From Pseudacidovorax sp. (GTDB lineage Bacteria; Pseudomonadota; Gammaproteobacteria; Burkholderiales; Burkholderiaceae_C), in assembly GCF_017991995.1 (NCBI RefSeq), contig NZ_JAGOPN010000004.1:1-64000 (forward strand): a DNA stretch of 64,000 nt, in the 5' to 3' direction. Below are positions 1 through 64,000 of this stretch, one piece after another. The notes below the pieces were generated by a model, which ran no database searches, was not told the DNA's origin, and saw nothing but the letters and a program-made list of their open reading frames with translations. Within the stretch, counting starts at the first letter, position 1, and each line of letters opens with the position of its first letter. The translations under genes were made by a program, and so were the position numbers.

Positions 1-126
1 GCGAAGCGCGTAGCGAGTTCTGCCGCGGCCCGTCTGTCCGAGCACCGGAGGGAAGTCGGCGCGCAGCGCCGACCGCCCCACTTGAAGCGCCGCCACGCCC
101 TCACCGGCACCAGGGCCGGACCATCG

Positions 127-194
127 CCCAACCAGCCCAACCAGCCCAACCAGCCCAACCAGCCCAACCAGCCCAACCAGCCCAACCAGCCCAA
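127..194. repeat. Tandem 9-bp repeat, 7 copies plus a partial
   Basis: The unit CCCAACCAG is repeated seven times without a mismatch, followed by a further CCCAA. The array lies just beyond the terminator of the tctBA operon and in no convincing gene. In one plus-strand frame it would encode Asn-Gln-Pro repeats, but that frame has no coding support. Perfect short arrays of this kind commonly vary in copy number by replication slippage. The first 126 bases hold only a small hairpin (55-73) and nothing I recognise as a gene. Confidence 0.95.
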
Positions 195-202
195 GGGCCG
201 AA

Positions 203-229
203 AACGAAAAGGGGCCCATCAAGGGCCCC
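203..229 (-). terminator. Intrinsic terminator of the tctBA operon
   Basis: Read on the minus strand, a 7-bp GC hairpin (GGGGCCC / GGGCCCC, loop of five) at 211-229 is followed by TTTTCGTTTT. It lies 50 bases past the tctA stop codon in the right direction for that operon. Confidence 0.8.
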
Positions 230-278
230 GGAAGGAAGCTGGCATGGCGACCCATGCCCGCTCCAAAGAAGCAGCGCG

Positions 279-1796
279 TCACTCCTCCACGAAGGCCTCT
301 TCGCGCTTGGACTTCACCGCTGGCAGCAGCACGATGGTCAGCAGTGCCAGGGCGGCGACCAGCAGGCCGGCCGAGATCGGACGCGTCACCAGCACGCTCC
401 AGCTGCCGCGCGACAGCAGCAGCGCACGGCGCAGGTTCTCTTCCATCATCGGCCCCAGGATGAAGCCCAGCAGCAGCGGCGCCGGTTCCACCCGCAGCTT
501 GATGAACACATAGCCGATGAAGCCGAAGATCGCCACCATCCACACGTCGAAGGTGTTGTTGTTGGTCGAGTACACGCCGATGGCGCAGAACAGCACGATG
601 GCCGGGAACAGCAGGCGGTACGGCACCTTCAGCAGCTTGATCCACATGCCGATCAGCGGCAGGTTCAGGATGATCAGCATCAGGTTGCCCAGCCACATCG
701 AGGCGATCAGGCCCCAGAACAGCTCGGGGTTGCTGGTCATCACCTGCGGGCCGGGCTGGATGTTGTGGATGGTCATCGCGCCCACCATCAGCGCCATCAC
801 CGGGTTGGGCGGAATGCCCAGCGTCAGCAGCGGGATGAAGGAGGTCTGTGCACCGGCGTTGTTGGCCGACTCGGGGCCGGCCACGCCGCGGATGTTGCCG
901 CGGCCGAAGGCCACTTCGCCGGGAGCCATCTTCAGCTTCTTCTCCAGCGCATAGGAGGCGAAGGAGGCCAGCAGCGCGCCGCCGCCCGGCAGGATGCCCA
1001 GGGCCGAGCCCAGCGTCGTGCCGCGCAGCACGGCCGGGGCCATGCGTTTGAAGTCGTCGCCGGTGGGCCACAGGCCGGTCACCTTGCTGGTGAAGACCTC
1101 GCGCTCCTCTTCGCCCTGCGACAGGTTGCCGATGATCTCGCCGTAGCCGAACACGCCCATCGACACCACGATGAAGCCGATGCCGTCCGTCAGCTCGGGA
1201 ATGTCGAAGCTGAAGCGCGCCACGCCGGAGTTCACGTCCGTGCCCACCAGGCCCAGCAGCAGGCCCAGCACCACCATGGCGATGGCCTTGAGCAGCGAGC
1301 CCGAGGCCAGCACCACGGCACCGATCAGGCCCAGCACCATCAGGCTGAAGTACTCGGCCGGGCCGAACTTGAAGGCCAGCTCGGTCAGCGGCGGCGCGAA
1401 GGCGGCCAGGATGATGGTGCCCACGCAGCCGGCGAAGAAGGAGCCCAGGCCGGCCGCCGCGAGTGCAGGGCCCGCCCGGCCCTGCCGCGCCATCTGGTAG
1501 CCGTCGATACAGGTCACCACCGAGGACGATTCGCCCGGCAGGTTCACCAGGATGGCCGTCGTCGAGCCGCCGTACTGCGCCCCGTAGTAGATGCCCGCCA
1601 GCATGATCAGCGCCGACACCGGTGGCAGCGCATAGGTGGCCGGCAGCAGCATGGCGATGGTCGCGACCGGGCCGATGCCCGGCAGCACGCCGATCAGCGT
1701 GCCCAGGATGCAGCCGATCAGGCAGTACAGAAGGTTGGTCCAGGTGACGGCGACGCCGAAGCCCGTGGCCAGGTTGGAGATCAGGTTGAAGTCCAT
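279..1796 (-). CDS. tctA: Tripartite tricarboxylate transporter, large membrane subunit TctA
   Basis: This 505-residue protein is the large permease subunit of a TTT-family transporter, which takes up citrate or other di/tricarboxylates using an ion gradient and a periplasmic Bug-type receptor. The sequence is hydrophobic throughout, with many membrane segments and conserved glycine/proline-rich loops (GVLPGIGPVATIAMLLPAT near residue 40 and GILPGGGALLASFASYALE in the middle) that are typical of TctA. Length matches the family. The start at 1796 lies 19 bases after the tctB stop, so the two are cotranscribed. The receptor gene tctC is divergent at 2542. Substrate is not determinable: Burkholderiales carry many paralogous TTT systems. 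Confidence 0.95.
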   Translation of the reverse strand: MDFNLISNLATGFGVAVTWTNLLYCLIGCILGTLIGVLPGIGPVATIAMLLPATYALPPVSALIMLAGIYYGAQYGGSTTAILVNLPGESSSVVTCIDGYQMARQGRAGPALAAAGLGSFFAGCVGTIILAAFAPPLTELAFKFGPAEYFSLMVLGLIGAVVLASGSLLKAIAMVVLGLLLGLVGTDVNSGVARFSFDIPELTDGIGFIVVSMGVFGYGEIIGNLSQGEEEREVFTSKVTGLWPTGDDFKRMAPAVLRGTTLGSALGILPGGGALLASFASYALEKKLKMAPGEVAFGRGNIRGVAGPESANNAGAQTSFIPLLTLGIPPNPVMALMVGAMTIHNIQPGPQVMTSNPELFWGLIASMWLGNLMLIILNLPLIGMWIKLLKVPYRLLFPAIVLFCAIGVYSTNNNTFDVWMVAIFGFIGYVFIKLRVEPAPLLLGFILGPMMEENLRRALLLSRGSWSVLVTRPISAGLLVAALALLTIVLLPAVKSKREEAFVEE

Positions 1797-1815
1797 GGTT
1801 GTCGTTCTTTCCCGA

Positions 1816-2304
1816 TCAGCCCGAAATGAAGGTGGGCCACACCTGGATCTGCAGTTTGAGGGCCACGATGAAGGCCAGGTAGCTGCCCACGGCCAGCACC
1901 ACCGCCAGGATCAGCGAGTCGCGCAGATTGAACTGGTTGCCCGCCATGCTGGCGATGATGGTGAGCGCGAAGATGGCGATGATCAGCCCCATGGCCGGCA
2001 GCCCGATGCTGGGCAGGCCGCCCAGCAGCACGCCGAAGGCGAGGTTGGCGCCGAGCACGAAAGCCAGTGGCTTCCAGGCCCAGCGGCCGATCTTGCCGCC
2101 ATCGGTGGTCTCGACCACCATGGCCTGCAGCGAGATCACCGCACCGATGAGCGCGAGCAGCACCCCCAGCATGAGCGGAAAATAACCCGGGCCCATGCGG
2201 GCCCCGTCACCGATGGTGTAGTTGGTGGAGCCGACCGCGAACGTTGCGCCCACGGCCATGAACATCACACCGGAAAAAAAGTCTGCCTGGCTTTTGATGG
2301 CCAT
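1816..2304 (-). CDS. tctB: Tripartite tricarboxylate transporter, small membrane subunit TctB
   Basis: This is the small membrane subunit of the TTT transporter, about 162 residues with four predicted hydrophobic segments, as usual for TctB. I place the start at the ATG at 2304 (MAIKSQADFFSG) because a strong ribosome-binding site (GGAGAAG) lies just upstream and family members begin this way. An upstream ATG at 2445 would add 47 residues of unlikely sequence. TctB pairs with TctA in the inner membrane. The divergent neighbour tctC supplies the periplasmic receptor. Confidence 0.92.
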   Translation of the reverse strand: MAIKSQADFFSGVMFMAVGATFAVGSTNYTIGDGARMGPGYFPLMLGVLLALIGAVISLQAMVVETTDGGKIGRWAWKPLAFVLGANLAFGVLLGGLPSIGLPAMGLIIAIFALTIIASMAGNQFNLRDSLILAVVLAVGSYLAFIVALKLQIQVWPTFISG

Positions 2305-2491
2305 TTCGTTGCTTCTCCTCGAGACCTTGTGTTGAAACGGGGGCGAGGGTCGTCGCCCGAGGCTGACCATGGGCTGACTTGATGTGTAGGGATAAGCGCG
2401 TAAGCAGTCTCCACATCGAGGGGAATCGAACGGAAGACGAGGCATTGTTGAGAATGATTCTTTCGCTATGAAAGTCGTAGCGTTTTTTCGT

Positions 2492-2531
2492 GCGCCGAGC
2501 CGTCAGGTCGGCGCTTTTTTCCTGACTGGAG
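2492..2531 (+). promoter_or_regulatory. Terminator/pseudoknot-like element in the tctC leader
   Basis: GCGCCGA (2492-2498) pairs with TCGGCGC (2508-2514) and is followed by six T residues (2515-2520), a textbook intrinsic terminator pointing into tctC. In addition, GTCAGG in the hairpin loop (2502-2507) is perfectly complementary to CCTGAC right after the T-run (2521-2526). This gives an H-type pseudoknot that ends one base before the Shine-Dalgarno GGAG (2528-2531). The start codon is at 2542. This is the geometry of a small cis-regulatory RNA that could control termination or ribosome access. The pairings are seen; the function is inferred. Confidence 0.5.
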
Positions 2532-2541
2532 ACAGACTGAG

Positions 2542-3531
2542 ATGACTGCCACCCGCCGCGACTTCGTCGCTTCCTCCCTTGCCGCAGCCGGCTTTGCGCT
2601 GGCCGGCGCCCCGGCCTTCGCCCAGTCCGACTGGCCGGCCAAGCCGATCCGGCTGATCGTGCCCTTCCCGCCCGGCGGCGGCACCGACATCCTGTCGCGC
2701 CTCGTCGCCAACAAGCTCACCGAGGTCAGCAAGTGGACGGTGGTGCCCGACAACCGCGGCGGCGCGGGCGGCACCATCGGCATCGCCGAGGCGGCGCGGG
2801 CCCAGCCCACGGGCTACGACCTGGTGATGGGGCAGAAGGACAACATGGTCGTCGCGCCCTGGCTCTACAAGAACCTGAGCTACGACCCGGTGAAGGACCT
2901 CACGGCCGTGGCCCATGTGGCCTACACGCCGGTGGTGATCGTGGTGCGCAGCGAATCGCGCTTCAAGACGCTCAAGGATGTGGTCGAGGCCGCCCGCGCC
3001 CAGCCCGATGCCGTCACCTTCGGCTCGCCCGGCAATGGCACCACCATCCACCTGGCCGGCGAGATCTTCAAGACCGCCGCCAAGATCCAGATCCGCCACG
3101 TGCCCTACAAGGGCAGCAACGCCGCCATGATGGACGTGCTGGCCGGCAACGTGGACCTGCTGGTCTCGTCGCTGCCTTCGGCCATCGCGCAGATCAAGGC
3201 CGGCAAGCTGCGCCCGCTGGCCGTGACCTCGGCCAAGCGCAGCACCTCGCTGCCCGACATCCCGACCGTGGCCGAACTCGGCTATGGCAAGGACTTCGAC
3301 GTCAGCACCTGGTATGGCATCTTTGCGCCGGCCGGCACGCCCAGGCCGGTGGTCGACAAGGTCAATGCCGAGGTCAACAAGCTGCTGGCCCGCCCCGATG
3401 TGCAGGCTGCCATCCACGAGCAGGGCGCCGAGTACCAGGCCATGTCCACCACCGAGTTCGCCACGCTGGTGAAGGACGACGTGGCCAAGTGGAAGGGCAT
3501 CGTCCAGGCCTCGGGCGCGCGCATCGAGTAA
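2542..3531 (+). CDS. tctC: Bug-family tricarboxylate-binding periplasmic receptor TctC
   Basis: This is the periplasmic solute receptor of the adjacent TTT transporter (329 residues, the usual Bug/TctC length). The N-terminus has a twin-arginine pair (TRRDFVAS) and a hydrophobic stretch ending in AFA-QS, so a Tat-type or Sec signal peptide is likely. The mature protein begins with the family hallmark WPAKPIRLIVPFPPGGGTD, whose glycine-rich loop contacts the ligand carboxylates. The gene is divergent from tctBA, an arrangement that points to a shared control region (2305-2541). Its leader carries the terminator/pseudoknot-like element described separately. Confidence 0.93.
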   Translation: MTATRRDFVASSLAAAGFALAGAPAFAQSDWPAKPIRLIVPFPPGGGTDILSRLVANKLTEVSKWTVVPDNRGGAGGTIGIAEAARAQPTGYDLVMGQKDNMVVAPWLYKNLSYDPVKDLTAVAHVAYTPVVIVVRSESRFKTLKDVVEAARAQPDAVTFGSPGNGTTIHLAGEIFKTAAKIQIRHVPYKGSNAAMMDVLAGNVDLLVSSLPSAIAQIKAGKLRPLAVTSAKRSTSLPDIPTVAELGYGKDFDVSTWYGIFAPAGTPRPVVDKVNAEVNKLLARPDVQAAIHEQGAEYQAMSTTEFATLVKDDVAKWKGIVQASGARIE

Positions 3532-3588
3532 GCCCGGCGGGCCGGGACGGACGCCCGCGCTCCGGCCGCCAGTCGGCCAGGCAGAAGC

Positions 3589-3618
3589 AGAAGGGGCCGC
3601 ACTCGTGCGGCCCCTTCT
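3589..3618 (+). terminator. Terminator after tctC
   Basis: A perfect 13-bp stem (AGAAGGGGCCGCA / TGCGGCCCCTTCT) with loop CTCG is followed by CTTTC. It lies 58 bases after the tctC stop and just before a convergent gene. Confidence 0.8.
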
Positions 3619-3652
3619 CTTTCGTCGGCCGGGCCGGCGAAGGGCTCGGCCT

Positions 3653-4123
3653 TCAGCGGCCGGGGCCGTGCATGAAGAAGGGGCCGCGCGGGCCGGGATG
3701 GGGGCCGTGCCAGCCGCCGCCGAGCACCAGCCCGACGCTCAGGGCGGTCAGGCCCACCCACCAGGGGTCGACCGCATAGCCGCTGGTCACCAGCACCGGC
3801 GCCGGCGCGGCGACCAGCACCGGGGCACTGCTCACCACCATGCCCGGCTCCACCGGCACCGTGGCCGGGACGGTGCTGGCCGTGGCGGCAGGCGCCGCCG
3901 TCACCGGCACGCCGGTCGGCGGCCGGGCCATCCAGGTGCTGTAGTCGTGGCCGGCCAGGCGGTAGCTCACGCTGTAGCCGCCTTCGGCCAGGGCCACGCA
4001 GGCAGTCACCTGTGCCTGTGGCGGCAGGGCTTGCGCTTGCGCCTGGGTGCTTGCCGCCATGAGCGCGGCCAGGGTGGCGCCTGCGGCCAGGCGCCGCAAA
4101 GCAAGAAGTCGTGAACGGGTCAT
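3653..4123 (-). CDS. Small exported protein downstream of bamA
   Basis: This 156-residue protein begins at the ATG at 4123, preceded by a strong GAAAGGAG ribosome-binding site 14 bases after the bamA stop, so it is probably cotranscribed with bamA. It has a signal peptide (RRLAAGATLAALMAASTQAQA), then a short region GGYSVSYRLAGHDYSTWM that resembles the end motif of many proteobacterial outer-membrane-associated proteins of the glycine-zipper type. An Ala/Pro/Val-rich linker follows, then a hydrophobic segment and a Gly/His/Pro-rich tail. No function is known to me. Its tight linkage suggests an envelope role beside the BamA paralogue. Confidence 0.75.
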   Translation of the reverse strand: MTRSRLLALRRLAAGATLAALMAASTQAQAQALPPQAQVTACVALAEGGYSVSYRLAGHDYSTWMARPPTGVPVTAAPAATASTVPATVPVEPGMVVSSAPVLVAAPAPVLVTSGYAVDPWWVGLTALSVGLVLGGGWHGPHPGPRGPFFMHGPGR

Positions 4124-4136
4124 CGGATTGCTCCTT

Positions 4137-6551
4137 TCAGAACGAGGTGCCGATCTGGAACTGGAAGCGCTGGGTGCGATCGGCCGTGATGCCTGCGGCG
4201 GTGTCTTCCTTCTGGTAGAGCACGGGCACCGCATAGGCCAGGCTCAGCGGCCCCAGCGGCGAGAGCCAGCTCACGCCCAGGCCGACCGAGGCGCGCAGCT
4301 TCTGCTGCGCCTTCCACTGCGCATCCGTCAGCGACGAGGTGCGGTCGGCGAACACGTTGCCCGCGTCGAAGAAGCCGAACAGCCGCAGCGTGCGGTCGTT
4401 GCCCGCACCCGGGAAGGGCGTGCTCAGCTCCGCATTGACGATGGCCTTGCGCAGGCCACCCAGCGCGCCCGCCGTCACGCTGTCGCGCGGGCCGAGCGAG
4501 TTGCTCTCGAAGCCGCGCACCGAGCCCAGGCCGCCGGCATAGAAGTTCTTGAACACCGGGTAGGTGTCGCCACCCAGCGCGCGCGCCCAGCCCAGCTCGC
4601 CGTTGAGGGCGAAGGTGTACTGCTTGCTGATGGGGAAGTAGCGCTGGTACTGGTAGCTGGTCTTGAGGTAGCGGGCGCCCGAGGCCAGGCCCCATTCGGC
4701 GTTGGCGTTCTGCAGGGTGCCGCGCGTGGGCACCAGGGCGCTGTCGCGCGTGTCGCGCGACCAGCCGATGGTCAGCGGCACGCCGGTGATGGCGTCGCGC
4801 GCGCACACCACGCTGGGCGCGGTGCCTGAGCATTCGAAGTAGTCCAGGTAGGCCTGCGGCGTCGCCGTGTAGACGTAACTGCCGTCGACCAGCGTATAGG
4901 CGCCGTTGGTGCCGGGCTTGAAGGAGTAGCGCTCCAGGCCCAGGCCGAAGTACACCCGGTTGAGTTCGTCGAAGGGCACACCGAACTTCAGCGACACGCC
5001 CTGCGTGGTGAGCTTGTAGTTGCCGTCCGCAGCGTACGACGGGCGCGTAGTGTTCTGGTAGACGCTGATGATGCGCGAGATGCCGTCGGCGGTGAAGTAA
5101 GGGTCGATGGCCGAGACCGACACCGAGGTGCTGTACGAGCCGATGCTGGCGTTCAGCCCCAGGTAGTTGCCCGAGCCGAAGACGTTCTCCTGCGTGATGC
5201 CGAAGGTCAGCGTCACCTTGTCGGTGCTGGAGTAGCCTGCGCCCAGGTTCAGCGAGCCGGTGGGCTTTTCCTTCACGTCCACCATCAGGTCCACCGTGTC
5301 GGGCGAGCCGGGCACCTCCTGCGTCTGGATGTCCACGTCGCTGAAGTAGCCCAGCCGGTCCAGCCGGTCGCGCGAGAGCTTGATCTTGTCGCCCTCGTAC
5401 CAGGCCGATTCGTACTGCCGCATCTCGCGCCGGATCACCTCGTCGCGGGTGCGCGCGTTGCCGCCCACCAGGATGCGACGCACGAACACACGCTGGCGCG
5501 GCAGGCCCTTGAACACCATCGTCACGCGGCCGGTGGTGCGGTCGGCGTCCGGCACGGCCTCCACCTTGGCGAAGGCGAAGCCGAAGCGCGCGTAATGTTC
5601 GGTGAAGGCCCGCGTGGTCGCGGTGACGTCGTCGCCGTTGTAGTAGTCGCCCGGCCGCACCGTCACCAGCGACTTGAAGTCGTCCTCGCGGCCGAGGTAG
5701 TCGCCCTCCAGCCGGACGCCGGCCACCACGAATCGCTCGCCCTCGGTGATGTTGACCGTCACCGTCACCGACTGGCGGTCCGCCGACAGCCCCACCTGCG
5801 TGGAGTCGATGCGGAAGTCCATGTAGCCGCGCGTCAGGTAGTACTGGCGCAGCGTCTCCAGGTCGGCGTCGAGCTTGGCGCGCGAATACTGGTTGGACTT
5901 GGTGTACCAGCTCATCCAGTTGCCGGCATCCAGGTCGAACAGGCCCAGCAGCGTCTTCTCGCTGAAGGCCTTGGCGCCCACCACCCGCACCTCGGTGATG
6001 CGGGCGGATTCGCCCTCGGTCACCGTGAAGCTGATGTTGACGCGGTTGTGCTCCAGCGGCGTGGCGGTGGTCTGCACGCTGGCGCTGTAGTAGCCCTTGC
6101 CGATGTACTGGCGCTTGAGCTCCTGCTCGGCGCGGTCGGCCAGCGCCTTGTCGTAGGGCCGGCCCTCGGCGAGGCCCACCTCGCGCAGCGCCTTGGTCAT
6201 GGCCTGCTTGTCGAATTCCTTGGCGCCCTCGAAGTCCACGCCCGCGATGGTCGGGCGCTCCTCCACGATCACCACCAGCACGTTGCCGGAGATGTCGAGC
6301 CGCACGTCCTTGAACATGCCCAGCTCGTACAGCGCCCGGATGGCCGCCGAGCCAAGGTCGTCGGTGTAGGTGTCGCCCACATGCAGGGGCAGGGCATGGA
6401 AGATGGTGCCGGGTTCCACCCGCTGCAGGCCTTCCACCCGCAGGTCGCGGATGGTGAAGGGCTCGGCAGCCCACGCGGCATGGCTGCCGGCGAAGAGGGC
6501 GAAGGCGCCGAGGGCGGCGTGCAGCGGTCGGCCGCGGAACAGGAAGCGCAT
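4137..6551 (-). CDS. bamA: BamA (Omp85) outer-membrane protein assembly factor, stand-alone copy
   Basis: BamA folds and inserts beta-barrel proteins into the outer membrane. The 804-residue protein matches full-length BamA: signal peptide ending AWA-AE near residue 29, five POTRA-type repeats from about 31 to 430, then a C-terminal beta-barrel. The diagnostic VRGF motif of barrel loop 6 is at about 678-681, and the chain ends in Phe as outer-membrane barrels do. I start at 6551 (MRFLFRGRPL) because that gives a proper signal peptide. An upstream ATG would add about 69 non-homologous residues. It is not next to rseP, skp/ompH or lpxD, where the housekeeping bamA of betaproteobacteria normally sits, so it is probably a paralogue. 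An alternative is a rearranged single copy. Confidence 0.92.
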   Translation of the reverse strand: MRFLFRGRPLHAALGAFALFAGSHAAWAAEPFTIRDLRVEGLQRVEPGTIFHALPLHVGDTYTDDLGSAAIRALYELGMFKDVRLDISGNVLVVIVEERPTIAGVDFEGAKEFDKQAMTKALREVGLAEGRPYDKALADRAEQELKRQYIGKGYYSASVQTTATPLEHNRVNISFTVTEGESARITEVRVVGAKAFSEKTLLGLFDLDAGNWMSWYTKSNQYSRAKLDADLETLRQYYLTRGYMDFRIDSTQVGLSADRQSVTVTVNITEGERFVVAGVRLEGDYLGREDDFKSLVTVRPGDYYNGDDVTATTRAFTEHYARFGFAFAKVEAVPDADRTTGRVTMVFKGLPRQRVFVRRILVGGNARTRDEVIRREMRQYESAWYEGDKIKLSRDRLDRLGYFSDVDIQTQEVPGSPDTVDLMVDVKEKPTGSLNLGAGYSSTDKVTLTFGITQENVFGSGNYLGLNASIGSYSTSVSVSAIDPYFTADGISRIISVYQNTTRPSYAADGNYKLTTQGVSLKFGVPFDELNRVYFGLGLERYSFKPGTNGAYTLVDGSYVYTATPQAYLDYFECSGTAPSVVCARDAITGVPLTIGWSRDTRDSALVPTRGTLQNANAEWGLASGARYLKTSYQYQRYFPISKQYTFALNGELGWARALGGDTYPVFKNFYAGGLGSVRGFESNSLGPRDSVTAGALGGLRKAIVNAELSTPFPGAGNDRTLRLFGFFDAGNVFADRTSSLTDAQWKAQQKLRASVGLGVSWLSPLGPLSLAYAVPVLYQKEDTAAGITADRTQRFQFQIGTSF

Positions 6552-6808
6552 GGATCGGGTCGGGGCGCCGGCGCCGGGAGCGCAGGTCGCCAGAGTGGCT
6601 TGGCGCGGATCATGGGCGGCCACTTGGGAGGAATCGTGGATGACGCGCCGCCGCGCTCCCGCCTTTGTCCGACAAGGGCGGCGCGACCGCCGCCACGACC
6701 GGCCGCAGCCGTTGTCGTAGAGTGCTTGGCGATGCGGCCCCTGCGCCGCCCACCGCATGGCTGTGCGCCCCGCCGCGCATGCCGACCGCCCGCCCTGCCG
6801 TCCCGACC

Positions 6809-8878
6809 ATGAAGCACGACCTGCCCTTCCTCAACCCCTACCGCCACGGCTTCGCCCGCGTGGCCGTGGCCATGCCGCGCAACCGCGTGGCCGACCCGCT
6901 CTCCAACGCTGCCGAGACCATCCGCCTCTACCGGGAGGCCGAGGCCCAGGGCGCGGCGGTGGTCGCCTTTCCGGAGCTGGGCCTGTCGGCCTACACCTGC
7001 GACGACCTGTTCCATCAGTCTGCACTGCTCGATGGCTGCGAAGCGGCGCTGGCCCAGGTGGTCGAGGCCTCGCGCGACCTGAATGCCGTGGCCGTGGTCG
7101 GCCTGCCGCTGCGGGTGGAGCATCGGCTCTTCAACTGTGCCGCGGTGGTGGCCCGGGGCAAGGTGCTGGCCGTGCTGCCCAAGACCTACCTGCCCAACTA
7201 CGGCGAGTTCTACGAAGCGCGGCAGTTCAATGCCGCCGGCAGCGCCGTGACCGACCATGTGCAGCTCTTCGGCCACCGCGTGCCCTTCGGCACCGACATC
7301 GTCGTGCGCGCGCGCGAGCTGCCGCTGCTGGCGCTGCACGTGGAGATCTGCGAGGACCTGTGGACGCCCATTCCGCCGTCGAGCTTCGCGGCGCTGGCAG
7401 GCGCGACGGTGCTGGTCAACCTGTCGGCCTCCAACATCATCATCGGCAAGGCGGCTTTCCGGCACCAACTGGTGGGCCAGCAGTCGGCACGCTGCATCGC
7501 GGCCTACCTCTACACCTCGGCCGGCATCGGCGAATCGACCACCGACCTGGCCTGGGATGGCCAGTCGCTGATCTACGAATGCGGCGATCTGGTGGCCGAA
7601 GGCGCGCGCTTCGCCAACCAGGCGCAGATCGTGATGGCCGACGTGGACCTGGAGCGCCTGGCCCACGAGCGCATGCGCCTGACCAGCTTCGGCGAGACCG
7701 CCCGCCGCCACAAGGCCGAGCTCGCGACCTGGCGCACGGTGGAGTTCGACCTGGCCCCGCCCGCGCAGGTGCCCGGCGGCCTGATGCGCACCGTGGAGCG
7801 CTTTCCATACGTGCCGGCCGATGCGCGCTCCCTGGACGAGCGCTGCTATGAGGTCTTCAACATCCAGGTGCAGTCGCTGGTGCAGCGGCTGGAGGCCGCG
7901 CGCATCGGCAAGGTGGTGATCGGCATCTCGGGCGGACTCGACTCCACCCATGCGCTGCTGGTGGTGGCGCAGGCCATGGACCGGCTGGGCCGCCCGCGCA
8001 GCGACATCCTGGCCTACACCATGCCCGGTTTCGCCACCAGCAGCCGCACGCTGCAGCAGGCCCATGCACTGATGCGCGTGGTGGGCTGCACCGCGCAGGA
8101 AATCGACATCCGCCCCAGCTGCCGGCAGATGCTGGCCGACCTGGGCCATCCCTTCGGCCGCGGCGAGCCGGTGTACGACGTCACCTTCGAGAACGTGCAG
8201 GCCGGCGAGCGCACCAGCCACCTGTTCCGCCTGGCCAACCACCATGGTGGCATCGTGGCCGGCACGGGCGACCTGAGCGAGCTGGCGCTGGGCTGGTGCA
8301 CCTATGGCGTGGGCGACCACATGTCGCACTACAACGTCAACGCCAGCGTGCCCAAGACGCTGATCAAGCACCTGGTCAACTGGGTGGCGGGCAAGGGCCT
8401 GCTGGGCGCAGAGGGCAGCCAGGTATTGCAGGCCATCCTCTCGACCGAGATCAGCCCCGAGCTGGTGCCGGCGGATGCCGAAAGCCAGGGCGCCGAGCCG
8501 GCGCAGAGCACCGAGAGCGTGGTCGGCCCCTACGAGCTGCAGGACTTCCACCTGTACCACACGGTGCGTCACGGCATGCGCCCGTCCAAGGTGGCCTACC
8601 TGGCCTGGTGCGCCTGGCACGACCGCGAGAAGGGGCCGTGGCCCGACACGCTGCACGGCGAGCGCAACCAGTACACCCTGGCCGAGATCAAGAAGCACCT
8701 GGGCACCTTCCTGTTCCGCTTCTTCCAGATCAGCCAGTTCAAGCGCAGCTGCGTGCCGAATGCGCCCAAGGTGGGCTCTGGCGGATCGCTCTCGCCCCGG
8801 GGCGACTGGCGCGCACCCAGCGACTCGGAATCGCGGGTGTGGCTGGACGAGCTGAAGACGGTGCCGGACGAGGTGTGA
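6809..8878 (+). CDS. nadE: Glutamine-dependent NAD+ synthetase
   Basis: The enzyme amidates nicotinic acid adenine dinucleotide to NAD+ using glutamine, the last step of NAD synthesis. The 689-residue protein is the two-domain form. An N-terminal nitrilase-type glutaminase has the catalytic triad Glu56 (FPELGLS), Lys124 ([14 protein letters not shown]) and Cys180 (VEICEDLW). The C-terminal synthetase has the ATP pyrophosphatase motif SGGLDS at 373-378. The start [15 protein letters not shown] at 6809 is chosen because homologues begin this way. An upstream in-frame ATG lies in the bamA promoter region. The gene is divergent from bamA. The 257 bases between them hold no other recognisable gene. 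Confidence 0.96.
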
Positions 8879-8929
8879 GGGCGCCAGGCTCTCTTTGGTC
8901 GATCGTATTCGATTGGATACAATTCCGCG

Positions 8930-9219
8930 AAGCTGGACATCCAGCTCACCACCACCTTTCAACGCTGGCTTGGCGGCCTCACCGACCTGCGCGCCCGCAT
9001 TGCCATTGCGCGCCGGCTGGAGCGCTTGGCCGCGGGCAACGCGGGCGACAGCAAGTCCGTCGGCGAGGGTGTGACAGAGATGCGCGTCGACGTCGGGCCC
9101 GGCTATCGCGTGTACTACACGCGGCGCGGGCAGCGATCGTGATCGTGCTCGCGGGCGGCGACAAGTCATCGCAGCAGCGCGACATCCAGCGCGCACAGAC
9201 CATGGCCAAGGAGTATTGA
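8930..9219 (+). pseudogene. Decayed HI1419/RelE-type toxin gene
   Basis: A frame beginning KLDIQLTTTFQRWLGGLTDL and continuing through GDSKSVGEGVTEMRVDVGPG to YYTRRGQRS matches the upstream-killer (HI1419-type, RelE/StbE superfamily) toxins. It stops at a TGA near 9142. The expected C-terminus, IVIVLAGGDKSSQQRDIQRA followed by QTMAKEY, lies in the minus-one-shifted frame up to 9219. Restoring the frame needs one inserted base around 9135. No ATG is present at the expected start, where the frame reads back through ATT, TCG and similar codons. Either the toxin is inactivated or the read has an error. There is no classic slippery heptamer to suggest programmed frameshifting. The intact antitoxin gene follows one base after the stop. 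Confidence 0.8.
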
Positions 9220-9220
9220 G

Positions 9221-9508
9221 ATGCCCGACACCCTTCACGCTTTCGACATGTCCGAGATGCTCGACAGCGACGAGGCCATTGCCGAGTACCTGTCGCAGGT
9301 GATGGCGGACGGCGATGCCGATGAGCTGGTGGCAGCGCTCGGTCACATCGCACGCGCCCGCGGCATGGCGCAGATCGCGCGCGACGCCGGCCTGGGCCGC
9401 GAGTCGCTCTACAAGGCGCTTGCGCCCGGGGCCAAGCCCCGCTTCGACACCGTGCTGCGTGTGGTCAGGGCGCTGGGCGTGCGGCTGGAGGCCCGTCCTG
9501 CCGGTTGA
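9221..9508 (+). CDS. HI1420-type HTH antitoxin
   Basis: This 95-residue protein has the form of the downstream antidote of HI1419/HI1420-type toxin-antitoxin pairs. It starts with the SEMLDSDEAIAEYLSQVMAD segment and ends with a Cro/CI-like helix-turn-helix (ARARGMAQIARDAGLGRESLYKALAPGAKP, about 45-75). Such proteins bind the toxin and repress the shared promoter. The toxin reading frame immediately upstream is broken, so this antitoxin appears orphaned. It may persist as a DNA-binding protein or as protection against a related toxin elsewhere. Confidence 0.9.
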   Translation: MPDTLHAFDMSEMLDSDEAIAEYLSQVMADGDADELVAALGHIARARGMAQIARDAGLGRESLYKALAPGAKPRFDTVLRVVRALGVRLEARPAG

Positions 9509-9519
9509 GCTGGCGCGGG

Positions 9520-9756
9520 TCAACCGCCTGGCGTGCGCCGGCCGGGCACCCGCTTGAGCGGCGCCAGCAGCGGCCGCAGGCCGTTGTGGTCGATCTCCAG
9601 CATCAGCGCGAGCAGCCGGCCGATCTCGCCCTTGGGGAAGCCTTCGCGCGCGAACCACGCCAGGTAATTGCCGGGCAGGTCGGCGATGAGGGTGCCCTTG
9701 TGCTTGCCGAAGGGCATGGGCAGTGTGGCCAGGCGTTCGAGGTCTTCGGGTTTCAT
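9520..9756 (-). CDS. DUF3820 (QSregVF_b-like) small protein
   Basis: This 78-residue protein contains the conserved core MPFGKHKGTLIADLPGNYLAW and then a helix ending LALMLEIDHNGLRPLL, which I recognise as the DUF3820 family, called putative quorum-sensing-regulated virulence factor from a Pseudomonas member. Biochemical role is unknown. The ATG at 9756 overlaps the stop codon of the upstream lipoprotein gene by four bases (ATGA), so the two are translationally coupled. Confidence 0.85.
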   Translation of the reverse strand: MKPEDLERLATLPMPFGKHKGTLIADLPGNYLAWFAREGFPKGEIGRLLALMLEIDHNGLRPLLAPLKRVPGRRTPGG

Positions 9757-10169
9757 CGGGTCTGGGTCCAGTTCAGGCCATCTCTGGAGCGGTAGGTGCC
9801 GCCCGTGGCGCAGCAGCCGCCTGCGCCGAAGGCCATGCGGCCCAGTTCGGCCGTCACGCCCTGCGCATCGGCCGTCAACGAATGACGCTGGCAGCTGGTG
9901 AGGATGTTGCCGGGGTAGTAGGGCTTCGGCGCCAGCACCTGCTCCCATGCCACCTGGGCACCTTGCATCGACACGATGCGATAGACGGCGCAGTCGTGGA
10001 TCACGAGGTGGACGGGCTGGCCGTTCAGCACGCCCTCGAATATGTCGTCGGGCCCCGCAGCCTGCAGCGCGAGCGCGGCTTCGGTAGGCTGGGGCGGCGG
10101 TTCCTTGCACCCCATGGCCAGGCTGGCCGCCATCAGTGCCGCGAGAGCCGGGCGAATGGAGAAAGGCAT
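9753..10169 (-). CDS. Putative lipoprotein
   Basis: This 138-residue protein starts at 10169 (MPFSIRPALAALMAASLAMGC). The LAMGC lipobox after a hydrophobic stretch predicts a lipoprotein signal peptide with Cys20 as the lipidated residue. The mature part, rich in Pro and Ala at first, has four further cysteines (HDCAVYR, LTSCQRH and GGCCATGG) and no domain I can name. An upstream ATG at 10226 would extend it by 19 residues that would hide the signal peptide. Coupled to the DUF3820 gene by an ATGA overlap. Confidence 0.75.
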   Translation of the reverse strand: MPFSIRPALAALMAASLAMGCKEPPPQPTEAALALQAAGPDDIFEGVLNGQPVHLVIHDCAVYRIVSMQGAQVAWEQVLAPKPYYPGNILTSCQRHSLTADAQGVTAELGRMAFGAGGCCATGGTYRSRDGLNWTQTR

Positions 10170-10200
10170 CCGGCCATTGTGCGGTCGGAGCGCCGACCGC

Positions 10201-10245
10201 TCGACCCACCACCGTTCGACCCACAACGGATCGACCCAGAACCGT
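10201..10245. repeat. Three 15-bp imperfect tandem repeats
   Basis: TCGACCCACCACCGT, TCGACCCACAACGGA and TCGACCCAGAACCGT follow each other head to tail and lead directly into the extragenic palindrome at 10242. The array lies between the lipoprotein promoter and the acyl-CoA dehydrogenase terminus, so it is non-coding. Confidence 0.85.
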
Positions 10246-10301
10246 TCGGGCTGAGCTTGTCGAAGCCGGGCGCGGCGCTTCGACAGGCTCAGCGTGAACG
10301 G
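10242..10301. repeat. REP-like extragenic palindrome
   Basis: The left arm 10242-10266 (CCGTTCGGGCTGAGCTTGTC, then GAAGC) and the right arm 10277-10301 (GCTTCGACAGGCTCAGCGTG, then AACGG) form a long imperfect hairpin with a 10-base loop. This sequence class, with core TTCGACAGGCTCAG, is dispersed between genes in many Burkholderiales and Xanthomonadales genomes. It may end transcription of either flanking gene or bind a REP-associated transposase. Confidence 0.85.
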
Positions 10302-10354
10302 TCGCGGGAGATCGGCCGCGGGGCGCCATCGTCCCGCTCAGTTCCCAACCACGT

Positions 10355-11512
10355 TCAGCGCGCCGCCCGCTTCGCGATCCCCAGCGTCTTCGCCAGGATG
10401 CCCAGCATCACCTCGTCCGCACCGCCGCCTATGGACGCCAGTCGCCCGTCGCGGTACAGGCGCGACACGCGGTTCTCCAGCGTGAAGCCCATGCCGCCCC
10501 AGAACTGCAGGCAGGTGTCGGCCACCTGCCGCGTCAGCCGGCCCGCCTTGAGCTTGGCCATCGAGGCCAGCGTGAGCACGTCCTCGCCCTGCACATGCAG
10601 GTCGCAGGCGCGGTAGGTGAGGGCGCGCAGGGCCTCCACCTCGGTCTGCAGCTCGGCCAGCTTGAACTGCACCCACTGCTGGTCGGCCAGCGTGGCGCCG
10701 AACATGCGCCGTTCCTGCGCCCACTGCACCGTCTCGGCGATGCACTCTTCCATCGGCAGCAGCGAACTGGCGGCGCCCCACAGCCGCTCCTCCTGGAACT
10801 GCTGCATCTGGTAGATGAAGCCCTGCCCCTCCTCGCCGATGCGAAAGCGTTGCGGCACCCGCACCTCGTCGAAGTAGATCAGGCCCGTGTCGCTGCTGTG
10901 CATGCCGATCTTGCGGATCTTGAGTGCCTTCTCGATGCCCGGCCGGTCCATCGGCACCATCACCAGCGACTTGTTGCGGTGCACGGGGCCGTCGCTGGTG
11001 TTGACCAGCATGCACATCCAGTCGGCCTGCAGGCTGTTGGTGATCCACATCTTCTGGCCGGAGATGACGTAGTCGTCGCCGTCCTTGCGCGCCGTGCTGC
11101 GGATGGCCGCCACATCGCTGCCCGCGCCCGGCTCGCTCACGCCGATGCAGCCCACCTGCTCGCCCGTGATGGCCGGCGCCAGGAACTCGCGCTTGAGTTC
11201 CTCGCTGCCGAAGCGCGCCAGGGCCGGTGTGCACATGTCGGTCTGCACGCCGATGGCCATGGGAATGCCGCCGCAGCGCACATGGCCCAGCTCTTCGGCC
11301 ATGGCCATGGCATAGCTGTAGTCGAGCCCGCCGCCGCCGTATTCCTCCGGCTTGTTAAGGCCCAGCAGGCCCAGGGCGCCCAGGCCCTTGAAGATCTCGT
11401 GCAACGGGGCGATCTCGGCCTCTTCCCAGGCATCGACCTGCGGATTGATGGATTCGTCGATGTAGCGGCGCAGGGTCTTGCGGATCTCCTGGTGCTCGTG
11501 CGTGTACTGCAT
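10355..11512 (-). CDS. Acyl-CoA dehydrogenase, AtuD-like
   Basis: This 385-residue FAD enzyme is predicted to introduce an alpha-beta double bond into an acyl-CoA. Three acyl-CoA dehydrogenase blocks are visible: the N-terminal helical domain, the FAD-contacting segment [20 protein letters not shown] followed by [10 protein letters not shown], and a C-terminal [11 protein letters not shown] motif in which Glu367 sits where the catalytic base is expected. The sequence recalls the citronellyl/isohexenylglutaryl type (AtuD), but no other acyclic-terpene genes are nearby, so the substrate is open. Start at 11512 ([12 protein letters not shown]); an upstream ATG adds 19 residues without homology. 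Single gene, divergent from purT. Confidence 0.88.
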
Positions 11513-11685
11513 GGCGCGGGTGTCTCCTGTCGGCCTTCTGGCGCGCGCACGGTGGTGCGCGGCGGGCATACCACTCTAGAAGCGGGCCGCCCGGGAGGCT
11601 TGTGCCAAGTGGCTGCCCGGGCCGCGCCGACGGGGCCGTGGCTACCATTGCGGCCTTCTGCGTTTCCGCCCCCGAAAGCACGCCC

Positions 11686-12903
11686 ATGACCCGCCTCGGC
11701 ACTCCTCTGTCCCCCTCCTCCACCCGTGTGATGCTCCTGGGCTCCGGCGAGCTTGGCAAGGAAGTGCTGATCGCGCTGCAGCGTCTGGGCGTGGAGACCA
11801 TCGCCGTCGACCGCTACGACAACGCCCCCGGCCAGCAGGTGGCCCACCGCGCCCGCACCATCACCATGAGCGACCCCGACCAGCTCGAGGCGCTGCTGTC
11901 GGCCGAGCGGCCGCATCTGGTGGTGCCCGAGATCGAGGCCATCGCCACCGCCAAGCTCGAAGAGCTGGAAGAAGCCGGCCTGGTGCGCGTGATCCCCACC
12001 GCCCGCGCCGCGCGCCTGACCATGGACCGCGAAGGCATCCGCCGCCTGGCCGCCGAGACGCTGGGCCTGCCCACCAGCCCCTACAAGTTCTGCGACTCGC
12101 TGGCCGAGCTGCAGGCCGCCATCGATGGGAAGGACGGCAAGGGCATCGGCTACCCCTGCATCGTCAAGCCGGTGATGAGCAGCTCCGGCAAGGGCCAGAG
12201 CAAGATCGACGGCCCCGCCGACGTGCAGAAGGCCTGGGACTACGCCATGGCCGGCGGCCGCGTGAGCAAGGGCCGCGTCATCGTCGAGGGCTTCATCGAC
12301 TTCGACTACGAGATCACGCTGCTCACGGTGCGCGCCCTGGGCGCCGATGGCCAGGTGCAGACGCAGTTCTGCGCACCCATCGGCCACCTGCAGGTCAGCG
12401 GCGACTATGTCGAAAGCTGGCAGCCCCACCCCATGCACCCCGAGGCGCTGCGCAAGGCGCAGGACATCGCCGAGCGCGTGACGGCCGACCTGGGCGGCCA
12501 GGGCCTGTTCGGCGTGGAACTGTTCGTCAAGGGCGAGGAGGTGTGGTTCAGCGAAGTGAGCCCGCGCCCGCACGACACCGGCCTGGTCACGCTGGCCACG
12601 CAATGGCAGAGCGAATTCGAGCTGCACGCCCGCGCCATCCTGGGCCTGCCGGTGGACACCACGCTCAAGAGCCCCGGCGCCAGCGCCGTCATCTACGGCG
12701 GCGTGGATGCCACCGGCATCGTCTTCGACGGCGTGGCCGAGGCCCTGGCCGTGCCCGGCACCGACCTGCGCCTCTTCGGCAAGCCGGAGAGCTTCGTCAA
12801 GCGCCGCATGGGCGTGGCGCTGGCCCATGCGGAGGATGTGGACACGGCCCGCGCGCGGGCCAAGGAGGCGGCGGGGAAGGTCAAGCCGCGGGTGGCGGAC
12901 TGA
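11686..12903 (+). CDS. purT: Formate-dependent phosphoribosylglycinamide formyltransferase
   Basis: PurT makes formyl-GAR from GAR, formate and ATP in purine biosynthesis, bypassing folate-dependent PurN. The 405-residue ATP-grasp protein shows the N-terminal [12 protein letters not shown] nucleotide-binding turn, [10 protein letters not shown], a central [12 protein letters not shown] phosphate-binding loop and the metal-binding [20 protein letters not shown] segment near residues 270-290, all typical. The start at 11686 ([10 protein letters not shown]) agrees with family members; the upstream ATG at 11602 lies in the promoter region. Stands alone between convergent and divergent neighbours. 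Confidence 0.96.
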
Positions 12904-13008
12904 TCCTTCTCGCCGCACCGAACGGGCCGCGTGGCTGGCCGGTTCATCGCCAGGTCGTGACGATGGCGCAGGGGCTGCGCCCGTCCTGGCGCTGACGCTC
13001 GGCGCGCC

Positions 13009-13764
13009 TCAGGCCGAATAGCGCAGCCGCACCTCGCCCAGCCCTTCGATGGCACCGACCACGTTGGTGTCCACGGGCGCTGCCAGCAGCCCCGTGCACG
13101 AGCCCGTCGTGACGATCTGCCCGGGCGACAGCGGCACGCCACGCTCGGTGCAATGCCGGGCCAGCCAGCCCACCAGCCGCCACACGTCCTGCGCCGGATT
13201 GCCGCCCGTGGTGCGCGCCGCCTCGGCATCGCCGAACTTGAGCGTGGCCTGCAGGGTGCGCAGGTCCAGGGCCGATGGGGCGAGCGGGGCCGCCTCGCCG
13301 ACGACCAGCGCGCCGTGGCTCTGAAGGTCGGCCAGCCGCAGCGGCGCGGGCGCCTCGCGGCCGGCGGCCAGGCGGCTTTCCACGCATTCGATCGTGGGCA
13401 CCACGGCGTCGAAGAAGCTGGCGAGTTCGCTGGGCGTGGGCATGTCCTGCCGCACTTCCAGCAGCTTGCCCACGCGCAGGGCGGCCTCCAGCTCGACCCA
13501 GCGGGCCGCGAAACGCGCGGCCGGCAGCACGGCGCCGGAGGCGTGCATGCCGGACGCAGGCAGCGGTGCGCAGTTGGGTTCGGCCTCGGCATTGGGCGCG
13601 CCGACCTTCCAGCCACCGATGCCGCTGCCCAGGTGGGCGAGGATGGCGTCCTGCACCGCGTAGGCCTCGGCGGCATCGGTTGGTAGCCAGCCCGTGGGTG
13701 CAATGCGGCGGGCAGCGGTGAAGGCGGTGGCCAGTTGCTGGCCGAGGTCGGTGATGGCAGTCAT
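13009..13764 (-). CDS. 2-keto-4-pentenoate hydratase family protein
   Basis: This 251-residue protein belongs to the MhpD/XylJ-type hydratase and 4-oxalocrotonate decarboxylase group (fumarylacetoacetase fold), which adds water to, or decarboxylates, 2-oxo-dienoates after meta cleavage of aromatic rings. Family features include GIGGWKVGAPNAEAE, the metal-binding WVELEAALRVGKLL (ELE) and the C-terminal IVTTGSCTGLLAAPVDTNVV. The ATG at 13764 is preferred over one at 13857 by homology. It is not beside other meta-cleavage genes. It lies next to the AraC gene of the neighbouring catabolic locus, so it might act on a ring-opened intermediate made there. Confidence 0.82.
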   Translation of the reverse strand: MTAITDLGQQLATAFTAARRIAPTGWLPTDAAEAYAVQDAILAHLGSGIGGWKVGAPNAEAEPNCAPLPASGMHASGAVLPAARFAARWVELEAALRVGKLLEVRQDMPTPSELASFFDAVVPTIECVESRLAAGREAPAPLRLADLQSHGALVVGEAAPLAPSALDLRTLQATLKFGDAEAARTTGGNPAQDVWRLVGWLARHCTERGVPLSPGQIVTTGSCTGLLAAPVDTNVVGAIEGLGEVRLRYSA

Positions 13765-13876
13765 GGAAGCAGCGGTGCGATGAATGAACAGGGCAGCCGG
13801 CGAGTATGCCGGCCTCTGCAAGCCCAGCCACGTGGGATGGCCGCGCGGGAAAGCCACGTTGCGGCGGCGCTCGACC

Positions 13877-14776
13877 TCAGCCGGCTGCGTCCTCGGACCA
13901 TTCCGCCAGCGCCTGGGCCCGGTACTCGCGCGGCGTCAGCCCCTTGTGCTTGCGGAAGAAGCGGCCGAAGTAGGCCTCGTCGCCGAAGCCCAGGCTCACG
14001 GCGATCTGCTTGATGCTGTTGGGCGTGTAGATCAGCTCGCGTTGCGCCTCGTGCAGCAGGCGAGCGTTGATCACGTCCAGGCTCGACAGCCCCAGCACCT
14101 CTCGGCACAGCCGCGTGAGCTGTCCGGCCGTGATGCCCAGCAGCTCGGCATAGGCGGGCACCGGCAGGTGCTCGCGGTAGCGCGCGTCGACCAGGCGGCG
14201 GAAGGTCTCGATCTGCTCGGCGCGGCGCGAGCGCGGCCGCGCCAAATGCTCCTTCTTCAACCGGTGCAGCCGCGCCACCTGCACCAGCAGGGCCGTGAGC
14301 AGCGACATGCCGGCCGCGGTGTGGCCCGTGTCGGCCAGCCGGTGCTCGGCCTCGATGGCGTGGAAGAGCGGCATCAGCCGCGCCAGCTCGTCGGCCGTCA
14401 GCGGCATCAGCTGCGGCGTGCGCAGCGTCTCGCGCAGGGCCGGCATCACCAGGTCGGCCAGCGATTCCAGGGGCCGCTGCGCGGCCGTCACCACCGGGCC
14501 GTCGGTGTCGTCGGAGAAGCGGAAGCTGTGCACGGTTTGTGCGGGAACGAGGACCAGGCAGGGCGCCTCGGCCTCCAGCCGCTCGTGGTCCACCAGCACC
14601 CGCACGCGGCCCTGCTGCAGCACCAGCAGCTGAAGGAAGGCATCGTGGGTATGGGGCTGGATGTCCCAGTTGTAGGGCTTCGAGCGTTGCGGGATCCACT
14701 CGAAGTCGAAGCTCGCGAGCCAGCCGGGACTGGCCTGGTCGCCATAGAGCGAGTAGTTGGGAATCGCGCGCGCCAT
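13877..14776 (-). CDS. AraC-family transcriptional regulator
   Basis: This 299-residue regulator has an N-terminal cupin-type effector domain (HTHDAFLQLLVLQQGRVRVLVDH, about 42-64) and a C-terminal pair of helix-turn-helices from about 195 to 290. The second carries the family signature IAVSLGFGDEAYFGRFFRKHKGLTPREYR. It resembles regulators of aromatic acid degradation such as PobR/HpaA-type proteins. It is divergent from the SDR-flavoprotein-NIPSNAP operon starting at 14875, and 21-bp-spaced direct repeats lie in the 98-base gap, so it very likely controls that operon in response to the pathway substrate. Confidence 0.92.
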   Translation of the reverse strand: MARAIPNYSLYGDQASPGWLASFDFEWIPQRSKPYNWDIQPHTHDAFLQLLVLQQGRVRVLVDHERLEAEAPCLVLVPAQTVHSFRFSDDTDGPVVTAAQRPLESLADLVMPALRETLRTPQLMPLTADELARLMPLFHAIEAEHRLADTGHTAAGMSLLTALLVQVARLHRLKKEHLARPRSRRAEQIETFRRLVDARYREHLPVPAYAELLGITAGQLTRLCREVLGLSSLDVINARLLHEAQRELIYTPNSIKQIAVSLGFGDEAYFGRFFRKHKGLTPREYRAQALAEWSEDAAG

Positions 14777-14781
14777 GCGCC

Positions 14782-14811
14782 GGAATTGTCCGGGTCTTGG
14801 CTGGAATCGTC
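14782..14811. promoter_or_regulatory. Direct-repeat operator for the adjacent AraC-type regulator
   Basis: GGAATTGTC (14782-14790) and GGAATCGTC (14803-14811) are near-identical direct repeats with a 21-base period, two DNA turns. This is the usual layout of AraC-family half-sites. They lie between the divergent AraC gene and the SDR gene. Confidence 0.55.
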
Positions 14812-14874
14812 AAAGCGATGGCCGGTGGCGACGCCCAGAATTCCCTCGGCATCACGACAACAGGAGACATCGCC

Positions 14875-15735
14875 ATGACGGCCCTTTCCACGGCCCATCC
14901 GTCCACCGCCTCGCCCGCTGCGGCCGGCGCATCCGCCCACTGGCTGGGGCTCGCGCAGCAGGTCTGCGTGGTCAGCGGCGCGGCCAGCGGCATCGGCGCC
15001 GCCATCGCCCGAGCCCTGGCCCAGGCCGGCGCGCGCGTGGCCCTGCTGGACCGCGATGCCGAGGGCTGCGCCGCCATGGCGCACCGGCTGCAGCAGGACT
15101 TCGATGCGCAGGCCCTGGCCATCGCCTGCGACATCGCCGACGAAGCGGCCGTCGGTGCCGCGGCGGCACAGGTGCGCGCGGTGCTCGGCCCCTGCAATGT
15201 GCTCGTCAACAACGCCGGCCTGCTGCGTGCCGGCGGCCTGGCCGACGTGGGCCTGGCGCAATGGAACGAGGTGCTGGGCATCAACCTGGGCGGCTACCTG
15301 CTGTGCGCGCGGGCCTTCGGCGCGGACATGCGCGCGGCCGGCCGCGGCAGCATCGTGAACGTGGCCTCCATCTCGGGCCGCTTTCCGCAGAGCGGCAGCG
15401 GGGCCTACAGCGCCAGCAAGGCTGGCGTGCTGCTGATGTCGCGCCAACTGGCCGTGGAGTGGGGTCCGCACGGGGTGCGCAGCAATGCGGTACTGCCCGG
15501 CATGATCCGCACGGCCCTGTCCGCGAAGTTCTACGAAGAGCCCGGCTTCGAGGCCCGACGCGCCGCCATGACGGCCAGCCGCCGCATCGGCGAGCCCGAG
15601 GACATCGCCGATGTCGCGCTCTTCCTGGCCAGCCCGCGCTCGGCCTATGTCAACGGCGCGGAGATCCTCGTCGACGGCGGCATGGCCAACATGCTGATGG
15701 ACATGGTCCCTCGCCCTGGTTTCAACAAGCAATAA
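14875..15735 (+). CDS. Short-chain dehydrogenase/reductase
   Basis: This 286-residue classical SDR oxidises or reduces an alcohol/ketone with NAD(P). The Rossmann motif is SGAASGIG (34-41; Ser replaces the usual Thr), then NNAG (112-115), catalytic Ser165 and YSASK (Tyr178, Lys182). The C-terminus VNGAEILVDGG is family-standard. The start at 14875 follows a CAGGAGACAT ribosome-binding site. It is the first gene of an operon with a flavoprotein (12-base gap) and a NIPSNAP protein. The SDR probably works on the same ring substrate as the flavoprotein. Confidence 0.9.
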   Translation: MTALSTAHPSTASPAAAGASAHWLGLAQQVCVVSGAASGIGAAIARALAQAGARVALLDRDAEGCAAMAHRLQQDFDAQALAIACDIADEAAVGAAAAQVRAVLGPCNVLVNNAGLLRAGGLADVGLAQWNEVLGINLGGYLLCARAFGADMRAAGRGSIVNVASISGRFPQSGSGAYSASKAGVLLMSRQLAVEWGPHGVRSNAVLPGMIRTALSAKFYEEPGFEARRAAMTASRRIGEPEDIADVALFLASPRSAYVNGAEILVDGGMANMLMDMVPRPGFNKQ

Positions 15736-15746
15736 GGAGACATTCC

Positions 15747-17492
15747 ATGAGCAAGGATTTCGACCTGCTGGTCGTCGGCTCCGGCGCTGCCGGGCTGACC
15801 TGCGCCATAACCGCGAAGAAGCGCGGCCTCACCGTCGCGGTGCTGGAGAAGGAGCCCGTCTTCGGCGGCACCACGGCGCTGTCGGGCGGCGTGCTGTGGA
15901 TCCCGCTGGGCCCGCACGGCCGGCAACAGAACCCGGCCGACACGCGCGAGGCCGTGCGCACCTACCTCATGCAGGAGAGCGGGCGCTTCTACGACGAGGC
16001 CACCGCCCAGGCCTTCATCGAGCACGGGCCGGCCATGGTCGACTTCCTGCAGCGCGAGACGCAGATGCAGTTCGTGCCCACGCTGTACCCCGACTACCAC
16101 TGCGACGCCCCCGGCGGCGCGCAGGTCGGGCGCTCGATCCTGGCCGCGCCCTACGACATCCGCGGCCTGGGCGAGGACATGGCGCGGCTCAAGCCGCCGC
16201 TGGAGACCATCACCTTCATCGGCATGATGTTCAACTCCTCCAACGCGGACCTGAAGCACTTCTTCCGCGCGACGAAGTCGCTCACCTCGGCCCTGTACGT
16301 CGCGCGCCGCCTGGCCACGCACCTCAAGGAGCTGGCGCTGTACCGCCGCGGCGTGCAGGTCACCAGCGGCAACGCGCTGGCCGCACGGCTGGCGCGCTCG
16401 GCATTGGATCTGGGCATTCCCATCCTCACCAGCACCCCGGTGCGCGGCCTGCTCGAAGAGGGCGGTCGCATCACCGGCGTTCGCGTGGAAGGCGAGGGCG
16501 GCCCGCGAGAACTGCGCGCGCGCCATGGCGTGGTGCTGGCCTGCGGCGGCTTTCCGCATGACGCCAGGCGCATCGCCCAGGCCTATCCGCATGTGCGTCG
16601 CGGTGGCGAACACCTGTCGCCCACGCCCGAAAGCAACACGGGCGATGGCGTCAACCTGGCCGAGGCCGCTGGCGGTGTGGCCGACATCCGCTATGCCGAC
16701 AGCGCGGCGTGGATGCCCGTCTCGCGCGTGCCGCTGGGCGGTGGCCGCTTCGGTGTCTTCCCGCACCTGCTCGACCGCTACAAGCCCGGCGTGATCGCCG
16801 TGCTGAAGAACGGCCGGCGCTTCTGCAATGAATCGGAGTCGTACCACGACGTCGGCGCGGCGCTCACCCGGGCCTGCGAAGGCCAGAAGGAAACGGTCAT
16901 GTGGCTGGTCTGCGACAAGGCCTGCCTGGCCAAGTACGGCCTGGGCTACGTCAAGCCTGCACCCATGCCCATCGGCCCGCACCTGCGCAGCGGCTACCTG
17001 CTGCAGGGCCGCACGCTGGCCGAACTGGCCGCCCAGGCCGGCATCGACCCGCAGGGCCTGGAGGCCACGGTGCGCACCTACAACCCGCCGGCCGAGCGCG
17101 GCGAGGATCCGGCCTTCGGCCGCGGCAAGACCGCCTTCAACCGCTACCTGGCCGACCCGGAACACCGGCCCAACCCCTGCGTCGCGCCGGTGGCCCAGGG
17201 CCCCTTCTATGCCGTGCGCGTGGTCATGGGCGATCTGGGCACCTTCGATGGCCTGCAGACCAGCCTGGCGGGCGAGGTGCTGCGCCGCGACGGCCAGCCG
17301 ATCCCGGGCCTGTACGCAGTCGGCAACGACCGTGCCAGCATGATGGGCGGCGCCTACCCGGGGGCCGGCATCACGCACGGGCCCAACATGGTCTTCGCGT
17401 ACCTCACCGCGCACCACATCGCCGACCGGGCCGAGGCGTCGCATGCGGCGCCGGCCGTGCGCGTGCAAGCGCAAGAAGAGGTGGTGGCATGA
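15747..17492 (+). CDS. FAD-dependent dehydrogenase, KstD/fumarate-reductase family (1 of 3)
   Basis: This 581-residue flavoprotein has the N-terminal FAD motif VVGSGAAGLTCAITAKKRG, then FGGTTALSGG, and the C-terminal GLYAVGNDRASMMGGAYPGAGIT block. That pattern marks the FAD-binding-2 family of 3-ketosteroid dehydrogenases and fumarate-reductase-like enzymes. These catalyse C-C desaturation next to a carbonyl, or the reverse. No signal peptide, haem or FMN domain is seen, so it is a soluble cytoplasmic dehydrogenase that needs an electron acceptor. Two homologues lie at 22998-24830 and 27719-29461, each beside another dehydrogenase. A steroid substrate is unlikely to be deducible; an alicyclic ketone is a reasonable guess. 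Confidence 0.88.
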   Translation: MSKDFDLLVVGSGAAGLTCAITAKKRGLTVAVLEKEPVFGGTTALSGGVLWIPLGPHGRQQNPADTREAVRTYLMQESGRFYDEATAQAFIEHGPAMVDFLQRETQMQFVPTLYPDYHCDAPGGAQVGRSILAAPYDIRGLGEDMARLKPPLETITFIGMMFNSSNADLKHFFRATKSLTSALYVARRLATHLKELALYRRGVQVTSGNALAARLARSALDLGIPILTSTPVRGLLEEGGRITGVRVEGEGGPRELRARHGVVLACGGFPHDARRIAQAYPHVRRGGEHLSPTPESNTGDGVNLAEAAGGVADIRYADSAAWMPVSRVPLGGGRFGVFPHLLDRYKPGVIAVLKNGRRFCNESESYHDVGAALTRACEGQKETVMWLVCDKACLAKYGLGYVKPAPMPIGPHLRSGYLLQGRTLAELAAQAGIDPQGLEATVRTYNPPAERGEDPAFGRGKTAFNRYLADPEHRPNPCVAPVAQGPFYAVRVVMGDLGTFDGLQTSLAGEVLRRDGQPIPGLYAVGNDRASMMGGAYPGAGITHGPNMVFAYLTAHHIADRAEASHAAPAVRVQAQEEVVA

Positions 17493-17917
17493 GTGCCCCG
17501 CCGACCGCGTCGAAGGGCACGCGCGCTGCGCGAAAGGCGGCGGCAGCGGGCTCCACGCCCGGCCCACTGGCGATCGTGGCGCCGCCCGGCAAGCCGCTGG
17601 TGGACCACCGCATCTACATCATCGCGCTGCGCAAGATGCCCGAATTCCTGCAGGTCTTCAACCAGCTGGCCATGCCGGTGCTGATGCAGACCCTCGGCCA
17701 TCCTCTGGGCTTCTGGACCAGCCTGGTGGGCCCGCAGAACCAGTTCGTGCATCTCTGGGCCTACGACGACCTGGCCGACTACGAACGCCGCAGCGCCGCA
17801 CGGGACGCGCATCCCGACTTCGCGCGCTACCTTGCCGCCTCGGGCCACCTGATCACGGCGCAGGAGACGCGGCTGATCCGGGCGGTGGCGATGCCGGGGT
17901 GGGTGGCCGGGGCGTAG
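17489..17917 (+). CDS. NIPSNAP-family protein
   Basis: This 142-residue protein has a low-complexity Ala/Arg/Pro head (about 1-35) and then one NIPSNAP ferredoxin-like domain: VDHRIYIIALRKMPEFLQVFN, GFWTSLVGPQNQFVHLWAYDD and RRSAARDAHPDF. NIPSNAP proteins recur in bacterial catabolic operons, but their role is not settled. Binding of a small organic intermediate or chaperoning is possible. Its ATG overlaps the flavoprotein stop (ATGA), showing translational coupling. The operon ends here, facing brnA. Confidence 0.88.
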   Translation: MSAPPTASKGTRAARKAAAAGSTPGPLAIVAPPGKPLVDHRIYIIALRKMPEFLQVFNQLAMPVLMQTLGHPLGFWTSLVGPQNQFVHLWAYDDLADYERRSAARDAHPDFARYLAASGHLITAQETRLIRAVAMPGWVAGA

Positions 17918-17921
17918 GGCC

Positions 17922-18236
17922 TCATCCGGCCCGGTGCGTTTCGAGCCACTCCTTCAGCGCGTCGTTCATCCGGGTCTGCCAACCGGGGCCACTCGCACGG
18001 AAGGCTGCGAGCACCTCATGGTCGATGCGGATGGCCACCTGCTCCTTGGTGGCGGAGCCGGCCGGACGCCCGCGCCGGCGCGCTGCTGCCTGCATGCCCG
18101 CCTTCATCTCCTCGCGCGAGAGCGGGCGGTCTACTTCATCCTCGCCGTCCCAGACGAGGTGCCGGTCCTTCGGCAAGGCCCGCACAGCGGCAGCGACTTG
18201 CGCGCGGGACATCTCATTCACTTTCGAGCCACTCAT
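17922..18236 (-). CDS. brnA: BrnA-type antitoxin
   Basis: This 104-residue protein has the BrnA pattern: an N-terminal toxin-binding part with WDGEDEVDRPLSREEMKAGM, and a C-terminal ribbon-helix-helix DNA-binding part (KEQVAIRIDHEVLAAFRASG ending in WQTRMNDALKEWL). It should neutralise BrnT and repress the pair. The ATG at 18236 has a GAGG site and overlaps the brnT stop by 23 bases. MSRAQV, 24 bases further in, is the alternative start. It is convergent with the NIPSNAP gene, leaving four bases between stops. Confidence 0.93.
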   Translation of the reverse strand: MSGSKVNEMSRAQVAAAVRALPKDRHLVWDGEDEVDRPLSREEMKAGMQAAARRRGRPAGSATKEQVAIRIDHEVLAAFRASGPGWQTRMNDALKEWLETHRAG

Positions 18237-18501
18237 CGTAGACCTCGCATTCTTCGCGGCTGGCGGGGCGGAAGCTGATGATCCTGGCCGCGCCGTCGCG
18301 GTCGGTGTGAACGACGGTCAGTACCGCCAGGACCTCTAGCACATACGAGAAAGACATGACCCGCAACTCGCCGCCGCGTTGGACGTCGACGTCGAGCCGG
18401 TAGCGCGAGTCGAGCACCCGATGGGCGTCGGCGAAGTCCAACCCGTGCTTGCGCAGATTGGCTGCACGCTTGGCTTCGTCCCAGATCAGTCGCCTCCCCA
18501 T
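18214..18501 (-). CDS. brnT: BrnT-type ribonuclease toxin
   Basis: This 95-residue protein matches BrnT, a RelE-fold ribonuclease toxin: WDEAKRAANLRKHGLDFADA near the start, RVMSFSYVLEVLAVLTVVHTD in the middle and RIISFRPASREECEVYDEW at the end, with the His/Arg/Tyr residues that serve catalysis in the family. The start is the ATG at 18501 (MGRRLIWDEA), only four bases after the stop codon of the CoA-transferase gene. Thus either the toxin is expressed from a promoter inside that gene's 3' end, or it is read as the tail of a catabolic operon. A TACAAT at -10-like distance just before the ATG would give a nearly leaderless mRNA, but no clear -35 box is present. Confidence 0.92.
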   Translation of the reverse strand: MGRRLIWDEAKRAANLRKHGLDFADAHRVLDSRYRLDVDVQRGGELRVMSFSYVLEVLAVLTVVHTDRDGAARIISFRPASREECEVYDEWLESE

Positions 18502-18505
18502 CGAA

Positions 18506-20110
18506 TTATTGTAGATGCGATAAATGGCCGGTGGGCGCCGTGAAGTGACCCCCATCCATCACCCCGATCTCCGCCGCGAGCCGGGGCATGAATTCCATCT
18601 GGTCCAGCACATCGCGCTGCAGGTCTACGCCAGGTGCGATCTCGAACAGCTCCACGCCCTCGGGCGTCAGGCGGAAGCTGGCGCGCTCAGTGAGGTAGAG
18701 CACCTGCTGACCACGCACGAGGCCCTGCGGACCGCTGAAGGTGATCTGGTCCACGCGCTTGACCAGCTTCCTCACCGCGCCCTGCTGCAGCACCCGCAGC
18801 CGGCCGTCACCGGTGGCCAGCTTCACGCCCTTGGCCGCCAGCGTGCCGCAGAACACCACCTTGCGTGCGTTCTGCGCGATGTCGATGAAGCCGCCCGGCC
18901 CCACGGTCACGCCGCCCAGGCGCGACACGTTCACGCTGCCTTCCTCGTCGAACTCGCCGAAGCCCAGGAAGGCCACGTCCAGTCCGCCGCCGCCATAGAA
19001 GTCGAACTGCGTGGCCGCGTCCAGCATGGCGGTGGCATTGCGTGCATAGCCGAAGAGCACGCCATCCATCAACGTGCCGCCGTAGGTGCCGTGCTCGATG
19101 GTCTGGTAGATGCGGTGCTGCTCGTTGCGCGCCGCGATCAGCTTGGCCACGGCGTCGGGCACGCCCACGCCGTAGTTGATGACGGGCCGTGCCTTGCCGG
19201 TGTTGAACAGCTCCACGGCGGCGCGGCGCGCCACCGCCTGGCGCTCGCCGAAGGCCTCCTGCGCCGCGGCCAGCTCCCGCGCATGGTCGGCGGCCTCGCT
19301 CTCGGCGCGGGCGGCGCCGGTCAGCTCGCCGCTGAAGGCCGGGTCGAAGGGGATGTCGTAGCTGGTGCGCTGCGCCGGGTCGACCACGATGGCATCGACC
19401 CAGGCCGAGGGAATGCGCACCTCGCGCGCCTTGAGGGCGCCGCGTGGCAGCCGCTCGGCCACCTGCACGATCACCCGGCCGCCGCTGTTGCGCGCAGCCA
19501 GCGCCAGCGAGGGTGCATCCAGGTTGGCGGCCTCGTGCTCGAAGCTGATGTTGCCGTCCTCGTCGGCCGCGCTGGCGCGCACCAGGGCCACATGGATGGG
19601 GAAGGGCTTGTAGCGCAGCCATTCGCGGCCATCGAGGGTCAGCACCTCGGCCAGGTCGTCCTGGGCCGCCTCGTTCATGCGACCGCCGCCGTGGCGCGGG
19701 TCGCAGACGGTGCCCAGGCCCACGTGGCTGATCAGGCCAGGGCGGCCGGCGCCGATCTCACGCATCAACTGGCTGCTCACGCCGCCGGGCAGGATGTAGG
19801 CCTCGATGCGGTTCTCCAGCGCCAGCTGCTGCATGGCCGGCGACCACACCCAGTGGCCGCCGATCACGCGCCGCACCAGTCCTTCGTGCGCGAAGCAGTT
19901 CATGCCCTTGGTCTTCTTGTCGCCGATGCCCAGTGCATGCACCACTGTCAGGTTGCGCGGCGCCTGCGTGGCCAGGAAGCGGGCCTGCACGGCCTCGAAC
20001 AGGTGCGTGGCCTCCATCAGCCCGCCGCCGCCACCCATCAGGCCCACGGTGTCGCCATCGCGGATCAGGGCCACCGCCTCGGCGGCCGTCATGAATTTGC
20101 CGTCTGCCAT
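18506..20110 (-). CDS. Acyl-CoA:carboxylate CoA-transferase (fused alpha/beta)
   Basis: This 534-residue protein is a family-I CoA transferase of the YdiF/propionate-CoA-transferase type, with both subunits fused. The N-terminal half carries VGLMGGGGGLMEATHLFEAV and GGVSSQLMREIGAGRPG. The C-terminal half carries the catalytic Glu339 in TIEHGTYGG and the GGGGLDVAFLGFGEFDEEGS loop. It would move CoA from acetyl- or succinyl-CoA to an organic acid. It follows the acyl-CoA dehydrogenase by eight bases, so the two act together: activation of an acid, then desaturation. The stop is four bases before brnT. Confidence 0.9.
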   Translation of the reverse strand: MADGKFMTAAEAVALIRDGDTVGLMGGGGGLMEATHLFEAVQARFLATQAPRNLTVVHALGIGDKKTKGMNCFAHEGLVRRVIGGHWVWSPAMQQLALENRIEAYILPGGVSSQLMREIGAGRPGLISHVGLGTVCDPRHGGGRMNEAAQDDLAEVLTLDGREWLRYKPFPIHVALVRASAADEDGNISFEHEAANLDAPSLALAARNSGGRVIVQVAERLPRGALKAREVRIPSAWVDAIVVDPAQRTSYDIPFDPAFSGELTGAARAESEAADHARELAAAQEAFGERQAVARRAAVELFNTGKARPVINYGVGVPDAVAKLIAARNEQHRIYQTIEHGTYGGTLMDGVLFGYARNATAMLDAATQFDFYGGGGLDVAFLGFGEFDEEGSVNVSRLGGVTVGPGGFIDIAQNARKVVFCGTLAAKGVKLATGDGRLRVLQQGAVRKLVKRVDQITFSGPQGLVRGQQVLYLTERASFRLTPEGVELFEIAPGVDLQRDVLDQMEFMPRLAAEIGVMDGGHFTAPTGHLSHLQ

Positions 20111-20118
20111 CGCGGGCC

Positions 20119-21279
20119 TCAACGGTGGATGTCGAACAGGGCCGCGCCCTTGCGCAATGCCGACTTGGCGATCACGCCACGGTGGATCTCGCTGGTGCCG
20201 TCGAAGATGCGGTAGATGCGCGCATCGCGGTAGTAGCGCTCGATGGGCAGCTCCTTGCAGAAGCCCATGCCGCCGAAGACCTGCACCGCGCGGTCCACCA
20301 CGCGGCCCAGCGTCTCGGCCGCATGCACCTTGACCATGGCGATCTGCTCGCGCGCATCGAAGCCCTGGTCCAGCATCCAGGCCGCCTGGTAGACCATCCA
20401 GCGCGCGGCATTGATCTCGATGACGCTGTCGGCCAGCATCTGCTGCACCATCTGGAAGTCGCCGATGCGGGTGTCGAACTGCCGGCGCTCGCCGGCGTAC
20501 TGCAGCATCAGCTCGCACACATGGCTGGCCTTGCCCACGGCGCGCGCGCCCACCTGGGCCAAGCGCACCACATTGAGCGCGCCCATCGCCAGCTTGAAGC
20601 CCTGGCCGCGCTCGCCCAGCAGGGCGGCGTCCTCCAGCGCCACGTTGTCGAAGAACAGCTCCACATGCGGCGTGCCGCGCAGGCCCATCATCTGCTGGTC
20701 CTTGCCGACGGTGAAGCCGGGCAGGCCCTTGTCGACCATGAACATGCTGATCTCCTTCTCGCCGGTGCGGGCCGAGACGAGGAAGAAGTCGCTCCATTCG
20801 CCGTCGCTGATGAAGTGCTTGCCGCCGTTGAGCACCCAGCCGCTGTCGGTCTTCTTCGCATGGGTCTTGATGCCTGCGGCGTCGGAGCCGGCGCCCGGCT
20901 CGGTGATGGCGATGGCACAAGTGCGAGTGCCTTCCACCGAAGGCTTGAGCCAACGTTCGACCTGGTCGCCGCGGCAATGCAGCAGCGGCTCGTAGACGTT
21001 GCCGAAAGCGCGGCGGATCAGCTGGTCGCTGGTGTGGCCGAACTGCTCCTCGCAGAGCACGCGGTCCAGGTTGGAGAGCCCGCCGCCGCCCAGCTCGGCC
21101 GGCATGTTGAGGGCATAGAGGCCCAGCGCGCGGGCCTTGTCGTGAATGGCCTGGGCCTGCGCGCGGGGCAGGGCGCCGTGCTCTTCGAGCGTCTGCTCCA
21201 GCGGATGCAGTTCCTCGGCGATGAATCGACGGACGGTGTCGATCATCATCTTCTGTTCGTCGTTGAGGGCGAAGTCCAT
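20119..21279 (-). CDS. Acyl-CoA dehydrogenase with Asp at the catalytic-base position
   Basis: This 386-residue acyl-CoA dehydrogenase has FAD-binding segments AIAITEPGAGSDAAGIKTHA and VLNGGKHFISDGEWSD, and the dimer-interface block RQFDTRIGDFQMVQQMLADS. Near the C-terminus, RIFDGTSEIHRGVIA aligns with the classical IYEGTSEIQ motif, so Asp360 stands where the catalytic Glu is usual. Asp occurs at this place in some ACAD10/11-like members. Start at 21279 (MDFALNDEQKM). Operon with the CoA transferase downstream. It is separated from the TIM-barrel gene upstream by a 299-base gap holding inverted REP elements, so it may have its own promoter. Confidence 0.9.
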   Translation of the reverse strand: MDFALNDEQKMMIDTVRRFIAEELHPLEQTLEEHGALPRAQAQAIHDKARALGLYALNMPAELGGGGLSNLDRVLCEEQFGHTSDQLIRRAFGNVYEPLLHCRGDQVERWLKPSVEGTRTCAIAITEPGAGSDAAGIKTHAKKTDSGWVLNGGKHFISDGEWSDFFLVSARTGEKEISMFMVDKGLPGFTVGKDQQMMGLRGTPHVELFFDNVALEDAALLGERGQGFKLAMGALNVVRLAQVGARAVGKASHVCELMLQYAGERRQFDTRIGDFQMVQQMLADSVIEINAARWMVYQAAWMLDQGFDAREQIAMVKVHAAETLGRVVDRAVQVFGGMGFCKELPIERYYRDARIYRIFDGTSEIHRGVIAKSALRKGAALFDIHR

Positions 21280-21358
21280 GGTGTCTGGCGATGAATGAAT
21301 GGGCAAAGGAAGGGCAATGGCCGCTGAAGGAGGCCATGCGCGATGTGTCGGGTTTGCG

Positions 21359-21465
21359 CCTCTCCCCTCTGGGGAGAGGTGGGGTGAGGGGCTTGGGCGG
21401 TGGATGGGCTGCGGGGCAGATAAAGGCCGCGGCCCTCACCCCAACCCTCTCCCAAAGGGAGAGGG
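21359..21465. repeat. Inverted pair of REP-like elements
   Basis: 21359-21390 (CCTCTCCCCTCTGGGGAGAG then GTGGGGTGAGGG) and 21433-21465 (CCCTCACCCCAACCCTCTCC then CAAAGGGAGAGGG) are inverted copies of one element, each with its own internal hairpin. Such CTCTCCC/CTCACCCC elements are common between genes in many proteobacteria. They lie in the 299-base gap between the TIM-barrel and acyl-CoA dehydrogenase genes, where they could reduce read-through or stabilise mRNA ends. The rest of the gap shows no supported gene. Confidence 0.85.
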
Positions 21466-21578
21466 AGCCAGGCCACGCTCAAGGCTAGGCACTGCTGAAC
21501 CAGCGGGCGCCGAAGAAGAAGGGCAGGCGCGAAATGCGGTTGGCGGGGATCAGCATGGCGAGATGTGCAGCGCTGCGG

Positions 21579-22385
21579 TCAACCCACGAACGGCATCGAC
21601 GCCCGCAGGCACTGCGCCGCCCACTCGGCCGGCGGCTCCTGCGCCTCGCGCGCATGGTTCGTCACCTCCACGCTCACGGGCAGGTCGGCCGGCAGGGCGG
21701 CGAACAGGCCCTGCAGGTCGATGCTCCCATCGCCGGGCAGCAGCCGGGCGCAGCGCGCGGTGTGGATCAATTCGTCGTTGCTGAAGTGCGTGCCGGCCTC
21801 GGCATCGCAGATCTGCGCGTAGTGCAGCAGCTCGCGCGGAATGGCGCGGATGTCCACCAGCGTGCTGCTGCTGCGGCCGAAGTGCAGGGCGTCGACCAGG
21901 ATGCCCGCATTGCCCGGCGATCCGGCGTTGCGCACCACGCGCAGCGCGGCGGCCGCATCGCGCACGCCGGTCCAGGGCATGAACTCCAGGTCGGCCGTCA
22001 TGCCGAAGGGCTTCATCACTTCGCACAGACGGGCGTAGTTCTGCGTCAGCCGGGCCTCGTCGCCGTCGTCGCCGGCCACCAGGATGGCACGTGCGCCCAG
22101 CGCGGCGCCGATGTCGTAGAGCGCGTCCCAGCGGTGCGGGTCGAAGTCGGCGTCGATGCGGATGATCTCCAGGTCGAACACGCCCACGCCGGTGTCGCGC
22201 AGGGCGGCCTGCGTCTCGCGCAGTGCAGCCGGCTGGCCGATCAGCTGCTGCTGCGGCGCGCCCGGGGCGTTGGGCCAGAGGCGCAGGCCGACGAAGCCGT
22301 AGCCGGTCTGCGCCGCCAGGCGCACCGCCTCGGCGGGGGGGCAGCGGTGGCTGCTCAGGTAGGCGAGGGAAAGCGGACGGGCCAT
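21579..22385 (-). CDS. TIM-barrel isomerase/epimerase-like metalloenzyme
   Basis: This 268-residue protein belongs to the xylose-isomerase/AP-endonuclease-2 TIM-barrel superfamily. Candidate metal ligands sit on strand ends as usual: Glu in DLEFMPW, Asp in ILVDALHFGRS, the QICDAE segment and Glu in VSVEVTNH. Members include sugar isomerases, inosose dehydratases and 3-dehydroshikimate dehydratases. With an AroE-like dehydrogenase, a Gfo/Idh/MocA protein and an IclR regulator in the same locus, a dehydratase or isomerase for a hydroxylated cyclic substrate is attractive but unproven. It follows the NIPSNAP gene by ten bases. Confidence 0.82.
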   Translation of the reverse strand: MARPLSLAYLSSHRCPPAEAVRLAAQTGYGFVGLRLWPNAPGAPQQQLIGQPAALRETQAALRDTGVGVFDLEIIRIDADFDPHRWDALYDIGAALGARAILVAGDDGDEARLTQNYARLCEVMKPFGMTADLEFMPWTGVRDAAAALRVVRNAGSPGNAGILVDALHFGRSSSTLVDIRAIPRELLHYAQICDAEAGTHFSNDELIHTARCARLLPGDGSIDLQGLFAALPADLPVSVEVTNHAREAQEPPAEWAAQCLRASMPFVG

Positions 22386-22395
22386 GGTCGCTGTG

Positions 22396-23025
22396 TCACT
22401 TCATCGGCGAGACGGCCGTGGGCATCGCGATGGTCGAGACCATCTCGGTCGTCAGGTGGGCCGGCCCGCCCTTGGGCGGCCAGATGCCCTGGGCCACGGC
22501 ATCGGCGCGGGCGCGGCTGCGCGCGTCCAGCGTCGGGTAGGCCCAGATGTTGGTGAAGCGCGCGGCGCCGTCCAGCGCCACCATGGCCACCACGCAGGGC
22601 GAGAGCTTCTCGCGCGGCGGCAGGTATTCCTGCCACAGGTCGATGGTCGGCTGCGTGCCGCCCGGCTTGATGCCGTAGGTGCGGATCTCGTAGACCGGCC
22701 CCTGGATGCCCGACTCGGCACTGGGCCTCGCGGGCTTCATCCAGTCGAAGCCGCGGTAGCTGTGCTGCTCCAGCCGCTGGTAGATCTCGCCGCAGCCGAA
22801 GGGGCTGGCGCTGAGCTGCGTGCGGGCGCGCTCGGCCTGCAGTACCTCCAGGCTGTCGAAGCCGCGCAGCACCAGCATCTGGTTGAGAACGCCGATGTCG
22901 GTGAACCAGCATCCCAGCAGCTGGCCCTGCGCTTCCGGCGCGGTGGCGAAGGCCTGGACGGCGGTGGCGGCCGTGCCGGCGGTGCCCATGGGCAGGGTCA
23001 GCGTGGCGAGTTCGTAGTAGTGCAT
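22396..23025 (-). CDS. Two-domain NIPSNAP-family protein
   Basis: This 209-residue protein has two NIPSNAP-like halves. The first starts MHYYELATLTLPMG, and the second starts VYEIRTYGIKPGGTQPTIDLW with RFTNIWAYPTLDARSRARAD near the end, the typical pattern with conserved Trp and Arg. Function of the family is not known; it recurs in this locus at 17489. Its start lies 28 bases inside the end of the upstream flavoprotein gene, indicating translational coupling with an enzyme of the same pathway. Confidence 0.87.
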   Translation of the reverse strand: MHYYELATLTLPMGTAGTAATAVQAFATAPEAQGQLLGCWFTDIGVLNQMLVLRGFDSLEVLQAERARTQLSASPFGCGEIYQRLEQHSYRGFDWMKPARPSAESGIQGPVYEIRTYGIKPGGTQPTIDLWQEYLPPREKLSPCVVAMVALDGAARFTNIWAYPTLDARSRARADAVAQGIWPPKGGPAHLTTEMVSTIAMPTAVSPMK

Positions 23026-24830
23026 GCGATGGATTCCTCGTGAAGGGAGTGGGGCGCCGTGGCGGCCGAACGCGCAGGCGCCGACGGTGGCTCCAGCGGC
23101 ACGCCGGCCGCGTGGTGGCCGGCGATGAAGCCGAAGGTCATGGCCGGACCCAGCGTGATGCCGCCGCTGGGGTAGTGGCCGCCCATCAGGCTGGCCATGT
23201 CGTTGCCGGCGGCATAGAGGCCGGGCACGGGCCGGTCGTGGTCATCGAGCACGCGGGCCTGCGTGTCCACACGCAGGCCGGCAAAGGTACCCAGGCTGCC
23301 AGCGACCACGCGCACGGCGTAGAAGGGGCCGCGCTGCAGCGGGGCCATGCAGGCATTGGGCTGGCCGGGGCGGGCCTCGCCCTGCACGCGGTTGTAGGGC
23401 GTCTCGCCCTTGCCGAAGTCCAGGTCATGGCCGTCGGCCGCCATGGCGTTGTAGCGCGCGACGGTGGCGGCGAGGCCGGCCACGTCGATGCCGCAGGCCG
23501 CGGCCAGCTCGGCCAGCGTGCGGCCGCAGCGCAGATAGCCGCGCTTGCGCCAGCCGCGCGTGGGCATCGGCCAGGGCTTGGCCGCGCCCAGGCCGAAGCG
23601 GCGGAAGAAGTCGCGGTCGCACACCAGCCAGGCCTGCACCGGATCGCCGGGCGGCGTGGCTGCCAGCAGGCCGTGCATGAAGTCGTGGTACGAGTCGGCC
23701 TCGTTGACGAAGCGCCGGCCGTCGGCGCGCACGGCGATCAGGCCGGGCTTGGCACGTTCGATCAGGTGCGGGAAGTGGCCGGTGCTGCCGTCGGCGCGCG
23801 GCACCAGCGAGACGGGCGCCAGCGCCGCGGCCTGCACCAGCCCGGTGGCCATGCGGCCGCCCGCGGTTTCGCCCAGCCGCAGTCCATCGCCCGTATTGCC
23901 CGGGCTGGCGGCGGAGTGATGGTCGAGGCCCTCGGGGCCGGCATGCGGCAGCAGGCGGGCCTTGCGCGCCGCGTCGTGCGGGAATCCACCGCAGGCCAGC
24001 ACCACGCCGCGTGCGGCCTCGATGGCGAGCGGGCCCCGGGGCGACATCACCTCGGCCCCGGCCACACGGCCGTCCTTGTCCAGCAGCCGGCGCGCGGGAT
24101 GGGCGGTGAGGATCTGCACGCCAGCCTCCAACGCCGAGGCGGCCAGCGCCGCAACCAGCGCATTGCCGTTGACCAGGCACCGCCCACGGCCATGCAGCAG
24201 CCGGTCGCGCGCATGGGCCAATACGCGCCGCGTCACGTACAGGAAGGACGCGGGCGAGGTCGTCGCGTCCAGAAAGTGCCGCAGCTCCCGGCCCGAGGCG
24301 ATGCCCATGCCCCACAGCGTGGTCTCGAGCAGCGGCGGCTTCAGGTCGCGCAGCCGCGCGCCCAGGCGCCGGCCGTCGAAGGGCGCGGCGCAGACCGATC
24401 GGCCGCCCGTGCCCGCATGCGGGCTGTGGCCATGGAAGTCGGGAATCGCATTGCCGTCGATGAACTGCAGGGTGGTGCGGCGGCGGAAGAACTCCACCAT
24501 GCGCGGCGCCTGCGTGAGGAAGGTGCGGGCGCGGGCCTCGTCGAACTGCGCACCCAGCTCGTGGCGCAGGTAGGCCAGTGGTTCCTCCAGCGGCTCGTCG
24601 ATGCCCGCCGCACGCGCCAGCGGATTGCGCGGCACCCACATCCAGCCGCCGCTCCAGGCCGTGGTGCCGCCGAACTGCGGCTCCTTCTCGACCACCACCA
24701 CCTTCAGCCCCAGCTGCGCCGCCGTCACCGCGGTGGCCAGGCCGCCCGCGCCCGAGCCGATGACCAGCAGGTCGCAGGGCAGCGTGCGTGGAGAGGTGGC
24801 GGCGGGGGCGTCGGTCGGGCGGGCAGGCAT
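22998..24830 (-). CDS. FAD-dependent dehydrogenase, KstD/fumarate-reductase family (2 of 3)
   Basis: This 610-residue flavoprotein is homologous to those at 15747 and 27719. It has the FAD motif LLVIGSGAGGLATAVTAAQL near residue 20, FGGTTAWSGGWMW, a mid-protein VVLACGGFPHDAARKARLLP segment and the C-terminal GLYAAGNDMASLMGGHYPSG. The soluble form predicts cytoplasmic desaturation of a carbonyl-bearing ring or chain. The start MPARPTDAP at 24830 is 14 bases after the IclR gene stop. The C-terminal tail past residue 570 is rich in Ala, Pro and Ser and overlaps the NIPSNAP start. Confidence 0.87.
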   Translation of the reverse strand: MPARPTDAPAATSPRTLPCDLLVIGSGAGGLATAVTAAQLGLKVVVVEKEPQFGGTTAWSGGWMWVPRNPLARAAGIDEPLEEPLAYLRHELGAQFDEARARTFLTQAPRMVEFFRRRTTLQFIDGNAIPDFHGHSPHAGTGGRSVCAAPFDGRRLGARLRDLKPPLLETTLWGMGIASGRELRHFLDATTSPASFLYVTRRVLAHARDRLLHGRGRCLVNGNALVAALAASALEAGVQILTAHPARRLLDKDGRVAGAEVMSPRGPLAIEAARGVVLACGGFPHDAARKARLLPHAGPEGLDHHSAASPGNTGDGLRLGETAGGRMATGLVQAAALAPVSLVPRADGSTGHFPHLIERAKPGLIAVRADGRRFVNEADSYHDFMHGLLAATPPGDPVQAWLVCDRDFFRRFGLGAAKPWPMPTRGWRKRGYLRCGRTLAELAAACGIDVAGLAATVARYNAMAADGHDLDFGKGETPYNRVQGEARPGQPNACMAPLQRGPFYAVRVVAGSLGTFAGLRVDTQARVLDDHDRPVPGLYAAGNDMASLMGGHYPSGGITLGPAMTFGFIAGHHAAGVPLEPPSAPARSAATAPHSLHEESIACTTTNSPR

Positions 24831-24844
24831 GAAGAAGGGCGCCG

Positions 24845-25666
24845 TCAGGCGGCGTAGATGGGCACGCGTCCGGGAGGCGCTGCCGGTGCCGTCTTCTGGA
24901 AGAAGGGCGAGGTGCCGCTGGCCGCCGCCATCTGCGCGGCCGTCTCCAGCAGTTCGGGGGCAAGGGCGCGCATGCGCTCCTCGGTGAAGCGCACGGTGGG
25001 CCCGGCGACGGTGATGGCGCCGATGGGCGGGCGGCCGGCGGGCTGCACCACGGCGCCGATGGTGCTCAGGCCCGGCGTGTAGGTGTCGATGGTGAGGGCA
25101 TAGCCGCGCTCGCGCGTGGCGTGCACCATGGCCATCATTTCCTGCACCGTGCGCGGCGCATTGGGGCCGTACTCTTCGGGCTGGCCCAGGCCCTGCCGGG
25201 TGGCCAGGGCGATGGCCTCGTCGTCGCTCAGGGCCGCCATCCAGGCCAGGCCGGAGGACGAGCACGACAGCCGCGCATCGCTGCCCATGTCGGGGTCGTA
25301 GCGCAGGCCCTGCCGGGCACCCTGGGCCCGGGCCACCCAGGTCAGGCGCTCGCCGTCGATCACCGACAGCCGCGCCAGCTCGCCCGACAGCTGCGCCAGC
25401 CGGTCCAGCAGCGGCTGAGAGAAATCGACGATGCCGCTGTGGCTGAGGAAAGAGAGGCCCAGCGACGACAGCTTGGTGGTCAGCATGTACGAGCCGAGCT
25501 CGCGCGTCTGGCGCACGTAGCCGGTACGCGTCAGGTCGGCCAGCAGCCGGTGGGCGGCGCTGCGCGGCATGTTCAGCGTGTCGGCGATGGCGGCCAGCTC
25601 CAGCCCCTCGCCATGGCGCGCCAGCAGTTCGAGGATGCCCAGGGTTCGATCGAGTACGCCGCTCAT
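24845..25666 (-). CDS. IclR-family transcriptional regulator
   Basis: This 273-residue regulator has an N-terminal winged helix (RTLGILELLARHGEGLELAA and DTLNMPRSAAHRLLADL, about 7-44) and a C-terminal effector-binding domain (about 80-250) of IclR type, which in relatives binds aromatic or small organic acids. It lies inside the minus-strand catabolic operon, between the Gfo/Idh gene and the second flavoprotein. The palindrome at 26824-26838 in the divergent promoter is its best target, so it probably controls both long operons. Confidence 0.92.
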   Translation of the reverse strand: MSGVLDRTLGILELLARHGEGLELAAIADTLNMPRSAAHRLLADLTRTGYVRQTRELGSYMLTTKLSSLGLSFLSHSGIVDFSQPLLDRLAQLSGELARLSVIDGERLTWVARAQGARQGLRYDPDMGSDARLSCSSSGLAWMAALSDDEAIALATRQGLGQPEEYGPNAPRTVQEMMAMVHATRERGYALTIDTYTPGLSTIGAVVQPAGRPPIGAITVAGPTVRFTEERMRALAPELLETAAQMAAASGTSPFFQKTAPAAPPGRVPIYAA

Positions 25667-25735
25667 CGGGGATGTCCTTCTCGTGGTCTTGGAATGAGGC
25701 GGGCAGCGTACAGGATGAGGATGCGCACGGCGGGC

Positions 25736-26776
25736 TCAGCCCAGCGCGACGGTGCAGCCGCGCTCGGCGGCATCGGAGATGGCCAGCGTGGCCGCCAGGG
25801 TGCGCAGGCCGTCGGCGGCGCTGCACAGCGGCACCGTGGCGCGGCCTTCGACCAGGTCGACGAAATGCTCGAGCTGGCGGGTGTAGGGGTCGGCGGCATG
25901 CACGGCGGTCTGGCTGCGCGTCATCTCGGCATGCCAGCTGCGATCACCCGCGTAATGCCACAGCGACAGATCAGGCAGCGACAGCGAGCCGTGCGTGCCG
26001 GCGATGAAGTGCGAGTTGACGGCCTGTCGCGGGTACTGCGGCTGCTCGCCGGCGCAGAAGTCCCAGCACCAGGGCGCGGTGGCGGTGTCCGACACCATCA
26101 CCGTGCCCAGCGCGCCGCTGGCGAACTGCAGGCTGGCCACGGCCGTGTCCTCCACCTCGAAGCCGCGCGTGGCATTGCTGGCGAAGGCCTGCACGGCGCG
26201 CACCTCGCCGAGCAGGAAGCACAGCATGTCGATGTCGTGGATCAGGTTGATCAGCACCGGGCCGCCGCCGGCCTGGCGCCGCCAGGCCGCTTCGAAGTAC
26301 GCGTCGGGCTTGAGGAAGGTGGCCATGGCCTGCGCGGCCACCACGCGGCCCAGCCGGCCCTCCTGCATCAGCTGGCGGGCACGTTGCAGGATGGGGTTGT
26401 GCCGCCGGTGGTGGCCCACCAGCACCGGCACGCCGCGCGCGGCCTGGGCCTCGGCCAGGTGGCGGGCGTCTTCCACCGTGCCGGCCACCGGCTTCTCGAC
26501 CAGCACCGGCACGCCCGCGGCCAGGAAGTCCAGCGCCACCGGCACGTGCGTGGCGTTGGGCGTGGCCACGATGGCGCCCGCGGGCCGGTGGGCGGCCAGC
26601 AGCTCGGCATGGCTCGCATAGCAGGGCACGCCCGCGGCCTCGGCCAGCGCCTGTCCGGCCGCGGTCGGATCGGCAATGGCGCACATCCGCGCCCGGCTGC
26701 TTTGCTGCAGGCGGTCGATGTGCGTGCGGCCGATGACGCCGGCGCCGATGAGCGCGATGGGGGCCTTCTGGGGCAT
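25736..26776 (-). CDS. Gfo/Idh/MocA-family oxidoreductase
   Basis: This 346-residue NAD(P)-dependent dehydrogenase has the N-terminal Rossmann motif IALIGAGVIGRTHI (about 7-20) and the family catalytic signature VLVEKPVAGTVEDA (Lys in EKP). The C-terminal part includes GGGPVLINLIHDIDMLCFLLG, whose HDID motif is typical. Members oxidise sugars, inositols and other hydroxylated rings. Start at 26776 (MPQKAPIALIG) has AAGGAGAC upstream; a farther ATG at 26848 would lie in the operator region. It heads the minus-strand operon that continues with the IclR gene 69 bases later. Confidence 0.88.
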   Translation of the reverse strand: MPQKAPIALIGAGVIGRTHIDRLQQSSRARMCAIADPTAAGQALAEAAGVPCYASHAELLAAHRPAGAIVATPNATHVPVALDFLAAGVPVLVEKPVAGTVEDARHLAEAQAARGVPVLVGHHRRHNPILQRARQLMQEGRLGRVVAAQAMATFLKPDAYFEAAWRRQAGGGPVLINLIHDIDMLCFLLGEVRAVQAFASNATRGFEVEDTAVASLQFASGALGTVMVSDTATAPWCWDFCAGEQPQYPRQAVNSHFIAGTHGSLSLPDLSLWHYAGDRSWHAEMTRSQTAVHAADPYTRQLEHFVDLVEGRATVPLCSAADGLRTLAATLAISDAAERGCTVALG

Positions 26777-26813
26777 GGGCGGGATGTCTCCTTGGCCGCG
26801 ACTGTAGGTGGAT

Positions 26814-26838
26814 TTGAAATGAAGTTCAATAGTTGAAC
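26814..26838. promoter_or_regulatory. Overlapping palindromic operators in the divergent catabolic promoter
   Basis: GTTCAA-TAG-TTGAAC (26824-26838) is a perfect 6+6 palindrome. It overlaps TTGAA-N6-TTCAA (26814-26829), so three half-sites of the same sequence are stacked. They lie between the divergent Gfo/Idh (26776) and AroE-like (26919) genes. An IclR-type dimer encoded in the operon is the likely binder. Confidence 0.6.
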
Positions 26839-26918
26839 ATGATTCCATTTATCGATAGGATCGCCGCCAACGCTGCCGCCACCTTCGCCGGCAGACCCGA
26901 ACATCCAGGAGACAGCCA

Positions 26919-27722
26919 ATGTCCGAGCCCCAGCTCAGCGGCGCCACGCGCGTCCACTTCATCGTGGGAGATCCCATCGCGCAGGTGAAATCGCCCGCGG
27001 GCGTCACGCAGGCCTTTGCCGAGCGCGGCATGGACGCCATGGTCATGCCCGCGCATGTGGCGCCGACCGATCTGGCCACCTGGCTGGCCGGCGTGTCGGC
27101 GGCCAGGAACGTGGACGGCGTCATCGTCACCGTGCCCCACAAGTTCGCCTGCGCCGCGTTGTGCACCACGCTGTCGGAACGCGCGGCCTTCCTGGGCGCC
27201 ACCAACACGATGCGCCGCACTGCCGACGGCCGCTGGCATGGCGACATGTTCGACGGCCTGGCCATGGTGGCCGCCCTGCGCGACCGCGGCGGCGAGCCCG
27301 AGGGCCGTCGCGCGCTGCTGGTGGGCGCGGGCGGCGCCGGCTCGGCCATCGCCCATGCGCTGGTGATGGCCGGCGTTGTGTCGCTGGACATCCACGACGG
27401 CGACGTCGCCCGCCGTGATGCGCTGGTGGCACGGCTGGCGGGGTTGGGCCGCTGCCCCGTCGGCGTCGGCTCGGCCGATCCGGCCGGCTACCAGCTGGTG
27501 GTCAACGCCTCGCCCGCCGGCATGCGCGACGACGACCCGCTGCCCGTGGACGTGGAGCGTCTGGCGCCCGATGCCTTCGTGGGTTGCGTGATCACGCAGC
27601 CGGCCGTCACGCCCCTGATCGCCGCCGCCCGTGCGCGTGGGCTGGGCACCGCCACCGGCACCGACATGTTTGCCCGCGTGCGTGACCTGATGGTCGACTT
27701 CCTGGCGGAGCCCCGGTCGTGA
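26919..27722 (+). CDS. Shikimate/quinate dehydrogenase-like protein (AroE family)
   Basis: This 267-residue protein has the AroE fold: a catalytic Lys75 in TVPHK, Asn95 in GATNTMRR, Asp112 in GDMFDG and the nucleotide-binding GAGGAG at 136-141. In true shikimate dehydrogenases the N-terminal loop reads PIxHSxSP and two Ser bind the substrate carboxylate. Here it is PIAQVKSP, so the first Ser is replaced by Val. That argues for a catabolic relative with a different substrate rather than the biosynthetic aroE. It leads the plus-strand operon. Its stop overlaps the next gene by GTGA. Confidence 0.87.
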   Translation: MSEPQLSGATRVHFIVGDPIAQVKSPAGVTQAFAERGMDAMVMPAHVAPTDLATWLAGVSAARNVDGVIVTVPHKFACAALCTTLSERAAFLGATNTMRRTADGRWHGDMFDGLAMVAALRDRGGEPEGRRALLVGAGGAGSAIAHALVMAGVVSLDIHDGDVARRDALVARLAGLGRCPVGVGSADPAGYQLVVNASPAGMRDDDPLPVDVERLAPDAFVGCVITQPAVTPLIAAARARGLGTATGTDMFARVRDLMVDFLAEPRS

Positions 27723-29461
27723 AGCGCCTGCAGACGCTGGCCGATCTGCCCGAAGGCGCGGCCTTCGACCTGGTGGTCATCGGCGCGGGCGGCGCCGGCA
27801 TGGCCGCGGCCCTGTTCGCGGCCCTGGATGGCCAGCAGGTGCTGCTGGTGGAGCGCACCGCGCATGTGGGCGGCACCACCGCGCTGTCGGCCGGCACCTG
27901 CTGGGTGCCCGGCACGCGCGAAGGCGCCGCGGTCAACCCGGCCGACACGCTGGCCGAGGCCGCGCGCTATCTCGACAACGCCATCGGCGAGCACTCGCCG
28001 CGCGCCTTGCGCCAGGCCTTCCTGGACCACGGCGCCGAAGCCATCGCCCAACTGGCGGCACGCACCGAGGTCAAGCTGCGCGCCTACCCCCGGCACCCCG
28101 ACTACATCTCCGACCTCGAAGGCTCGACCGTCGCCGGCCGTGCGCTGGAGCCGCTGCCCTTCGACGGCCGGCTGCTGGGTGAGTGGTTCGCGCTGCTGCG
28201 CCCGCCCATCCCCGAGTTCACGGTGCTGGGCGGCATGATGGTCGACCGCACCGACATCAACCACCTGCTGGGCATGACGAAGTCGCTGGCCTCGCTGCGG
28301 CATTCGGTGCGCCTCCTGGCGCGCCATGGCCGCGACCGCCTGCGCCATGCGCGCGGCACGCGGCTGGTGATGGGCAATGCGCTGGTGGGGCGGCTGCTGT
28401 ATTCGCTCTCGCGCCTGCCCAACGTCACGCTCGCCATGGAGACCGAGCTGATGCGGCTGCAGCGCAGCGACACCGGCGTCGACGGCGTGGTGCTGGCCCA
28501 GCGCGGCCAGCGCCGCAGCGTGGCCGCACGCGCGGGCGTGGTGCTGGCCAGCGGCGGCTTCAACCGCCACCCCGAGCGACGGCAGGCCCTGCTGCCCGGT
28601 GCCGACATCGGCTGGTGCCCCGGCGCGCCCGGCCACACCGGCGAGGCCCACACGCTGGCCGAGGCCGTGGGCGCGCGCTACGGCAGCGGTGCGATGAGCG
28701 CGGCCTTCTGGGCCCCGGTCTCGCGCCGCATGCGCAGCGATGGCAGCACCGCCCTGTTCCCGCATTTCGTCATGGACCGCGCCAAGCCGGGCGTGCTCAC
28801 GGTCAATGCCGCGGGGGAGCGCTTCGTCAACGAAAGCACCTCGTACCACCTCTTCGGCCTGGCCATGCAGCAGCCCGGTGCCGACGGGCAGCCCTCCATC
28901 CCCGCCTTCCTCATCTGCGATGCCGCGGCCCTGCGCAAGTACGGCCTGGGCATGGTGCGCCCGGGTGGCAAGGGCCTCGCGCCCTTCCTGGCCGACGGCT
29001 ACCTCACGCAGGCCGACACGCTGGCCGGCCTGGCCCAGGCCCTGGGCATCGATGCGCAGCGTCTGCAGGCCACGGTCGAGCGCTTCAACACCCTGGCGCG
29101 CAGCGGCGTGGACAGCGACTTCCACCGCGGCGAGACCGCCTACCAGCGCAACCTGGGCGACCCGGCATGGCCCGGACCCAACCCCTGCCTCGGTCCGCTG
29201 GAAGAAGGGCCCTTCTATGCCGTGCGCCTCTATCCGGGCGACATCGGCGCGGCCCAAGGCTTTGCCACCGACGCCGACGCGCGCGTGCTCGACGCGCAGG
29301 GCCAGCCCATCGCGGGCCTCTATGCGGTGGGCAACGACATGCACTCGATCATGGGCGGCGTCTACACGGCGCCGGGCATCACCCTCGGCCCGGGCCTCGT
29401 CTTCGCGCACCTGGCGGCGCGGCATGCGGGCTCGCGCCTGCGCGAGGCCGTCACCCCCTAG
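27719..29461 (+). CDS. FAD-dependent dehydrogenase, KstD/fumarate-reductase family (3 of 3)
   Basis: This 580-residue flavoprotein is the third paralogue in the locus. It has FAD motif VVIGAGGAGMAAALFAAL (about 19-36), VGGTTALSAGTCWVPG, a central GVVLASGGFNRHPERRQALL and the C-terminal GLYAVGNDMHSIMGGVYTAP. The start is GTG at 27719, overlapping the AroE-like stop by four bases, so expression is coupled. Like its homologues it lacks a signal peptide and extra redox domains. The AroE-like/flavoprotein pairing suggests consecutive oxidation of an alcohol to a ketone and then ring desaturation. Confidence 0.88.
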   Translation: MKRLQTLADLPEGAAFDLVVIGAGGAGMAAALFAALDGQQVLLVERTAHVGGTTALSAGTCWVPGTREGAAVNPADTLAEAARYLDNAIGEHSPRALRQAFLDHGAEAIAQLAARTEVKLRAYPRHPDYISDLEGSTVAGRALEPLPFDGRLLGEWFALLRPPIPEFTVLGGMMVDRTDINHLLGMTKSLASLRHSVRLLARHGRDRLRHARGTRLVMGNALVGRLLYSLSRLPNVTLAMETELMRLQRSDTGVDGVVLAQRGQRRSVAARAGVVLASGGFNRHPERRQALLPGADIGWCPGAPGHTGEAHTLAEAVGARYGSGAMSAAFWAPVSRRMRSDGSTALFPHFVMDRAKPGVLTVNAAGERFVNESTSYHLFGLAMQQPGADGQPSIPAFLICDAAALRKYGLGMVRPGGKGLAPFLADGYLTQADTLAGLAQALGIDAQRLQATVERFNTLARSGVDSDFHRGETAYQRNLGDPAWPGPNPCLGPLEEGPFYAVRLYPGDIGAAQGFATDADARVLDAQGQPIAGLYAVGNDMHSIMGGVYTAPGITLGPGLVFAHLAARHAGSRLREAVTP

Positions 29462-29476
29462 CCGCCACGCGCCACA

Positions 29477-29517
29477 CGTGCATGACAGACCGGGCAAACC
29501 CCAGTCCCTCATGCACG
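29477..29517. repeat. 9-bp inverted repeat after the third flavoprotein
   Basis: CGTGCATGA (29477-29485) and TCATGCACG (29509-29517) are perfectly complementary around a 23-base spacer and are followed by AAAA. The repeat starts 16 bases after the flavoprotein stop. The remainder of this 213-base gap, up to the SDR start, shows only a short TCCGGC/GCCGGA hairpin. It could be a weak terminator or an operator for an internal promoter. Confidence 0.55.
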
Positions 29518-29674
29518 AAAAGTCCGGCGAATGGCCGGAAATGTCGAAGCAGCCCCAGGGCAGGGATCGAAGAATCCACCCCCACACGCAGCCATGACCG
29601 GCGGCCTCGAAAGTCCGGTTGGCGCGGGCCCGCCCGCAGCCTTGCCACCAGAGCAACGACGACAGGAGACACAC

Positions 29675-30487
29675 ATGCCGACCCTCGGCCAACCCCATTC
29701 AACAGCCGCCACGGCGCTGATCACCGGCGCCGCGGACGGCATCGGCTGGGCCACCGCGCAGTGCCTGGCGCAGCGGGGCTGGCGCGTGGCCCTGCTGGAC
29801 CTGCGCGCCGAGGCCGCGCAGGCCCGCGCCGCCGAGCTGGGCCCGCAGCACCTGGGCCTGGGCTGCGACGTGAGCGATGCCGGTTCCGTCCAGGTGGCGG
29901 TGGCCGCCGCGCAGGCCGCGCTCGGCCGCATCGACGCCCTGGTCAACAACGCCGGCATCGGCGAGCAGGCCGCACCCACGCTGGCGCAGACGGCCGAGGG
30001 CTTCGACCGCGTGCTGGCCGTGCACCTGCGCGGCAGCTTCCTCATGACGCAGGCCGTGCTGGGCTTCATGCGCGAGCAGCCGCGCGATGCGCGGGGCAAC
30101 CGCGGCGCCATCGTCAACATCGGCTCCATCGCCAGCTTCGGCGGCATTCCGGGCCGCAACGCCTACAGCGCCGCCAAGGCCGGCGTGCTGGGCATGACGC
30201 GCGCACTGGCCTGCGAGTGGGCCCGCGAGGGCATCCGCGTGAATGCGGTGGCGCCCGGCTATGTGCGCACCACGCTGGTGGCGGCCCTGGCCGAGCGCGG
30301 CGATGTGGATGCCCGCGCCGTCGCCGAGCGCACGCCGCTGGGCCGCATGGCCGAGCCCGAAGAGATCGCCGAAGCCATCGCCTTCCTGGCCTCGCCTGCC
30401 GCCAGCTATGTGACCGGCGCCACGCTCAGCGCCGACGGCGGCTGGAGCGTGCTGGGCGCGCCCGCCCAGGCCCTGGCGCCGCTGTGA
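29675..30487 (+). CDS. Short-chain dehydrogenase/reductase
   Basis: This 270-residue classical SDR has TGAADGIG (17-24), NNAG (91-94), catalytic Ser151 and YSAAK (Tyr164, Lys168), and the C-terminal YVTGATLSADGG. It should interconvert an alcohol and a ketone with NAD(P). The start at 29675 follows CAGGAGACACAC. It lies between the third flavoprotein and livH, so it belongs with the catabolic operon even though the 213-base gap before it may hold an internal promoter. Confidence 0.9.
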   Translation: MPTLGQPHSTAATALITGAADGIGWATAQCLAQRGWRVALLDLRAEAAQARAAELGPQHLGLGCDVSDAGSVQVAVAAAQAALGRIDALVNNAGIGEQAAPTLAQTAEGFDRVLAVHLRGSFLMTQAVLGFMREQPRDARGNRGAIVNIGSIASFGGIPGRNAYSAAKAGVLGMTRALACEWAREGIRVNAVAPGYVRTTLVAALAERGDVDARAVAERTPLGRMAEPEEIAEAIAFLASPAASYVTGATLSADGGWSVLGAPAQALAPL

Positions 30488-30545
30488 GCGGGCCGCACCC
30501 GGCCGCCACCTTTCCCACCGCACACGCATCACGGAGACGACCTTC

Positions 30546-31397
30546 ATGCTGACCATCAACCTCTTCAACGGGCTGGTCTACGGCGCCCTGCTGATCATCA
30601 TGTGCTCGGGCCTGGCGCTCATCTACGGCCTGCGCCGGGTGGTGAACTTCGCGCACGGCTCGCTGTACATGCTGGGCGCGTACATCGGCTACTCGGTGGC
30701 GCTGCGCTACAACTTCTGGGCCGCGCTGGTGGCGGCGCCGGCCATCATGGCGCTGCTGGGCGTGCTGCTCGACCGCTACGGCTTCCGCCTGCTGCAGGAC
30801 CGCGATCCGCTCACCGTGGTGCTGGTCACCTTCGGCCTGCTGCTGGTGATCGAGGACTTCGTGCAGACCACCTGGGGCAAGAGCAACCTGTCGGTGGAGG
30901 CACCTGCCGTGCTGGCCACCTCCATCGACTTCTTCGGCACGCCGCTGCCGGCCTACCGTGTGGCGGTGATCGGCGTCGGCGCGCTGGTGGCGCTGGGCCT
31001 CACGGGCTGGCTGCGCTTCTCGAAGGCGGGCCTGTTCGTGCGGGCCGCCAGCACCGACCCCACCACCACCGCCATGCAGGGCGTCAACACCGATGCGCTG
31101 TCGGCCGGCGTGGTGGGCCTGGGCACCGCCCTCGCGGGCCTGGCCGGCGTGGTGGCGGCGCCCTTCCTGTCGCTGTCGCCATCGATGAGCAGCGACGTGA
31201 TCATCGATTCCTTCGTGGTGGTGGTCGTGGGCGGCCTGGGCTCGCTGGCCGGTGCCTTCGTCGCCGCCATGGTGCTGGGCATGGTTCAGTCGCTGGGCGC
31301 GGTGTACCTGCCCGACCTCTCGGCCATCCTGCCCTTCGTGATCATGGTCGCGGTGCTGATCTGGCGCCCGGCGGGCTTCGCAGGTAGCCGCACGTGA
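30546..31397 (+). CDS. livH: Branched-chain-type ABC transporter permease LivH
   Basis: This 283-residue permease has about eight hydrophobic segments and the LivH signatures NGLVYGALLIIMCSGLALIYGL and RRVVNFAHGSLYMLGAYIG at the start. Toward the end it has VVVVVGGLGSLAGAFVAAMVLG, the region that contacts the ATPase. LivH-type systems move branched-chain amino acids but in Burkholderiales also aromatic and alicyclic acids. The genomic setting favours uptake of the locus's own substrate. First of the contiguous set livH, livM, livG, livF and binding protein. Confidence 0.92.
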   Translation: MLTINLFNGLVYGALLIIMCSGLALIYGLRRVVNFAHGSLYMLGAYIGYSVALRYNFWAALVAAPAIMALLGVLLDRYGFRLLQDRDPLTVVLVTFGLLLVIEDFVQTTWGKSNLSVEAPAVLATSIDFFGTPLPAYRVAVIGVGALVALGLTGWLRFSKAGLFVRAASTDPTTTAMQGVNTDALSAGVVGLGTALAGLAGVVAAPFLSLSPSMSSDVIIDSFVVVVVGGLGSLAGAFVAAMVLGMVQSLGAVYLPDLSAILPFVIMVAVLIWRPAGFAGSRT

Positions 31398-31438
31398 GCG
31401 TCGTGCGCAAGACATCAGGGAACCAGAGGAGCGCATTC

Positions 31439-32476
31439 ATGACAAGCAATGTTCGTATCGGCCTGGCCGGCGCCGCGGCGCTGGCGGTGGGAGGCGCGGT
31501 GGCGCTGGGCGTGGGCTCGGGCACGCTGCTGTCGCTGTTCACGCAGGCGGTGATCTATGGTGTCTTCGCCTCGGGCGTGGGCCTGCTGCTGCGGCAGAAC
31601 GGCATGGTCAGCTTCGGCCATGCGGTGTTCTTCGGGCTCTCGGGCTACACCGTCGGCATCGTGATGGAGCTGGGCTGGATGCCGGCCGAGCTGGCCATCG
31701 TGGCCACGCTGGCGGCGCTGATGCTCTTCGCGCTGCTGGTGGGCCTGGTGATCGTGCGCGTACCCGGCGTGGCCTTCAGCATGATGACGCTGGCCATCGG
31801 TCAGATGTTCTTCCTCACCGCCTCGCGCTCGCGCGGGCTCACCGGCGGCGCCGACGGCATGAACATCAACTGGCCTTCCACGCTCTTCGGCGTGCCGCAG
31901 TCGCAGCTGCTGCAGCCGGCCGTGCTCTTCATGGTGTGCTGGACGGTGCTGGTGCTCACGCTGCTGGTCCTGGCGCTGCTGCTGCGCGGACGCTTCGGCA
32001 GCGTGACCGAGGCGGTGCGCGACAACGAGGAGCGCGCCCGCTTCATCGGCCTGCGCACGCTGCTGCCGCGCGCCGCCATCTATGCGCTGTCGGCCGGCGT
32101 GGTGGCCGTGGCCGGTCTGCTGTCGGCACTGAACACCGGCTTCGTCTCGCCCGAGGCGCTGCACTGGAGTGTCTCCGGCGTGGCGCTGATGATGGTCGTG
32201 GTCGGTGGCTACAAGGCCCTGTGGGGCCCGCCGCTCGGCGCCATCGTGTACTTCATGTTCAAGGACGTGCTGGGCGACTGGGCCACGCACTGGATGGCCA
32301 TCTTCGGCGTGGCGCTGATCACCGTCATCGTGTTCTCGCCCACCGGCATCGCCGGAGCGCTGCAGAAGCTGTGGAACCCCAGGCGGCGCGCCGCGGCAGC
32401 GCCCGCCACCGCGAGTGCCGGCCACACGGCCGCACCCGCCACGCCCGTGGTGCGCCCCGCCACCTCGGCCCGCTGA
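31439..32476 (+). CDS. livM: Branched-chain-type ABC transporter permease LivM
   Basis: This is the second permease, about 345 residues, strongly hydrophobic, with the LivM motifs GLLLRQNGMVSFGHAVFFGL, LVIVRVPGVAFSMMTLAIGQ and the cytoplasmic RGRFGSVTEAVRDNEERARF coupling segment. The ATG at 31439 has a good AGAGGAG site. A GTG at 31394 overlapping the livH stop is an alternative that would add 15 residues. The C-terminus is a soluble Ala/Pro/Thr-rich tail of about 30 residues. Confidence 0.9.
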   Translation: MTSNVRIGLAGAAALAVGGAVALGVGSGTLLSLFTQAVIYGVFASGVGLLLRQNGMVSFGHAVFFGLSGYTVGIVMELGWMPAELAIVATLAALMLFALLVGLVIVRVPGVAFSMMTLAIGQMFFLTASRSRGLTGGADGMNINWPSTLFGVPQSQLLQPAVLFMVCWTVLVLTLLVLALLLRGRFGSVTEAVRDNEERARFIGLRTLLPRAAIYALSAGVVAVAGLLSALNTGFVSPEALHWSVSGVALMMVVVGGYKALWGPPLGAIVYFMFKDVLGDWATHWMAIFGVALITVIVFSPTGIAGALQKLWNPRRRAAAAPATASAGHTAAPATPVVRPATSAR

Positions 32477-32504
32477 GCCGCATCGCAACCAGGAGACAAC
32501 AGGC

Positions 32505-33224
32505 ATGAGCGACTACGTGCTGCAGGCCCGCGACGTGGCCATCCACTACGGCGGCGTGAAGGCGGTGGACGGCGTGGAGCTGACGCTGGAACGCGGCCAG
32601 ATCCGCGGCCTGATCGGCCCCAACGGTGCCGGCAAGTCCACCGTCATCGACGCCATCACTGGCCGCCGCCGGCTCACCCGCGGGCAGGTCTTCCTGCGCG
32701 GCGAGGACGTGAGCGCCCTCGGCCCCGTGCAGCGGCGCCAGCGGGGACTGTCGCGCAGCTTCCAGCGCACCAGCGTCTTCGGCCAGATGCGCGTGCGCCG
32801 GCAGGTGGCGCTGGCCTCGCACTGCATGAACCCGAAGGACAGCGAGGCCGACGCGCAGGCCGTGCTCGAAGAGCTCAACCTGGCCCACCGCGCCGACGAC
32901 GTCGCCGAAGACCTGGGCTACGGCGAGCAGCGCCGTCTCGACCTGGCCCTGGCCCTCGTCGGCCGGCCCACAGTGCTGCTGCTGGACGAGCCCATGGCCG
33001 GCCTGTCGGTGCAGGAATCGCACGACCTGGCGCGCCACCTCAAGGCGCTGACCTCGCGCTGGAACGTGTCGGTGCTGCTGGTGGAGCACGACATGGACGT
33101 GGTGTTCGGCATCAGCGACGCCGTCACCGTCTTCGAACTCGGCCGCGTGATCGCCAGCGGCGAGCCTGCCGAGGTGCGCGCCAATCCGCGCGTGCGCGAG
33201 GCCTACCTGGGGAGCGCCGCATGA
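32505..33224 (+). CDS. livG: ABC transporter ATP-binding protein LivG
   Basis: This 239-residue ATPase has Walker A GPNGAGKST (38-46), a degenerate signature around LGYGEQRRLDLALAL, and Walker B LLLDEPMAG with a His switch in VEHDMD, the usual LivG pattern. It energises the LivHM permease together with LivF. The start at 32505 has AGGAGAC upstream. The stop overlaps the livF ATG by four bases. Confidence 0.93.
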   Translation: MSDYVLQARDVAIHYGGVKAVDGVELTLERGQIRGLIGPNGAGKSTVIDAITGRRRLTRGQVFLRGEDVSALGPVQRRQRGLSRSFQRTSVFGQMRVRRQVALASHCMNPKDSEADAQAVLEELNLAHRADDVAEDLGYGEQRRLDLALALVGRPTVLLLDEPMAGLSVQESHDLARHLKALTSRWNVSVLLVEHDMDVVFGISDAVTVFELGRVIASGEPAEVRANPRVREAYLGSAA

Positions 33225-33958
33225 GCCCGATGAATCCACGCAACGCCATGAACGACGGCATCCTGCTCGAACTCGACCGCGTCGATGCCTTCTATGGCGC
33301 GGCGCACATCCTGCACGGCCTGTCGCTGCAGGTGCGCGCGGGCGAGCGCGTGGCCCTGGTGGGACGCAACGGCGTGGGCAAGACCACGGTGGTCAACACC
33401 ATCCTGGGCCTGGCCAGCCTGCGCGGCGGCCAGGTGCGCGTGGGCAGCCAGATCCTGCTGCGCCCGCGGCCCTACAACGCGGCGCAGAACGGCGTGGTGG
33501 TGGTGCCGCAGGGCCGGCGCATCGTGGCCAACCTCACGGTCGAAGAGAACCTGCTGCTGGGCGCCGCCACCGGCCGCCCCGGCCACTGGACGGTGCCGCG
33601 CATCTACGAGCTCTTTCCCATCCTGCAGGAGCGCGCCCACACGCCGGGCACCGCGCTCTCGGGCGGCCAGCAGCAGATGCTGGCCGTGGGCCGCGCCCTC
33701 ATGGCCAACCCCTCGCTCATCCTGCTGGACGAGCCCACCGAAGGGCTGGCGCCCGTCATCGTCGACCAGCTCGCGGTCATCTTCAACCAGGTGGCGGCGC
33801 AGGGTACGGCGCTGCTGCTCATCGAGCAGAACATGAGCCTGGTGGTGCGCGTGGCCGAGCGCTACTACGCCATGGCCAAGGGCGCCGTCATCGCGCAGGG
33901 CGCGGTGCACGACAGCCGCGAAAGCCTGCAGGATCTGGAGGCGCACGTCATGGTCTAG
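33221..33958 (+). CDS. livF: ABC transporter ATP-binding protein LivF
   Basis: This 245-residue second ATPase has Walker A VGRNGVGKTT, signature LSGGQQQMLAVGRAL, Walker B LILLDEPTEGL and the LivF-type IEQNMSL switch region. Translation is coupled to livG by an ATGA overlap. ATG codons at 33221, 33230 and 33248 are all in frame; the overlap favours the first. The 153 bases to the next gene contain only a short GCCGGA/TCCGGC hairpin. Confidence 0.92.
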   Translation: MSPMNPRNAMNDGILLELDRVDAFYGAAHILHGLSLQVRAGERVALVGRNGVGKTTVVNTILGLASLRGGQVRVGSQILLRPRPYNAAQNGVVVVPQGRRIVANLTVEENLLLGAATGRPGHWTVPRIYELFPILQERAHTPGTALSGGQQQMLAVGRALMANPSLILLDEPTEGLAPVIVDQLAVIFNQVAAQGTALLLIEQNMSLVVRVAERYYAMAKGAVIAQGAVHDSRESLQDLEAHVMV

Positions 33959-34111
33959 CGCCATTGACTGCCCCTGAGAACGCCGCTCATACGCCACGCA
34001 CACGCCGCGCGCGCATCGCCCGCACGCGCAGGCCGCACGCAGCAACCCCGCAAGCACGGCTGCCGGACCGCCTTCCGGCGCACATCTTCATCCACCCGAG
34101 GAGACACAACC

Positions 34112-35323
34112 ATGCACAGCACCACCCCATCCATCTCGCGCCGCGCCGCCACCGCCGTGGCCGCGGCCCTCGTCGCCACCGGCGCCGCCATGCCCCTGGC
34201 CGCCTGGGCCCAGGGCAAGGAGCCGGTCAAGGTCGGCCTGGTGTCCTCCAAGTCCGGCGTGTTCGCGCAGCAGGGCGAGGAGGTGATGCGCGCCGTCAAG
34301 TTCGCGGCCGACGAGGCCAATGCCAAAGGCGGTGTGGACGGCCGCAAGGTCGAGGTGGCCGAGGCCGACGACGAGGGCACGCCCGACGCCGGCCGCCGCG
34401 TGGCCGAGAAGCTGGCGCGCGAGGGCAACAACCTGCTCATCGGCTCGATCCCTTCGTCCATCTCGCTGGCCATCGCGCAGAACCTGGACCGCTGGGACGC
34501 CGCCTACTTCGTGGTGGCCAGCAAGTCCGACAAGCTCACCGGCGACACCTGCAAGCCGCGCAGCTTCCGCACCAACCACTCGGACGCGATGGACATCGCC
34601 ATGATCAACGAGTGGGCCAAGGACCTGAAGGAAAGCACCTTCGCCGTGCTGGCCGCCGACTACGTGTGGGGCCGCGACTCGGGCGAATCGTTCAAGAAGG
34701 CCGTCGAGGCCAACGGCAAGAAGGTGCCGCTCTCGCTGTATGTGCCGCTGGGCACCAAGGACTTCTCGCCCTACATCGCGCAGCTCAAGAGCAGCGGCGT
34801 CGAGGCCATCTGGGTGGCCGAGACCGGCCGCGATGCCATCGCCTTCGTCAAGCAGGCCGAGGAGTTCGGGCTCATCCCCAAGACCAAGCTCATCGGCCAT
34901 GCGCTGATCCAGAACTTCATGATCAACGCCACCGGCAAGGCGCTGGAAGGCACGCCCGGCAACACTGCCTACACCGCCACCATCGACAACCCGCGCAACA
35001 AGGCCTTCGTGACCGCGTGGAAGGCCAAGTTCAACCGCGTGCCCACCGACAACGAAGGCCAGGCCTACAACGGCATGCAGGTGATGTTCGACGGCGTGAA
35101 GAAGGCCGGCAGCGTCAAGCCCGCGGACGTGTCGAAGGCGCTGCGCGGCGCGCAGCTCGACACCATCTACGGCAGCGTGACCATGCGCGCCGCGGACAAC
35201 CAGCTGCTGCTGCCCAACTACGTGGCCCGCGCCAAGACGGTGGACGGCGCCATCGTGCCGGTGATCGAGCACGTCTTCCCGCCGTCGATCGTTCCCGCAC
35301 CGTCGCCCGCCTGCAAGATGTGA
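34112..35323 (+). CDS. Periplasmic substrate-binding protein of the liv-type transporter
   Basis: This 403-residue protein is a type-I periplasmic binding protein of the LivK/aromatic-acid class. The signal peptide ends AWA-QG near residue 34 and contains an RR pair. The mature part opens VKVGLVSSKSGVFAQQGEEV, the usual first strand and ligand loop, followed by AVKFAADEANAKGGVDGRKV. The Thr/Ser-rich ligand pocket is typical, but its specificity is not readable. It directly follows livF, so it delivers substrate to LivHMGF. Confidence 0.9.
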   Translation: MHSTTPSISRRAATAVAAALVATGAAMPLAAWAQGKEPVKVGLVSSKSGVFAQQGEEVMRAVKFAADEANAKGGVDGRKVEVAEADDEGTPDAGRRVAEKLAREGNNLLIGSIPSSISLAIAQNLDRWDAAYFVVASKSDKLTGDTCKPRSFRTNHSDAMDIAMINEWAKDLKESTFAVLAADYVWGRDSGESFKKAVEANGKKVPLSLYVPLGTKDFSPYIAQLKSSGVEAIWVAETGRDAIAFVKQAEEFGLIPKTKLIGHALIQNFMINATGKALEGTPGNTAYTATIDNPRNKAFVTAWKAKFNRVPTDNEGQAYNGMQVMFDGVKKAGSVKPADVSKALRGAQLDTIYGSVTMRAADNQLLLPNYVARAKTVDGAIVPVIEHVFPPSIVPAPSPACKM

Positions 35324-35334
35324 GCAGCGCTGCC

Positions 35335-36165
35335 ATGCCTTCCGCCACGGCCGACGACGCCCCCCGCCTGCCCACGCATGTACTCGTCACCGGCGCGGCC
35401 GGCGGCATCGGCCGCGGCATCTGCCTGGCGCTGGCCCGGCAGGCCCGGCGCGCCGGCAGCGCGCTGCACATCAGCGCGGCGGCCAGCCAGCCCGGCGACA
35501 AGCTGGAGCGGCTGCTGGATGAACTGCGCGCCGAGGGCGTCACGGCCGGCGGCGTCACCGGCGACCTGACCCAGCCCGACGCCTGCCGCGCCCTCGTGGC
35601 CCAGGCGCAGGACGCGGCCGGCGACCTGGGTGCGCTGGTGTGCAACGCCGGTGCCTCGGGCCCGGGCCGCCTCGCCGACCTCACGGTCGAGCAGTGGGAC
35701 CACACCTTCCACCTCAACACCCGCAGCGCCTGGCTGCTGGCGCAGGCTGCCCGGCCGCAACTGGCGCGCACCCGCGGCAGCATCACCGCCATCGCCTCCA
35801 TGTCGGGGCTGATGCCGCACCCGGGCTATGGCGCCTATTCACCGGCCAAGGCCGCCCTCGTCATGCTGTGCCGCCAACTGGCGCAGGAATGGGCGGCCGA
35901 CGGCATCCGCGTCAACGCCGTCTGCCCCGGCATGATCCGCACCCCGCTCACCGAGGCCGTCTACCAGGACGACGCCACCCACCAGGCCCGCCGCGTCCTG
36001 GTGCCCCTGGGCCGCATCGGCACCGCCGACGACGTGGGCGAGGTGGTGGCCTTCCTCACCAGCCCCGGCGCTGCGTATGTGACCGGGCAGGCGCTGACGG
36101 TGGATGGGGGCGTGGCGGAGCACATGCTGGGGATGATTCCGGGGAGGCCGGGGAAGGGGGCGTAG
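35335..36165 (+). CDS. Short-chain dehydrogenase/reductase
   Basis: This 276-residue SDR has TGAAGGIG (19-26), CNAG (103-106, Cys in place of the first Asn), a Ser in IASMSG and YSPAK (Tyr168, Lys172). The end reads YVTGQALTVDGG. It most resembles the first SDR of the locus (same APGMIRT-like PGMIRTPLTEAVYQ and C-terminal MIPGRPG/MVPRPG tails), suggesting duplication within the pathway. The ATG at 35335 lacks a strong site. A GTG at 35320, overlapping the binding-protein stop, is an alternative. Last gene of the plus-strand operon. Confidence 0.88.
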   Translation: MPSATADDAPRLPTHVLVTGAAGGIGRGICLALARQARRAGSALHISAAASQPGDKLERLLDELRAEGVTAGGVTGDLTQPDACRALVAQAQDAAGDLGALVCNAGASGPGRLADLTVEQWDHTFHLNTRSAWLLAQAARPQLARTRGSITAIASMSGLMPHPGYGAYSPAKAALVMLCRQLAQEWAADGIRVNAVCPGMIRTPLTEAVYQDDATHQARRVLVPLGRIGTADDVGEVVAFLTSPGAAYVTGQALTVDGGVAEHMLGMIPGRPGKGA

Positions 36166-36201
36166 TGCGGCGGCCGAGCAGGGGTTGCGAATGCCGTGGC
36201 G

Positions 36202-36678
36202 TTACGCGACCGCGTTGTTTTTGATGTCAAAGCTGCCGACGACGGTCCCTGCGCTGCCTCCGGATGCGTTTTGCATCAGGTATTCCTGCTTGATCTTGGC
36301 AAAGGACAGGTGGATTTCTTCGAAATGACCGCCACCGCCGCCGCATGGGCTCACCTTCGTGATCAGCACGTCGGAAAGCGTGATTTTCATGAAGTCGAGC
36401 GGAAGGCCCCCTGCCTTTCTCAACGTCAAGACAGCCTGGGCGAAGCGCCTGCCAGCAAAGCAGGCCGTCATCAGCCCAGGGGACGCTCGATCAATGTTGT
36501 GGATCAGCTCCATGTCATGGGCCGTCGCTTTCGGAGCGCCGCCGCCCGAGCCGCTCATCATTCGTCCCTCCTGATGAACCGCCCAGCTCCACGACGTGAT
36601 GTCTATTTCTCCGAGATGCTTGGAGTCCTGCGATTCACCGGTGATGCCGTCTATTTTTAGAAAGATATCCGAGGCCAT
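36202..36678 (-). CDS. hcp: Hcp-family type VI secretion tube protein
   Basis: This 158-residue protein has the Hcp pattern. It starts ASDIFLKIDGITGESQDSKH, continues EIDITSWSWAVHQEG, has a variable middle and the strands FMKITLSDVLITKVSP and EEIHLSFAKIKQEYL near the end. Hcp hexamers stack into the T6SS tube and carry effectors in their lumen. No other T6SS structural genes are in the window, so this is an orphan hcp that must use a system encoded elsewhere. It lies 15 bases after the immunity candidate, in the order effector, immunity, hcp. Its base composition is lower in GC than the flanking catabolic genes. Confidence 0.93.
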   Translation of the reverse strand: MASDIFLKIDGITGESQDSKHLGEIDITSWSWAVHQEGRMMSGSGGGAPKATAHDMELIHNIDRASPGLMTACFAGRRFAQAVLTLRKAGGLPLDFMKITLSDVLITKVSPCGGGGGHFEEIHLSFAKIKQEYLMQNASGGSAGTVVGSFDIKNNAVA

Positions 36679-36693
36679 TGATTTCCCTTGAGT

Positions 36694-36981
36694 TTAGCGA
36701 ATTATTTTGAGCCAGCCGTAAAACCGGAATGCGAGGTACACGGCAATAGGAAACCAAAGAATGACCAACGAATTGATCGCCGTGAATTCCATCTCTTCCA
36801 CGCCGATATAGTTCATCAGTCCGAAAATGTCCAGCCATCCTACGATTCGCAGCCAACCATAGAAGGTGCTGTCTGAGCTATAAATCAGCCATGCGCTGGC
36901 GAGGACGCCCGCTGGCCATACGCAAATAAAAAGCAGAGTGGCCAACGACGCGCGTACTGCCCTCGAGGTCAAGACCTTCAT
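36694..36981 (-). CDS. Small membrane protein, candidate immunity protein for the Tlde1-like effector
   Basis: This 95-residue protein begins MKVLTSRAVRASLATLLFIC and has three hydrophobic segments (about 10-33, 43-60 and 68-88). Its ATG overlaps the effector stop codon by four bases (ATGA), the tightest possible coupling. Position and membrane/periplasm topology fit an immunity protein against a peptidoglycan-targeting effector, but I recognise no family. The function is inferred from context. Confidence 0.7.
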   Translation of the reverse strand: MKVLTSRAVRASLATLLFICVWPAGVLASAWLIYSSDSTFYGWLRIVGWLDIFGLMNYIGVEEMEFTAINSLVILWFPIAVYLAFRFYGWLKIIR

Positions 36982-37466
36982 TCGGTCACCTCGACGACGC
37001 CGTATGCCAAGCCCGTTCCGTCGGGTATCGGCATGCGGACGGTCCCAAGCAGCCTCTTGCGCAGCCTGCTGAAGGCGGCTTTGTCGGAAAGTGTGATGCA
37101 CCCCTCGCTGATATTCAGACGGCCATGCGGATGCAGCCTGAAGTTTCCCCTGCGGACGCCATTCACAAAAGTTTCGTCGTCGACCGTTCCATCGTCTCGG
37201 TACAGGGCGAACCATGTGGAATGATCGTTGTCGTTGACCCAGTCGACGGCGGATGTGTAAAGCCTGGAGAAGAATCCCCCGCTGCCTCTGTCGACGATGT
37301 AATACCTTCCCACAGGGAGAGGCCCCACGCCCGGCTTGTCAGAATAGTCGGCGTTGTTTTTGGAGCTTCCGTCCCTGCCCGAAAATGCGGCGAACTCGCC
37401 GACGCCTTCGCATCGCAGCGAAGACAGTTCACGTTGGTCCAATTTGAATTTGCAGTTGATAGGCAT
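36978..37466 (-). CDS. Tlde1-like (DUF2778) T6SS effector, L,D-transpeptidase-type
   Basis: This protein of about 162 residues matches the DUF2778/Tlde1 group, T6SS effectors that cleave or exchange D-amino acids on peptidoglycan stems. Visible features are CEGVGEFAAFSGRDG (19-33), GVGPLPVGRYYIVDRGSGG (47-64) and the catalytic region RLHPHGRLNISEGCITLS with His112/His114 and Cys123 of the SxGC motif. I prefer the ATG at 37466 (MPINCKFKLDQ); one at 37487 would add seven residues. There is no signal peptide, as expected for cargo loaded into Hcp. It is followed by an overlapping membrane protein and hcp. Confidence 0.88.
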   Translation of the reverse strand: MPINCKFKLDQRELSSLRCEGVGEFAAFSGRDGSSKNNADYSDKPGVGPLPVGRYYIVDRGSGGFFSRLYTSAVDWVNDNDHSTWFALYRDDGTVDDETFVNGVRRGNFRLHPHGRLNISEGCITLSDKAAFSRLRKRLLGTVRMPIPDGTGLAYGVVEVTE

Positions 37467-37679
37467 GCTGGGGCCTATTTTCTGCATTGCTTTTCATCAG
37501 AAAGGGGATGCCACAAACGCTAACGAGTTTGTACGCTAAACATTTCCGGAAAAAACTGGAGTGATGCTTTCGAATTCGGTGCTGTAGGGGCGCGAAGGCG
37601 CCGAGCGGCTGCGCCGACTCCTGGCAGCGCGCGCCGAGGGCCGGTCCAGCGCGACGGCACAGGCGAAGGCGCGCCGCGT

Positions 37680-38912
37680 TTATCGGGCGTAGGCGAGCCC
37701 TTCTTCCCAAGCCTGCGCCAGTTGCTCGCGCAGCGCCGCCGTCACGCGCGTGTCGCCTTTGGCCTCTTCCAGCGTCGCGCGCATGGCCTCTGCGATCCGG
37801 ACCAACACTTCGGCGGGCTGCGCAACACCGCATACCCGGCGGCCAAAGTCCACCAACTCATCGGTCGTCGGATACGCCTTGGTCTGGTGCTTGCCCGCGA
37901 ACAGCTTCAGCGCAAGGGTGCGGTCCTCCAACTCAGGTCCGCCCGGCGAGCGGGCGTACCTGTAGATGGAGGTCGTGACGACATCGAACATGGGCGCCAG
38001 CCACATCTCTTCGCGGGAGCGATAGAGCAATCCGAAGTTCTTGAGGTGCGCATCGCCGTTGTGGACCATGACGGAAAAGGCCACCTGCTCGAAGAAGCGA
38101 TGCAGGTTGCTGCTGTGAAGCTGGAACTGACGCAGCAACTCGGCGACCCGCTGGTAGCTGCCCTGGTACTTGCGGTCCGACAGAACGTCGCGCACGCGCA
38201 GCCCCGCCAGCGCCGCAATGTCCTCGAAGCCAAGCCGCTCCACGGGGCCCTCCGCGTGGACGACCAGGTCGAAGCGGTCCAGAACCAGCATCTGCCCGTC
38301 GTCGGACAAAGCAAACGTCGGCACGTCGATGCCGGCGCGCCGCGCGGCGGTCAGGCACAGATATTCATTGGCCGCCAGTCCGGGGTAGGCAGGACTCGCC
38401 GCCTTGACGATGAGCGATGGGATGGGCACGGTCGGCCGGTCCGGCACCATGATCTTGGGCTGCATGCCTGCAATGCCCGCCCCCGTGCTCAGGTAGGCTG
38501 CCACCAGCTCGCTGAACACCTCTGGCGTGTACTGGGTGCGCAGCAGTTCTTGCTTGCTCAGCGTGCGTGGCAAAGCGGGCTGAGCCTGATCCGGCAGGCT
38601 GTACCCGAGCCGCCCAATTCCGTTGCGCCCGACCAGCGCCAGCATGTGCATGGGCGTCATTGGCTGCTTGGGAAACAGCTCGCGGATCCTCATGAACAGG
38701 TCGCCTTCGGGAAGGTTCTGGTCCATGGGCGGAAACAGGTCGCCGTCCTGCCAGCTCAGGCGCTCGCTGGGCGGCATCAGCAGGGCCACGGTGGGCTGCT
38801 CCGGCTCCGGCGACAGGTAGCGAAACTCGTACGTCGACGTCCGCAGCAACTGCCCTGCGTAGACAGCTTCTCCGATGGAGACGTCCAGCAGGCGAATCTT
38901 CTCAGGGAGCAT
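37680..38912 (-). CDS. hipA: HipA-family serine/threonine kinase toxin (module 1)
   Basis: This 410-residue HipA-like kinase would phosphorylate a translation factor (GltX in E. coli) and cause growth arrest unless bound by HipB. Motifs are MQPKIMVP (150-157, the ATP-site loop), LIVKAASPAYPGLAANEYLC with the ATP-binding Lys, LDRFD (211-215), catalytic NGDAHLKN (285-292) and metal-binding FD at 309-310. All key residues are present, so it looks functional. Its start overlaps the hipB stop by 11 bases. The 213 bases downstream of it, to the effector gene, hold nothing recognisable. Confidence 0.93.
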   Translation of the reverse strand: MLPEKIRLLDVSIGEAVYAGQLLRTSTYEFRYLSPEPEQPTVALLMPPSERLSWQDGDLFPPMDQNLPEGDLFMRIRELFPKQPMTPMHMLALVGRNGIGRLGYSLPDQAQPALPRTLSKQELLRTQYTPEVFSELVAAYLSTGAGIAGMQPKIMVPDRPTVPIPSLIVKAASPAYPGLAANEYLCLTAARRAGIDVPTFALSDDGQMLVLDRFDLVVHAEGPVERLGFEDIAALAGLRVRDVLSDRKYQGSYQRVAELLRQFQLHSSNLHRFFEQVAFSVMVHNGDAHLKNFGLLYRSREEMWLAPMFDVVTTSIYRYARSPGGPELEDRTLALKLFAGKHQTKAYPTTDELVDFGRRVCGVAQPAEVLVRIAEAMRATLEEAKGDTRVTAALREQLAQAWEEGLAYAR

Positions 38913-39180
38913 CGTCGTCGTCCTGGAACCGCGCTGCGACTTCGCCGGCAGAGGGCAGCCCGGACCGTTCCAGCCGCAGTGCCAGACCGAGTGCGCCCAA
39001 CACGGCCAGAAGGGAGGACACCGTGGAGTCTTCGCCCGCTTCGAGCCGGTAGATGACTTCGCGGACCTTTCCCGCCTTCTCGGCGAGTTCGGACTTGTTC
39101 ATGCCCAGCGCTTCGCGTTGCTCGCGTAGCTGGCGGCCGAGCTCGTCCGGGAGCCTGATTTTGTCAGTCATAACTGGCAT
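38902..39180 (-). CDS. hipB: HipB-family HTH antitoxin (module 1)
   Basis: This 92-residue Cro/CI-type regulator has the helix-turn-helix LREQREALGMNKSELAEKAG followed by VREVIYRLEAGEDSTVSSLL (about 18-58). The C-terminal tail is acidic (QDDDDAP). It should bind HipA and repress the pair. The start is either 39180 (MPVMTDK) or the ATG three codons on at 39171. Neither has a clear ribosome-binding site, so a leaderless mRNA is possible. Confidence 0.9.
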   Translation of the reverse strand: MPVMTDKIRLPDELGRQLREQREALGMNKSELAEKAGKVREVIYRLEAGEDSTVSSLLAVLGALGLALRLERSGLPSAGEVAARFQDDDDAP

Positions 39181-39522
39181 CGTAAGCTGTTTATGCGCAA
39201 TATGGCAGCTGCAGCTGACATGATCAACGCTGTTTGTGAGTGCCTCGTAAGAGATGGACGGTATGGTCGCCGCATGGCGGGCTCCTCAGCCGTCTACACA
39301 GACCCCCGCCACAAGGCCGTTCTATGCTGGTGCCGGCAGCCGCATCGTTACTGCCACCACGCATGCAAAGTAGGTGTCTTCTCACCTGACCGGCACCTGC
39401 TGTGAAGGGCAGCGAAAACGGTTGTTGGGAGGTCGGCAGCGCGAAGCCAGTATGTCTAGCGAACCTAGCCATATAGGCGACGTCATGACTTGATTTGCTT
39501 GGTAAGCTAGAACATCTCTATT

Positions 39523-39533
39523 ATCCAAGTCAA
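39523..39533. repeat. Left copy of an 11-bp inverted repeat flanking the AT-rich segment
   Basis: ATCCAAGTCAA here is the exact reverse complement of TTGACTTGGAT at 41754-41764. The two copies bracket the GHKL-nuclease gene. They may be remnants of an insertion event or chance. Confidence 0.4.
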
Positions 39534-39604
39534 GACAACAAGAATTTCTTCAATTCATTTATTTGAACTAAATCACATTTGAGCGTGCGCGTAGGAAAAG
39601 ACGT

Positions 39605-39617
39605 AGAATTAAATTCT
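39605..39617. promoter_or_regulatory. Perfect palindrome upstream of the GHKL-nuclease gene
   Basis: AGAATT-A-AATTCT is a perfect 13-bp inverted repeat, 55 bases before the start codon, in a suitable place for an operator. No dedicated regulator is adjacent except HipB, which is encoded divergently about 430 bases away. Confidence 0.35.
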
Positions 39618-39671
39618 CATGAGATATCGCGCTTCATTCAATGCCTTGTCTAACCTTATTTGGGGTAACTG

Positions 39672-41702
39672 ATGAGCAATATTGTCATTAAACGAGCGGT
39701 AAGTAATATAACTGAGAAAACATCGATTTTCACTCCGATTGTCGAAGCCGTTGTAAATTCGATCCAGGCCATCCAGGCAGGCACTGAAAAGAACGGATTA
39801 ATTCAAATAACTTTGAAGAGGAATCGGCAGCTCGATTTGGATGGAACTCAAAGCAGCCGAGGAATTGAAGAGATAAGAATTGAGGATAACGGCGTTGGAT
39901 TTAACAATGAAAATCAAGAGTCTTTCGACACACTTTATAGCGAACTAAAAATTGCGGATGGTGGCAAGGGTTTTGGGCGCCTCACTTATTTAAAATACTT
40001 TGATCATGTCTGGGTAGAGTCGACCTATAAAGCAAGTGACTCTTCCTACTGGGATTTAAGTTTTAAGATGGGAGATGAAAAGCACTTCATAGTCGAAAGA
40101 AATCTTACTGCTTCCAACTCTAGTAGGGCGAGGACGACTGTTCGCCTTAGTGGACTGAAAAAGAAGTCAGCGATCAATCAGTCCGCCAAACAGATTGCCA
40201 GGAATTTAGTTGAACTCTTACTTCCTTATTTCATTACTGACGAGTATGAGTGCCCTAAGATTGTGCTAATGGAAGAGGATGGATCGGAACTAATCACGCT
40301 TAATGAATATTTGTCCAGCGAGCAAGCGGTTATCCAGGAGGTTTTTCTTCCACAAAGTGATTTCAGAATAGCTGCGGGAGCAGAGACTCACAATTTTAAA
40401 ATCAGAACATTTAAAATTTATTCGCCTGGCTCCAAGGTAAGTAAGGTCAGCTTGGTTGCGGATAAGAGAGAAGTGGAGACTGCTTTTCTCAGCCGCTACA
40501 TCCCGGAATTCGAAGACGAATTTTTCGATCCTGCTCCAGCTGACAATTCACTCGTTGCTCGAAATTTCATTCTAAAGACTTACGTATTTGGCCGATATCT
40601 CGATGAAAATGTTTCATTAGAGAGGGGTGGATTTAGGTTCCGTAAAGAGCGCTTGGAGGATCCAGCGCTCTATGAAGAAGTTTGCCAGACGGATATCGAA
40701 AAAGAGGCCGCTAGATTAACTGCCATAGCATTTCAGGGAGAACTAAGCTCCCGTTCCGAGCGCAAGAAAATAATAATTTCAGATTATGTCGACAACAATG
40801 CACCCTGGCATCGCGAAGCTCTTAATCAGGTCGATCTCAATGAGTTTAGTATGCATCCCAAGCCTGAAGAAATTGAGGCAGTTCTCCACAAGCAGCAATT
40901 CAAAGCGGAGACTCTGCTCCGCGCTCGGATTAAAAATATCCTGAAGGAGGATCAGCCTAGCAATTTAAATGAGGAAAGCGCCAGCTCAATCGCAAAAAAT
41001 ATTACAGAAAAGAGCAAGAGTGAATTAATACACTATGTTGTTTTACGCAAATATTTGCTCGATCTTTTAGAAAGAAGATTGGAATATAAGGATGATAATC
41101 GCCACTACACCGAGGGTGCAGTACACGACATAATTTTCCCAAGAAAAAAAGATACAGATACTATTTCGTACGACGAGCATAACCTCTGGATATTGGACGA
41201 AAGATTAAGCTTCACGAACTATGTTTCATCAGATATTCCGTTGGATGGAATTAGATCTGATAGAGGGGATGTTATCGTCTATGGAAATCGCATCGCAATG
41301 CGTGGAGAAAATATATCCACGAATCCTATTACGATATTTGAATTCAAGCGGCCCGGCCGAGACGATTTTGCGGACCCATCTTCTGATGAGGATCCAATTG
41401 CACAAATCGTCAGGTACGCCAACAAAATAAGGGATAAAAAATTCAGAACCCCGCCTGGACGCCCAATGGAGGTAACTTCTACTACCCCTTTTTACGGCTA
41501 TGTCGTGTGTGATTTCACGCCTAAAGTGGAAGAGTGGTTGGAGCGAGAGAAGAGCTTTACTCCCATGCCGGACAGAAAAGGGTGGTTTTCCTATCTTGCA
41601 GGGCCAAAAATTTACATCGAGGTATTAAGCTGGGACAAGGTCCTAAGAGACGCCGTTATAAGAAACAAGGTATTTTTTTATAAACTTGGGATCGATAATT
41701 GA
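39672..41702 (+). CDS. GHKL (Hsp90/MORC-like) ATPase fused to a PD-(D/E)XK nuclease-like domain
   Basis: This 676-residue protein is not one I can name. The N-terminus has all Bergerat ATP-site motifs: Glu25/Asn29 (EAVVNS), D72xG74xG76 (EDNGVGF), GGKGFGR (97-103) and Thr155/156 (ARTTVRL). It therefore resembles Hsp90, MutL and MORC rather than sensor kinases. The middle (about 170-470) is alpha-helical and charged. The C-terminus has HNLWILDERLSF (503-514), then Asp533 (RGD), E557-F-K559 (TIFEFKRP) and Q578-x3-Y582 (QIVRY), the D...ExK...QxxxY order of PD-(D/E)XK nucleases. The gene is strongly AT-rich, with AGA, ATA and TTA codons absent from its neighbours, so it was acquired. It stands alone between hipBA and htpG. 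Inferred role: a nucleic-acid-targeting defence factor. Confidence 0.8.
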   Translation: MSNIVIKRAVSNITEKTSIFTPIVEAVVNSIQAIQAGTEKNGLIQITLKRNRQLDLDGTQSSRGIEEIRIEDNGVGFNNENQESFDTLYSELKIADGGKGFGRLTYLKYFDHVWVESTYKASDSSYWDLSFKMGDEKHFIVERNLTASNSSRARTTVRLSGLKKKSAINQSAKQIARNLVELLLPYFITDEYECPKIVLMEEDGSELITLNEYLSSEQAVIQEVFLPQSDFRIAAGAETHNFKIRTFKIYSPGSKVSKVSLVADKREVETAFLSRYIPEFEDEFFDPAPADNSLVARNFILKTYVFGRYLDENVSLERGGFRFRKERLEDPALYEEVCQTDIEKEAARLTAIAFQGELSSRSERKKIIISDYVDNNAPWHREALNQVDLNEFSMHPKPEEIEAVLHKQQFKAETLLRARIKNILKEDQPSNLNEESASSIAKNITEKSKSELIHYVVLRKYLLDLLERRLEYKDDNRHYTEGAVHDIIFPRKKDTDTISYDEHNLWILDERLSFTNYVSSDIPLDGIRSDRGDVIVYGNRIAMRGENISTNPITIFEFKRPGRDDFADPSSDEDPIAQIVRYANKIRDKKFRTPPGRPMEVTSTTPFYGYVVCDFTPKVEEWLEREKSFTPMPDRKGWFSYLAGPKIYIEVLSWDKVLRDAVIRNKVFFYKLGIDN

Positions 41703-41720
41703 TATTAAAATTGAGGCGAT

Positions 41721-41742
41721 AAAAAAGGGCGCAATGGCGCCC
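41721..41742 (-). terminator. Terminator of htpG, possibly bidirectional
   Basis: On the minus strand, GGGCGC-CATT-GCGCCC is followed by TTTTTTA, a strong intrinsic terminator 22 bases after the htpG stop. On the plus strand the same stem is followed by CTTTTCTT and could end the GHKL-nuclease transcript. Confidence 0.85.
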
Positions 41743-41753
41743 CTTTTCTTGGA

Positions 41754-41764
41754 TTGACTTGGAT
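41754..41764. repeat. Right copy of the 11-bp inverted repeat flanking the AT-rich segment
   Basis: TTGACTTGGAT, overlapping the last base of the htpG stop codon, is the reverse complement of 39523-39533. It marks the point where normal high-GC coding sequence resumes. Confidence 0.4.
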
Positions 41765-43758
41765 TAAACCAACAACGCATTCACCCTTCGCACATAAGCC
41801 GCCGGATCCTCCGGCAGCCCCCCTTCGGCCAGCAGCGCCTGATCGAACAGGATGTTCGCCAGGTCATCGAAGTGCGCCTCGTCGCGCTCCAGCTTCTTGA
41901 CCAGCGGGTGCTCGGCGTTCACTTCCAGCACGGGCTTGACCTCGGGGGCCTTCTGGCCGGCCTGCTTGAGCATGCGGGCCAGTTGCGTGCTCATGCCGTG
42001 CTCCTGCACCACCAGGCAGGCGGGCGAGTCGACCAGACGGGTGGTCACGCGCACGTCTTCGGCCTTGTCCTTGAGCGAGGCCTTCAGCTTTTCCAGCACC
42101 GGCTTGAAGGCTTCGGCGGCCTCTTCGGCGGCCTTCTTCTCGGTCTCGTCCTGCAGCTTGCCCAGGTCCACCGCGCCCTTCGCCACGCTCTGCAGCGGCG
42201 TGCCGTCGAACTCGGTCAGGTACGACAGCGCCCATTCGTCCACGCGGTCGGTCATCAGCAGCACCTCGATGCCCTTCTTCTTGAAGACCTCGAGCTGCGG
42301 GCTGTTCTTGGCGGCGGCCAGGGTGTCGGCGGTGATGTAGTAGATGGCCTCCTGGCCGTCCTTCATGCGCGCCTTGTAGTCGGCCAGCGAGACGGTGGCC
42401 GCGTCGCTGGTAGTGGAGGCAAAGCGCAGCAGCTTGGCGATGCGGTCGCGGTTGGCAAAGTCCTCGCCCAGGCCTTCCTTGAGCACCGAGCCGAACTCGG
42501 CATAGAACTTGGCGTACTTGCCGGCGTCCTCGCTGGCCTTGGCGGCGTCAGCGTCGGCCTGCTCGCCTTCCTTCTTGTCGACCACGTCGGTCACGCCGTC
42601 GGCGGCCGGCGTTTCAGCGGGCGCCGCAGCGGCAGCGGCCTTCTTGGCCAGGTCTTCCAGCATCGACAGCACGCGCTTGGTGCTGCCGTCGCGGATCGCC
42701 TTCACGTCGCGGCTTTCCTGCAGCAGTTCTCGGCTGACGTTCAGCGGCAGGTCGGCCGAATCGATCACGCCCTTCACGAAGCGCAGGTACGAGGGCAGCA
42801 GCGCCTCAGCCTCGTCCATGATGAACACGCGCTTGACGTACAGCTTGAGGCCGCCCTTGTGGTCGCGGTTCCACAGGTCCATGGGCGCCTTGGCCGGGAT
42901 GTACAGCAGCTGCGTGTACTCGGTGCTGCCTTCCACGCGGTTGTGGCTCCAGGCCAGCGGCGCTTCGTAGTCGTGGCTGATGCTCTTGTAGAACTCGACG
43001 TACTGCTCTTCGCTCACGTCCTTCTTGGCGCGGGTCCACAGGGCGCTGGCCTTGTTGACGGGCTCCCACTCGCCGGTGGCGACCATCTCGCCGCCCTTGT
43101 CGTCCTCGCCTTCCTTCCACTCTTCCTTCTCCATCAGGATGGGCAGGGAGATGTGGTCCGAATACTTGCCGATGACCTGCTTGAGCTTCCAGCCGTTGAG
43201 GAATTCGTCGGCGTCCTCGCGCAGGTGCAGGATCACGCTGGTGCCGCGCTTCTCGCGGGCGATGGTCTCGACCTCGAAGTCGCCGGTGCCGGTGCTGCTC
43301 CAGCGCACGCCCTGGTCGGCCGGCAGCCCGGCGCGGCGCGACTCGACCACGATGCGGTCGGCCACGATGAAGCCCGAGTAGAAGCCCACGCCGAACTGGC
43401 CGATGAGCTGCGCGTCGGCCTTCTGGTCGCCCGACAGGCGGCTCATGAACTCGCGCGTGCCGCTCTTGGCGATGGTGCCGAGGTGGTCGATGGCCTCCTG
43501 CTGCGACAGGCCGATGCCGTTGTCGGTGATGCTCAGGGTGCGGGCCTTCTTGTCGAAGGCGACGCGCACTTCGAGGTTGGGCGCGTCTTCATAAAGGGCC
43601 GCGTTGTCCAGGGCCTCGAAGCGCAGCTTGTCGCAGGCGTCGGAGGCGTTGGAGATCAGCTCGCGAAGGAAGATCTCCTTGTTGGAGTAGAGCGAGTGGG
43701 TGACCAGGTGCAGGAGCTGGGCCACTTCGGCCTGGAAGGAATGGGTGTTCTTGCTCAT
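41764..43758 (-). CDS. htpG: Molecular chaperone HtpG (Hsp90)
   Basis: HtpG is the bacterial Hsp90, an ATP-driven dimeric chaperone. The 664-residue protein has the N-terminal ATP domain ([43 protein letters not shown]), the middle domain with [20 protein letters not shown], and a C-terminal dimerisation domain. An Ala/Pro/Asp/Glu-rich insertion of about 50 residues (starting near [15 protein letters not shown]) sits after the middle-domain helix and is longer than in E. coli HtpG. It converges with the unrelated but also GHKL-type gene at 39672. Conserved chromosomal gene, not part of the foreign segment. Confidence 0.97.
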
Positions 43759-43789
43759 GTCGTGCTGCTAAGTGGTTGAAATGCCGCCC

Positions 43790-43821
43790 AAAAACGGAAA
43801 CGCCCCCAAAGCTTGGGGGCG
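43790..43821 (-). terminator. Terminator between the repeat protein gene and htpG
   Basis: A 9-bp perfect stem (CGCCCCCAA / TTGGGGGCG) with a three-base loop at 43801-43821 is followed, on the minus strand, by TTTCCGTTTTT. It lies about 100 bases past the stop of the upstream minus-strand gene and 43 bases before the htpG start. Confidence 0.7.
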
Positions 43822-43919
43822 GTGGGCGGATTATCAACCCCCCTGTCGCGGCCCGAATCGGCCGGACGGGGCAGGCGGTCCGACCGGCGCCAGGGCACCG
43901 GCGGAGCGCGCAGCGGCGC

Positions 43920-44273
43920 TCAGTTGAGCGGCAGCGAGGTCGACTGGCCGATGGCCTCGGTGCCGGCCGGGTGCGCGGCGGCGATGGCGTCGGCCTGGGC
44001 GCGGCTGCCGTCGCCCGGTTGCAGCAGGGCGGGCATCACGGTCGATTGGCCGACGGCCTCGGTGCCCACGGGATGGGCGGCGGCCATGGCACCGGTGTTG
44101 ACTTCGTCGCGCGACATCGTCGAGTTGAGCGGGGCCATGCCGGTGGACTGGCCAATGGCCTCGCTGCCGCCGCCGTTCCAGGCGGATTGGGCCCAGGCGC
44201 CCACGGTGCCGGTGGCCAGAACAGTGCCCAGTGCCAGGCCGGCGGCCAGGCGGAAGGTTGCAGGTGCGCGCAT
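43920..44273 (-). CDS. Small exported protein with three GQST repeats
   Basis: This 117-residue protein (start at 44273, MRAPATFRLAAGLALG) has a signal peptide cut near AWA-QS. The mature part is built from three imperfect repeats: GGGSEAIGQSTGMAPLNS, AAAHPVGTEAVGQSTVMPAL and AAAHPAGTEAIGQSTSLPLN, joined by linkers containing SRDEVNTG and GDGSRAQADA. It has no cysteine. I do not know this family. It is next to, and on the same strand as, the two-component genes, with 81 bases between, so it may be part of their operon or regulon. An envelope or periplasmic role is likely. Confidence 0.75.
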   Translation of the reverse strand: MRAPATFRLAAGLALGTVLATGTVGAWAQSAWNGGGSEAIGQSTGMAPLNSTMSRDEVNTGAMAAAHPVGTEAVGQSTVMPALLQPGDGSRAQADAIAAAHPAGTEAIGQSTSLPLN

Positions 44274-44354
44274 GTCGATCTCCTCGTTCACAACAACAGG
44301 GTGGGTCGCGCGCCGGCTGCGCCATGCTGGCCGGCGGACCCGCCTGGGGCCACT

Positions 44355-45773
44355 CTAGGTGGCGTTTCTGAGTTGGAAATGAGACGGCAACGGCATGTCG
44401 CCCAGGTGCACGCGGGCGCGCAGGCCGCTGCGGTGCTCCGGGCCGCGGCGGTTGATCAGTGCGATGCGCAGGCCGTGGCGGCGCGCCACGCTGGCCGCGA
44501 TGGCCAGACCCAGCCCGCTGCCGCCGACGGCAGCGCCCGGCGCGCGGTAGAAGCGGTCGAACACGCGGGGCAGCACGTCCTCGGCGATGCCCGGGCCTTC
44601 GTCCACCACGTCGACGACCGGCTCGCCGGTGGGCAGGGCATGCAGCACGAGGTCCACGCAGCCGCCCGGCAGGCTGTGGCGCACGGCATTGTCGAGCAGG
44701 TTGTCGAACAGGCTGCGCAGCTCCACCGGCGAGCCTGGCCGCTGCAGCGACTGCAGCTCGGGCGCGGTGCGAAAGCCCAGGTCCACATGGCGCTGCTCGG
44801 CCATCTCGGCGAACTGGGCGACGGCGTCGCGCAGCAGCGGCGCCAGGGGCACGGCCTCGGGTTGCAGCGGCTCGGCCGCCTCCTGCCGCGACAGGCGCAG
44901 CAGCTGGGCCTGCAGCCGCTGGGCGCGGGAGACGCCGGCCTCCAGCTGCGCAAAGCTCTGCCGGGCCGGGCCGTCGGGAATGTGCGGCCGCAGGTTGTCC
45001 AGCTGCAGGCCGATGGCGGTGAAGGGCGTGCGCAGCTCGTGCGCCGCATCGGCCACGAATCGCTGCTGCGCCTGCAGCGCCGCCCGCAGCCGGCCGAGCA
45101 CGGCGTTGAAGGCCTGCACCAGCGGCCGGATCTCGGCCGGCACCCGCTCGGGCGGCATGCCGCGCGGGCTGCGCTCGTCCTGCGCGGCCACCTCGCGCGC
45201 CACGGCCCGCAGTGCCCGCGAGCCGCGCCACACCACCAGCCATTGCAGCAGCAGCGTGGCGGGCAGCAGCGCCAGGATCGGCAGGCCTTCGGCCAGCGCC
45301 CGCTTGAGCGAGCGTTGCTGGCGGAAGGCGCGGCTTTGCAGCACCTGCACCCGCAGCCGGTCGACACCGTCGGCCGGTGCGGTGTAGACGCGCCATCGCT
45401 GCTCGGGCAGCGGGCCGGTGCGCAGCTCCACGAAGCCCGGCTGGGCCTGCAGCGGCACGGCCAGTTCGGCGGAGGCGGCTTCCTGCTGCCGGCCATCGGG
45501 CGTCCACAGCTGCACGACGAGGGCGCCGCGGCGCGCAATGGCCTCGGCGTCGACAGTGGGCAGCTCGCGCACATGCCGGCGGCCGGCGTAGGACTCGGCC
45601 AGCGAGCGCATCTGGTCGTCGCGCAGGCCTTCGATGATGCGGCCGTAGACCGCGTAGGCGCCCCAGGTCGTCAGCAGGCCGGCCACCAGGTGCAGCATCA
45701 CCAGCCAGCCCAGCAGCCGCCGGCCGAGCGAGGACGCGGGCCGGGCGCGCGTCGCGCTTTCAGTCGCGACCAT
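44355..45773 (-). CDS. Two-component sensor histidine kinase (QseC/TctE-like)
   Basis: This 472-residue kinase has membrane segments at about 20-42 and 164-183 with a periplasmic sensor loop between. It then has a dimerisation helix with the phosphoacceptor His245 (AAHELRTP) and a HATPase domain with N-box LFDNLLDNAVRHS, DEGPGIAEDV and GGSGLGLAIA. The start MVATESATRA at 45773 overlaps the response-regulator stop by 14 bases. An upstream ATG at 45797 is possible. It forms a pair with the regulator. The signal is unknown; the repeat protein downstream is a candidate target. Confidence 0.9.
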   Translation of the reverse strand: MVATESATRARPASSLGRRLLGWLVMLHLVAGLLTTWGAYAVYGRIIEGLRDDQMRSLAESYAGRRHVRELPTVDAEAIARRGALVVQLWTPDGRQQEAASAELAVPLQAQPGFVELRTGPLPEQRWRVYTAPADGVDRLRVQVLQSRAFRQQRSLKRALAEGLPILALLPATLLLQWLVVWRGSRALRAVAREVAAQDERSPRGMPPERVPAEIRPLVQAFNAVLGRLRAALQAQQRFVADAAHELRTPFTAIGLQLDNLRPHIPDGPARQSFAQLEAGVSRAQRLQAQLLRLSRQEAAEPLQPEAVPLAPLLRDAVAQFAEMAEQRHVDLGFRTAPELQSLQRPGSPVELRSLFDNLLDNAVRHSLPGGCVDLVLHALPTGEPVVDVVDEGPGIAEDVLPRVFDRFYRAPGAAVGGSGLGLAIAASVARRHGLRIALINRRGPEHRSGLRARVHLGDMPLPSHFQLRNAT

Positions 45774-46488
45774 GGCCAGGGGACGGGGGCGCGGCATCGG
45801 CCGGGCCGGCGCCCGGTGCTGCTGCCGCCGCGGCGCTCACGCGCCAGCCCAGGCCGCGCATGTTGCGGATCACGTCCGCGCCCAGGCGGCGGCGCAGGCC
45901 GTAGATGAGCACGTCCAGCGCGTTGCTGTTCACCTCGTCGTCCCAGCCGTAGAGGCGCTGCTCCAGCTGGGCCCGCGAGAGCACCGCGCCGGGGCGCTCC
46001 AGCAGGGCGTGCATCAGCGCGAACTCGCGCGCGCTCAAGGGTTCGTGCCGGCCGTCCGGCAGATGCAGCTCGCGCGTGGCCAGGTCAAGCTGCAGTTGCG
46101 GCGTGCCGATGCGGGGCTGCGCGGCGCCGCCGTGGCGTCGGACCACGGCGCGCATGCGGGCGAGCAGCTCGCGCAGGGCGAAGGGCTTGGGCAGGTAGTC
46201 GTCGGCGCCGAGGTCCAGGCCGGCCACGCGGTCGTCCAGGCCGTCGCGGGCGGTGAGCACCACCACCGGCGTGCGGTCGCCGCGAGCGCGGGCACGGCGC
46301 AGCAGGGCGGTGCCTTCCTGCCCGGGCAGGCCCAGGTCGAGCAGCACGCAGGCATAGGCGCCATCGGCCAGGGCACGCTCGCCGCTGAGCCCGTCGGCCG
46401 CCCAGTCCAGCGACCAGCCCTCGCGCGCCAGGCCCTGGCGCAGGCTGGCCGCGATCATCTCGTCGTCTTCCACCAGCAGGGCGCGCAT
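45760..46488 (-). CDS. OmpR-family response regulator (QseB-like)
   Basis: This 242-residue regulator has a receiver domain with acidic pair EDDE, phosphorylatable Asp51 (LLDLGLP), Thr79 and Lys101, and a C-terminal winged helix (LSAREFALMHALLERPGAVL, then NALDVLIYGLRRRLG). The C-terminus carries an Ala/Pro-rich tail of about 25 residues. First gene of the two-component operon, divergent from the second hipBA module. The 161-base gap between them holds the promoters. Confidence 0.93.
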   Translation of the reverse strand: MRALLVEDDEMIAASLRQGLAREGWSLDWAADGLSGERALADGAYACVLLDLGLPGQEGTALLRRARARGDRTPVVVLTARDGLDDRVAGLDLGADDYLPKPFALRELLARMRAVVRRHGGAAQPRIGTPQLQLDLATRELHLPDGRHEPLSAREFALMHALLERPGAVLSRAQLEQRLYGWDDEVNSNALDVLIYGLRRRLGADVIRNMRGLGWRVSAAAAAAPGAGPADAAPPSPGHGRD

Positions 46489-46649
46489 GGGGTGTCTCCG
46501 CCGTTGTCGTCGGGCGCGGATGCTGGGTGGGGCGACTTAAGGCAGGCTGATCAGCGGGTGCCCTGCCTGGCGGCCTGCCGATCGGGGCATGGAGATAAAT
46601 ACTGCAGAATGTGGCTTAAACCAGAAATCACCACTTAGCAACCAATTAA

Positions 46650-46964
46650 ATGGAATTAGCGCTGAGCTCCTCCGCCGAGATTGCGAGCACCCTGTGCGCG
46701 CGGTTGCGCACCGAACGGCTGGCCCAGGGTATGACCCAGGCCGAGGTCGCGGCACGCGCCGGGGTGGCGGTCAACACCGTCTCCAACCTGGAGGCGGGGC
46801 GGAGTACCGCCTTCGAGAACGTGGTGCGGGTCGCGGTGGTGTTGGGCCGACGCGACGAGCTGGTCGCACTCTTCCAGCCGCGGCTGGAGAGCCTGCACGA
46901 CATCGCCCGCTACGAGGGCAGCGCGAAGCGGCAGCGCGCGCGCAGGAAGGCAGGCGATGCCTGA
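46650..46964 (+). CDS. hipB: HipB-like HTH antitoxin (module 2)
   Basis: This 104-residue protein has a Cro/CI helix-turn-helix (LRTERLAQGMTQAEVAARAG, then VAVNTVSNLEAGRSTAFENV, about 19-58) and a basic C-terminal tail (KRQRARRKAGDA). It precedes and overlaps hipA by eight bases, so it is the antitoxin and autorepressor of that pair. The start ATG at 46650 has no visible ribosome-binding site and lies in an AT-rich stretch, suggesting a near-leaderless transcript. Sequence is unlike the HipB at 38902, so the modules are not a recent duplication. Confidence 0.88.
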   Translation: MELALSSSAEIASTLCARLRTERLAQGMTQAEVAARAGVAVNTVSNLEAGRSTAFENVVRVAVVLGRRDELVALFQPRLESLHDIARYEGSAKRQRARRKAGDA

Positions 46965-48219
46965 GCGGATCGACGTCTGGTACGAGGGCTGGGGCGAGCG
47001 CTGGCACTGGGGCTCGCTGGTGTCGTCCACGGCCATCACGGGTCGGCCGCTGATCGCCTTCGAGTACAGCGACGAGGCGCTGCGCCGCGGGCTGGAGCTG
47101 TCGGCCCACACGCTGCCTCTCAAGGGGCCGCGGCTGCGCCACGGCTTTCCGGCGCATCAGATGGGTCTGCCCGGCCCGGTGTACGACGCTTTGCCCGATG
47201 GCTGGGGTCTGCTGCTGATGGACCGGCTGTTCAAGCGCCGCGGCCTCAACCCGGCGCGCATCGGCCCGCTGGAGCGGTTGGCGTACGTCGGCCGCAGCGC
47301 CATGGGTGCGCTTTCCTTCGAGCCGCCCGCGGCAGAGGGCGAGGCCCCGCCGGGGAAGGTCATGCTCGCCCAACTCGCGGCCGAGGTGCAGGAGGTGCAG
47401 CGTGGCGAGGGCGGCGCCTTCCTGCAGCGCCTGCTGCAGATGGGCGGCTCGCCGCAGGGCGCGCGACCCAAGGTGCTGCTCTACCGCGAGCCCGCCACAG
47501 GCATCTTCAGCACGGCCGACGGGCCAGGACTGGAGCCCTGGCTCATCAAGTTTCCCGCGCAGCACGAGCCGGCCGAGGTCTGCGCCGTCGAGGCGGCCTA
47601 TGCCCAGGCCCTGCGCGACTGCGGTATCGACACGCCAGCCACCGAGCACTTCGCACTGCCGGACGGCCAGGCCGCCTTCGGAAGCCGGCGCTTCGACCGC
47701 GAGGCCGGCCAGCGTGTGCCCATCCAGAGCCTGGCCGCCTTCACCGGTGCCGACTTCCGCACGCCCGGCGCGCTCGATGCCGCGACCTTCCTGCGCGCCA
47801 CGCTGCTGTGCACCAACGACGTCCGCGAGCGCATGCGGGCCTACGAGCGCGTGGTCTTCAACGTCGCCTTCCACAACCGGGACGACCATCCGAAGAACTT
47901 CGCCTACCGCCTGTCGGCGCGCGGGCACTGGCAACTGGCGCCGGCCTTCGACGTCACCTTCTGCGAGGGCCCAGGCGGCTACCACCAGATGGACGTGATG
48001 GGCGAGGCGCTGGACGTCGCCCGTGCGGCGCTGTTGCGGCTGGGCGAGCAGGAGGCAGAGCTGTCGCGCACGCAGGCCAGCGAAACGATCGAGCGCATCG
48101 CTGCTGTGGCCAGCGGCTTCGCCCAGTCGGCGCGGCAGCGGTTCACGGGCCTGATCGCGCCGGACACACTGGCGCTGATCCAGCGCCGCATCGACGACAA
48201 CCTGCGGCGGCTGGGCTAG
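46957..48219 (+). CDS. hipA: HipA-family serine/threonine kinase toxin (module 2)
   Basis: This 420-residue HipA-like kinase has SPQGARPKVLL (165-175, ATP-site loop), WLIKFPAQ with the ATP-binding Lys, GSRRFD (242-247), catalytic NRDDHPKN (307-314) and APAFDVTF around 329. All catalytic positions look intact. It belongs to the longer HipA branch that begins VWYEGWGERW and differs in most positions from the module-1 toxin. It would arrest growth by phosphorylating a protein target when HipB is lost. Confidence 0.93.
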   Translation: MPERIDVWYEGWGERWHWGSLVSSTAITGRPLIAFEYSDEALRRGLELSAHTLPLKGPRLRHGFPAHQMGLPGPVYDALPDGWGLLLMDRLFKRRGLNPARIGPLERLAYVGRSAMGALSFEPPAAEGEAPPGKVMLAQLAAEVQEVQRGEGGAFLQRLLQMGGSPQGARPKVLLYREPATGIFSTADGPGLEPWLIKFPAQHEPAEVCAVEAAYAQALRDCGIDTPATEHFALPDGQAAFGSRRFDREAGQRVPIQSLAAFTGADFRTPGALDAATFLRATLLCTNDVRERMRAYERVVFNVAFHNRDDHPKNFAYRLSARGHWQLAPAFDVTFCEGPGGYHQMDVMGEALDVARAALLRLGEQEAELSRTQASETIERIAAVASGFAQSARQRFTGLIAPDTLALIQRRIDDNLRRLG

Positions 48220-48292
48220 CCACAGCCGCCGCACACACGACGGTTGCGGCGTGCGTGGCGCGGCGCACTGCGGGCTGGGTTCTGCTCGCCGC

Positions 48293-49072
48293 TCAGAACC
48301 GCTCGTCCGCCCCCAGGTAGCGCCACTGCCCCTGCGGCAGCTGCCCCAGCACCACGTTGCCGATGCGGATGCGCTTGAGGCCCACCACGCGCAGGCCCAC
48401 GGCCTCGCACATGCGGCGGATCTGGCGCTTCTTGCCTTCCTTGAGCACGAAGCGCAGCTGTTCGGGGTTCTGCCAGTCCACGCGCGCCGGCCTGAGCGGC
48501 TGGCCATCGAGCGACAGGCCGTGGCGCAGGCGCGTGATCTGCTCGCGCGGAAAGACGGACTGCACGTCGATCGTGCGCTCCTGGCCGCCCATGGGCCAGC
48601 TCACGCGTACGAGGTATTCCTTCTCGATGTCCGAGTCCTCGCCGATCAGCTGGCGGGCCACGCGGCCGTCCTGCGTCAGCACCAGCAGGCCGACGGAGTC
48701 GATGTCGAGCCGGCCGGCGGGCGCCAGGCCGCGCAACTGGTCGGGCGCAAAGCGCTGGCGGCTGCCGTCGCCGCGCCAGTGGTTGCGTGGCTGCACCAGC
48801 GTGACGGCGGGCTGGTGGCCGTCCTCGGCCTGGCCGCTCACGTAACCGACCGGCTTGTGCAGCAGGATGGTGACGCGCTGCTCCTGCTGGCCCTGGGCGC
48901 GCTTGTCGACCTCGATGCGGTCGGCCGGCCCCACCTTGACGCCCATGGCGGCGACCTGGCCGTTGACCTTGACCCAGCCGCGCTCGATCCACGCATCGGC
49001 CTCGCGCCGCGAGCACAGGCCCAGGTCGGCCATGCGCTTGTTGAGTCGGATCGGGTCGGGCGTGTCGGTCAT
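48293..49072 (-). CDS. rluF: 23S rRNA pseudouridine synthase, RluF/RsuA family
   Basis: This 259-residue enzyme isomerises a uridine in rRNA (RluF acts on 23S U2604 in E. coli). It has an N-terminal S4 RNA-binding domain ([20 protein letters not shown], about 9-28) and the catalytic [14 protein letters not shown] with Asp123. The C-terminal segment [20 protein letters not shown] is typical of the RsuA/RluB/E/F group. I favour RluF by its overall form but RluB-like activity is not excluded. The ATG at 49072 is chosen over 49114 because [12 protein letters not shown] fits the family start. Confidence 0.85.
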
Positions 49073-49121
49073 CGGGAGGGCGGACGAGGGCAGGGATGGC
49101 GGGCGGGCCGCCATTCTCCCC

Positions 49122-49721
49122 TCACACGAAGCCCAGCACCCCCAGCACGGCGCCGACGCCCAGCAGCCACAGCAGGTGCACCCGCGTGCGCCACACGATC
49201 AGCCCGGCCACGGCGGCCAGCAGCCAGACGGGCCAGCGCGCATGGCCCGCGACCTCGTTGCTGCGCGCCAGCACCCAGCCGGTGGCCACCAGCAGCCCGA
49301 CGGCCACCGGCGCCAGGCCTTGCTTGAAGGCCCGCACGCCACGGTGCGTGCGATTGCGGTGCGCCCAGCGCGTCGCCAGCAGGGTCAGCACGCTGCTGGG
49401 CAGCAGGATGCCCGTCATGGTGGTGGCCACGCCCAGCAGGCCGAGCAGCCAGGCATGCAGGCCGGCCCCGATGCCGCCGCCGGCGTTCAGGCCCACGTTC
49501 CAGCCCATCAGCGCCACGAACAGGATGTTGGGCCCCGGGGCGGCCTGGGCGATGGCCACCGAGGCGTTGAACTGCATCGGGTCCAGCCAGCCCTTCTGCG
49601 CCACCAGGTAGCGCTGCATGTCGGGCAGGGTGGTGATGGCGCCGCTCACGGCCATCATCGACAGCAGCATGTACTGGCCGAGCAGGTTCAGCCAGTCGTG
49701 CCAGTGCAGGGTGATGCTCAT
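49122..49721 (-). CDS. Chromate transporter, second short subunit
   Basis: This 199-residue membrane protein with about five to six hydrophobic segments carries the CHR-family motif [20 protein letters not shown]. It is half the size of classical ChrA and lies 13 bases after the companion half, so the pair forms a two-gene short-chain CHR transporter. These systems export chromate or act on related anions. Confidence 0.88.
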
Positions 49722-49734
49722 GCGCCGCTGCCTT

Positions 49735-50337
49735 TCAGGGCTTGAGCCGCGTGAAGGTCCAGACGCAGGCGGCCCCGCCGACGAGCAGCAGCACCCAGCC
49801 CAGCGGCACGCGCGCCAGCGCGATCAGCACGAACACCAGCGCCGCGATGCCCGCGCCGGCCGCGAAGCCCAGCGGATGCGCACGCAGCGAAGGAATCAGC
49901 TTGACGCCCGTGGCGGCGATGACGCCCCCGGCCACGCTGCTCATGCCGCGCAGCGCACCGGCCACGCGCGGGTCGTTGGCATAGTGGGCATGCAGAACGG
50001 CCAGCACGAGGATTACCGCCAGCGGCAGCACCAGCATGCCGGCCAGCCCGGCCAGTGCGCCGCGCAGGCCGAAGTGCCGGTCGCCCAGCATCAGCGCCAG
50101 GTTGATCACATTGGGACCGGGCAGCACCTGGGCGACGGCCCAGTCCTCGATGAACTGCTCCTTGGTGAGCCAGCGCTTGCGCTCCACCAGTTCGCGCTGC
50201 ACCACGGCCAGCACGCCGCCGAAGCCCTGCAGCGCGAGGATGGTGAAGGAGAGGAAGAGGTCGGCGAGGGATTCGGGTCGTGCGGGCGCCTGGTGCGGGG
50301 CGGCGTCGGCATCGGCCACGGAGGGCGGCACTGGCAT
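49735..50337 (-). CDS. Chromate transporter, first short subunit
   Basis: This 200-residue membrane protein has the CHR motifs ALQGFGGVLAVVQRELVERK and DWAVAQVLPGPNVINLALML, marking the N-terminal half of ChrA-type transporters. It is the first gene of the split pair. No regulator of the ChrB type is adjacent. Confidence 0.88.
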   Translation of the reverse strand: MPVPPSVADADAAPHQAPARPESLADLFLSFTILALQGFGGVLAVVQRELVERKRWLTKEQFIEDWAVAQVLPGPNVINLALMLGDRHFGLRGALAGLAGMLVLPLAVILVLAVLHAHYANDPRVAGALRGMSSVAGGVIAATGVKLIPSLRAHPLGFAAGAGIAALVFVLIALARVPLGWVLLLVGGAACVWTFTRLKP

Positions 50338-50429
50338 GGCGGCGGATTATGCGGGCGGGCCTGCGGCGCCCGGGGCGCGGGGTCAGCGGCAACTCAGTTC
50401 AGTCGCCCAGGCGACCTGCCTGCTGCCGG

Positions 50430-50449
50430 TCAGTCGCTCAATTGACTGA
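50430..50449. promoter_or_regulatory. Inverted repeat upstream of a binding-protein gene
   Basis: TCAGTC-N8-GACTGA (50430-50449) lies 73 bases before the start at 50522. A second short palindrome GTCGCC-CA-GGCGAC is at 50402-50415. The word CAGTCGC occurs at 50400 and 50431, a 31-base (three-turn) spacing. Together they suggest a regulated promoter, but no dedicated regulator gene is beside it. Confidence 0.4.
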
Positions 50450-50521
50450 GGCGCGGCGCGGCCTGCTCCGACACTGCGTGCGGTCCGGTCTCGCCGGGCC
50501 GAAATCCAAGGAGACAAGTGC

Positions 50522-51757
50522 ATGTTCAAGACCACGGCAGCGGGCCTCGCGCTCGCCTGCGCCCTCGGCGCCCACGCGCAGCAGCAGACCCTCAAGATCG
50601 CCCTCATCGACCCGCTGAGCGGCCCGATGGCCGACGTCGGCAAGATCTTCGAGAACCATCTGCGCTTCGCGGCCGACACCATCAACGCCGCCGGCGGCAT
50701 CGATGGCGTCAAGCTGGAGGTGCTGGCCTTCGACAACAAGCTGTCCACGCAGGAAAGCCAGGCCGCGCTGCAGGCCGCGGTGGGCGCGGGGGTCAAGGCC
50801 GTGTTCATCGGGGGCGGCTCGGCCACCGTCTCTGCCGTCATCACGGCCGCCAACCGCAACAACGAGCGCAACCCGGACAAGTCGGTGCTGGTGTTCAACT
50901 TCGGCGGCATCGATCCTGACCTGGTCGGCAAGAACTGCTCCTTCTGGCACTTCATGACCGAGGCGCAGGTGACGATGCGGATGAAGGCCTATGCCGACTT
51001 CGTCAAGAAGACGCCGGAGATCAAGAAGGTCTACTTCCTCAACCCCGACTACAGCTTCGGCCGGCAGTGGACGGCCTTCGGCAAGACCCTGCTGGCCGAG
51101 GCACGGCCCGACATCCAGATCGTGGGCGAGGACTTCTTCCCCACGGGCACGGTGAAGGACTTCGCGCCCTACATCGCCAAGATGCGTGCCGCAGGCGCCG
51201 ACACCGTGGTGTCGGGCAACTGGGGCAACGACATGGCGCTGATGATCCGCGCCGCCGGCGACTCGGGCTACAAGCTGCGCATCCTGACGCACAGCAGCGC
51301 CAACAAGTCGACCATGATCGCGCTGGACGCGGCACCGACGGTGCGGCTCAACATGATCGGCGAGTGGTTCCCCGGCGCCGACAACCCAACGGCCGCCAAG
51401 CTCGAGAGCGCGTTCGAGGCCAAGTACAAAGAGGCCTTCTATCTGGTGCGCCTGTCCACCGCGACCGAACTGCTGGCCCAGGGCGTGCGCAAGGCCCGTT
51501 CCACCGATCCGAAGCAGATCGCGTCGGCGCTCGAAGGCATCTCTTACAAGTCCATCCTCGGCGACGTCAGCGTGCGCAAGGAAGACCATCAGTTCATGGC
51601 GCCGCAGTACGTCTATGCCAATCACCCCGTCGATGGCAAGACGGTGAAGAAGGGTTTCGACGGGACGAAGCAGGGCTTCGTCGCTGAATCGCTCACGCCG
51701 GTGAGCGCGCTTGCCGTGCCCAACCAGTGCGACATGAAGCGACCGGCGGGGCTCTGA
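50522..51757 (+). CDS. Periplasmic substrate-binding protein (LivK/HAAT class)
   Basis: This 411-residue type-I binding protein has a signal peptide (AAGLALACALGAHA-QQQ), then LKIALIDPLSGPMADVGKIF, AADTINAAGGIDGVKLEVLA and the mid-protein KVYFLNPDYSFGRQW. There are no permease or ATPase genes with it. It is followed four bases later by an acyl-CoA ligase. Thus it probably feeds a transporter encoded elsewhere (perhaps the Liv operon starting at 56050) with an acid that the ligase activates. The GGAGACAAGTGC site precedes the start. Confidence 0.88.
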   Translation: MFKTTAAGLALACALGAHAQQQTLKIALIDPLSGPMADVGKIFENHLRFAADTINAAGGIDGVKLEVLAFDNKLSTQESQAALQAAVGAGVKAVFIGGGSATVSAVITAANRNNERNPDKSVLVFNFGGIDPDLVGKNCSFWHFMTEAQVTMRMKAYADFVKKTPEIKKVYFLNPDYSFGRQWTAFGKTLLAEARPDIQIVGEDFFPTGTVKDFAPYIAKMRAAGADTVVSGNWGNDMALMIRAAGDSGYKLRILTHSSANKSTMIALDAAPTVRLNMIGEWFPGADNPTAAKLESAFEAKYKEAFYLVRLSTATELLAQGVRKARSTDPKQIASALEGISYKSILGDVSVRKEDHQFMAPQYVYANHPVDGKTVKKGFDGTKQGFVAESLTPVSALAVPNQCDMKRPAGL

Positions 51758-51761
51758 CGCC

Positions 51762-53411
51762 ATGACGTCCAGACCCTGGCTGGGAAGCTATCCCGAAGGC
51801 GCGAGCTGGAGCGCACCCCTGCGTCTGACGGCGCTCACGGCGCTGCTGGGCGACGCGGAGCGCCGCTGGCCGCAGCGTGTCGCCGTGCGCCAAGGCGACA
51901 CGGCGCTCGACTACGCCGCGCTGGCGCAGCATGTGCGGCGCGTGGCCGGCGGGCTGCGCGAACTCGGCGTGCGGCCAGGCGTGCATGTCGGCCTGTACCT
52001 GCCCAACGTGCCGCAGTACATCGTGGCCTTCTTCGCGGTGCTGCAGGCCGGCGGCACGGTGGTGAACTACTCGCCGCTCGATGCCGGCCAGACGCTGCGG
52101 CACAAGGTGGAGGACAGCCGCACCCAGCTGATGATCACCTTCGACGCGCCGGAGCTGCTGCAGAAGATGGCGCCCGTCGCTCAAGACGGGCTGCTGCAGA
52201 CGCTGGTCGTGGCGCGCGCGGACGACTTCGCGCACGCCGCAGCGCCGACGCCATTGCAACCCGGCCCGCGCGTCGCCTTCGCGGCCTTGCTGGCCGCCGA
52301 GGCCCTGGCCGCGCCCCATGTGCCGGCGGACCTTGCGCAGGCCATCGCCGTGCTGCAGTACACCGGCGGCACCACGGGGCAGCCCAAGGGCGCCATGCTG
52401 AGCCACGCCAACCTGAGCGCCGCGGTGTCGCAGGTGTGGCACACGCTCGTGGGCTCCGGCACGCTGGCGGAGGGCGAGGAGCGCTTTCTGGCCGTGCTGC
52501 CGCTGTTCCACATCTACGCGCTGGTGGTCAACCTGCTGTTCGGGCTGTCCATCGGTGCCGAGCTGTCGCTGCACCAGCGCTTCGACCTGGAGGCGACGCT
52601 GCGCGAGTTCGTCGAGCGCAAGACCACGGTCTTCCTCGGCGTGCCGACCATGTATGTGGCCTTCGTGGGCCATCCCGACATCGGCCGGCTCGACCTGTCC
52701 TCGCTCAAGTTCTGCAACTCGGGGGGCGCGCCGATTGCGGCCGAGGTCTACCAGGCCTTCGTGCGCATGGCCCAGTGCCGGCTGCAGGAGGGCTGGGGCA
52801 TGACCGAGACCTGCACCATGGCCACCGCCTCGCCCGGCTTCAGCCACTACCGGCCCGGCTCGTGCGGCATTCCCGTGCCCGGGGTGGACGTCAAGGTGAT
52901 CGACCTGCAGGATCAGCACGACCTGCCCAAGGGCGAGCATGGCGAGTTGTGCATCCGCGGCCCCAACGTGATGGCGGGCTACTGGAACCGGCCGGACGCC
53001 ACCGCCGAGGCCTTCACGCCCGACGGCTATCTGCGCACGGGCGACATCGGCTACATGACGCCCGACGGCTTCGTCTACATCGTGGACCGCACCAAGGACA
53101 TGCTGATCTGCGGTGGCTTCAACGTCTACCCGCGCAACATCGAGGAGGCGATCTACCGGCATCCCTCTGTCGAGGAGGTGATCGTGATCGGCGTCCCCGA
53201 TGCCTACCGCGGCCAGTCGCCCAAGGCCTTCATCAAGTTCAGGCCGGGCGCGCCGCGGCCCACGCTCGAAGCCCTGAAGACCTTCCTGGCCGACTACCTC
53301 GGCAAGCACGAGATGCTGCAGGCCATGGAAGCCCGTGACGAGCTGCCCAAGACGGCGGTGGGCAAGCTGTCGAAGAAGGATCTGCAGGCCGAAGTGGCTG
53401 CACGGGCCTGA
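51762..53411 (+). CDS. Acyl-CoA ligase (AMP-forming, fatty/aromatic acid type)
   Basis: This 549-residue ANL-superfamily ligase activates an organic acid to its CoA thioester through an acyl-adenylate. Motifs: P-loop YTGGTTGQPKGA (about 203-214), GWGMTET, YLRTGDIGY, VDRTKDMLICGG and the catalytic Lys of KTAVGKLSKKDL near the C-terminus. It resembles medium/long-chain or aryl-acid ligases; the substrate is open. Cotranscribed with the binding-protein gene four bases upstream, which suggests capture and activation of the same acid. Confidence 0.9.
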   Translation: MTSRPWLGSYPEGASWSAPLRLTALTALLGDAERRWPQRVAVRQGDTALDYAALAQHVRRVAGGLRELGVRPGVHVGLYLPNVPQYIVAFFAVLQAGGTVVNYSPLDAGQTLRHKVEDSRTQLMITFDAPELLQKMAPVAQDGLLQTLVVARADDFAHAAAPTPLQPGPRVAFAALLAAEALAAPHVPADLAQAIAVLQYTGGTTGQPKGAMLSHANLSAAVSQVWHTLVGSGTLAEGEERFLAVLPLFHIYALVVNLLFGLSIGAELSLHQRFDLEATLREFVERKTTVFLGVPTMYVAFVGHPDIGRLDLSSLKFCNSGGAPIAAEVYQAFVRMAQCRLQEGWGMTETCTMATASPGFSHYRPGSCGIPVPGVDVKVIDLQDQHDLPKGEHGELCIRGPNVMAGYWNRPDATAEAFTPDGYLRTGDIGYMTPDGFVYIVDRTKDMLICGGFNVYPRNIEEAIYRHPSVEEVIVIGVPDAYRGQSPKAFIKFRPGAPRPTLEALKTFLADYLGKHEMLQAMEARDELPKTAVGKLSKKDLQAEVAARA

Positions 53412-53467
53412 GCGCCCCGCCAGCCGGACGCGTCAAGCCCGGCCAGGGGCGGGCGGGGCGTGGCGTC

Positions 53468-54046
53468 TCAACGTCCGCGCCTGGCCAGCTTCAGGTGCAG
53501 CACCCCCATGCCCACCGCCAGCCCCGCGCCCCACCAGTAGTCCACCGGCAAGCCCAGCAGCCAGTGCGGATGCCAGTGCGCATGCACCGGGTCGAGCCGG
53601 GCCCAGCCATACGCCGGGTTGACCACGAACCACAGGCAGTCCTCGCTGACCCAGAAGGTGGCCAGGCCGCCCAGGGCCAGCACGAAGTCGCTCCAGCGCC
53701 AGCGGCCGTTGAAGGCCAGCGGCATGAAGAAGACCAGCAGCATGAAGCTGAACACCCAGGCGTGGTAGCCCGTCATGGCACGTCCGCCCCAGAAGATGTC
53801 GAGCAGCCAGTGGTGCTCGATGCGCCAGGTGGGCAGCGAGGTGGCCCAGCCCGCGCCGCCTTCGATCTGGATCTCGGCATTGGCGAAGAAGAAGCCCATT
53901 AGCAGCGCCCAGGCGTAGTAGCCGAGCACGCGGCGCAGGCTGCTGGCATGCCCTTCGGCCAGGGGTGTGGCGATGGTCCAGGTGAGGGGCGCGGTGGAGG
54001 CACGGCCCTCGGTGCGCGCACTGCGCGGCGGTCGGATGGCGCTCAT
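53468..54046 (-). CDS. Integral membrane protein of the glycosyltransferase operon
   Basis: This 192-residue protein has about five hydrophobic segments, including VLGYYAWALLMGFFFANAEI, WVFSFMLLVFFMPLAF and LLGLPVDYWWGAGLAVGMGV. It contains clustered Trp and His residues (DPVHAHWHPHW) that could lie at a membrane surface. I recognise no family. Its ATG overlaps the glycosyltransferase stop by four bases, so it should act with that enzyme, for example in handling a glycolipid. Confidence 0.8.
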   Translation of the reverse strand: MSAIRPPRSARTEGRASTAPLTWTIATPLAEGHASSLRRVLGYYAWALLMGFFFANAEIQIEGGAGWATSLPTWRIEHHWLLDIFWGGRAMTGYHAWVFSFMLLVFFMPLAFNGRWRWSDFVLALGGLATFWVSEDCLWFVVNPAYGWARLDPVHAHWHPHWLLGLPVDYWWGAGLAVGMGVLHLKLARRGR

Positions 54047-55191
54047 CGGCCGGCTCCTTCGATCACCTGCGTCAACACGGCGCGCGCGGCGCCCGGCTTG
54101 CCCAGCGCGCGGCTGCGCTCGGCCATGGCCCGCAGTCGCGGCACGTCGGCCATCAGGCGGGCGATCTTGTAGTCCAGGCCGATGGCGTCGTCGGTGAGCC
54201 AGGCGGCGCCTTCCTCCAGCAGGTGGATGGCGTTGTGCTCCTCCTGCCCCGGGATGGGCGAGGTCAGCAGCATGGGCCGGCCCAGCGCCATGCATTCGGA
54301 GATGGTGAGCCCGCCGGGCTTGGTGACCACCAGGTCGGCGGCGGTCATCAGCCGGTCCATCTCGGTGGTGAAGCCGATGGGCAGCAACCGGCCGGCGTGC
54401 TGCGCGGCCAGTGCCTGCAGTTGCGCGTGGGCCTCGGCATTGCGGCCGGCCACGGCGACGAGCTGGAAGTCCTGTCCCGGCAGTGCGAGCACGCGCCGCG
54501 CCATGCTGGGCAGGTCCCCCACGCCGGCGCCGCCCGAGACCATCAGCACCACGCCGCGCGCGGCGTCCAGGCCCAGGCTGCGCACGGCGGCCTCGCGCTC
54601 GGCGGTGGCCACGTCGAAGGCCGGCATCACCGGGATGCCCGTGACATGGATGCGTGCCGCCGGAAGGCCGCGGGCGCGCATGCGGAAAGCCACCTCTTCA
54701 TTGGCCGCGAAGTAGCCGGCCAAGCCCGGCACGATCCACATGTTGTGCAAGTCGTAGTCGGTCACCTGCAGCCACAGCGAGGCGGAAAGTCGCGCACGCT
54801 GCTGCTCGCGCGCCAGCAGCTCCGCCGGCAGGAAGTGGGTGCAGACGATGGCATCGGGCCGCTCTCGGGCGATCTGGCGCAGCAGGTCGCGGGCGCTCAG
54901 CCGCTCGATGCCGCGGCGCAGGCGCTGCGAGGCGGCGCTGTGCGGCGTGGCGTCGGCCTTGCCGTGCAGGTACGACCACACGTCGGGCGCGCGGTTGACG
55001 AGCCTGATGTACCAGTCGGTGTAGACCTTGCGGAAGCCCGCGGCCACATGCGCCATCGCGTCGATGTGCACGCATTGCCAGCCGGGCCAGTGCAGCTGCG
55101 CCGTGGCCGCGAGGGCCTGCGCGGCACGGACATGGCCGTTGCCTGCGCTGACGCTGAGCATGAGAAGCTTGCCGGGTTGCTGAGGTGTCAT
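54043..55191 (-). CDS. MGDG synthase-like/GT28-type glycosyltransferase
   Basis: This 382-residue protein resembles monogalactosyldiacylglycerol synthases and processive diacylglycerol glucosyltransferases. The N-terminal lipid-acceptor domain starts LLMLSVSAGNGHVRAAQALA, with AHVAAGFRKVYTDWYIRLVN and DAIVCTHFLPAELLA. The C-terminal GT-B domain has VLMVSGGAGVGDLP and the donor-binding VTKPGGLTISECMALGRPML. It probably transfers a sugar to a lipid at the inner membrane face. It overlaps the Crp/Fnr gene upstream and the membrane-protein gene downstream by four bases each. Confidence 0.87.
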   Translation of the reverse strand: MTPQQPGKLLMLSVSAGNGHVRAAQALAATAQLHWPGWQCVHIDAMAHVAAGFRKVYTDWYIRLVNRAPDVWSYLHGKADATPHSAASQRLRRGIERLSARDLLRQIARERPDAIVCTHFLPAELLAREQQRARLSASLWLQVTDYDLHNMWIVPGLAGYFAANEEVAFRMRARGLPAARIHVTGIPVMPAFDVATAEREAAVRSLGLDAARGVVLMVSGGAGVGDLPSMARRVLALPGQDFQLVAVAGRNAEAHAQLQALAAQHAGRLLPIGFTTEMDRLMTAADLVVTKPGGLTISECMALGRPMLLTSPIPGQEEHNAIHLLEEGAAWLTDDAIGLDYKIARLMADVPRLRAMAERSRALGKPGAARAVLTQVIEGAGR

Positions 55192-55967
55192 GGTTCGGTG
55201 TTCTGGCGGCGCGCCGCGCGCCGTCCCTGTGGGGCGCGTCCTCCCTGCCGCAGCGCGGGCAGGTCGAGCACCCGCAGTCCACCGTACTCTACGTGTATGA
55301 CACCTTGTGAGGAGAGCGCCATCAGCGACTCGTTGACCCGCTGGCGTGACAAACCCACGAGATAGGCGAGTTCCTGCTGGGTGATGCGCAGCATCTCGCC
55401 CACGCGCGGGAACAGCACCGGGTTGAACAGGGCCGCCAGGTTGCGCGCCACGCGGGCGTCGGTGTTGTTGAGGCGGTCGATCTCCACTGCCGCGATGAAC
55501 TGGCCCAGCCGCTCGTTGAGCTGGTTCATGACGAAGCGGTTGAAGCCGATGGAATGGTCGAGCAGCCAGTGGAAGCTGTCCAGCGGCAGGCCGGCCACCA
55601 CGCTGCGCCGCAGCGCGCTCACGTTGTAGCGGTAGGGTTCGCGCTTGATGGCCGTGCCCTCGCCGAACCAGCCGCCCGGCGACAGGCCGCTGTAGGTGAC
55701 CTGGCTGCCATCGGCGCGGTCGTTGCTCATCTTGAGCAGGCCCTCGATCACCCCGAACCAGTAGGTGGGCGCGCGACCCACGCGGCAGACCTGCTCGCCC
55801 ACCTCGGCCTCGCCCACCACCAGTGCGGACTCGGCCCGGCGGCGTTCCGCGGGCGCCAGCGCATCGAGCCAGGGAATCGCCTGCAGTTCGGCCTCGGTGG
55901 CAGGGCGCACCCGGTCGCGGATCCCACGGACAGTGGCCTTGACGCTGCGTTGGCTTCGTTCGCCCAT
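55188..55967 (-). CDS. Crp/Fnr-family transcriptional regulator
   Basis: This 259-residue regulator has a cyclic-nucleotide-binding-type sensor domain (GEQVCRVGRAPTYWFGVIEG, then GGWFGEGTAIKREPYRYNVS), a long dimer helix and a C-terminal winged helix with ITQQELAYLVGLSRQRVNES. No Fnr-type cysteine cluster is present near the N-terminus. Start at 55967 (MGERSQRSVKAT). An ATG at 56027 would run across the operator. It leads the operon with the glycosyltransferase and membrane protein and is divergent from the acyl-CoA ligase/liv operon, with a TGTCG-N6-CGACA site between. Confidence 0.92.
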   Translation of the reverse strand: MGERSQRSVKATVRGIRDRVRPATEAELQAIPWLDALAPAERRRAESALVVGEAEVGEQVCRVGRAPTYWFGVIEGLLKMSNDRADGSQVTYSGLSPGGWFGEGTAIKREPYRYNVSALRRSVVAGLPLDSFHWLLDHSIGFNRFVMNQLNERLGQFIAAVEIDRLNNTDARVARNLAALFNPVLFPRVGEMLRITQQELAYLVGLSRQRVNESLMALSSQGVIHVEYGGLRVLDLPALRQGGRAPQGRRAARRQNTEP

Positions 55968-55999
55968 GGGGAAAGTCCCGAGAGTGGAGTCCCTAGGAT

Positions 56000-56015
56000 T
56001 GTCGTCACAACGACA
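56000..56015. promoter_or_regulatory. Crp/Fnr-type operator in the divergent promoter
   Basis: TGTCG-TCACAA-CGACA is a 16-bp palindrome with the 5-6-5 layout of Crp/Fnr sites (compare TGTGA-N6-TCACA). It lies in the 82-base gap between the Crp/Fnr gene and the divergent ligase/liv operon. Confidence 0.65.
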
Positions 56016-56049
56016 CCACGACGTCAAAGTGGCGCCTAAATTGCGCGGC

Positions 56050-58014
56050 GTGGAACCTCAAGCCAACACCTTCCCTCGCCTCTTGATGGCGCATGCGCGC
56101 CAGCGTCCGGATGCGCCCGCCGTGCGCGAGAAGGACCTGGGCATCTGGCAGACCTGGAACTGGTCGCAGGCCGCGACCGAAGTGCGCGAGCTGGCCTGCG
56201 GCCTGGCCAGCCTGGGCTTTGCGGCCGGCGCCAACCTGGCCATCGTGGGCGCCAACCGGCCGCACCTGTACTTCGCGGTGGTGGCGGCCCAGAGCGTGGG
56301 CGGCGTGCCGGTGCCGCTCTACCAGGACGCGGCCGCCGCAGAGATGGTGTTCATGCTCGACGACGCCGGCATCGAGTTCGTCTTCGCCGAGGACCAGGAG
56401 CAGGTGGACAAGCTGCTCGAATGCCGCGAGCTGCAGCAGGCCGCCAAGCCGGGCAGCGCCGGCCTGCGCACCATCGTCTACGACGATCCGCGCGGCCTGC
56501 GCCACTACGACCAGCCCGGCCTGATGAGCTACGAGCAGCTGCGTGCGCTGGGCCGGGCCTTCGATGCCGCCACGCCCGGTTTCTTCGACCGCGCGGTGGC
56601 GGCCGGCCAGCCCGACGACGTGGCCGTGATCCTCTACACCTCGGGCACCACCGGCCGGCCCAAGGGCGTGTGCCAGACGCATGCCAGCTTCATGTCCGCG
56701 GGCCGCGGCGGCGTCGAGACCGACCGCCTGGGCCCCGGCGACGACATCATGAGCTACCTGCCCATGGCCTGGGTGGGCGACCACCTGTTCTCGGTGGCGC
56801 AATGGCTGGTGGGCGGCTTCACGCTCAACTGCCCCGAGTCCGCCGCCACCGTGATGAACGACATGCGCGAGATCGGGCCCAGCTACTACTTCGGCCCGCC
56901 ACGCACCTTCGAGGGCCTGCTCACGGCCGTGTCGATCCGCATGGAAGATGCCGCCGCGCCCAAGCGCTGGATGTATGCGAAGTTCATGGCCCTGGCCCGC
57001 CGCGTGGGCGCCGACATCCTGGCCGGCCGGCCGGTGGGCTTGGCCGACCGGCTGATGTATGGGCTGGGCAACCTGATGGTCTACGGCCCGTTGCGCAACG
57101 TGCTGGGCATGAGCCGCATCCGCGTGGCCTACACCGCCGGCGCGGCCATCGGGCCCGACCTGTTTCGCTTCTACCGCTCCATCGGCGTCAACCTCAAGCA
57201 GTTCTACGGCCAGACCGAGACCTGTGCCTATGTGTGCCTGCAGCGCGACGGCGACGTCAAGCTCACCAGCGTGGGCACGGCCGCGCCGGGCATGGAGCTC
57301 AAGATCGCCGACAGCGGCGAGGTGCTGGTGCGTGGCGTCTCCGTGCTCAAGGAGTACTACAAGCGCCCCGATGCCACGGCCGAGGTGCTCGATGCCGAGG
57401 GTTACTTCCACACCGGCGATGCCGGCGTGATCGACCACGAGGGCCACCTGCGCATCATCGACCGCGCCAAGGACGTGGGCCGCCTGGCGGGCGGCGCGAT
57501 GTTTGCGCCGAACTACATCGAGAACAAGCTCAAGTTCTTCCCGCAGATCAAGGAGGCCGTGTGCTTCGGCCATGCGCGCGAGGAGGTCTGCGCCTTCATC
57601 AACATCGACTACGAGGCCGTGGGCAACTGGGCCGAGCGTCGCGCGCTGCCCTACGGGGGCTATGTGGACCTGGCGGGCAAGGCCGAGGTGCTGCAGCTGG
57701 TGCGCGAATGTATCGAGCAGGTCAATGCCGATCTGGCCGCGGAGGAGGGCATGGAAGCCACGCAGATCGCGCGCTTCCTGGTGCTGCACAAGGAGCTGGA
57801 CCCGGACGACGACGAGCTCACCCGCACCCGCAAAGTCCGCCGCGGCTTCATCGCCGACAAGTACGCCGTGCTGGTCGAGGCGCTCTATGCCGGCAAGACC
57901 GAGCAGTTCATCGAGACCCAGGTCAAGTTCGAGGACGGTCGCACCGGCAGCGTGAGCGCCACGCTCAAGATCGTGGAAGCGCGCTGCTTCCCCTCCATGA
58001 AGGCTGCTGCATGA
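56050..58014 (+). CDS. Long AMP-forming acyl-CoA synthetase of a liv-type transporter operon
   Basis: This 654-residue acyl-CoA synthetase has the longer LACS-type architecture: P-loop LYTSGTTGRPKG, YGQTETCAYVC, GYFHTGDAGVIDHEG, IDRAKDVGRLAGG and APNYIENKLKFFPQIKEAVC. It would activate the imported acid. No ATG precedes the homologous start EPQANTFPRLL, so I use the GTG at 56050. TTG at 56041 is an alternative, and neither has a good ribosome site. It is the first gene of the operon continuing with livG (ATGA overlap) and under probable Crp/Fnr control. Confidence 0.9.
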   Translation: MEPQANTFPRLLMAHARQRPDAPAVREKDLGIWQTWNWSQAATEVRELACGLASLGFAAGANLAIVGANRPHLYFAVVAAQSVGGVPVPLYQDAAAAEMVFMLDDAGIEFVFAEDQEQVDKLLECRELQQAAKPGSAGLRTIVYDDPRGLRHYDQPGLMSYEQLRALGRAFDAATPGFFDRAVAAGQPDDVAVILYTSGTTGRPKGVCQTHASFMSAGRGGVETDRLGPGDDIMSYLPMAWVGDHLFSVAQWLVGGFTLNCPESAATVMNDMREIGPSYYFGPPRTFEGLLTAVSIRMEDAAAPKRWMYAKFMALARRVGADILAGRPVGLADRLMYGLGNLMVYGPLRNVLGMSRIRVAYTAGAAIGPDLFRFYRSIGVNLKQFYGQTETCAYVCLQRDGDVKLTSVGTAAPGMELKIADSGEVLVRGVSVLKEYYKRPDATAEVLDAEGYFHTGDAGVIDHEGHLRIIDRAKDVGRLAGGAMFAPNYIENKLKFFPQIKEAVCFGHAREEVCAFINIDYEAVGNWAERRALPYGGYVDLAGKAEVLQLVRECIEQVNADLAAEEGMEATQIARFLVLHKELDPDDDELTRTRKVRRGFIADKYAVLVEALYAGKTEQFIETQVKFEDGRTGSVSATLKIVEARCFPSMKAAA

Positions 58015-58844
58015 ACGCGACGACCGCCCAGGAGCTGGCCATGGCCGCCAGCGCACCCGCCCAGGGACGCCGCATCGGGGACGTGATCCTCGACGTGCAG
58101 AACATCACCCTGCGCTTCGGCGGCGTCAAGGCGCTCACGGACATCAGCTTCGATGTGCGCGAGCACGAGGTGCGCTCCATCATCGGGCCCAACGGTGCCG
58201 GCAAGAGCTCGATGCTCAACTGCATCAACGGCGTCTACCAGCCGCAGGAGGGGCAGATCACCTTCCGCGGCCAGACCTTCCGCCACATGAACTCGCGCCA
58301 GGTGGCCGAGATGGGCGTGGCCCGGACCTTCCAGAACCTGGCCCTGTTCAAGGGCATGAGCGTGCTGGACAACATCATGACCGGCCGCAACCTCAAGATG
58401 AAGTGCGGCCTGCTCGCCCAGGCCTTCCGCCTGGGCCCGGCCGAGCGCGAGGAGATCCGCCACCGCGAGTTCGTCGAACGCATCATCGACTTCCTGGAGA
58501 TCCAGGCCTGGCGCAAGACGCCGGTGGGCCGCCTGCCCTACGGTCTGCAGAAGCGCGTGGATCTGGGGCGCGCCCTGGCCATGGAGCCGCAGGTGCTGCT
58601 GCTGGACGAGCCCATGGCCGGCATGAACGTCGAGGAGAAGCAGGACATGAGCCGCTTCATCCTGGACGTGAACGACGAGTTCGGCACCACCATCGTGCTG
58701 ATCGAGCACGACATGGGCGTGGTGATGGACATCAGCGACCGCGTCGTGGTGCTGGACTACGGCAAGAAGATCGGGGACGGCACGCCCGACGAGGTGCGCA
58801 ACAACCCCGAAGTGATTCGGGCCTACCTCGGAGCGGAGCATTGA
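58011..58844 (+). CDS. livG: ABC transporter ATP-binding protein LivG
   Basis: This 277-residue ATPase has Walker A GPNGAGKSS, the LPYGLQKRVDLGRALAM signature region, Walker B LLLDEPMAGM and the IEHDMGV switch. A 25-residue N-terminal extension precedes the core. Its ATG overlaps the ligase stop by four bases, and livH follows one base after its own stop. Confidence 0.93.
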   Translation: MNATTAQELAMAASAPAQGRRIGDVILDVQNITLRFGGVKALTDISFDVREHEVRSIIGPNGAGKSSMLNCINGVYQPQEGQITFRGQTFRHMNSRQVAEMGVARTFQNLALFKGMSVLDNIMTGRNLKMKCGLLAQAFRLGPAEREEIRHREFVERIIDFLEIQAWRKTPVGRLPYGLQKRVDLGRALAMEPQVLLLDEPMAGMNVEEKQDMSRFILDVNDEFGTTIVLIEHDMGVVMDISDRVVVLDYGKKIGDGTPDEVRNNPEVIRAYLGAEH

Positions 58845-58845
58845 G

Positions 58846-59775
58846 ATGGGGTTCTTCCTAGAGACTCTTTTCGGCGGCCTGATGGTGGGCATGCTGTATT
58901 CGCTGATCGCCCTGGGCTTCGTGCTCATCTACAAGGCCAGCGGCGTCTTCAACTTCGCGCAGGGCGCCATGGTGCTGTTCGCGGCGCTGGCCATGGCGCG
59001 CTTCGCGGAGTGGTTTCCCAAGCTGCTGGGCTTCGACAGCCTGCTGCTGGCCAACCTGCTGGCCTTCGTCGCGGCCATGGGCGTGATGGTGATCGTGGCC
59101 TGGCTGATCGAGCGGCTGGCGCTGTCGAAGCTGGTCAACCAGGAGCACATCACGCTGCTCATGGCCACGCTGGGCATCACTTACTTCCTCGACGGCCTGG
59201 GCCAGACGCTGTTCGGCAACGACATCTACAAGATCGACGTCGGCATGCCCAAGGACCCGATGATGCTGTTCGAAGGCACCTTCGAAGGTGGCCTGCTGGT
59301 CAGCAAGGAAGACCTCATCGCCGCGGGGGTGGCCGCCGCGCTGGTGCTCGCGCTGAGCCTGTTCTTCCAGAAGACCTCCACCGGCCGCGCGTTGCGCGCC
59401 GTGGCCGACGACCACCAAGCCGCGCAGTCCATCGGTATTCCGCTCAACCGCATCTGGGTGATCGTGTGGTCGGTGGCCGGCTTCGCGGCGCTGGTGGCCG
59501 GGATCATCTGGGGCTCCAAGCTGGGCGTGCAGTTCTCGCTGTCGCTGGTGGCGCTCAAGGCGCTGCCGGTGGTGATCCTGGGTGGCCTCACCTCGGTGCC
59601 TGGCGCCATCATCGGCGGGCTGCTGATCGGCGTGGGCGAGAAGCTGTCCGAGATCTACCTCGGCCCGATGCTGGGCGGCGGCATCGAGATCTGGTTCGCG
59701 TATGTGCTCGCGCTTGTCTTCCTGCTCGTGCGGCCCCAGGGCCTGTTCGGCGAAAAGATCATTGATCGCGTCTGA
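58846..59775 (+). CDS. livH: Branched-chain-type ABC transporter permease LivH
   Basis: This 309-residue permease has LivH signatures GLMVGMLYSLIALGFVLIYK, SGVFNFAQGAMVLFAALAM, the coupling segment STGRALRAVADDHQAAQSIG and the closing VVILGGLTSVPGAIIGGLLIG. It pairs with LivM ten bases downstream. The operon context (two CoA ligases) argues for import of a carboxylic acid other than an amino acid. Confidence 0.92.
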   Translation: MGFFLETLFGGLMVGMLYSLIALGFVLIYKASGVFNFAQGAMVLFAALAMARFAEWFPKLLGFDSLLLANLLAFVAAMGVMVIVAWLIERLALSKLVNQEHITLLMATLGITYFLDGLGQTLFGNDIYKIDVGMPKDPMMLFEGTFEGGLLVSKEDLIAAGVAAALVLALSLFFQKTSTGRALRAVADDHQAAQSIGIPLNRIWVIVWSVAGFAALVAGIIWGSKLGVQFSLSLVALKALPVVILGGLTSVPGAIIGGLLIGVGEKLSEIYLGPMLGGGIEIWFAYVLALVFLLVRPQGLFGEKIIDRV

Positions 59776-59784
59776 AGGACCGTC

Positions 59785-60849
59785 ATGCTGTACAGAGAGA
59801 ACGGACAGTTCAAGTCAAGCTATAGGGCCGACCAGCAGATCTTTCCGATCCTGCAGGACCGCGTCGCCATCCTCGCGCTGCTGGTGGTGGCCTTCGCCGC
59901 GGTGCCGGCGCTGGCGTCAGAATACTGGCTGCGCGCCATCCTCACGCCCTTCCTCATCCTCTCGCTGGCCGCGCTGGGGCTGAACATCCTGGTGGGCTAC
60001 TGCGGGCAGATCTCGCTGGGCACCGGGGCCTTCATGGCGGTCGGCGCCTATGCGGCCTACAACTTTCATGTGCGCATCGAAGGCATGCCGCTGATCGCCT
60101 CGCTGCTGCTGGGCGGGCTGTGCGCCACCGGCGTGGGCGTGCTCTTCGGCATACCCAGCTTGCGCATCAAGGGCCTGTACCTCGCGGTGGCTACGCTGGC
60201 CGCGCAGTTCTTCACCGACTGGGCCTTCCTGCGCATCCAGTGGTTCACCAACAACTCGGCCTCGGGCTCGGTGAGCGTGGCAGGACTCAACGTGTTCGGC
60301 CTGCCGGTGGAGACGCCGGCCCAGAAGTACCTGCTGTGCCTGGCCTTCGTCAGCGTGTTCGCGCTGCTGGCCAAGAACCTCACGCGCAGCAGCATCGGCC
60401 GCGAGTGGATGGCCATGCGCGACATGGACGTGGCCGCCGCCGTCATCGGCATCCGGCCGGTCTACGCCAAGCTCACCGCCTTCGCGGTCAGCAGCTTCAT
60501 CGTGGGTGTGGCGGGCGCGCTGTGGGGCTTCGTGCACCTGGGCGCGTGGGAGCCGGCGGCCTTCAGCATCGACCGCTCTTTCCAGCTGCTGTTCATGGTG
60601 ATCATCGGCGGCCTGGGCTCGATCATGGGCAGCTTCTTCGGCGCGGCCTTCATCGTGCTGCTGCCCATCTTCCTGAACCAGTTGCCGGGGTGGTTCGGCC
60701 TGTCGATGTCGACGGCGCTCGCCTCGCACCTCGAATTCATGATCTTCGGCGCGCTGATCGTGTTCTTCCTGATCGTGGAGCCGCATGGCCTGGCTCGGCT
60801 GTGGTCCACGTTCAAAGAGAAATTGCGCCTGTGGCCCTTCCCGCATTGA
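59785..60849 (+). CDS. livM: Branched-chain-type ABC transporter permease LivM
   Basis: This 354-residue permease has a soluble N-terminal head of about 25 residues (MLYRENGQFKSSYRADQQ), then LNILVGYCGQISLGTGAFMA, PSLRIKGLYLAVATLAAQFF, the coupling segment RSSIGREWMAMRDMDVAAAV and MVIIGGLGSIMGSFFGAAFI. This is the typical LivM pattern. It completes the membrane channel with LivH. Confidence 0.92.
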   Translation: MLYRENGQFKSSYRADQQIFPILQDRVAILALLVVAFAAVPALASEYWLRAILTPFLILSLAALGLNILVGYCGQISLGTGAFMAVGAYAAYNFHVRIEGMPLIASLLLGGLCATGVGVLFGIPSLRIKGLYLAVATLAAQFFTDWAFLRIQWFTNNSASGSVSVAGLNVFGLPVETPAQKYLLCLAFVSVFALLAKNLTRSSIGREWMAMRDMDVAAAVIGIRPVYAKLTAFAVSSFIVGVAGALWGFVHLGAWEPAAFSIDRSFQLLFMVIIGGLGSIMGSFFGAAFIVLLPIFLNQLPGWFGLSMSTALASHLEFMIFGALIVFFLIVEPHGLARLWSTFKEKLRLWPFPH

Positions 60850-60886
60850 GTTCCCGTCGTTCATGCCCAACCAGAAGGAGACAACC

Positions 60887-62209
60887 ATGAAGCTGAAATC
60901 CCTCGTCCTGGCCGCAGCGGCCTTCGCTGCCCTGGCGGGCACGGCCGGCCAGGCCCTGGCGCAGGCCAAGGAGCAGTTCTTTCCGCTGCTGGTCTATCGC
61001 ACGGGGCCCTACGCGCCCAACGGCACGCCGTGGGCCAATGGCAAGCAGGACTACATCAAGCTGGTCAATGCCCAGGGCGGCATCAACGGCGTGAAGATCG
61101 CGTACGAAGAGTGCGAGACGGGTTACGCCACCGACAAGGGCGTGGAATGCTATGAGCGCCTCAAGGGCCGTCCGGGTGTGGCGGTGTTCGATCCGCAGGC
61201 CACCGGCATCACCTTCGCGCTGACCGACAAGGTGCCGCAGGACAAGATCCCGCTCATCACGCTGGGCTACGGCCTGGGCGCGTCGCAGGACGGCAATGTC
61301 TTCAAGTGGAACTTCCCGCTCATGGGCAGCTACTGGACCGCGGCCGACATCCTGATCCAGCACCTGGGCAAGAAGGAAGGCGGGCTCGACAAGCTCAAGG
61401 GCAAGAAGATCGCGCTGGTCTACCACGACTCGCCTTTCGGCAAGGAGCCGATCCCGTTGCTGCAGGAGCGCGCCAGGCTGCATGGCTTCGACCTGTCGCT
61501 GATCCCGGTGACGGCACCGGGCGTGGAGCAGAAGTCGGCCTGGCTGCAGGTGCGCCAGCAGCGGCCCGACTTCGTGCTGCTGTGGGGCTGGGGCGTGATG
61601 AACTCCACCGCCCTGAAGGAGGCCGTGGCCACCGGCTACCCGCGCGAGAAGATGTACGGCGTGTGGTGGGCCGGCGCCGAGCCCGATGTGCGCGACGTGG
61701 GTGCCAACGCCAAGGGCTACAACGCGCTGGCGCTCAACACCTCGGGCACCGAGCCCAAGGTGATCCAGGACATCCTCAAGACCGTGCACGACAAGGGCCA
61801 GGGCACCGGCCCGCGCGACGAGGTGGGCTCGGTGCTCTACACCCGCGGCGTGATCATCCAGATGCTGACCGTCGAGGCCGTCAAGCGCGCGCAGGAGCGC
61901 TTCGGCAAGGGCAAGGTCATGACCGGCGAGCAGGTGCGCTGGGGCCTGGAGAACCTGGCGCTCGACCAGAAGAAGCTGGACGCGCTGGGCTTTGCGGGCG
62001 TGATGCGACCCATCAGCACCAGCTGCCAGGACCACATGGGCTCCAGCTGGGCCCGCGTGCACACCTGGGACGGCGCCAAGTGGGGCGGCATGTCCGACTG
62101 GTACCAGGCGGACGAGGCCATCCTGAAGCCTCTGGTCAAGACGACGGCGGACAAGTACGCGGCGGAGAAGAAGCTGACGCGGCGGGACGCCGCTGATTGT
62201 GGCGCCTGA
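60887..62209 (+). CDS. Periplasmic substrate-binding protein of the liv-type operon
   Basis: This 440-residue binding protein begins MKLKSLVLAAAAFAALAG with cleavage near ALA-QA. The mature part has FFPLLVYRTGPYAPNGTPWA, LVNAQGGINGVKIAYEECET and IALVYHDSPFGKEPIPLLQE. The start at 60887 follows AAGGAGACAACC. It is longer than LivK and belongs to the group found with acyl-CoA ligases in Burkholderiales; substrates there are thought to be fatty or aromatic acids. Specificity is not readable from sequence. Confidence 0.9.
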   Translation: MKLKSLVLAAAAFAALAGTAGQALAQAKEQFFPLLVYRTGPYAPNGTPWANGKQDYIKLVNAQGGINGVKIAYEECETGYATDKGVECYERLKGRPGVAVFDPQATGITFALTDKVPQDKIPLITLGYGLGASQDGNVFKWNFPLMGSYWTAADILIQHLGKKEGGLDKLKGKKIALVYHDSPFGKEPIPLLQERARLHGFDLSLIPVTAPGVEQKSAWLQVRQQRPDFVLLWGWGVMNSTALKEAVATGYPREKMYGVWWAGAEPDVRDVGANAKGYNALALNTSGTEPKVIQDILKTVHDKGQGTGPRDEVGSVLYTRGVIIQMLTVEAVKRAQERFGKGKVMTGEQVRWGLENLALDQKKLDALGFAGVMRPISTSCQDHMGSSWARVHTWDGAKWGGMSDWYQADEAILKPLVKTTADKYAAEKKLTRRDAADCGA

Positions 62210-62290
62210 ACGGCGCCACAAACTGCGGTGCTCGGCGCACGCGCCGGCACTGAGGCACCCTCCCCTGCCCCTCCCGCCGGGCGGGAGGGG
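62197..62290 (+). promoter_or_regulatory. Two strong hairpins between the binding-protein gene and livF
   Basis: TTGTGGCGCC-TGAAC-GGCGCCACAA (62197-62221) overlaps the stop codon of the binding-protein gene. CCCCTCCCGC-CGG-GCGGGAGGGG (62268-62290) follows. Both are perfect 10-bp stems without a T-run. They are better placed to stabilise the abundant binding-protein mRNA or to lessen read-through than to terminate fully. Confidence 0.65.
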
Positions 62291-62363
62291 TGGCCTGCCA
62301 ACCGGCTAGACGACGCGGGCGCTTTTGGTCGCCGTCCGCATCCCTGATGCCCGAAGGAACTTC

Positions 62364-63176
62364 ATGAGCCAAGGCAATCCTCTCCTCGACGTCAACGGCA
62401 TCGAGGTCATCTACAACCACGTGATCCTGGTGCTCAAGGGCGTCTCGCTGCAGGTGCCCGAGGGCGGGATCGTGGCGCTGCTGGGCGGCAACGGCGCCGG
62501 CAAGACGACCACGCTGCGCGCCGTCTCCAACCTGCTGGCCGGCGAGCGCGGGGCGGTGACCAAGGGCAGCATCACGCTGCGCGGCGAGCGCATCGAGGCG
62601 CTGTCGCCGGCGGCGCTGGTCAAGCGCGGGCTGGTGCAGGTGATGGAAGGGCGCCACTGCTTCGCGCACCTGAGCATCGAGGACAACCTGATGACCGGCG
62701 CCTACACCCGCACCGACGGCAAGGCCGCGGTGGCCGAGACGCTGGAGAAGGTCTATGCCTACTTCCCGCGGCTCAAGACGCGCCGCACCAGCCAGGCGGC
62801 CTACACCTCGGGCGGCGAGCAGCAGATGTGCGCCATCGGTCGCGCGCTGATGGCCAACCCCAGCATGGTGCTGCTGGACGAACCCTCGATGGGCCTGGCG
62901 CCGCAGATCGTCGAAGAGGTCTTCGCCATCGTGAAGGACCTCAACGAGAAGGAGCGCGTCACCTTCCTGCTGGCGGAGCAGAACACGCGCATGGCGCTGC
63001 GCTTCGCCAACTACGGCTACATCATGGAAAGCGGCCGCATCGTGATGGATGGCCCCGCCGACAGCTTGCGCGAGAACGAGGACGTGAAGGAGTTTTACCT
63101 CGGCATGGGCGGCGCCGACCGCAAGAGCTTCCGCGACGTCAAGAGCTACAAGCGCCGCAAGCGCTGGCTGGCCTGA
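62364..63176 (+). CDS. livF: ABC transporter ATP-binding protein LivF
   Basis: This 270-residue ATPase has Walker A GGNGAGKTT, signature YTSGGEQQMCAIGRALM, Walker B LLDEPSMGL and the LAEQNTRMA switch. A basic C-terminal tail (KSYKRRKRWLA) extends past the usual LivF end. The ATG at 62364 (MSQGNPLLDV) follows CGAAGGAAC. It completes the transporter after the hairpin-bearing gap. Confidence 0.92.
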   Translation: MSQGNPLLDVNGIEVIYNHVILVLKGVSLQVPEGGIVALLGGNGAGKTTTLRAVSNLLAGERGAVTKGSITLRGERIEALSPAALVKRGLVQVMEGRHCFAHLSIEDNLMTGAYTRTDGKAAVAETLEKVYAYFPRLKTRRTSQAAYTSGGEQQMCAIGRALMANPSMVLLDEPSMGLAPQIVEEVFAIVKDLNEKERVTFLLAEQNTRMALRFANYGYIMESGRIVMDGPADSLRENEDVKEFYLGMGGADRKSFRDVKSYKRRKRWLA

Positions 63177-63235
63177 GAAGGTGTGAACGGACCCGTCATG
63201 CCCGCTCGGCCATGCCGGATCCATTCACACCTTCT
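63176..63235. repeat. 12-bp inverted repeat after livF
   Basis: AGAAGGTGTGAA (63176-63187) and TTCACACCTTCT (63224-63235) are perfect complements around a 36-base spacer, and the repeat begins at the last base of the livF stop. No T-run follows. It may be a weak terminator or mRNA-processing hairpin between livF and the PaaK-like gene. Confidence 0.6.
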
Positions 63236-63274
63236 GAGACCCGACGCCACCCCCGACCTTGCCGCCAGCCTGTC

Positions 63275-64000
63275 ATGACCGACTTCTACGACGACCTCGA
63301 AACCCGTGCGCCTGAAGTGCGCGAAGCCGCCCTGCTGGCCGCGTTGCCGGCACAGATCCGCCACGCGCAGCAGAAGGCGCCCGCCTTCGGCCGCATCCTG
63401 CAAGCGGTGGATGCGGCCGCGGTCGACAGCCGCGCCGCCCTGGCCCGCTTGCCCGTGACGCGCAAGAGTGAGCTGCTCGCGCTGCAGCAGGCAGGGCGGG
63501 CGGAAGACGCCTTCGGCGGCTTTTCCGCCGTGGCGCGTGGCCCGGCCATGCCGCGCGTCTTTGCCAGCCCCGGGCCCATCTACGAACCGCAGGGGGCCCA
63601 TGGCGACCATTGGCGCGTGGGGCGGGCACTCTTCGCGGCCGGCTTCCGTTCGGGCGAGCTGGTGCACAACAGCTTCAGCTACCACATGACCCCGGCAGGC
63701 GCCATGATGGAGAGCGGCGCCCAAGCGCTGGGTTGCAGCGTCTTCCCCGGTGGCACCGGCCAGACCGAGCAGCAGCTGGAGGCGATGGCCGACCTGCGCC
63801 CCGATGGCTATGCGGGCACGCCCAGCTTCCTCAAGATCCTGCTGGAGAAGGCGGCCGAAAAGGGCCTGCGGCTGCCATCGCTGACCAAGGCACTCGTGTC
63901 GGGCGAGGCCTTTCCACCGAGTCTGCGCGCACATCTCGCAGGCCTGGGGGTGCAGGGCCTGCAGTGCTACGCCACGGCCGACCTGGGCCTGATCGCCTAC
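63275..64000 (+). CDS. PaaK-like phenylacetate-CoA ligase family protein (partial, runs off the end)
   Basis: The first 242 codons are present, starting MTDFYDDLETRAPEVREAAL at the ATG at 63275; the rest is beyond the window. The protein resembles phenylacetate-CoA ligases (LPVTRKSELLALQQ, ELVHNSFSYHMTPAGAMMES, GCSVFPGGTGQTEQQLEAMA, YAGTPSFLKILLEKAAEKG). At the place where PaaK has its SSGTTGKP nucleotide loop it reads FASPGPIYEPQG, so the phosphate-binding loop is atypical. Such variants accompany liv-type operons in Burkholderiales. Whether they ligate CoA to a particular acid is unclear. Confidence 0.85.
   Translation, partial: MTDFYDDLETRAPEVREAALLAALPAQIRHAQQKAPAFGRILQAVDAAAVDSRAALARLPVTRKSELLALQQAGRAEDAFGGFSAVARGPAMPRVFASPGPIYEPQGAHGDHWRVGRALFAAGFRSGELVHNSFSYHMTPAGAMMESGAQALGCSVFPGGTGQTEQQLEAMADLRPDGYAGTPSFLKILLEKAAEKGLRLPSLTKALVSGEAFPPSLRAHLAGLGVQGLQCYATADLGLIAY

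Follow-up and report, generated by a model that had tools for sequence, protein, structure and literature searches.

The question raised by this locus is what an AT-rich gene encodes in an otherwise GC-rich stretch of a Pseudacidovorax contig, and in particular whether its product is a defence nuclease that acts alone. The window (the whole stretch of 64,000 nucleotides that was analysed) has a GC content of 68.5%, compared with 42.2% for the gene (43.0% at third positions), and the lowest value for 2,031-base stretches starting outside 37700-41800 is 58.8%. Its GC content being foreign to the window, as a preliminary description of the DNA had claimed, the gene looks horizontally acquired. 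We consider it likely that the product is a defence nuclease of paraMORC3 architecture that acts by itself, came in by horizontal transfer and has a layout like that of VcSduA.

The open reading frame starts with ATG and encodes 676 residues. Homologues align with it over their full length, and the start falls in the same column in 29 of the 30 rows of alignment A1. The gene sits between HipBA, which runs in the opposite direction, and the convergent htpG (Table 1). The toxin-antitoxin and T6SS genes proposed as neighbours are indeed present (HipB/HipA, Hcp and a Tlde1-domain protein at 36202-39180), and with HipBA and htpG as immediate neighbours there is no obvious defence island. No methylase or helicase gene was found among the window ORFs adjoining the gene, nor any other adjoining partner, in line with the earlier proposal of a protein acting alone, likely in phage or plasmid defence. 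The Hcp and Tlde1-domain pair (36202-37487, minus strand), which adjoins HipBA, is possibly a T6SS Hcp with an L,D-transpeptidase-type effector. Counts of promoter-like and terminator-like sites do not clearly exceed those in shuffles (terminator-like patterns: 3 found, 2.6 expected), and Rfam gave no match at gathering scores in 36000-44000.

Table 1. Positions of the features discussed, in the window unless a locus is named
Feature	Position	Strand or direction	Evidence or remark
676-aa GHKL ATPase - S5 transducer - PD-(D/E)XK nuclease gene, paraMORC3 architecture	39672..41702	+	ORF, full-length homologues, models
GHKL/Bergerat ATPase domain, residues 1-180 (E25, N29, D72, G74, G76, G98, G100, G102)	39672..40211	+	sub-threshold HATPase_c, conservation, Hsp90/MORC fold matches
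S5-type transducer (middle) domain, residues ~190-310	40239..40601	+	strands and helices of the model, structural alignments
Helical connector from ATPase to nuclease, residues ~338-470	40683..41081	+	predicted helices; confidence lower after ~420
PD-(D/E)XK nuclease domain, residues ~475-676 (E481, D533, E557, K559, Q578, Y582)	41094..41699	+	invariant residues, fold matches
Terminator-like hairpin, 6 G-C pairs, T-rich tail	41727..41742	+	pattern scan only; between nuclease gene and htpG
htpG	41764-43758	convergent with nuclease gene	HSP90 Pfam domain PF00183 in product
HipB	38902-39180	opposite to nuclease gene	neighbour, one side
HipA	37680-38912	opposite to nuclease gene	neighbour, one side
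Tlde1-domain protein	36978-37487	-	Tlde1 domain, E 4.3e-32
Hcp	36202-36678	-	T6SS_HCP, E 3.5e-36
AAA_13 ATPase genes upstream of relatives	L069:6366-8984; L080:10930-13548; L022:5208-7865		

Two sets of motifs had been picked out in the protein, namely Bergerat motifs at residues 25-29, 72-76 and 97-103, and a C-terminal series of D533, E557-F-K559 and Q578-x3-Y582. Both were placed correctly, the ATPase motifs reading E25/N29, D72-N73-G74-V75-G76 and G97-G98-K99-G100-F101-G102-R103. In alignment A2, which has 53 rows (the window protein and 52 relatives that are 30-73% identical to it), E25, N29, D72, G74, G76, G98, G100, G102 and R103 are identical in every row, as are E481, D533, E557, K559, Q578 and Y582. 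Seven relatives from a branch of about 29% identity were added to give 60 rows, and the residues were recounted, R103 being left out; all are invariant except G98 (53/60). Judged from sequence, the ATPase and nuclease motifs are far beyond chance. At the position of G98, which belongs to the ATPase's second glycine motif, the seven Vibrio-type proteins (the P0241 group) have cysteine and the 53 rows glycine.

Profile libraries recognise the protein poorly. The Pfam HATPase_c match has an E value of 2.8e-4, below its cut-off, and neither HSP90 (PF00183), CW nor any other Pfam domain beyond HATPase was found. The window protein has no match in PADLOC-DB 2.0.0 (E<=1) or NCBIfam release 20 (E<=0.01), and five of its relatives have none in PADLOC. 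The A2 rows match 42 Pfam families, 25 of the 42 being listed; a stray SduA_C match is possible. Against PDB sequences, the A2 profile retrieved two weak histidine-kinase rows and nothing else.

Both folds are predicted from structural models. The ATPase model gives fold matches to Hsp90 and MORC, and most of the structural alignments to Hsp90, MORC, MutL and TopoVI-B reach model residues 355-400, past an S5 domain that is predicted to follow the GHKL domain. The connector has predicted helices at 339-353, 355-375, 378-386, 398-425, 434-447 and 452-469. For the C-terminal model Foldseek alone found no match at E<=1e-3, and a second-look aligner gave matches to Shedu, Nt.BspD6I, EndoMS and FokI, with Shedu SduA the nearest; the nearest folds are DNA nucleases. 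The model has pLDDT <50 at residues 526-536 and 538-548, D533 included, and modelling is weak more generally over residues 475-560. The C-terminal domain is predicted to have a restriction-endonuclease fold. Together with the conservation, these fold matches support the architecture first suggested, in which a GHKL module of Hsp90/MORC type is followed by a domain with a restriction-endonuclease fold. MORC, Hsp90, topoisomerase VI-B and MutL are related ATPases, but the window protein has a nuclease domain after the ATPase, and it differs from the Hsp90 encoded by the adjoining htpG in having no PF00183 domain.

A likeness to RecB/Cas4-like nucleases had been proposed. Shedu SduA comes first in our fold comparison, whereas the profile search of the 2008 paraMORC3 authors recovered RecB-family nucleases, according to the available text of their paper (PMC2292703). 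Canonical SduA (DUF4263; 8ti8/8ti9 from Bacillus cereus and 8ps4/8ps5 from Escherichia coli) shares the PD-(D/E)XK fold with the window protein but has no GHKL domain in the one protein scanned, and its SduA_C profile (PF14082) finds neither the window protein (E<=1) nor seven relatives (E<=0.1), compared with 1.3e-25 for canonical SduA in the same library. A PF14082 search of the genome that holds the window and 14 control genomes was silent everywhere and is uninformative, because the controls were silent too. Eight canonical SduA proteins gave a weak result in profile-profile comparison (probability 20%, E 0.0011; with the full-length alignment, probability 1%, E 0.052). As the SduA_C profile does not match, the window protein is at most a putative Shedu member.

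The preliminary description could not match the protein to a nameable system, and here it can be corrected. ParaMORC3 was defined in 2008 by Iyer, Abhiman and Aravind as GHKL plus S5 plus a C-terminal restriction-endonuclease-fold domain with E-D-ExK; in the accessible part of that paper (PMC2292703) it is sporadic, with some genes standing alone and others in restriction-modification (R-M) operons. The GHKL motifs, the S5 domain and the restriction-endonuclease-fold domain with E-D-ExK are all found in the window protein, in the same arrangement. It has the paraMORC3 architecture, the two being likened by layout, residues and fold.

The same layout has an experimental representative. VcSduA, reported in 2025 from the WASA lineage of V. 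cholerae, is a single phage-protective gene with an N-terminal GHKL and a C-terminal PD-(D/E)xK domain; protection is abolished by E27A in the ATPase and by K557A in the nuclease, and homologues occur in ~1.2% of the genomes examined. The portion of the paper at hand (PMC12137116) adds that proteins of this layout were earlier named paraMORC3, and assigns VcSduA to the Shedu family as type I-D, after Gu et al. 2025; a later review, as far as its available text goes, again calls it a Shedu system (PMC12409362). Its E27 and K557 have E25 and K559 as counterparts in the window protein, VcSduA being compared by layout and numbering only. A V. fluvialis relative (P0241, 672 residues) has the same architecture, with E27 and K556, and shares 29% identity with the window protein. 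In the parts available, another paper on paraMORC-like proteins is not relevant to the GHKL-nuclease layout (PMC8011034), and a HATPase system is mentioned in one figure legend (PMC13092281).

The gene had been called an orphan, which it is not: with the window protein as query, 1,093 proteins reached E<=1e-3, the 120 best of them being listed. With relatives from Flavisolibacter and V. fluvialis as queries the numbers were 2,786 and 2,532 (again E<=1e-3, with the best 120 of each listed), and the three sets may overlap. Among the best 120 of the 1,093, the nearest relatives with a named source are from Delftia, together with one labelled Nostoc (73%), and Comamonas (59%); names given to relatives at source include 'sensor histidine kinase' besides 'ATP-binding protein'. 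In draws of genomes, matches were found in 12 of 299 from its own family at E<=1e-3, six full-length (own included) and six partial and weak, with no match in three same-genus genomes listed in that draw. At E<=1e-20 they were found in 7 of 398 for the phylum, 6 of 399 for the order (including one fragment at a contig end), 2 of 369 for the class and 13 of 196 for another order (some partial). The own genome is counted in the family, phylum, order and class draws, and the centre genome in the other order. A quick tree of 76 rows places the window protein in a clade of 35 rows with Delftia, Comamonas, cyanobacterial and other proteins (SH-aLRT 100), and the Vibrio/Enterobacterales type, to which the P0241 group of ~29% identity belongs, in a separate clade of 13 rows (support 100); the deep order is unsure because several branches are long. 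In one homologue (G550:C42:59507-61502, L077), possibly a decayed copy, the coding sequence breaks near the 3' end into two frames that overlap.

Relatives also occur on mobile DNA. They were found in 57 plasmid records, 22 of which cover at least 80% of the query, all at less than 60% identity, in one phage record, and at six loci of viral contigs, in one case two ORFs ahead of a tape-measure gene. The distribution is sporadic and partly mobile.

At the DNA level the gene has no match in the stretch 3' of htpG in any of 12 genus relatives (stretches of 7.5-14 kb), and its candidacy as a companion of htpG was rejected on that ground. The surroundings of htpG are variable, since five close relatives carry different DNA there. 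Two keep HipBA beside htpG: in G1051 the hipB-htpG space is 2.5 kb and holds an XRE-Peptidase_M78 gene and an unknown ORF, and in G177 it is 1.7 kb and holds a PAAR-like ORF (below the Pfam cut-off) and unknown ORFs. G1057 is without HipBA there and has the same two ORFs as G1051, by sequence resemblance. In G1059 and G1056, beyond 0.2 kb and 3.5 kb of other DNA next to htpG, there follows sequence that corresponds to a different part of the window (about 13 kb). The alternatives between htpG and the next shared gene (39185-41765 in the window; L057, L058 and L060) are thus the nuclease gene, the XRE-Peptidase_M78 gene with its unknown ORF, or the PAAR-like ORFs; L059 and L061 have a wholly different neighbourhood 3' of htpG.

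Whether homologues lie in defence islands had been named as a check. We compared 15 homologue loci with 15 control stretches from the same genomes; 25 loci were fetched in two batches, of which 11 and 4 were used, and L070, L074, L080, L081, L098-L100, L103, L104 and L107 were left out because they had no control stretch. Flanks were 4 kb (reduced from 6, controls alike), which brought the ORFs from 131 to 92 and from 143 to 97. At E<=1e-15 the 92 neighbours matched 103 PADLOC families and the 97 control ORFs matched 5, the count being of families and not ORFs (one neighbour alone matches 28). Of the 103, 25 are listed; most of these model methyltransferases or type III restriction and have two members apiece, which presumably come from the two R-M operons described below; mad3 is matched by two ORFs in both sets, and Pfam also finds housekeeping genes among the neighbours (e.g., elongation factor G, GatB and ribosomal protein S7). 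The enrichment is supportive but uneven.

Particular neighbours bear on whether such proteins act alone. Two of the 25 loci, from two genomes, have an operon of SNF2 helicase, AIPR, GHKL-nuclease relative, N6/N4 methyltransferase and a ResIII protein; the latter matches RE_endonuc below its cut-off, and PADLOC type III R-M models fit the operon. A third locus (L081) has a 111-residue piece of methyltransferase just downstream of the relative. Some members may therefore not act alone. Partial helicase-type matches lie near the relatives in L003 and L022, a Rhodococcus plasmid has a relative near type I R-M genes, and on a V. fluvialis plasmid a type I R-M operon is followed by a canonical Shedu gene and then directly by a relative. 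The Shedu gene and the relative (L020:6574-9968) overlap by 4 bases, and the two nucleases are possibly co-expressed.

In three of the 25 loci (G032, G893 and a P. terrae plasmid) a gene for an AAA_13 ATPase of 872-885 residues lies directly upstream of the relative, overlapping it by 4 bases in G032 and G893 and 135 bases away on the plasmid. The partners in L069 and L022 are 32% identical and match the PADLOC candidate PDC-S06, from a series that we take to consist of single-gene candidates. A two-gene system with this ATPase was not adopted, given the PDC-S06 match, the presence of the partner on 184 plasmid records at E<=1e-20, and its absence from the window. These are probably two defence genes side by side, a two-gene variant being the less likely reading.

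The most likely activity of the window protein is that of an ATP-gated nuclease which, without a partner, restricts the DNA of phages or plasmids and so would protect its host. Two chains would dimerise, and ATP, on binding to the GHKL domains, would make them close in the manner of Hsp90 and MORC around DNA or a structure made by the phage. This change may be relayed by the S5 and helical parts to the C-terminal PD-(D/E)XK domains, which, as a pair, would cleave or nick the DNA of the invader. Canonical E. coli SduA recognises DNA ends through an N-terminal clamp of another kind, according to the available part of PMC12904381, and DNA ends or topology are therefore the first candidate triggers. 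A more specific version, which we put forward tentatively as one of the less likely readings, is a sensor of DNA topology or crossings in one polypeptide: a MORC/topoisomerase-VI-like clamp would use ATP to capture two DNA segments or a DNA end and license its own Shedu-type nuclease, and the trigger in the 35-row clade would differ from that of the Vibrio-type branch. If so, one gene would suffice for a task that takes several in multi-subunit systems such as Wadjet.

Other explanations were weighed against restriction by a single protein. PD-(D/E)XK domains can act on RNA as well as DNA, and the protein might instead act by abortive infection, attacking the DNA or RNA of the host when triggered so that the infected cell is killed or arrested. 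WonAB, in which a PD-(D/E)xK nuclease is paired with an ATPase of another kind, blocks translation, as mentioned in the accessible text of PMC12137116; however, cultures with VcSduA were protected at every MOI tested, which its authors read there as direct restriction with survival of the host, and the nearest folds here are DNA nucleases. We regard this as unlikely. Less likely again is that the protein is a subunit of an R-M complex encoded elsewhere in the genome, its GHKL domain looping DNA in aid of a separate helicase and nuclease. The operons and the L081 and L003/L022 matches described above fit such a role, and the paraMORCs are presented as R-M components by Iyer et al. 2008 in the text available (PMC2292703). 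Yet the window gene has no methylase or helicase beside it, the methyltransferase of the operon has no match in 21 of the 25 loci, the nuclease residues are intact, stand-alone paraMORC3 genes were already noted in 2008, and VcSduA protects as a single gene. Finally, proximity to htpG and a shared Hsp90-like ATPase fold could point to a housekeeping protein for DNA repair or of chaperone type, perhaps a companion of htpG. This is very improbable: the two genes are convergent, the gene has no DNA match in the stretch 3' of htpG in the 12 genus relatives, its product has no HSP90 Pfam domain, and the foreign GC content, sporadic distribution and carriage on plasmids and viral contigs all argue against it.

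A stand-alone defence nuclease thus remains the preferred reading, and the window protein is a new member of an already described family, with a layout known since 2008 and a tested representative since 2025. The family is widespread, yet PADLOC-DB 2.0.0 and NCBIfam miss this protein, and Pfam sees its ATPase below threshold and leaves the nuclease unmatched. VcSduA having already been tested, the clade of the window protein is a diverged system in which to study how a nuclease may be gated by a GHKL clamp.
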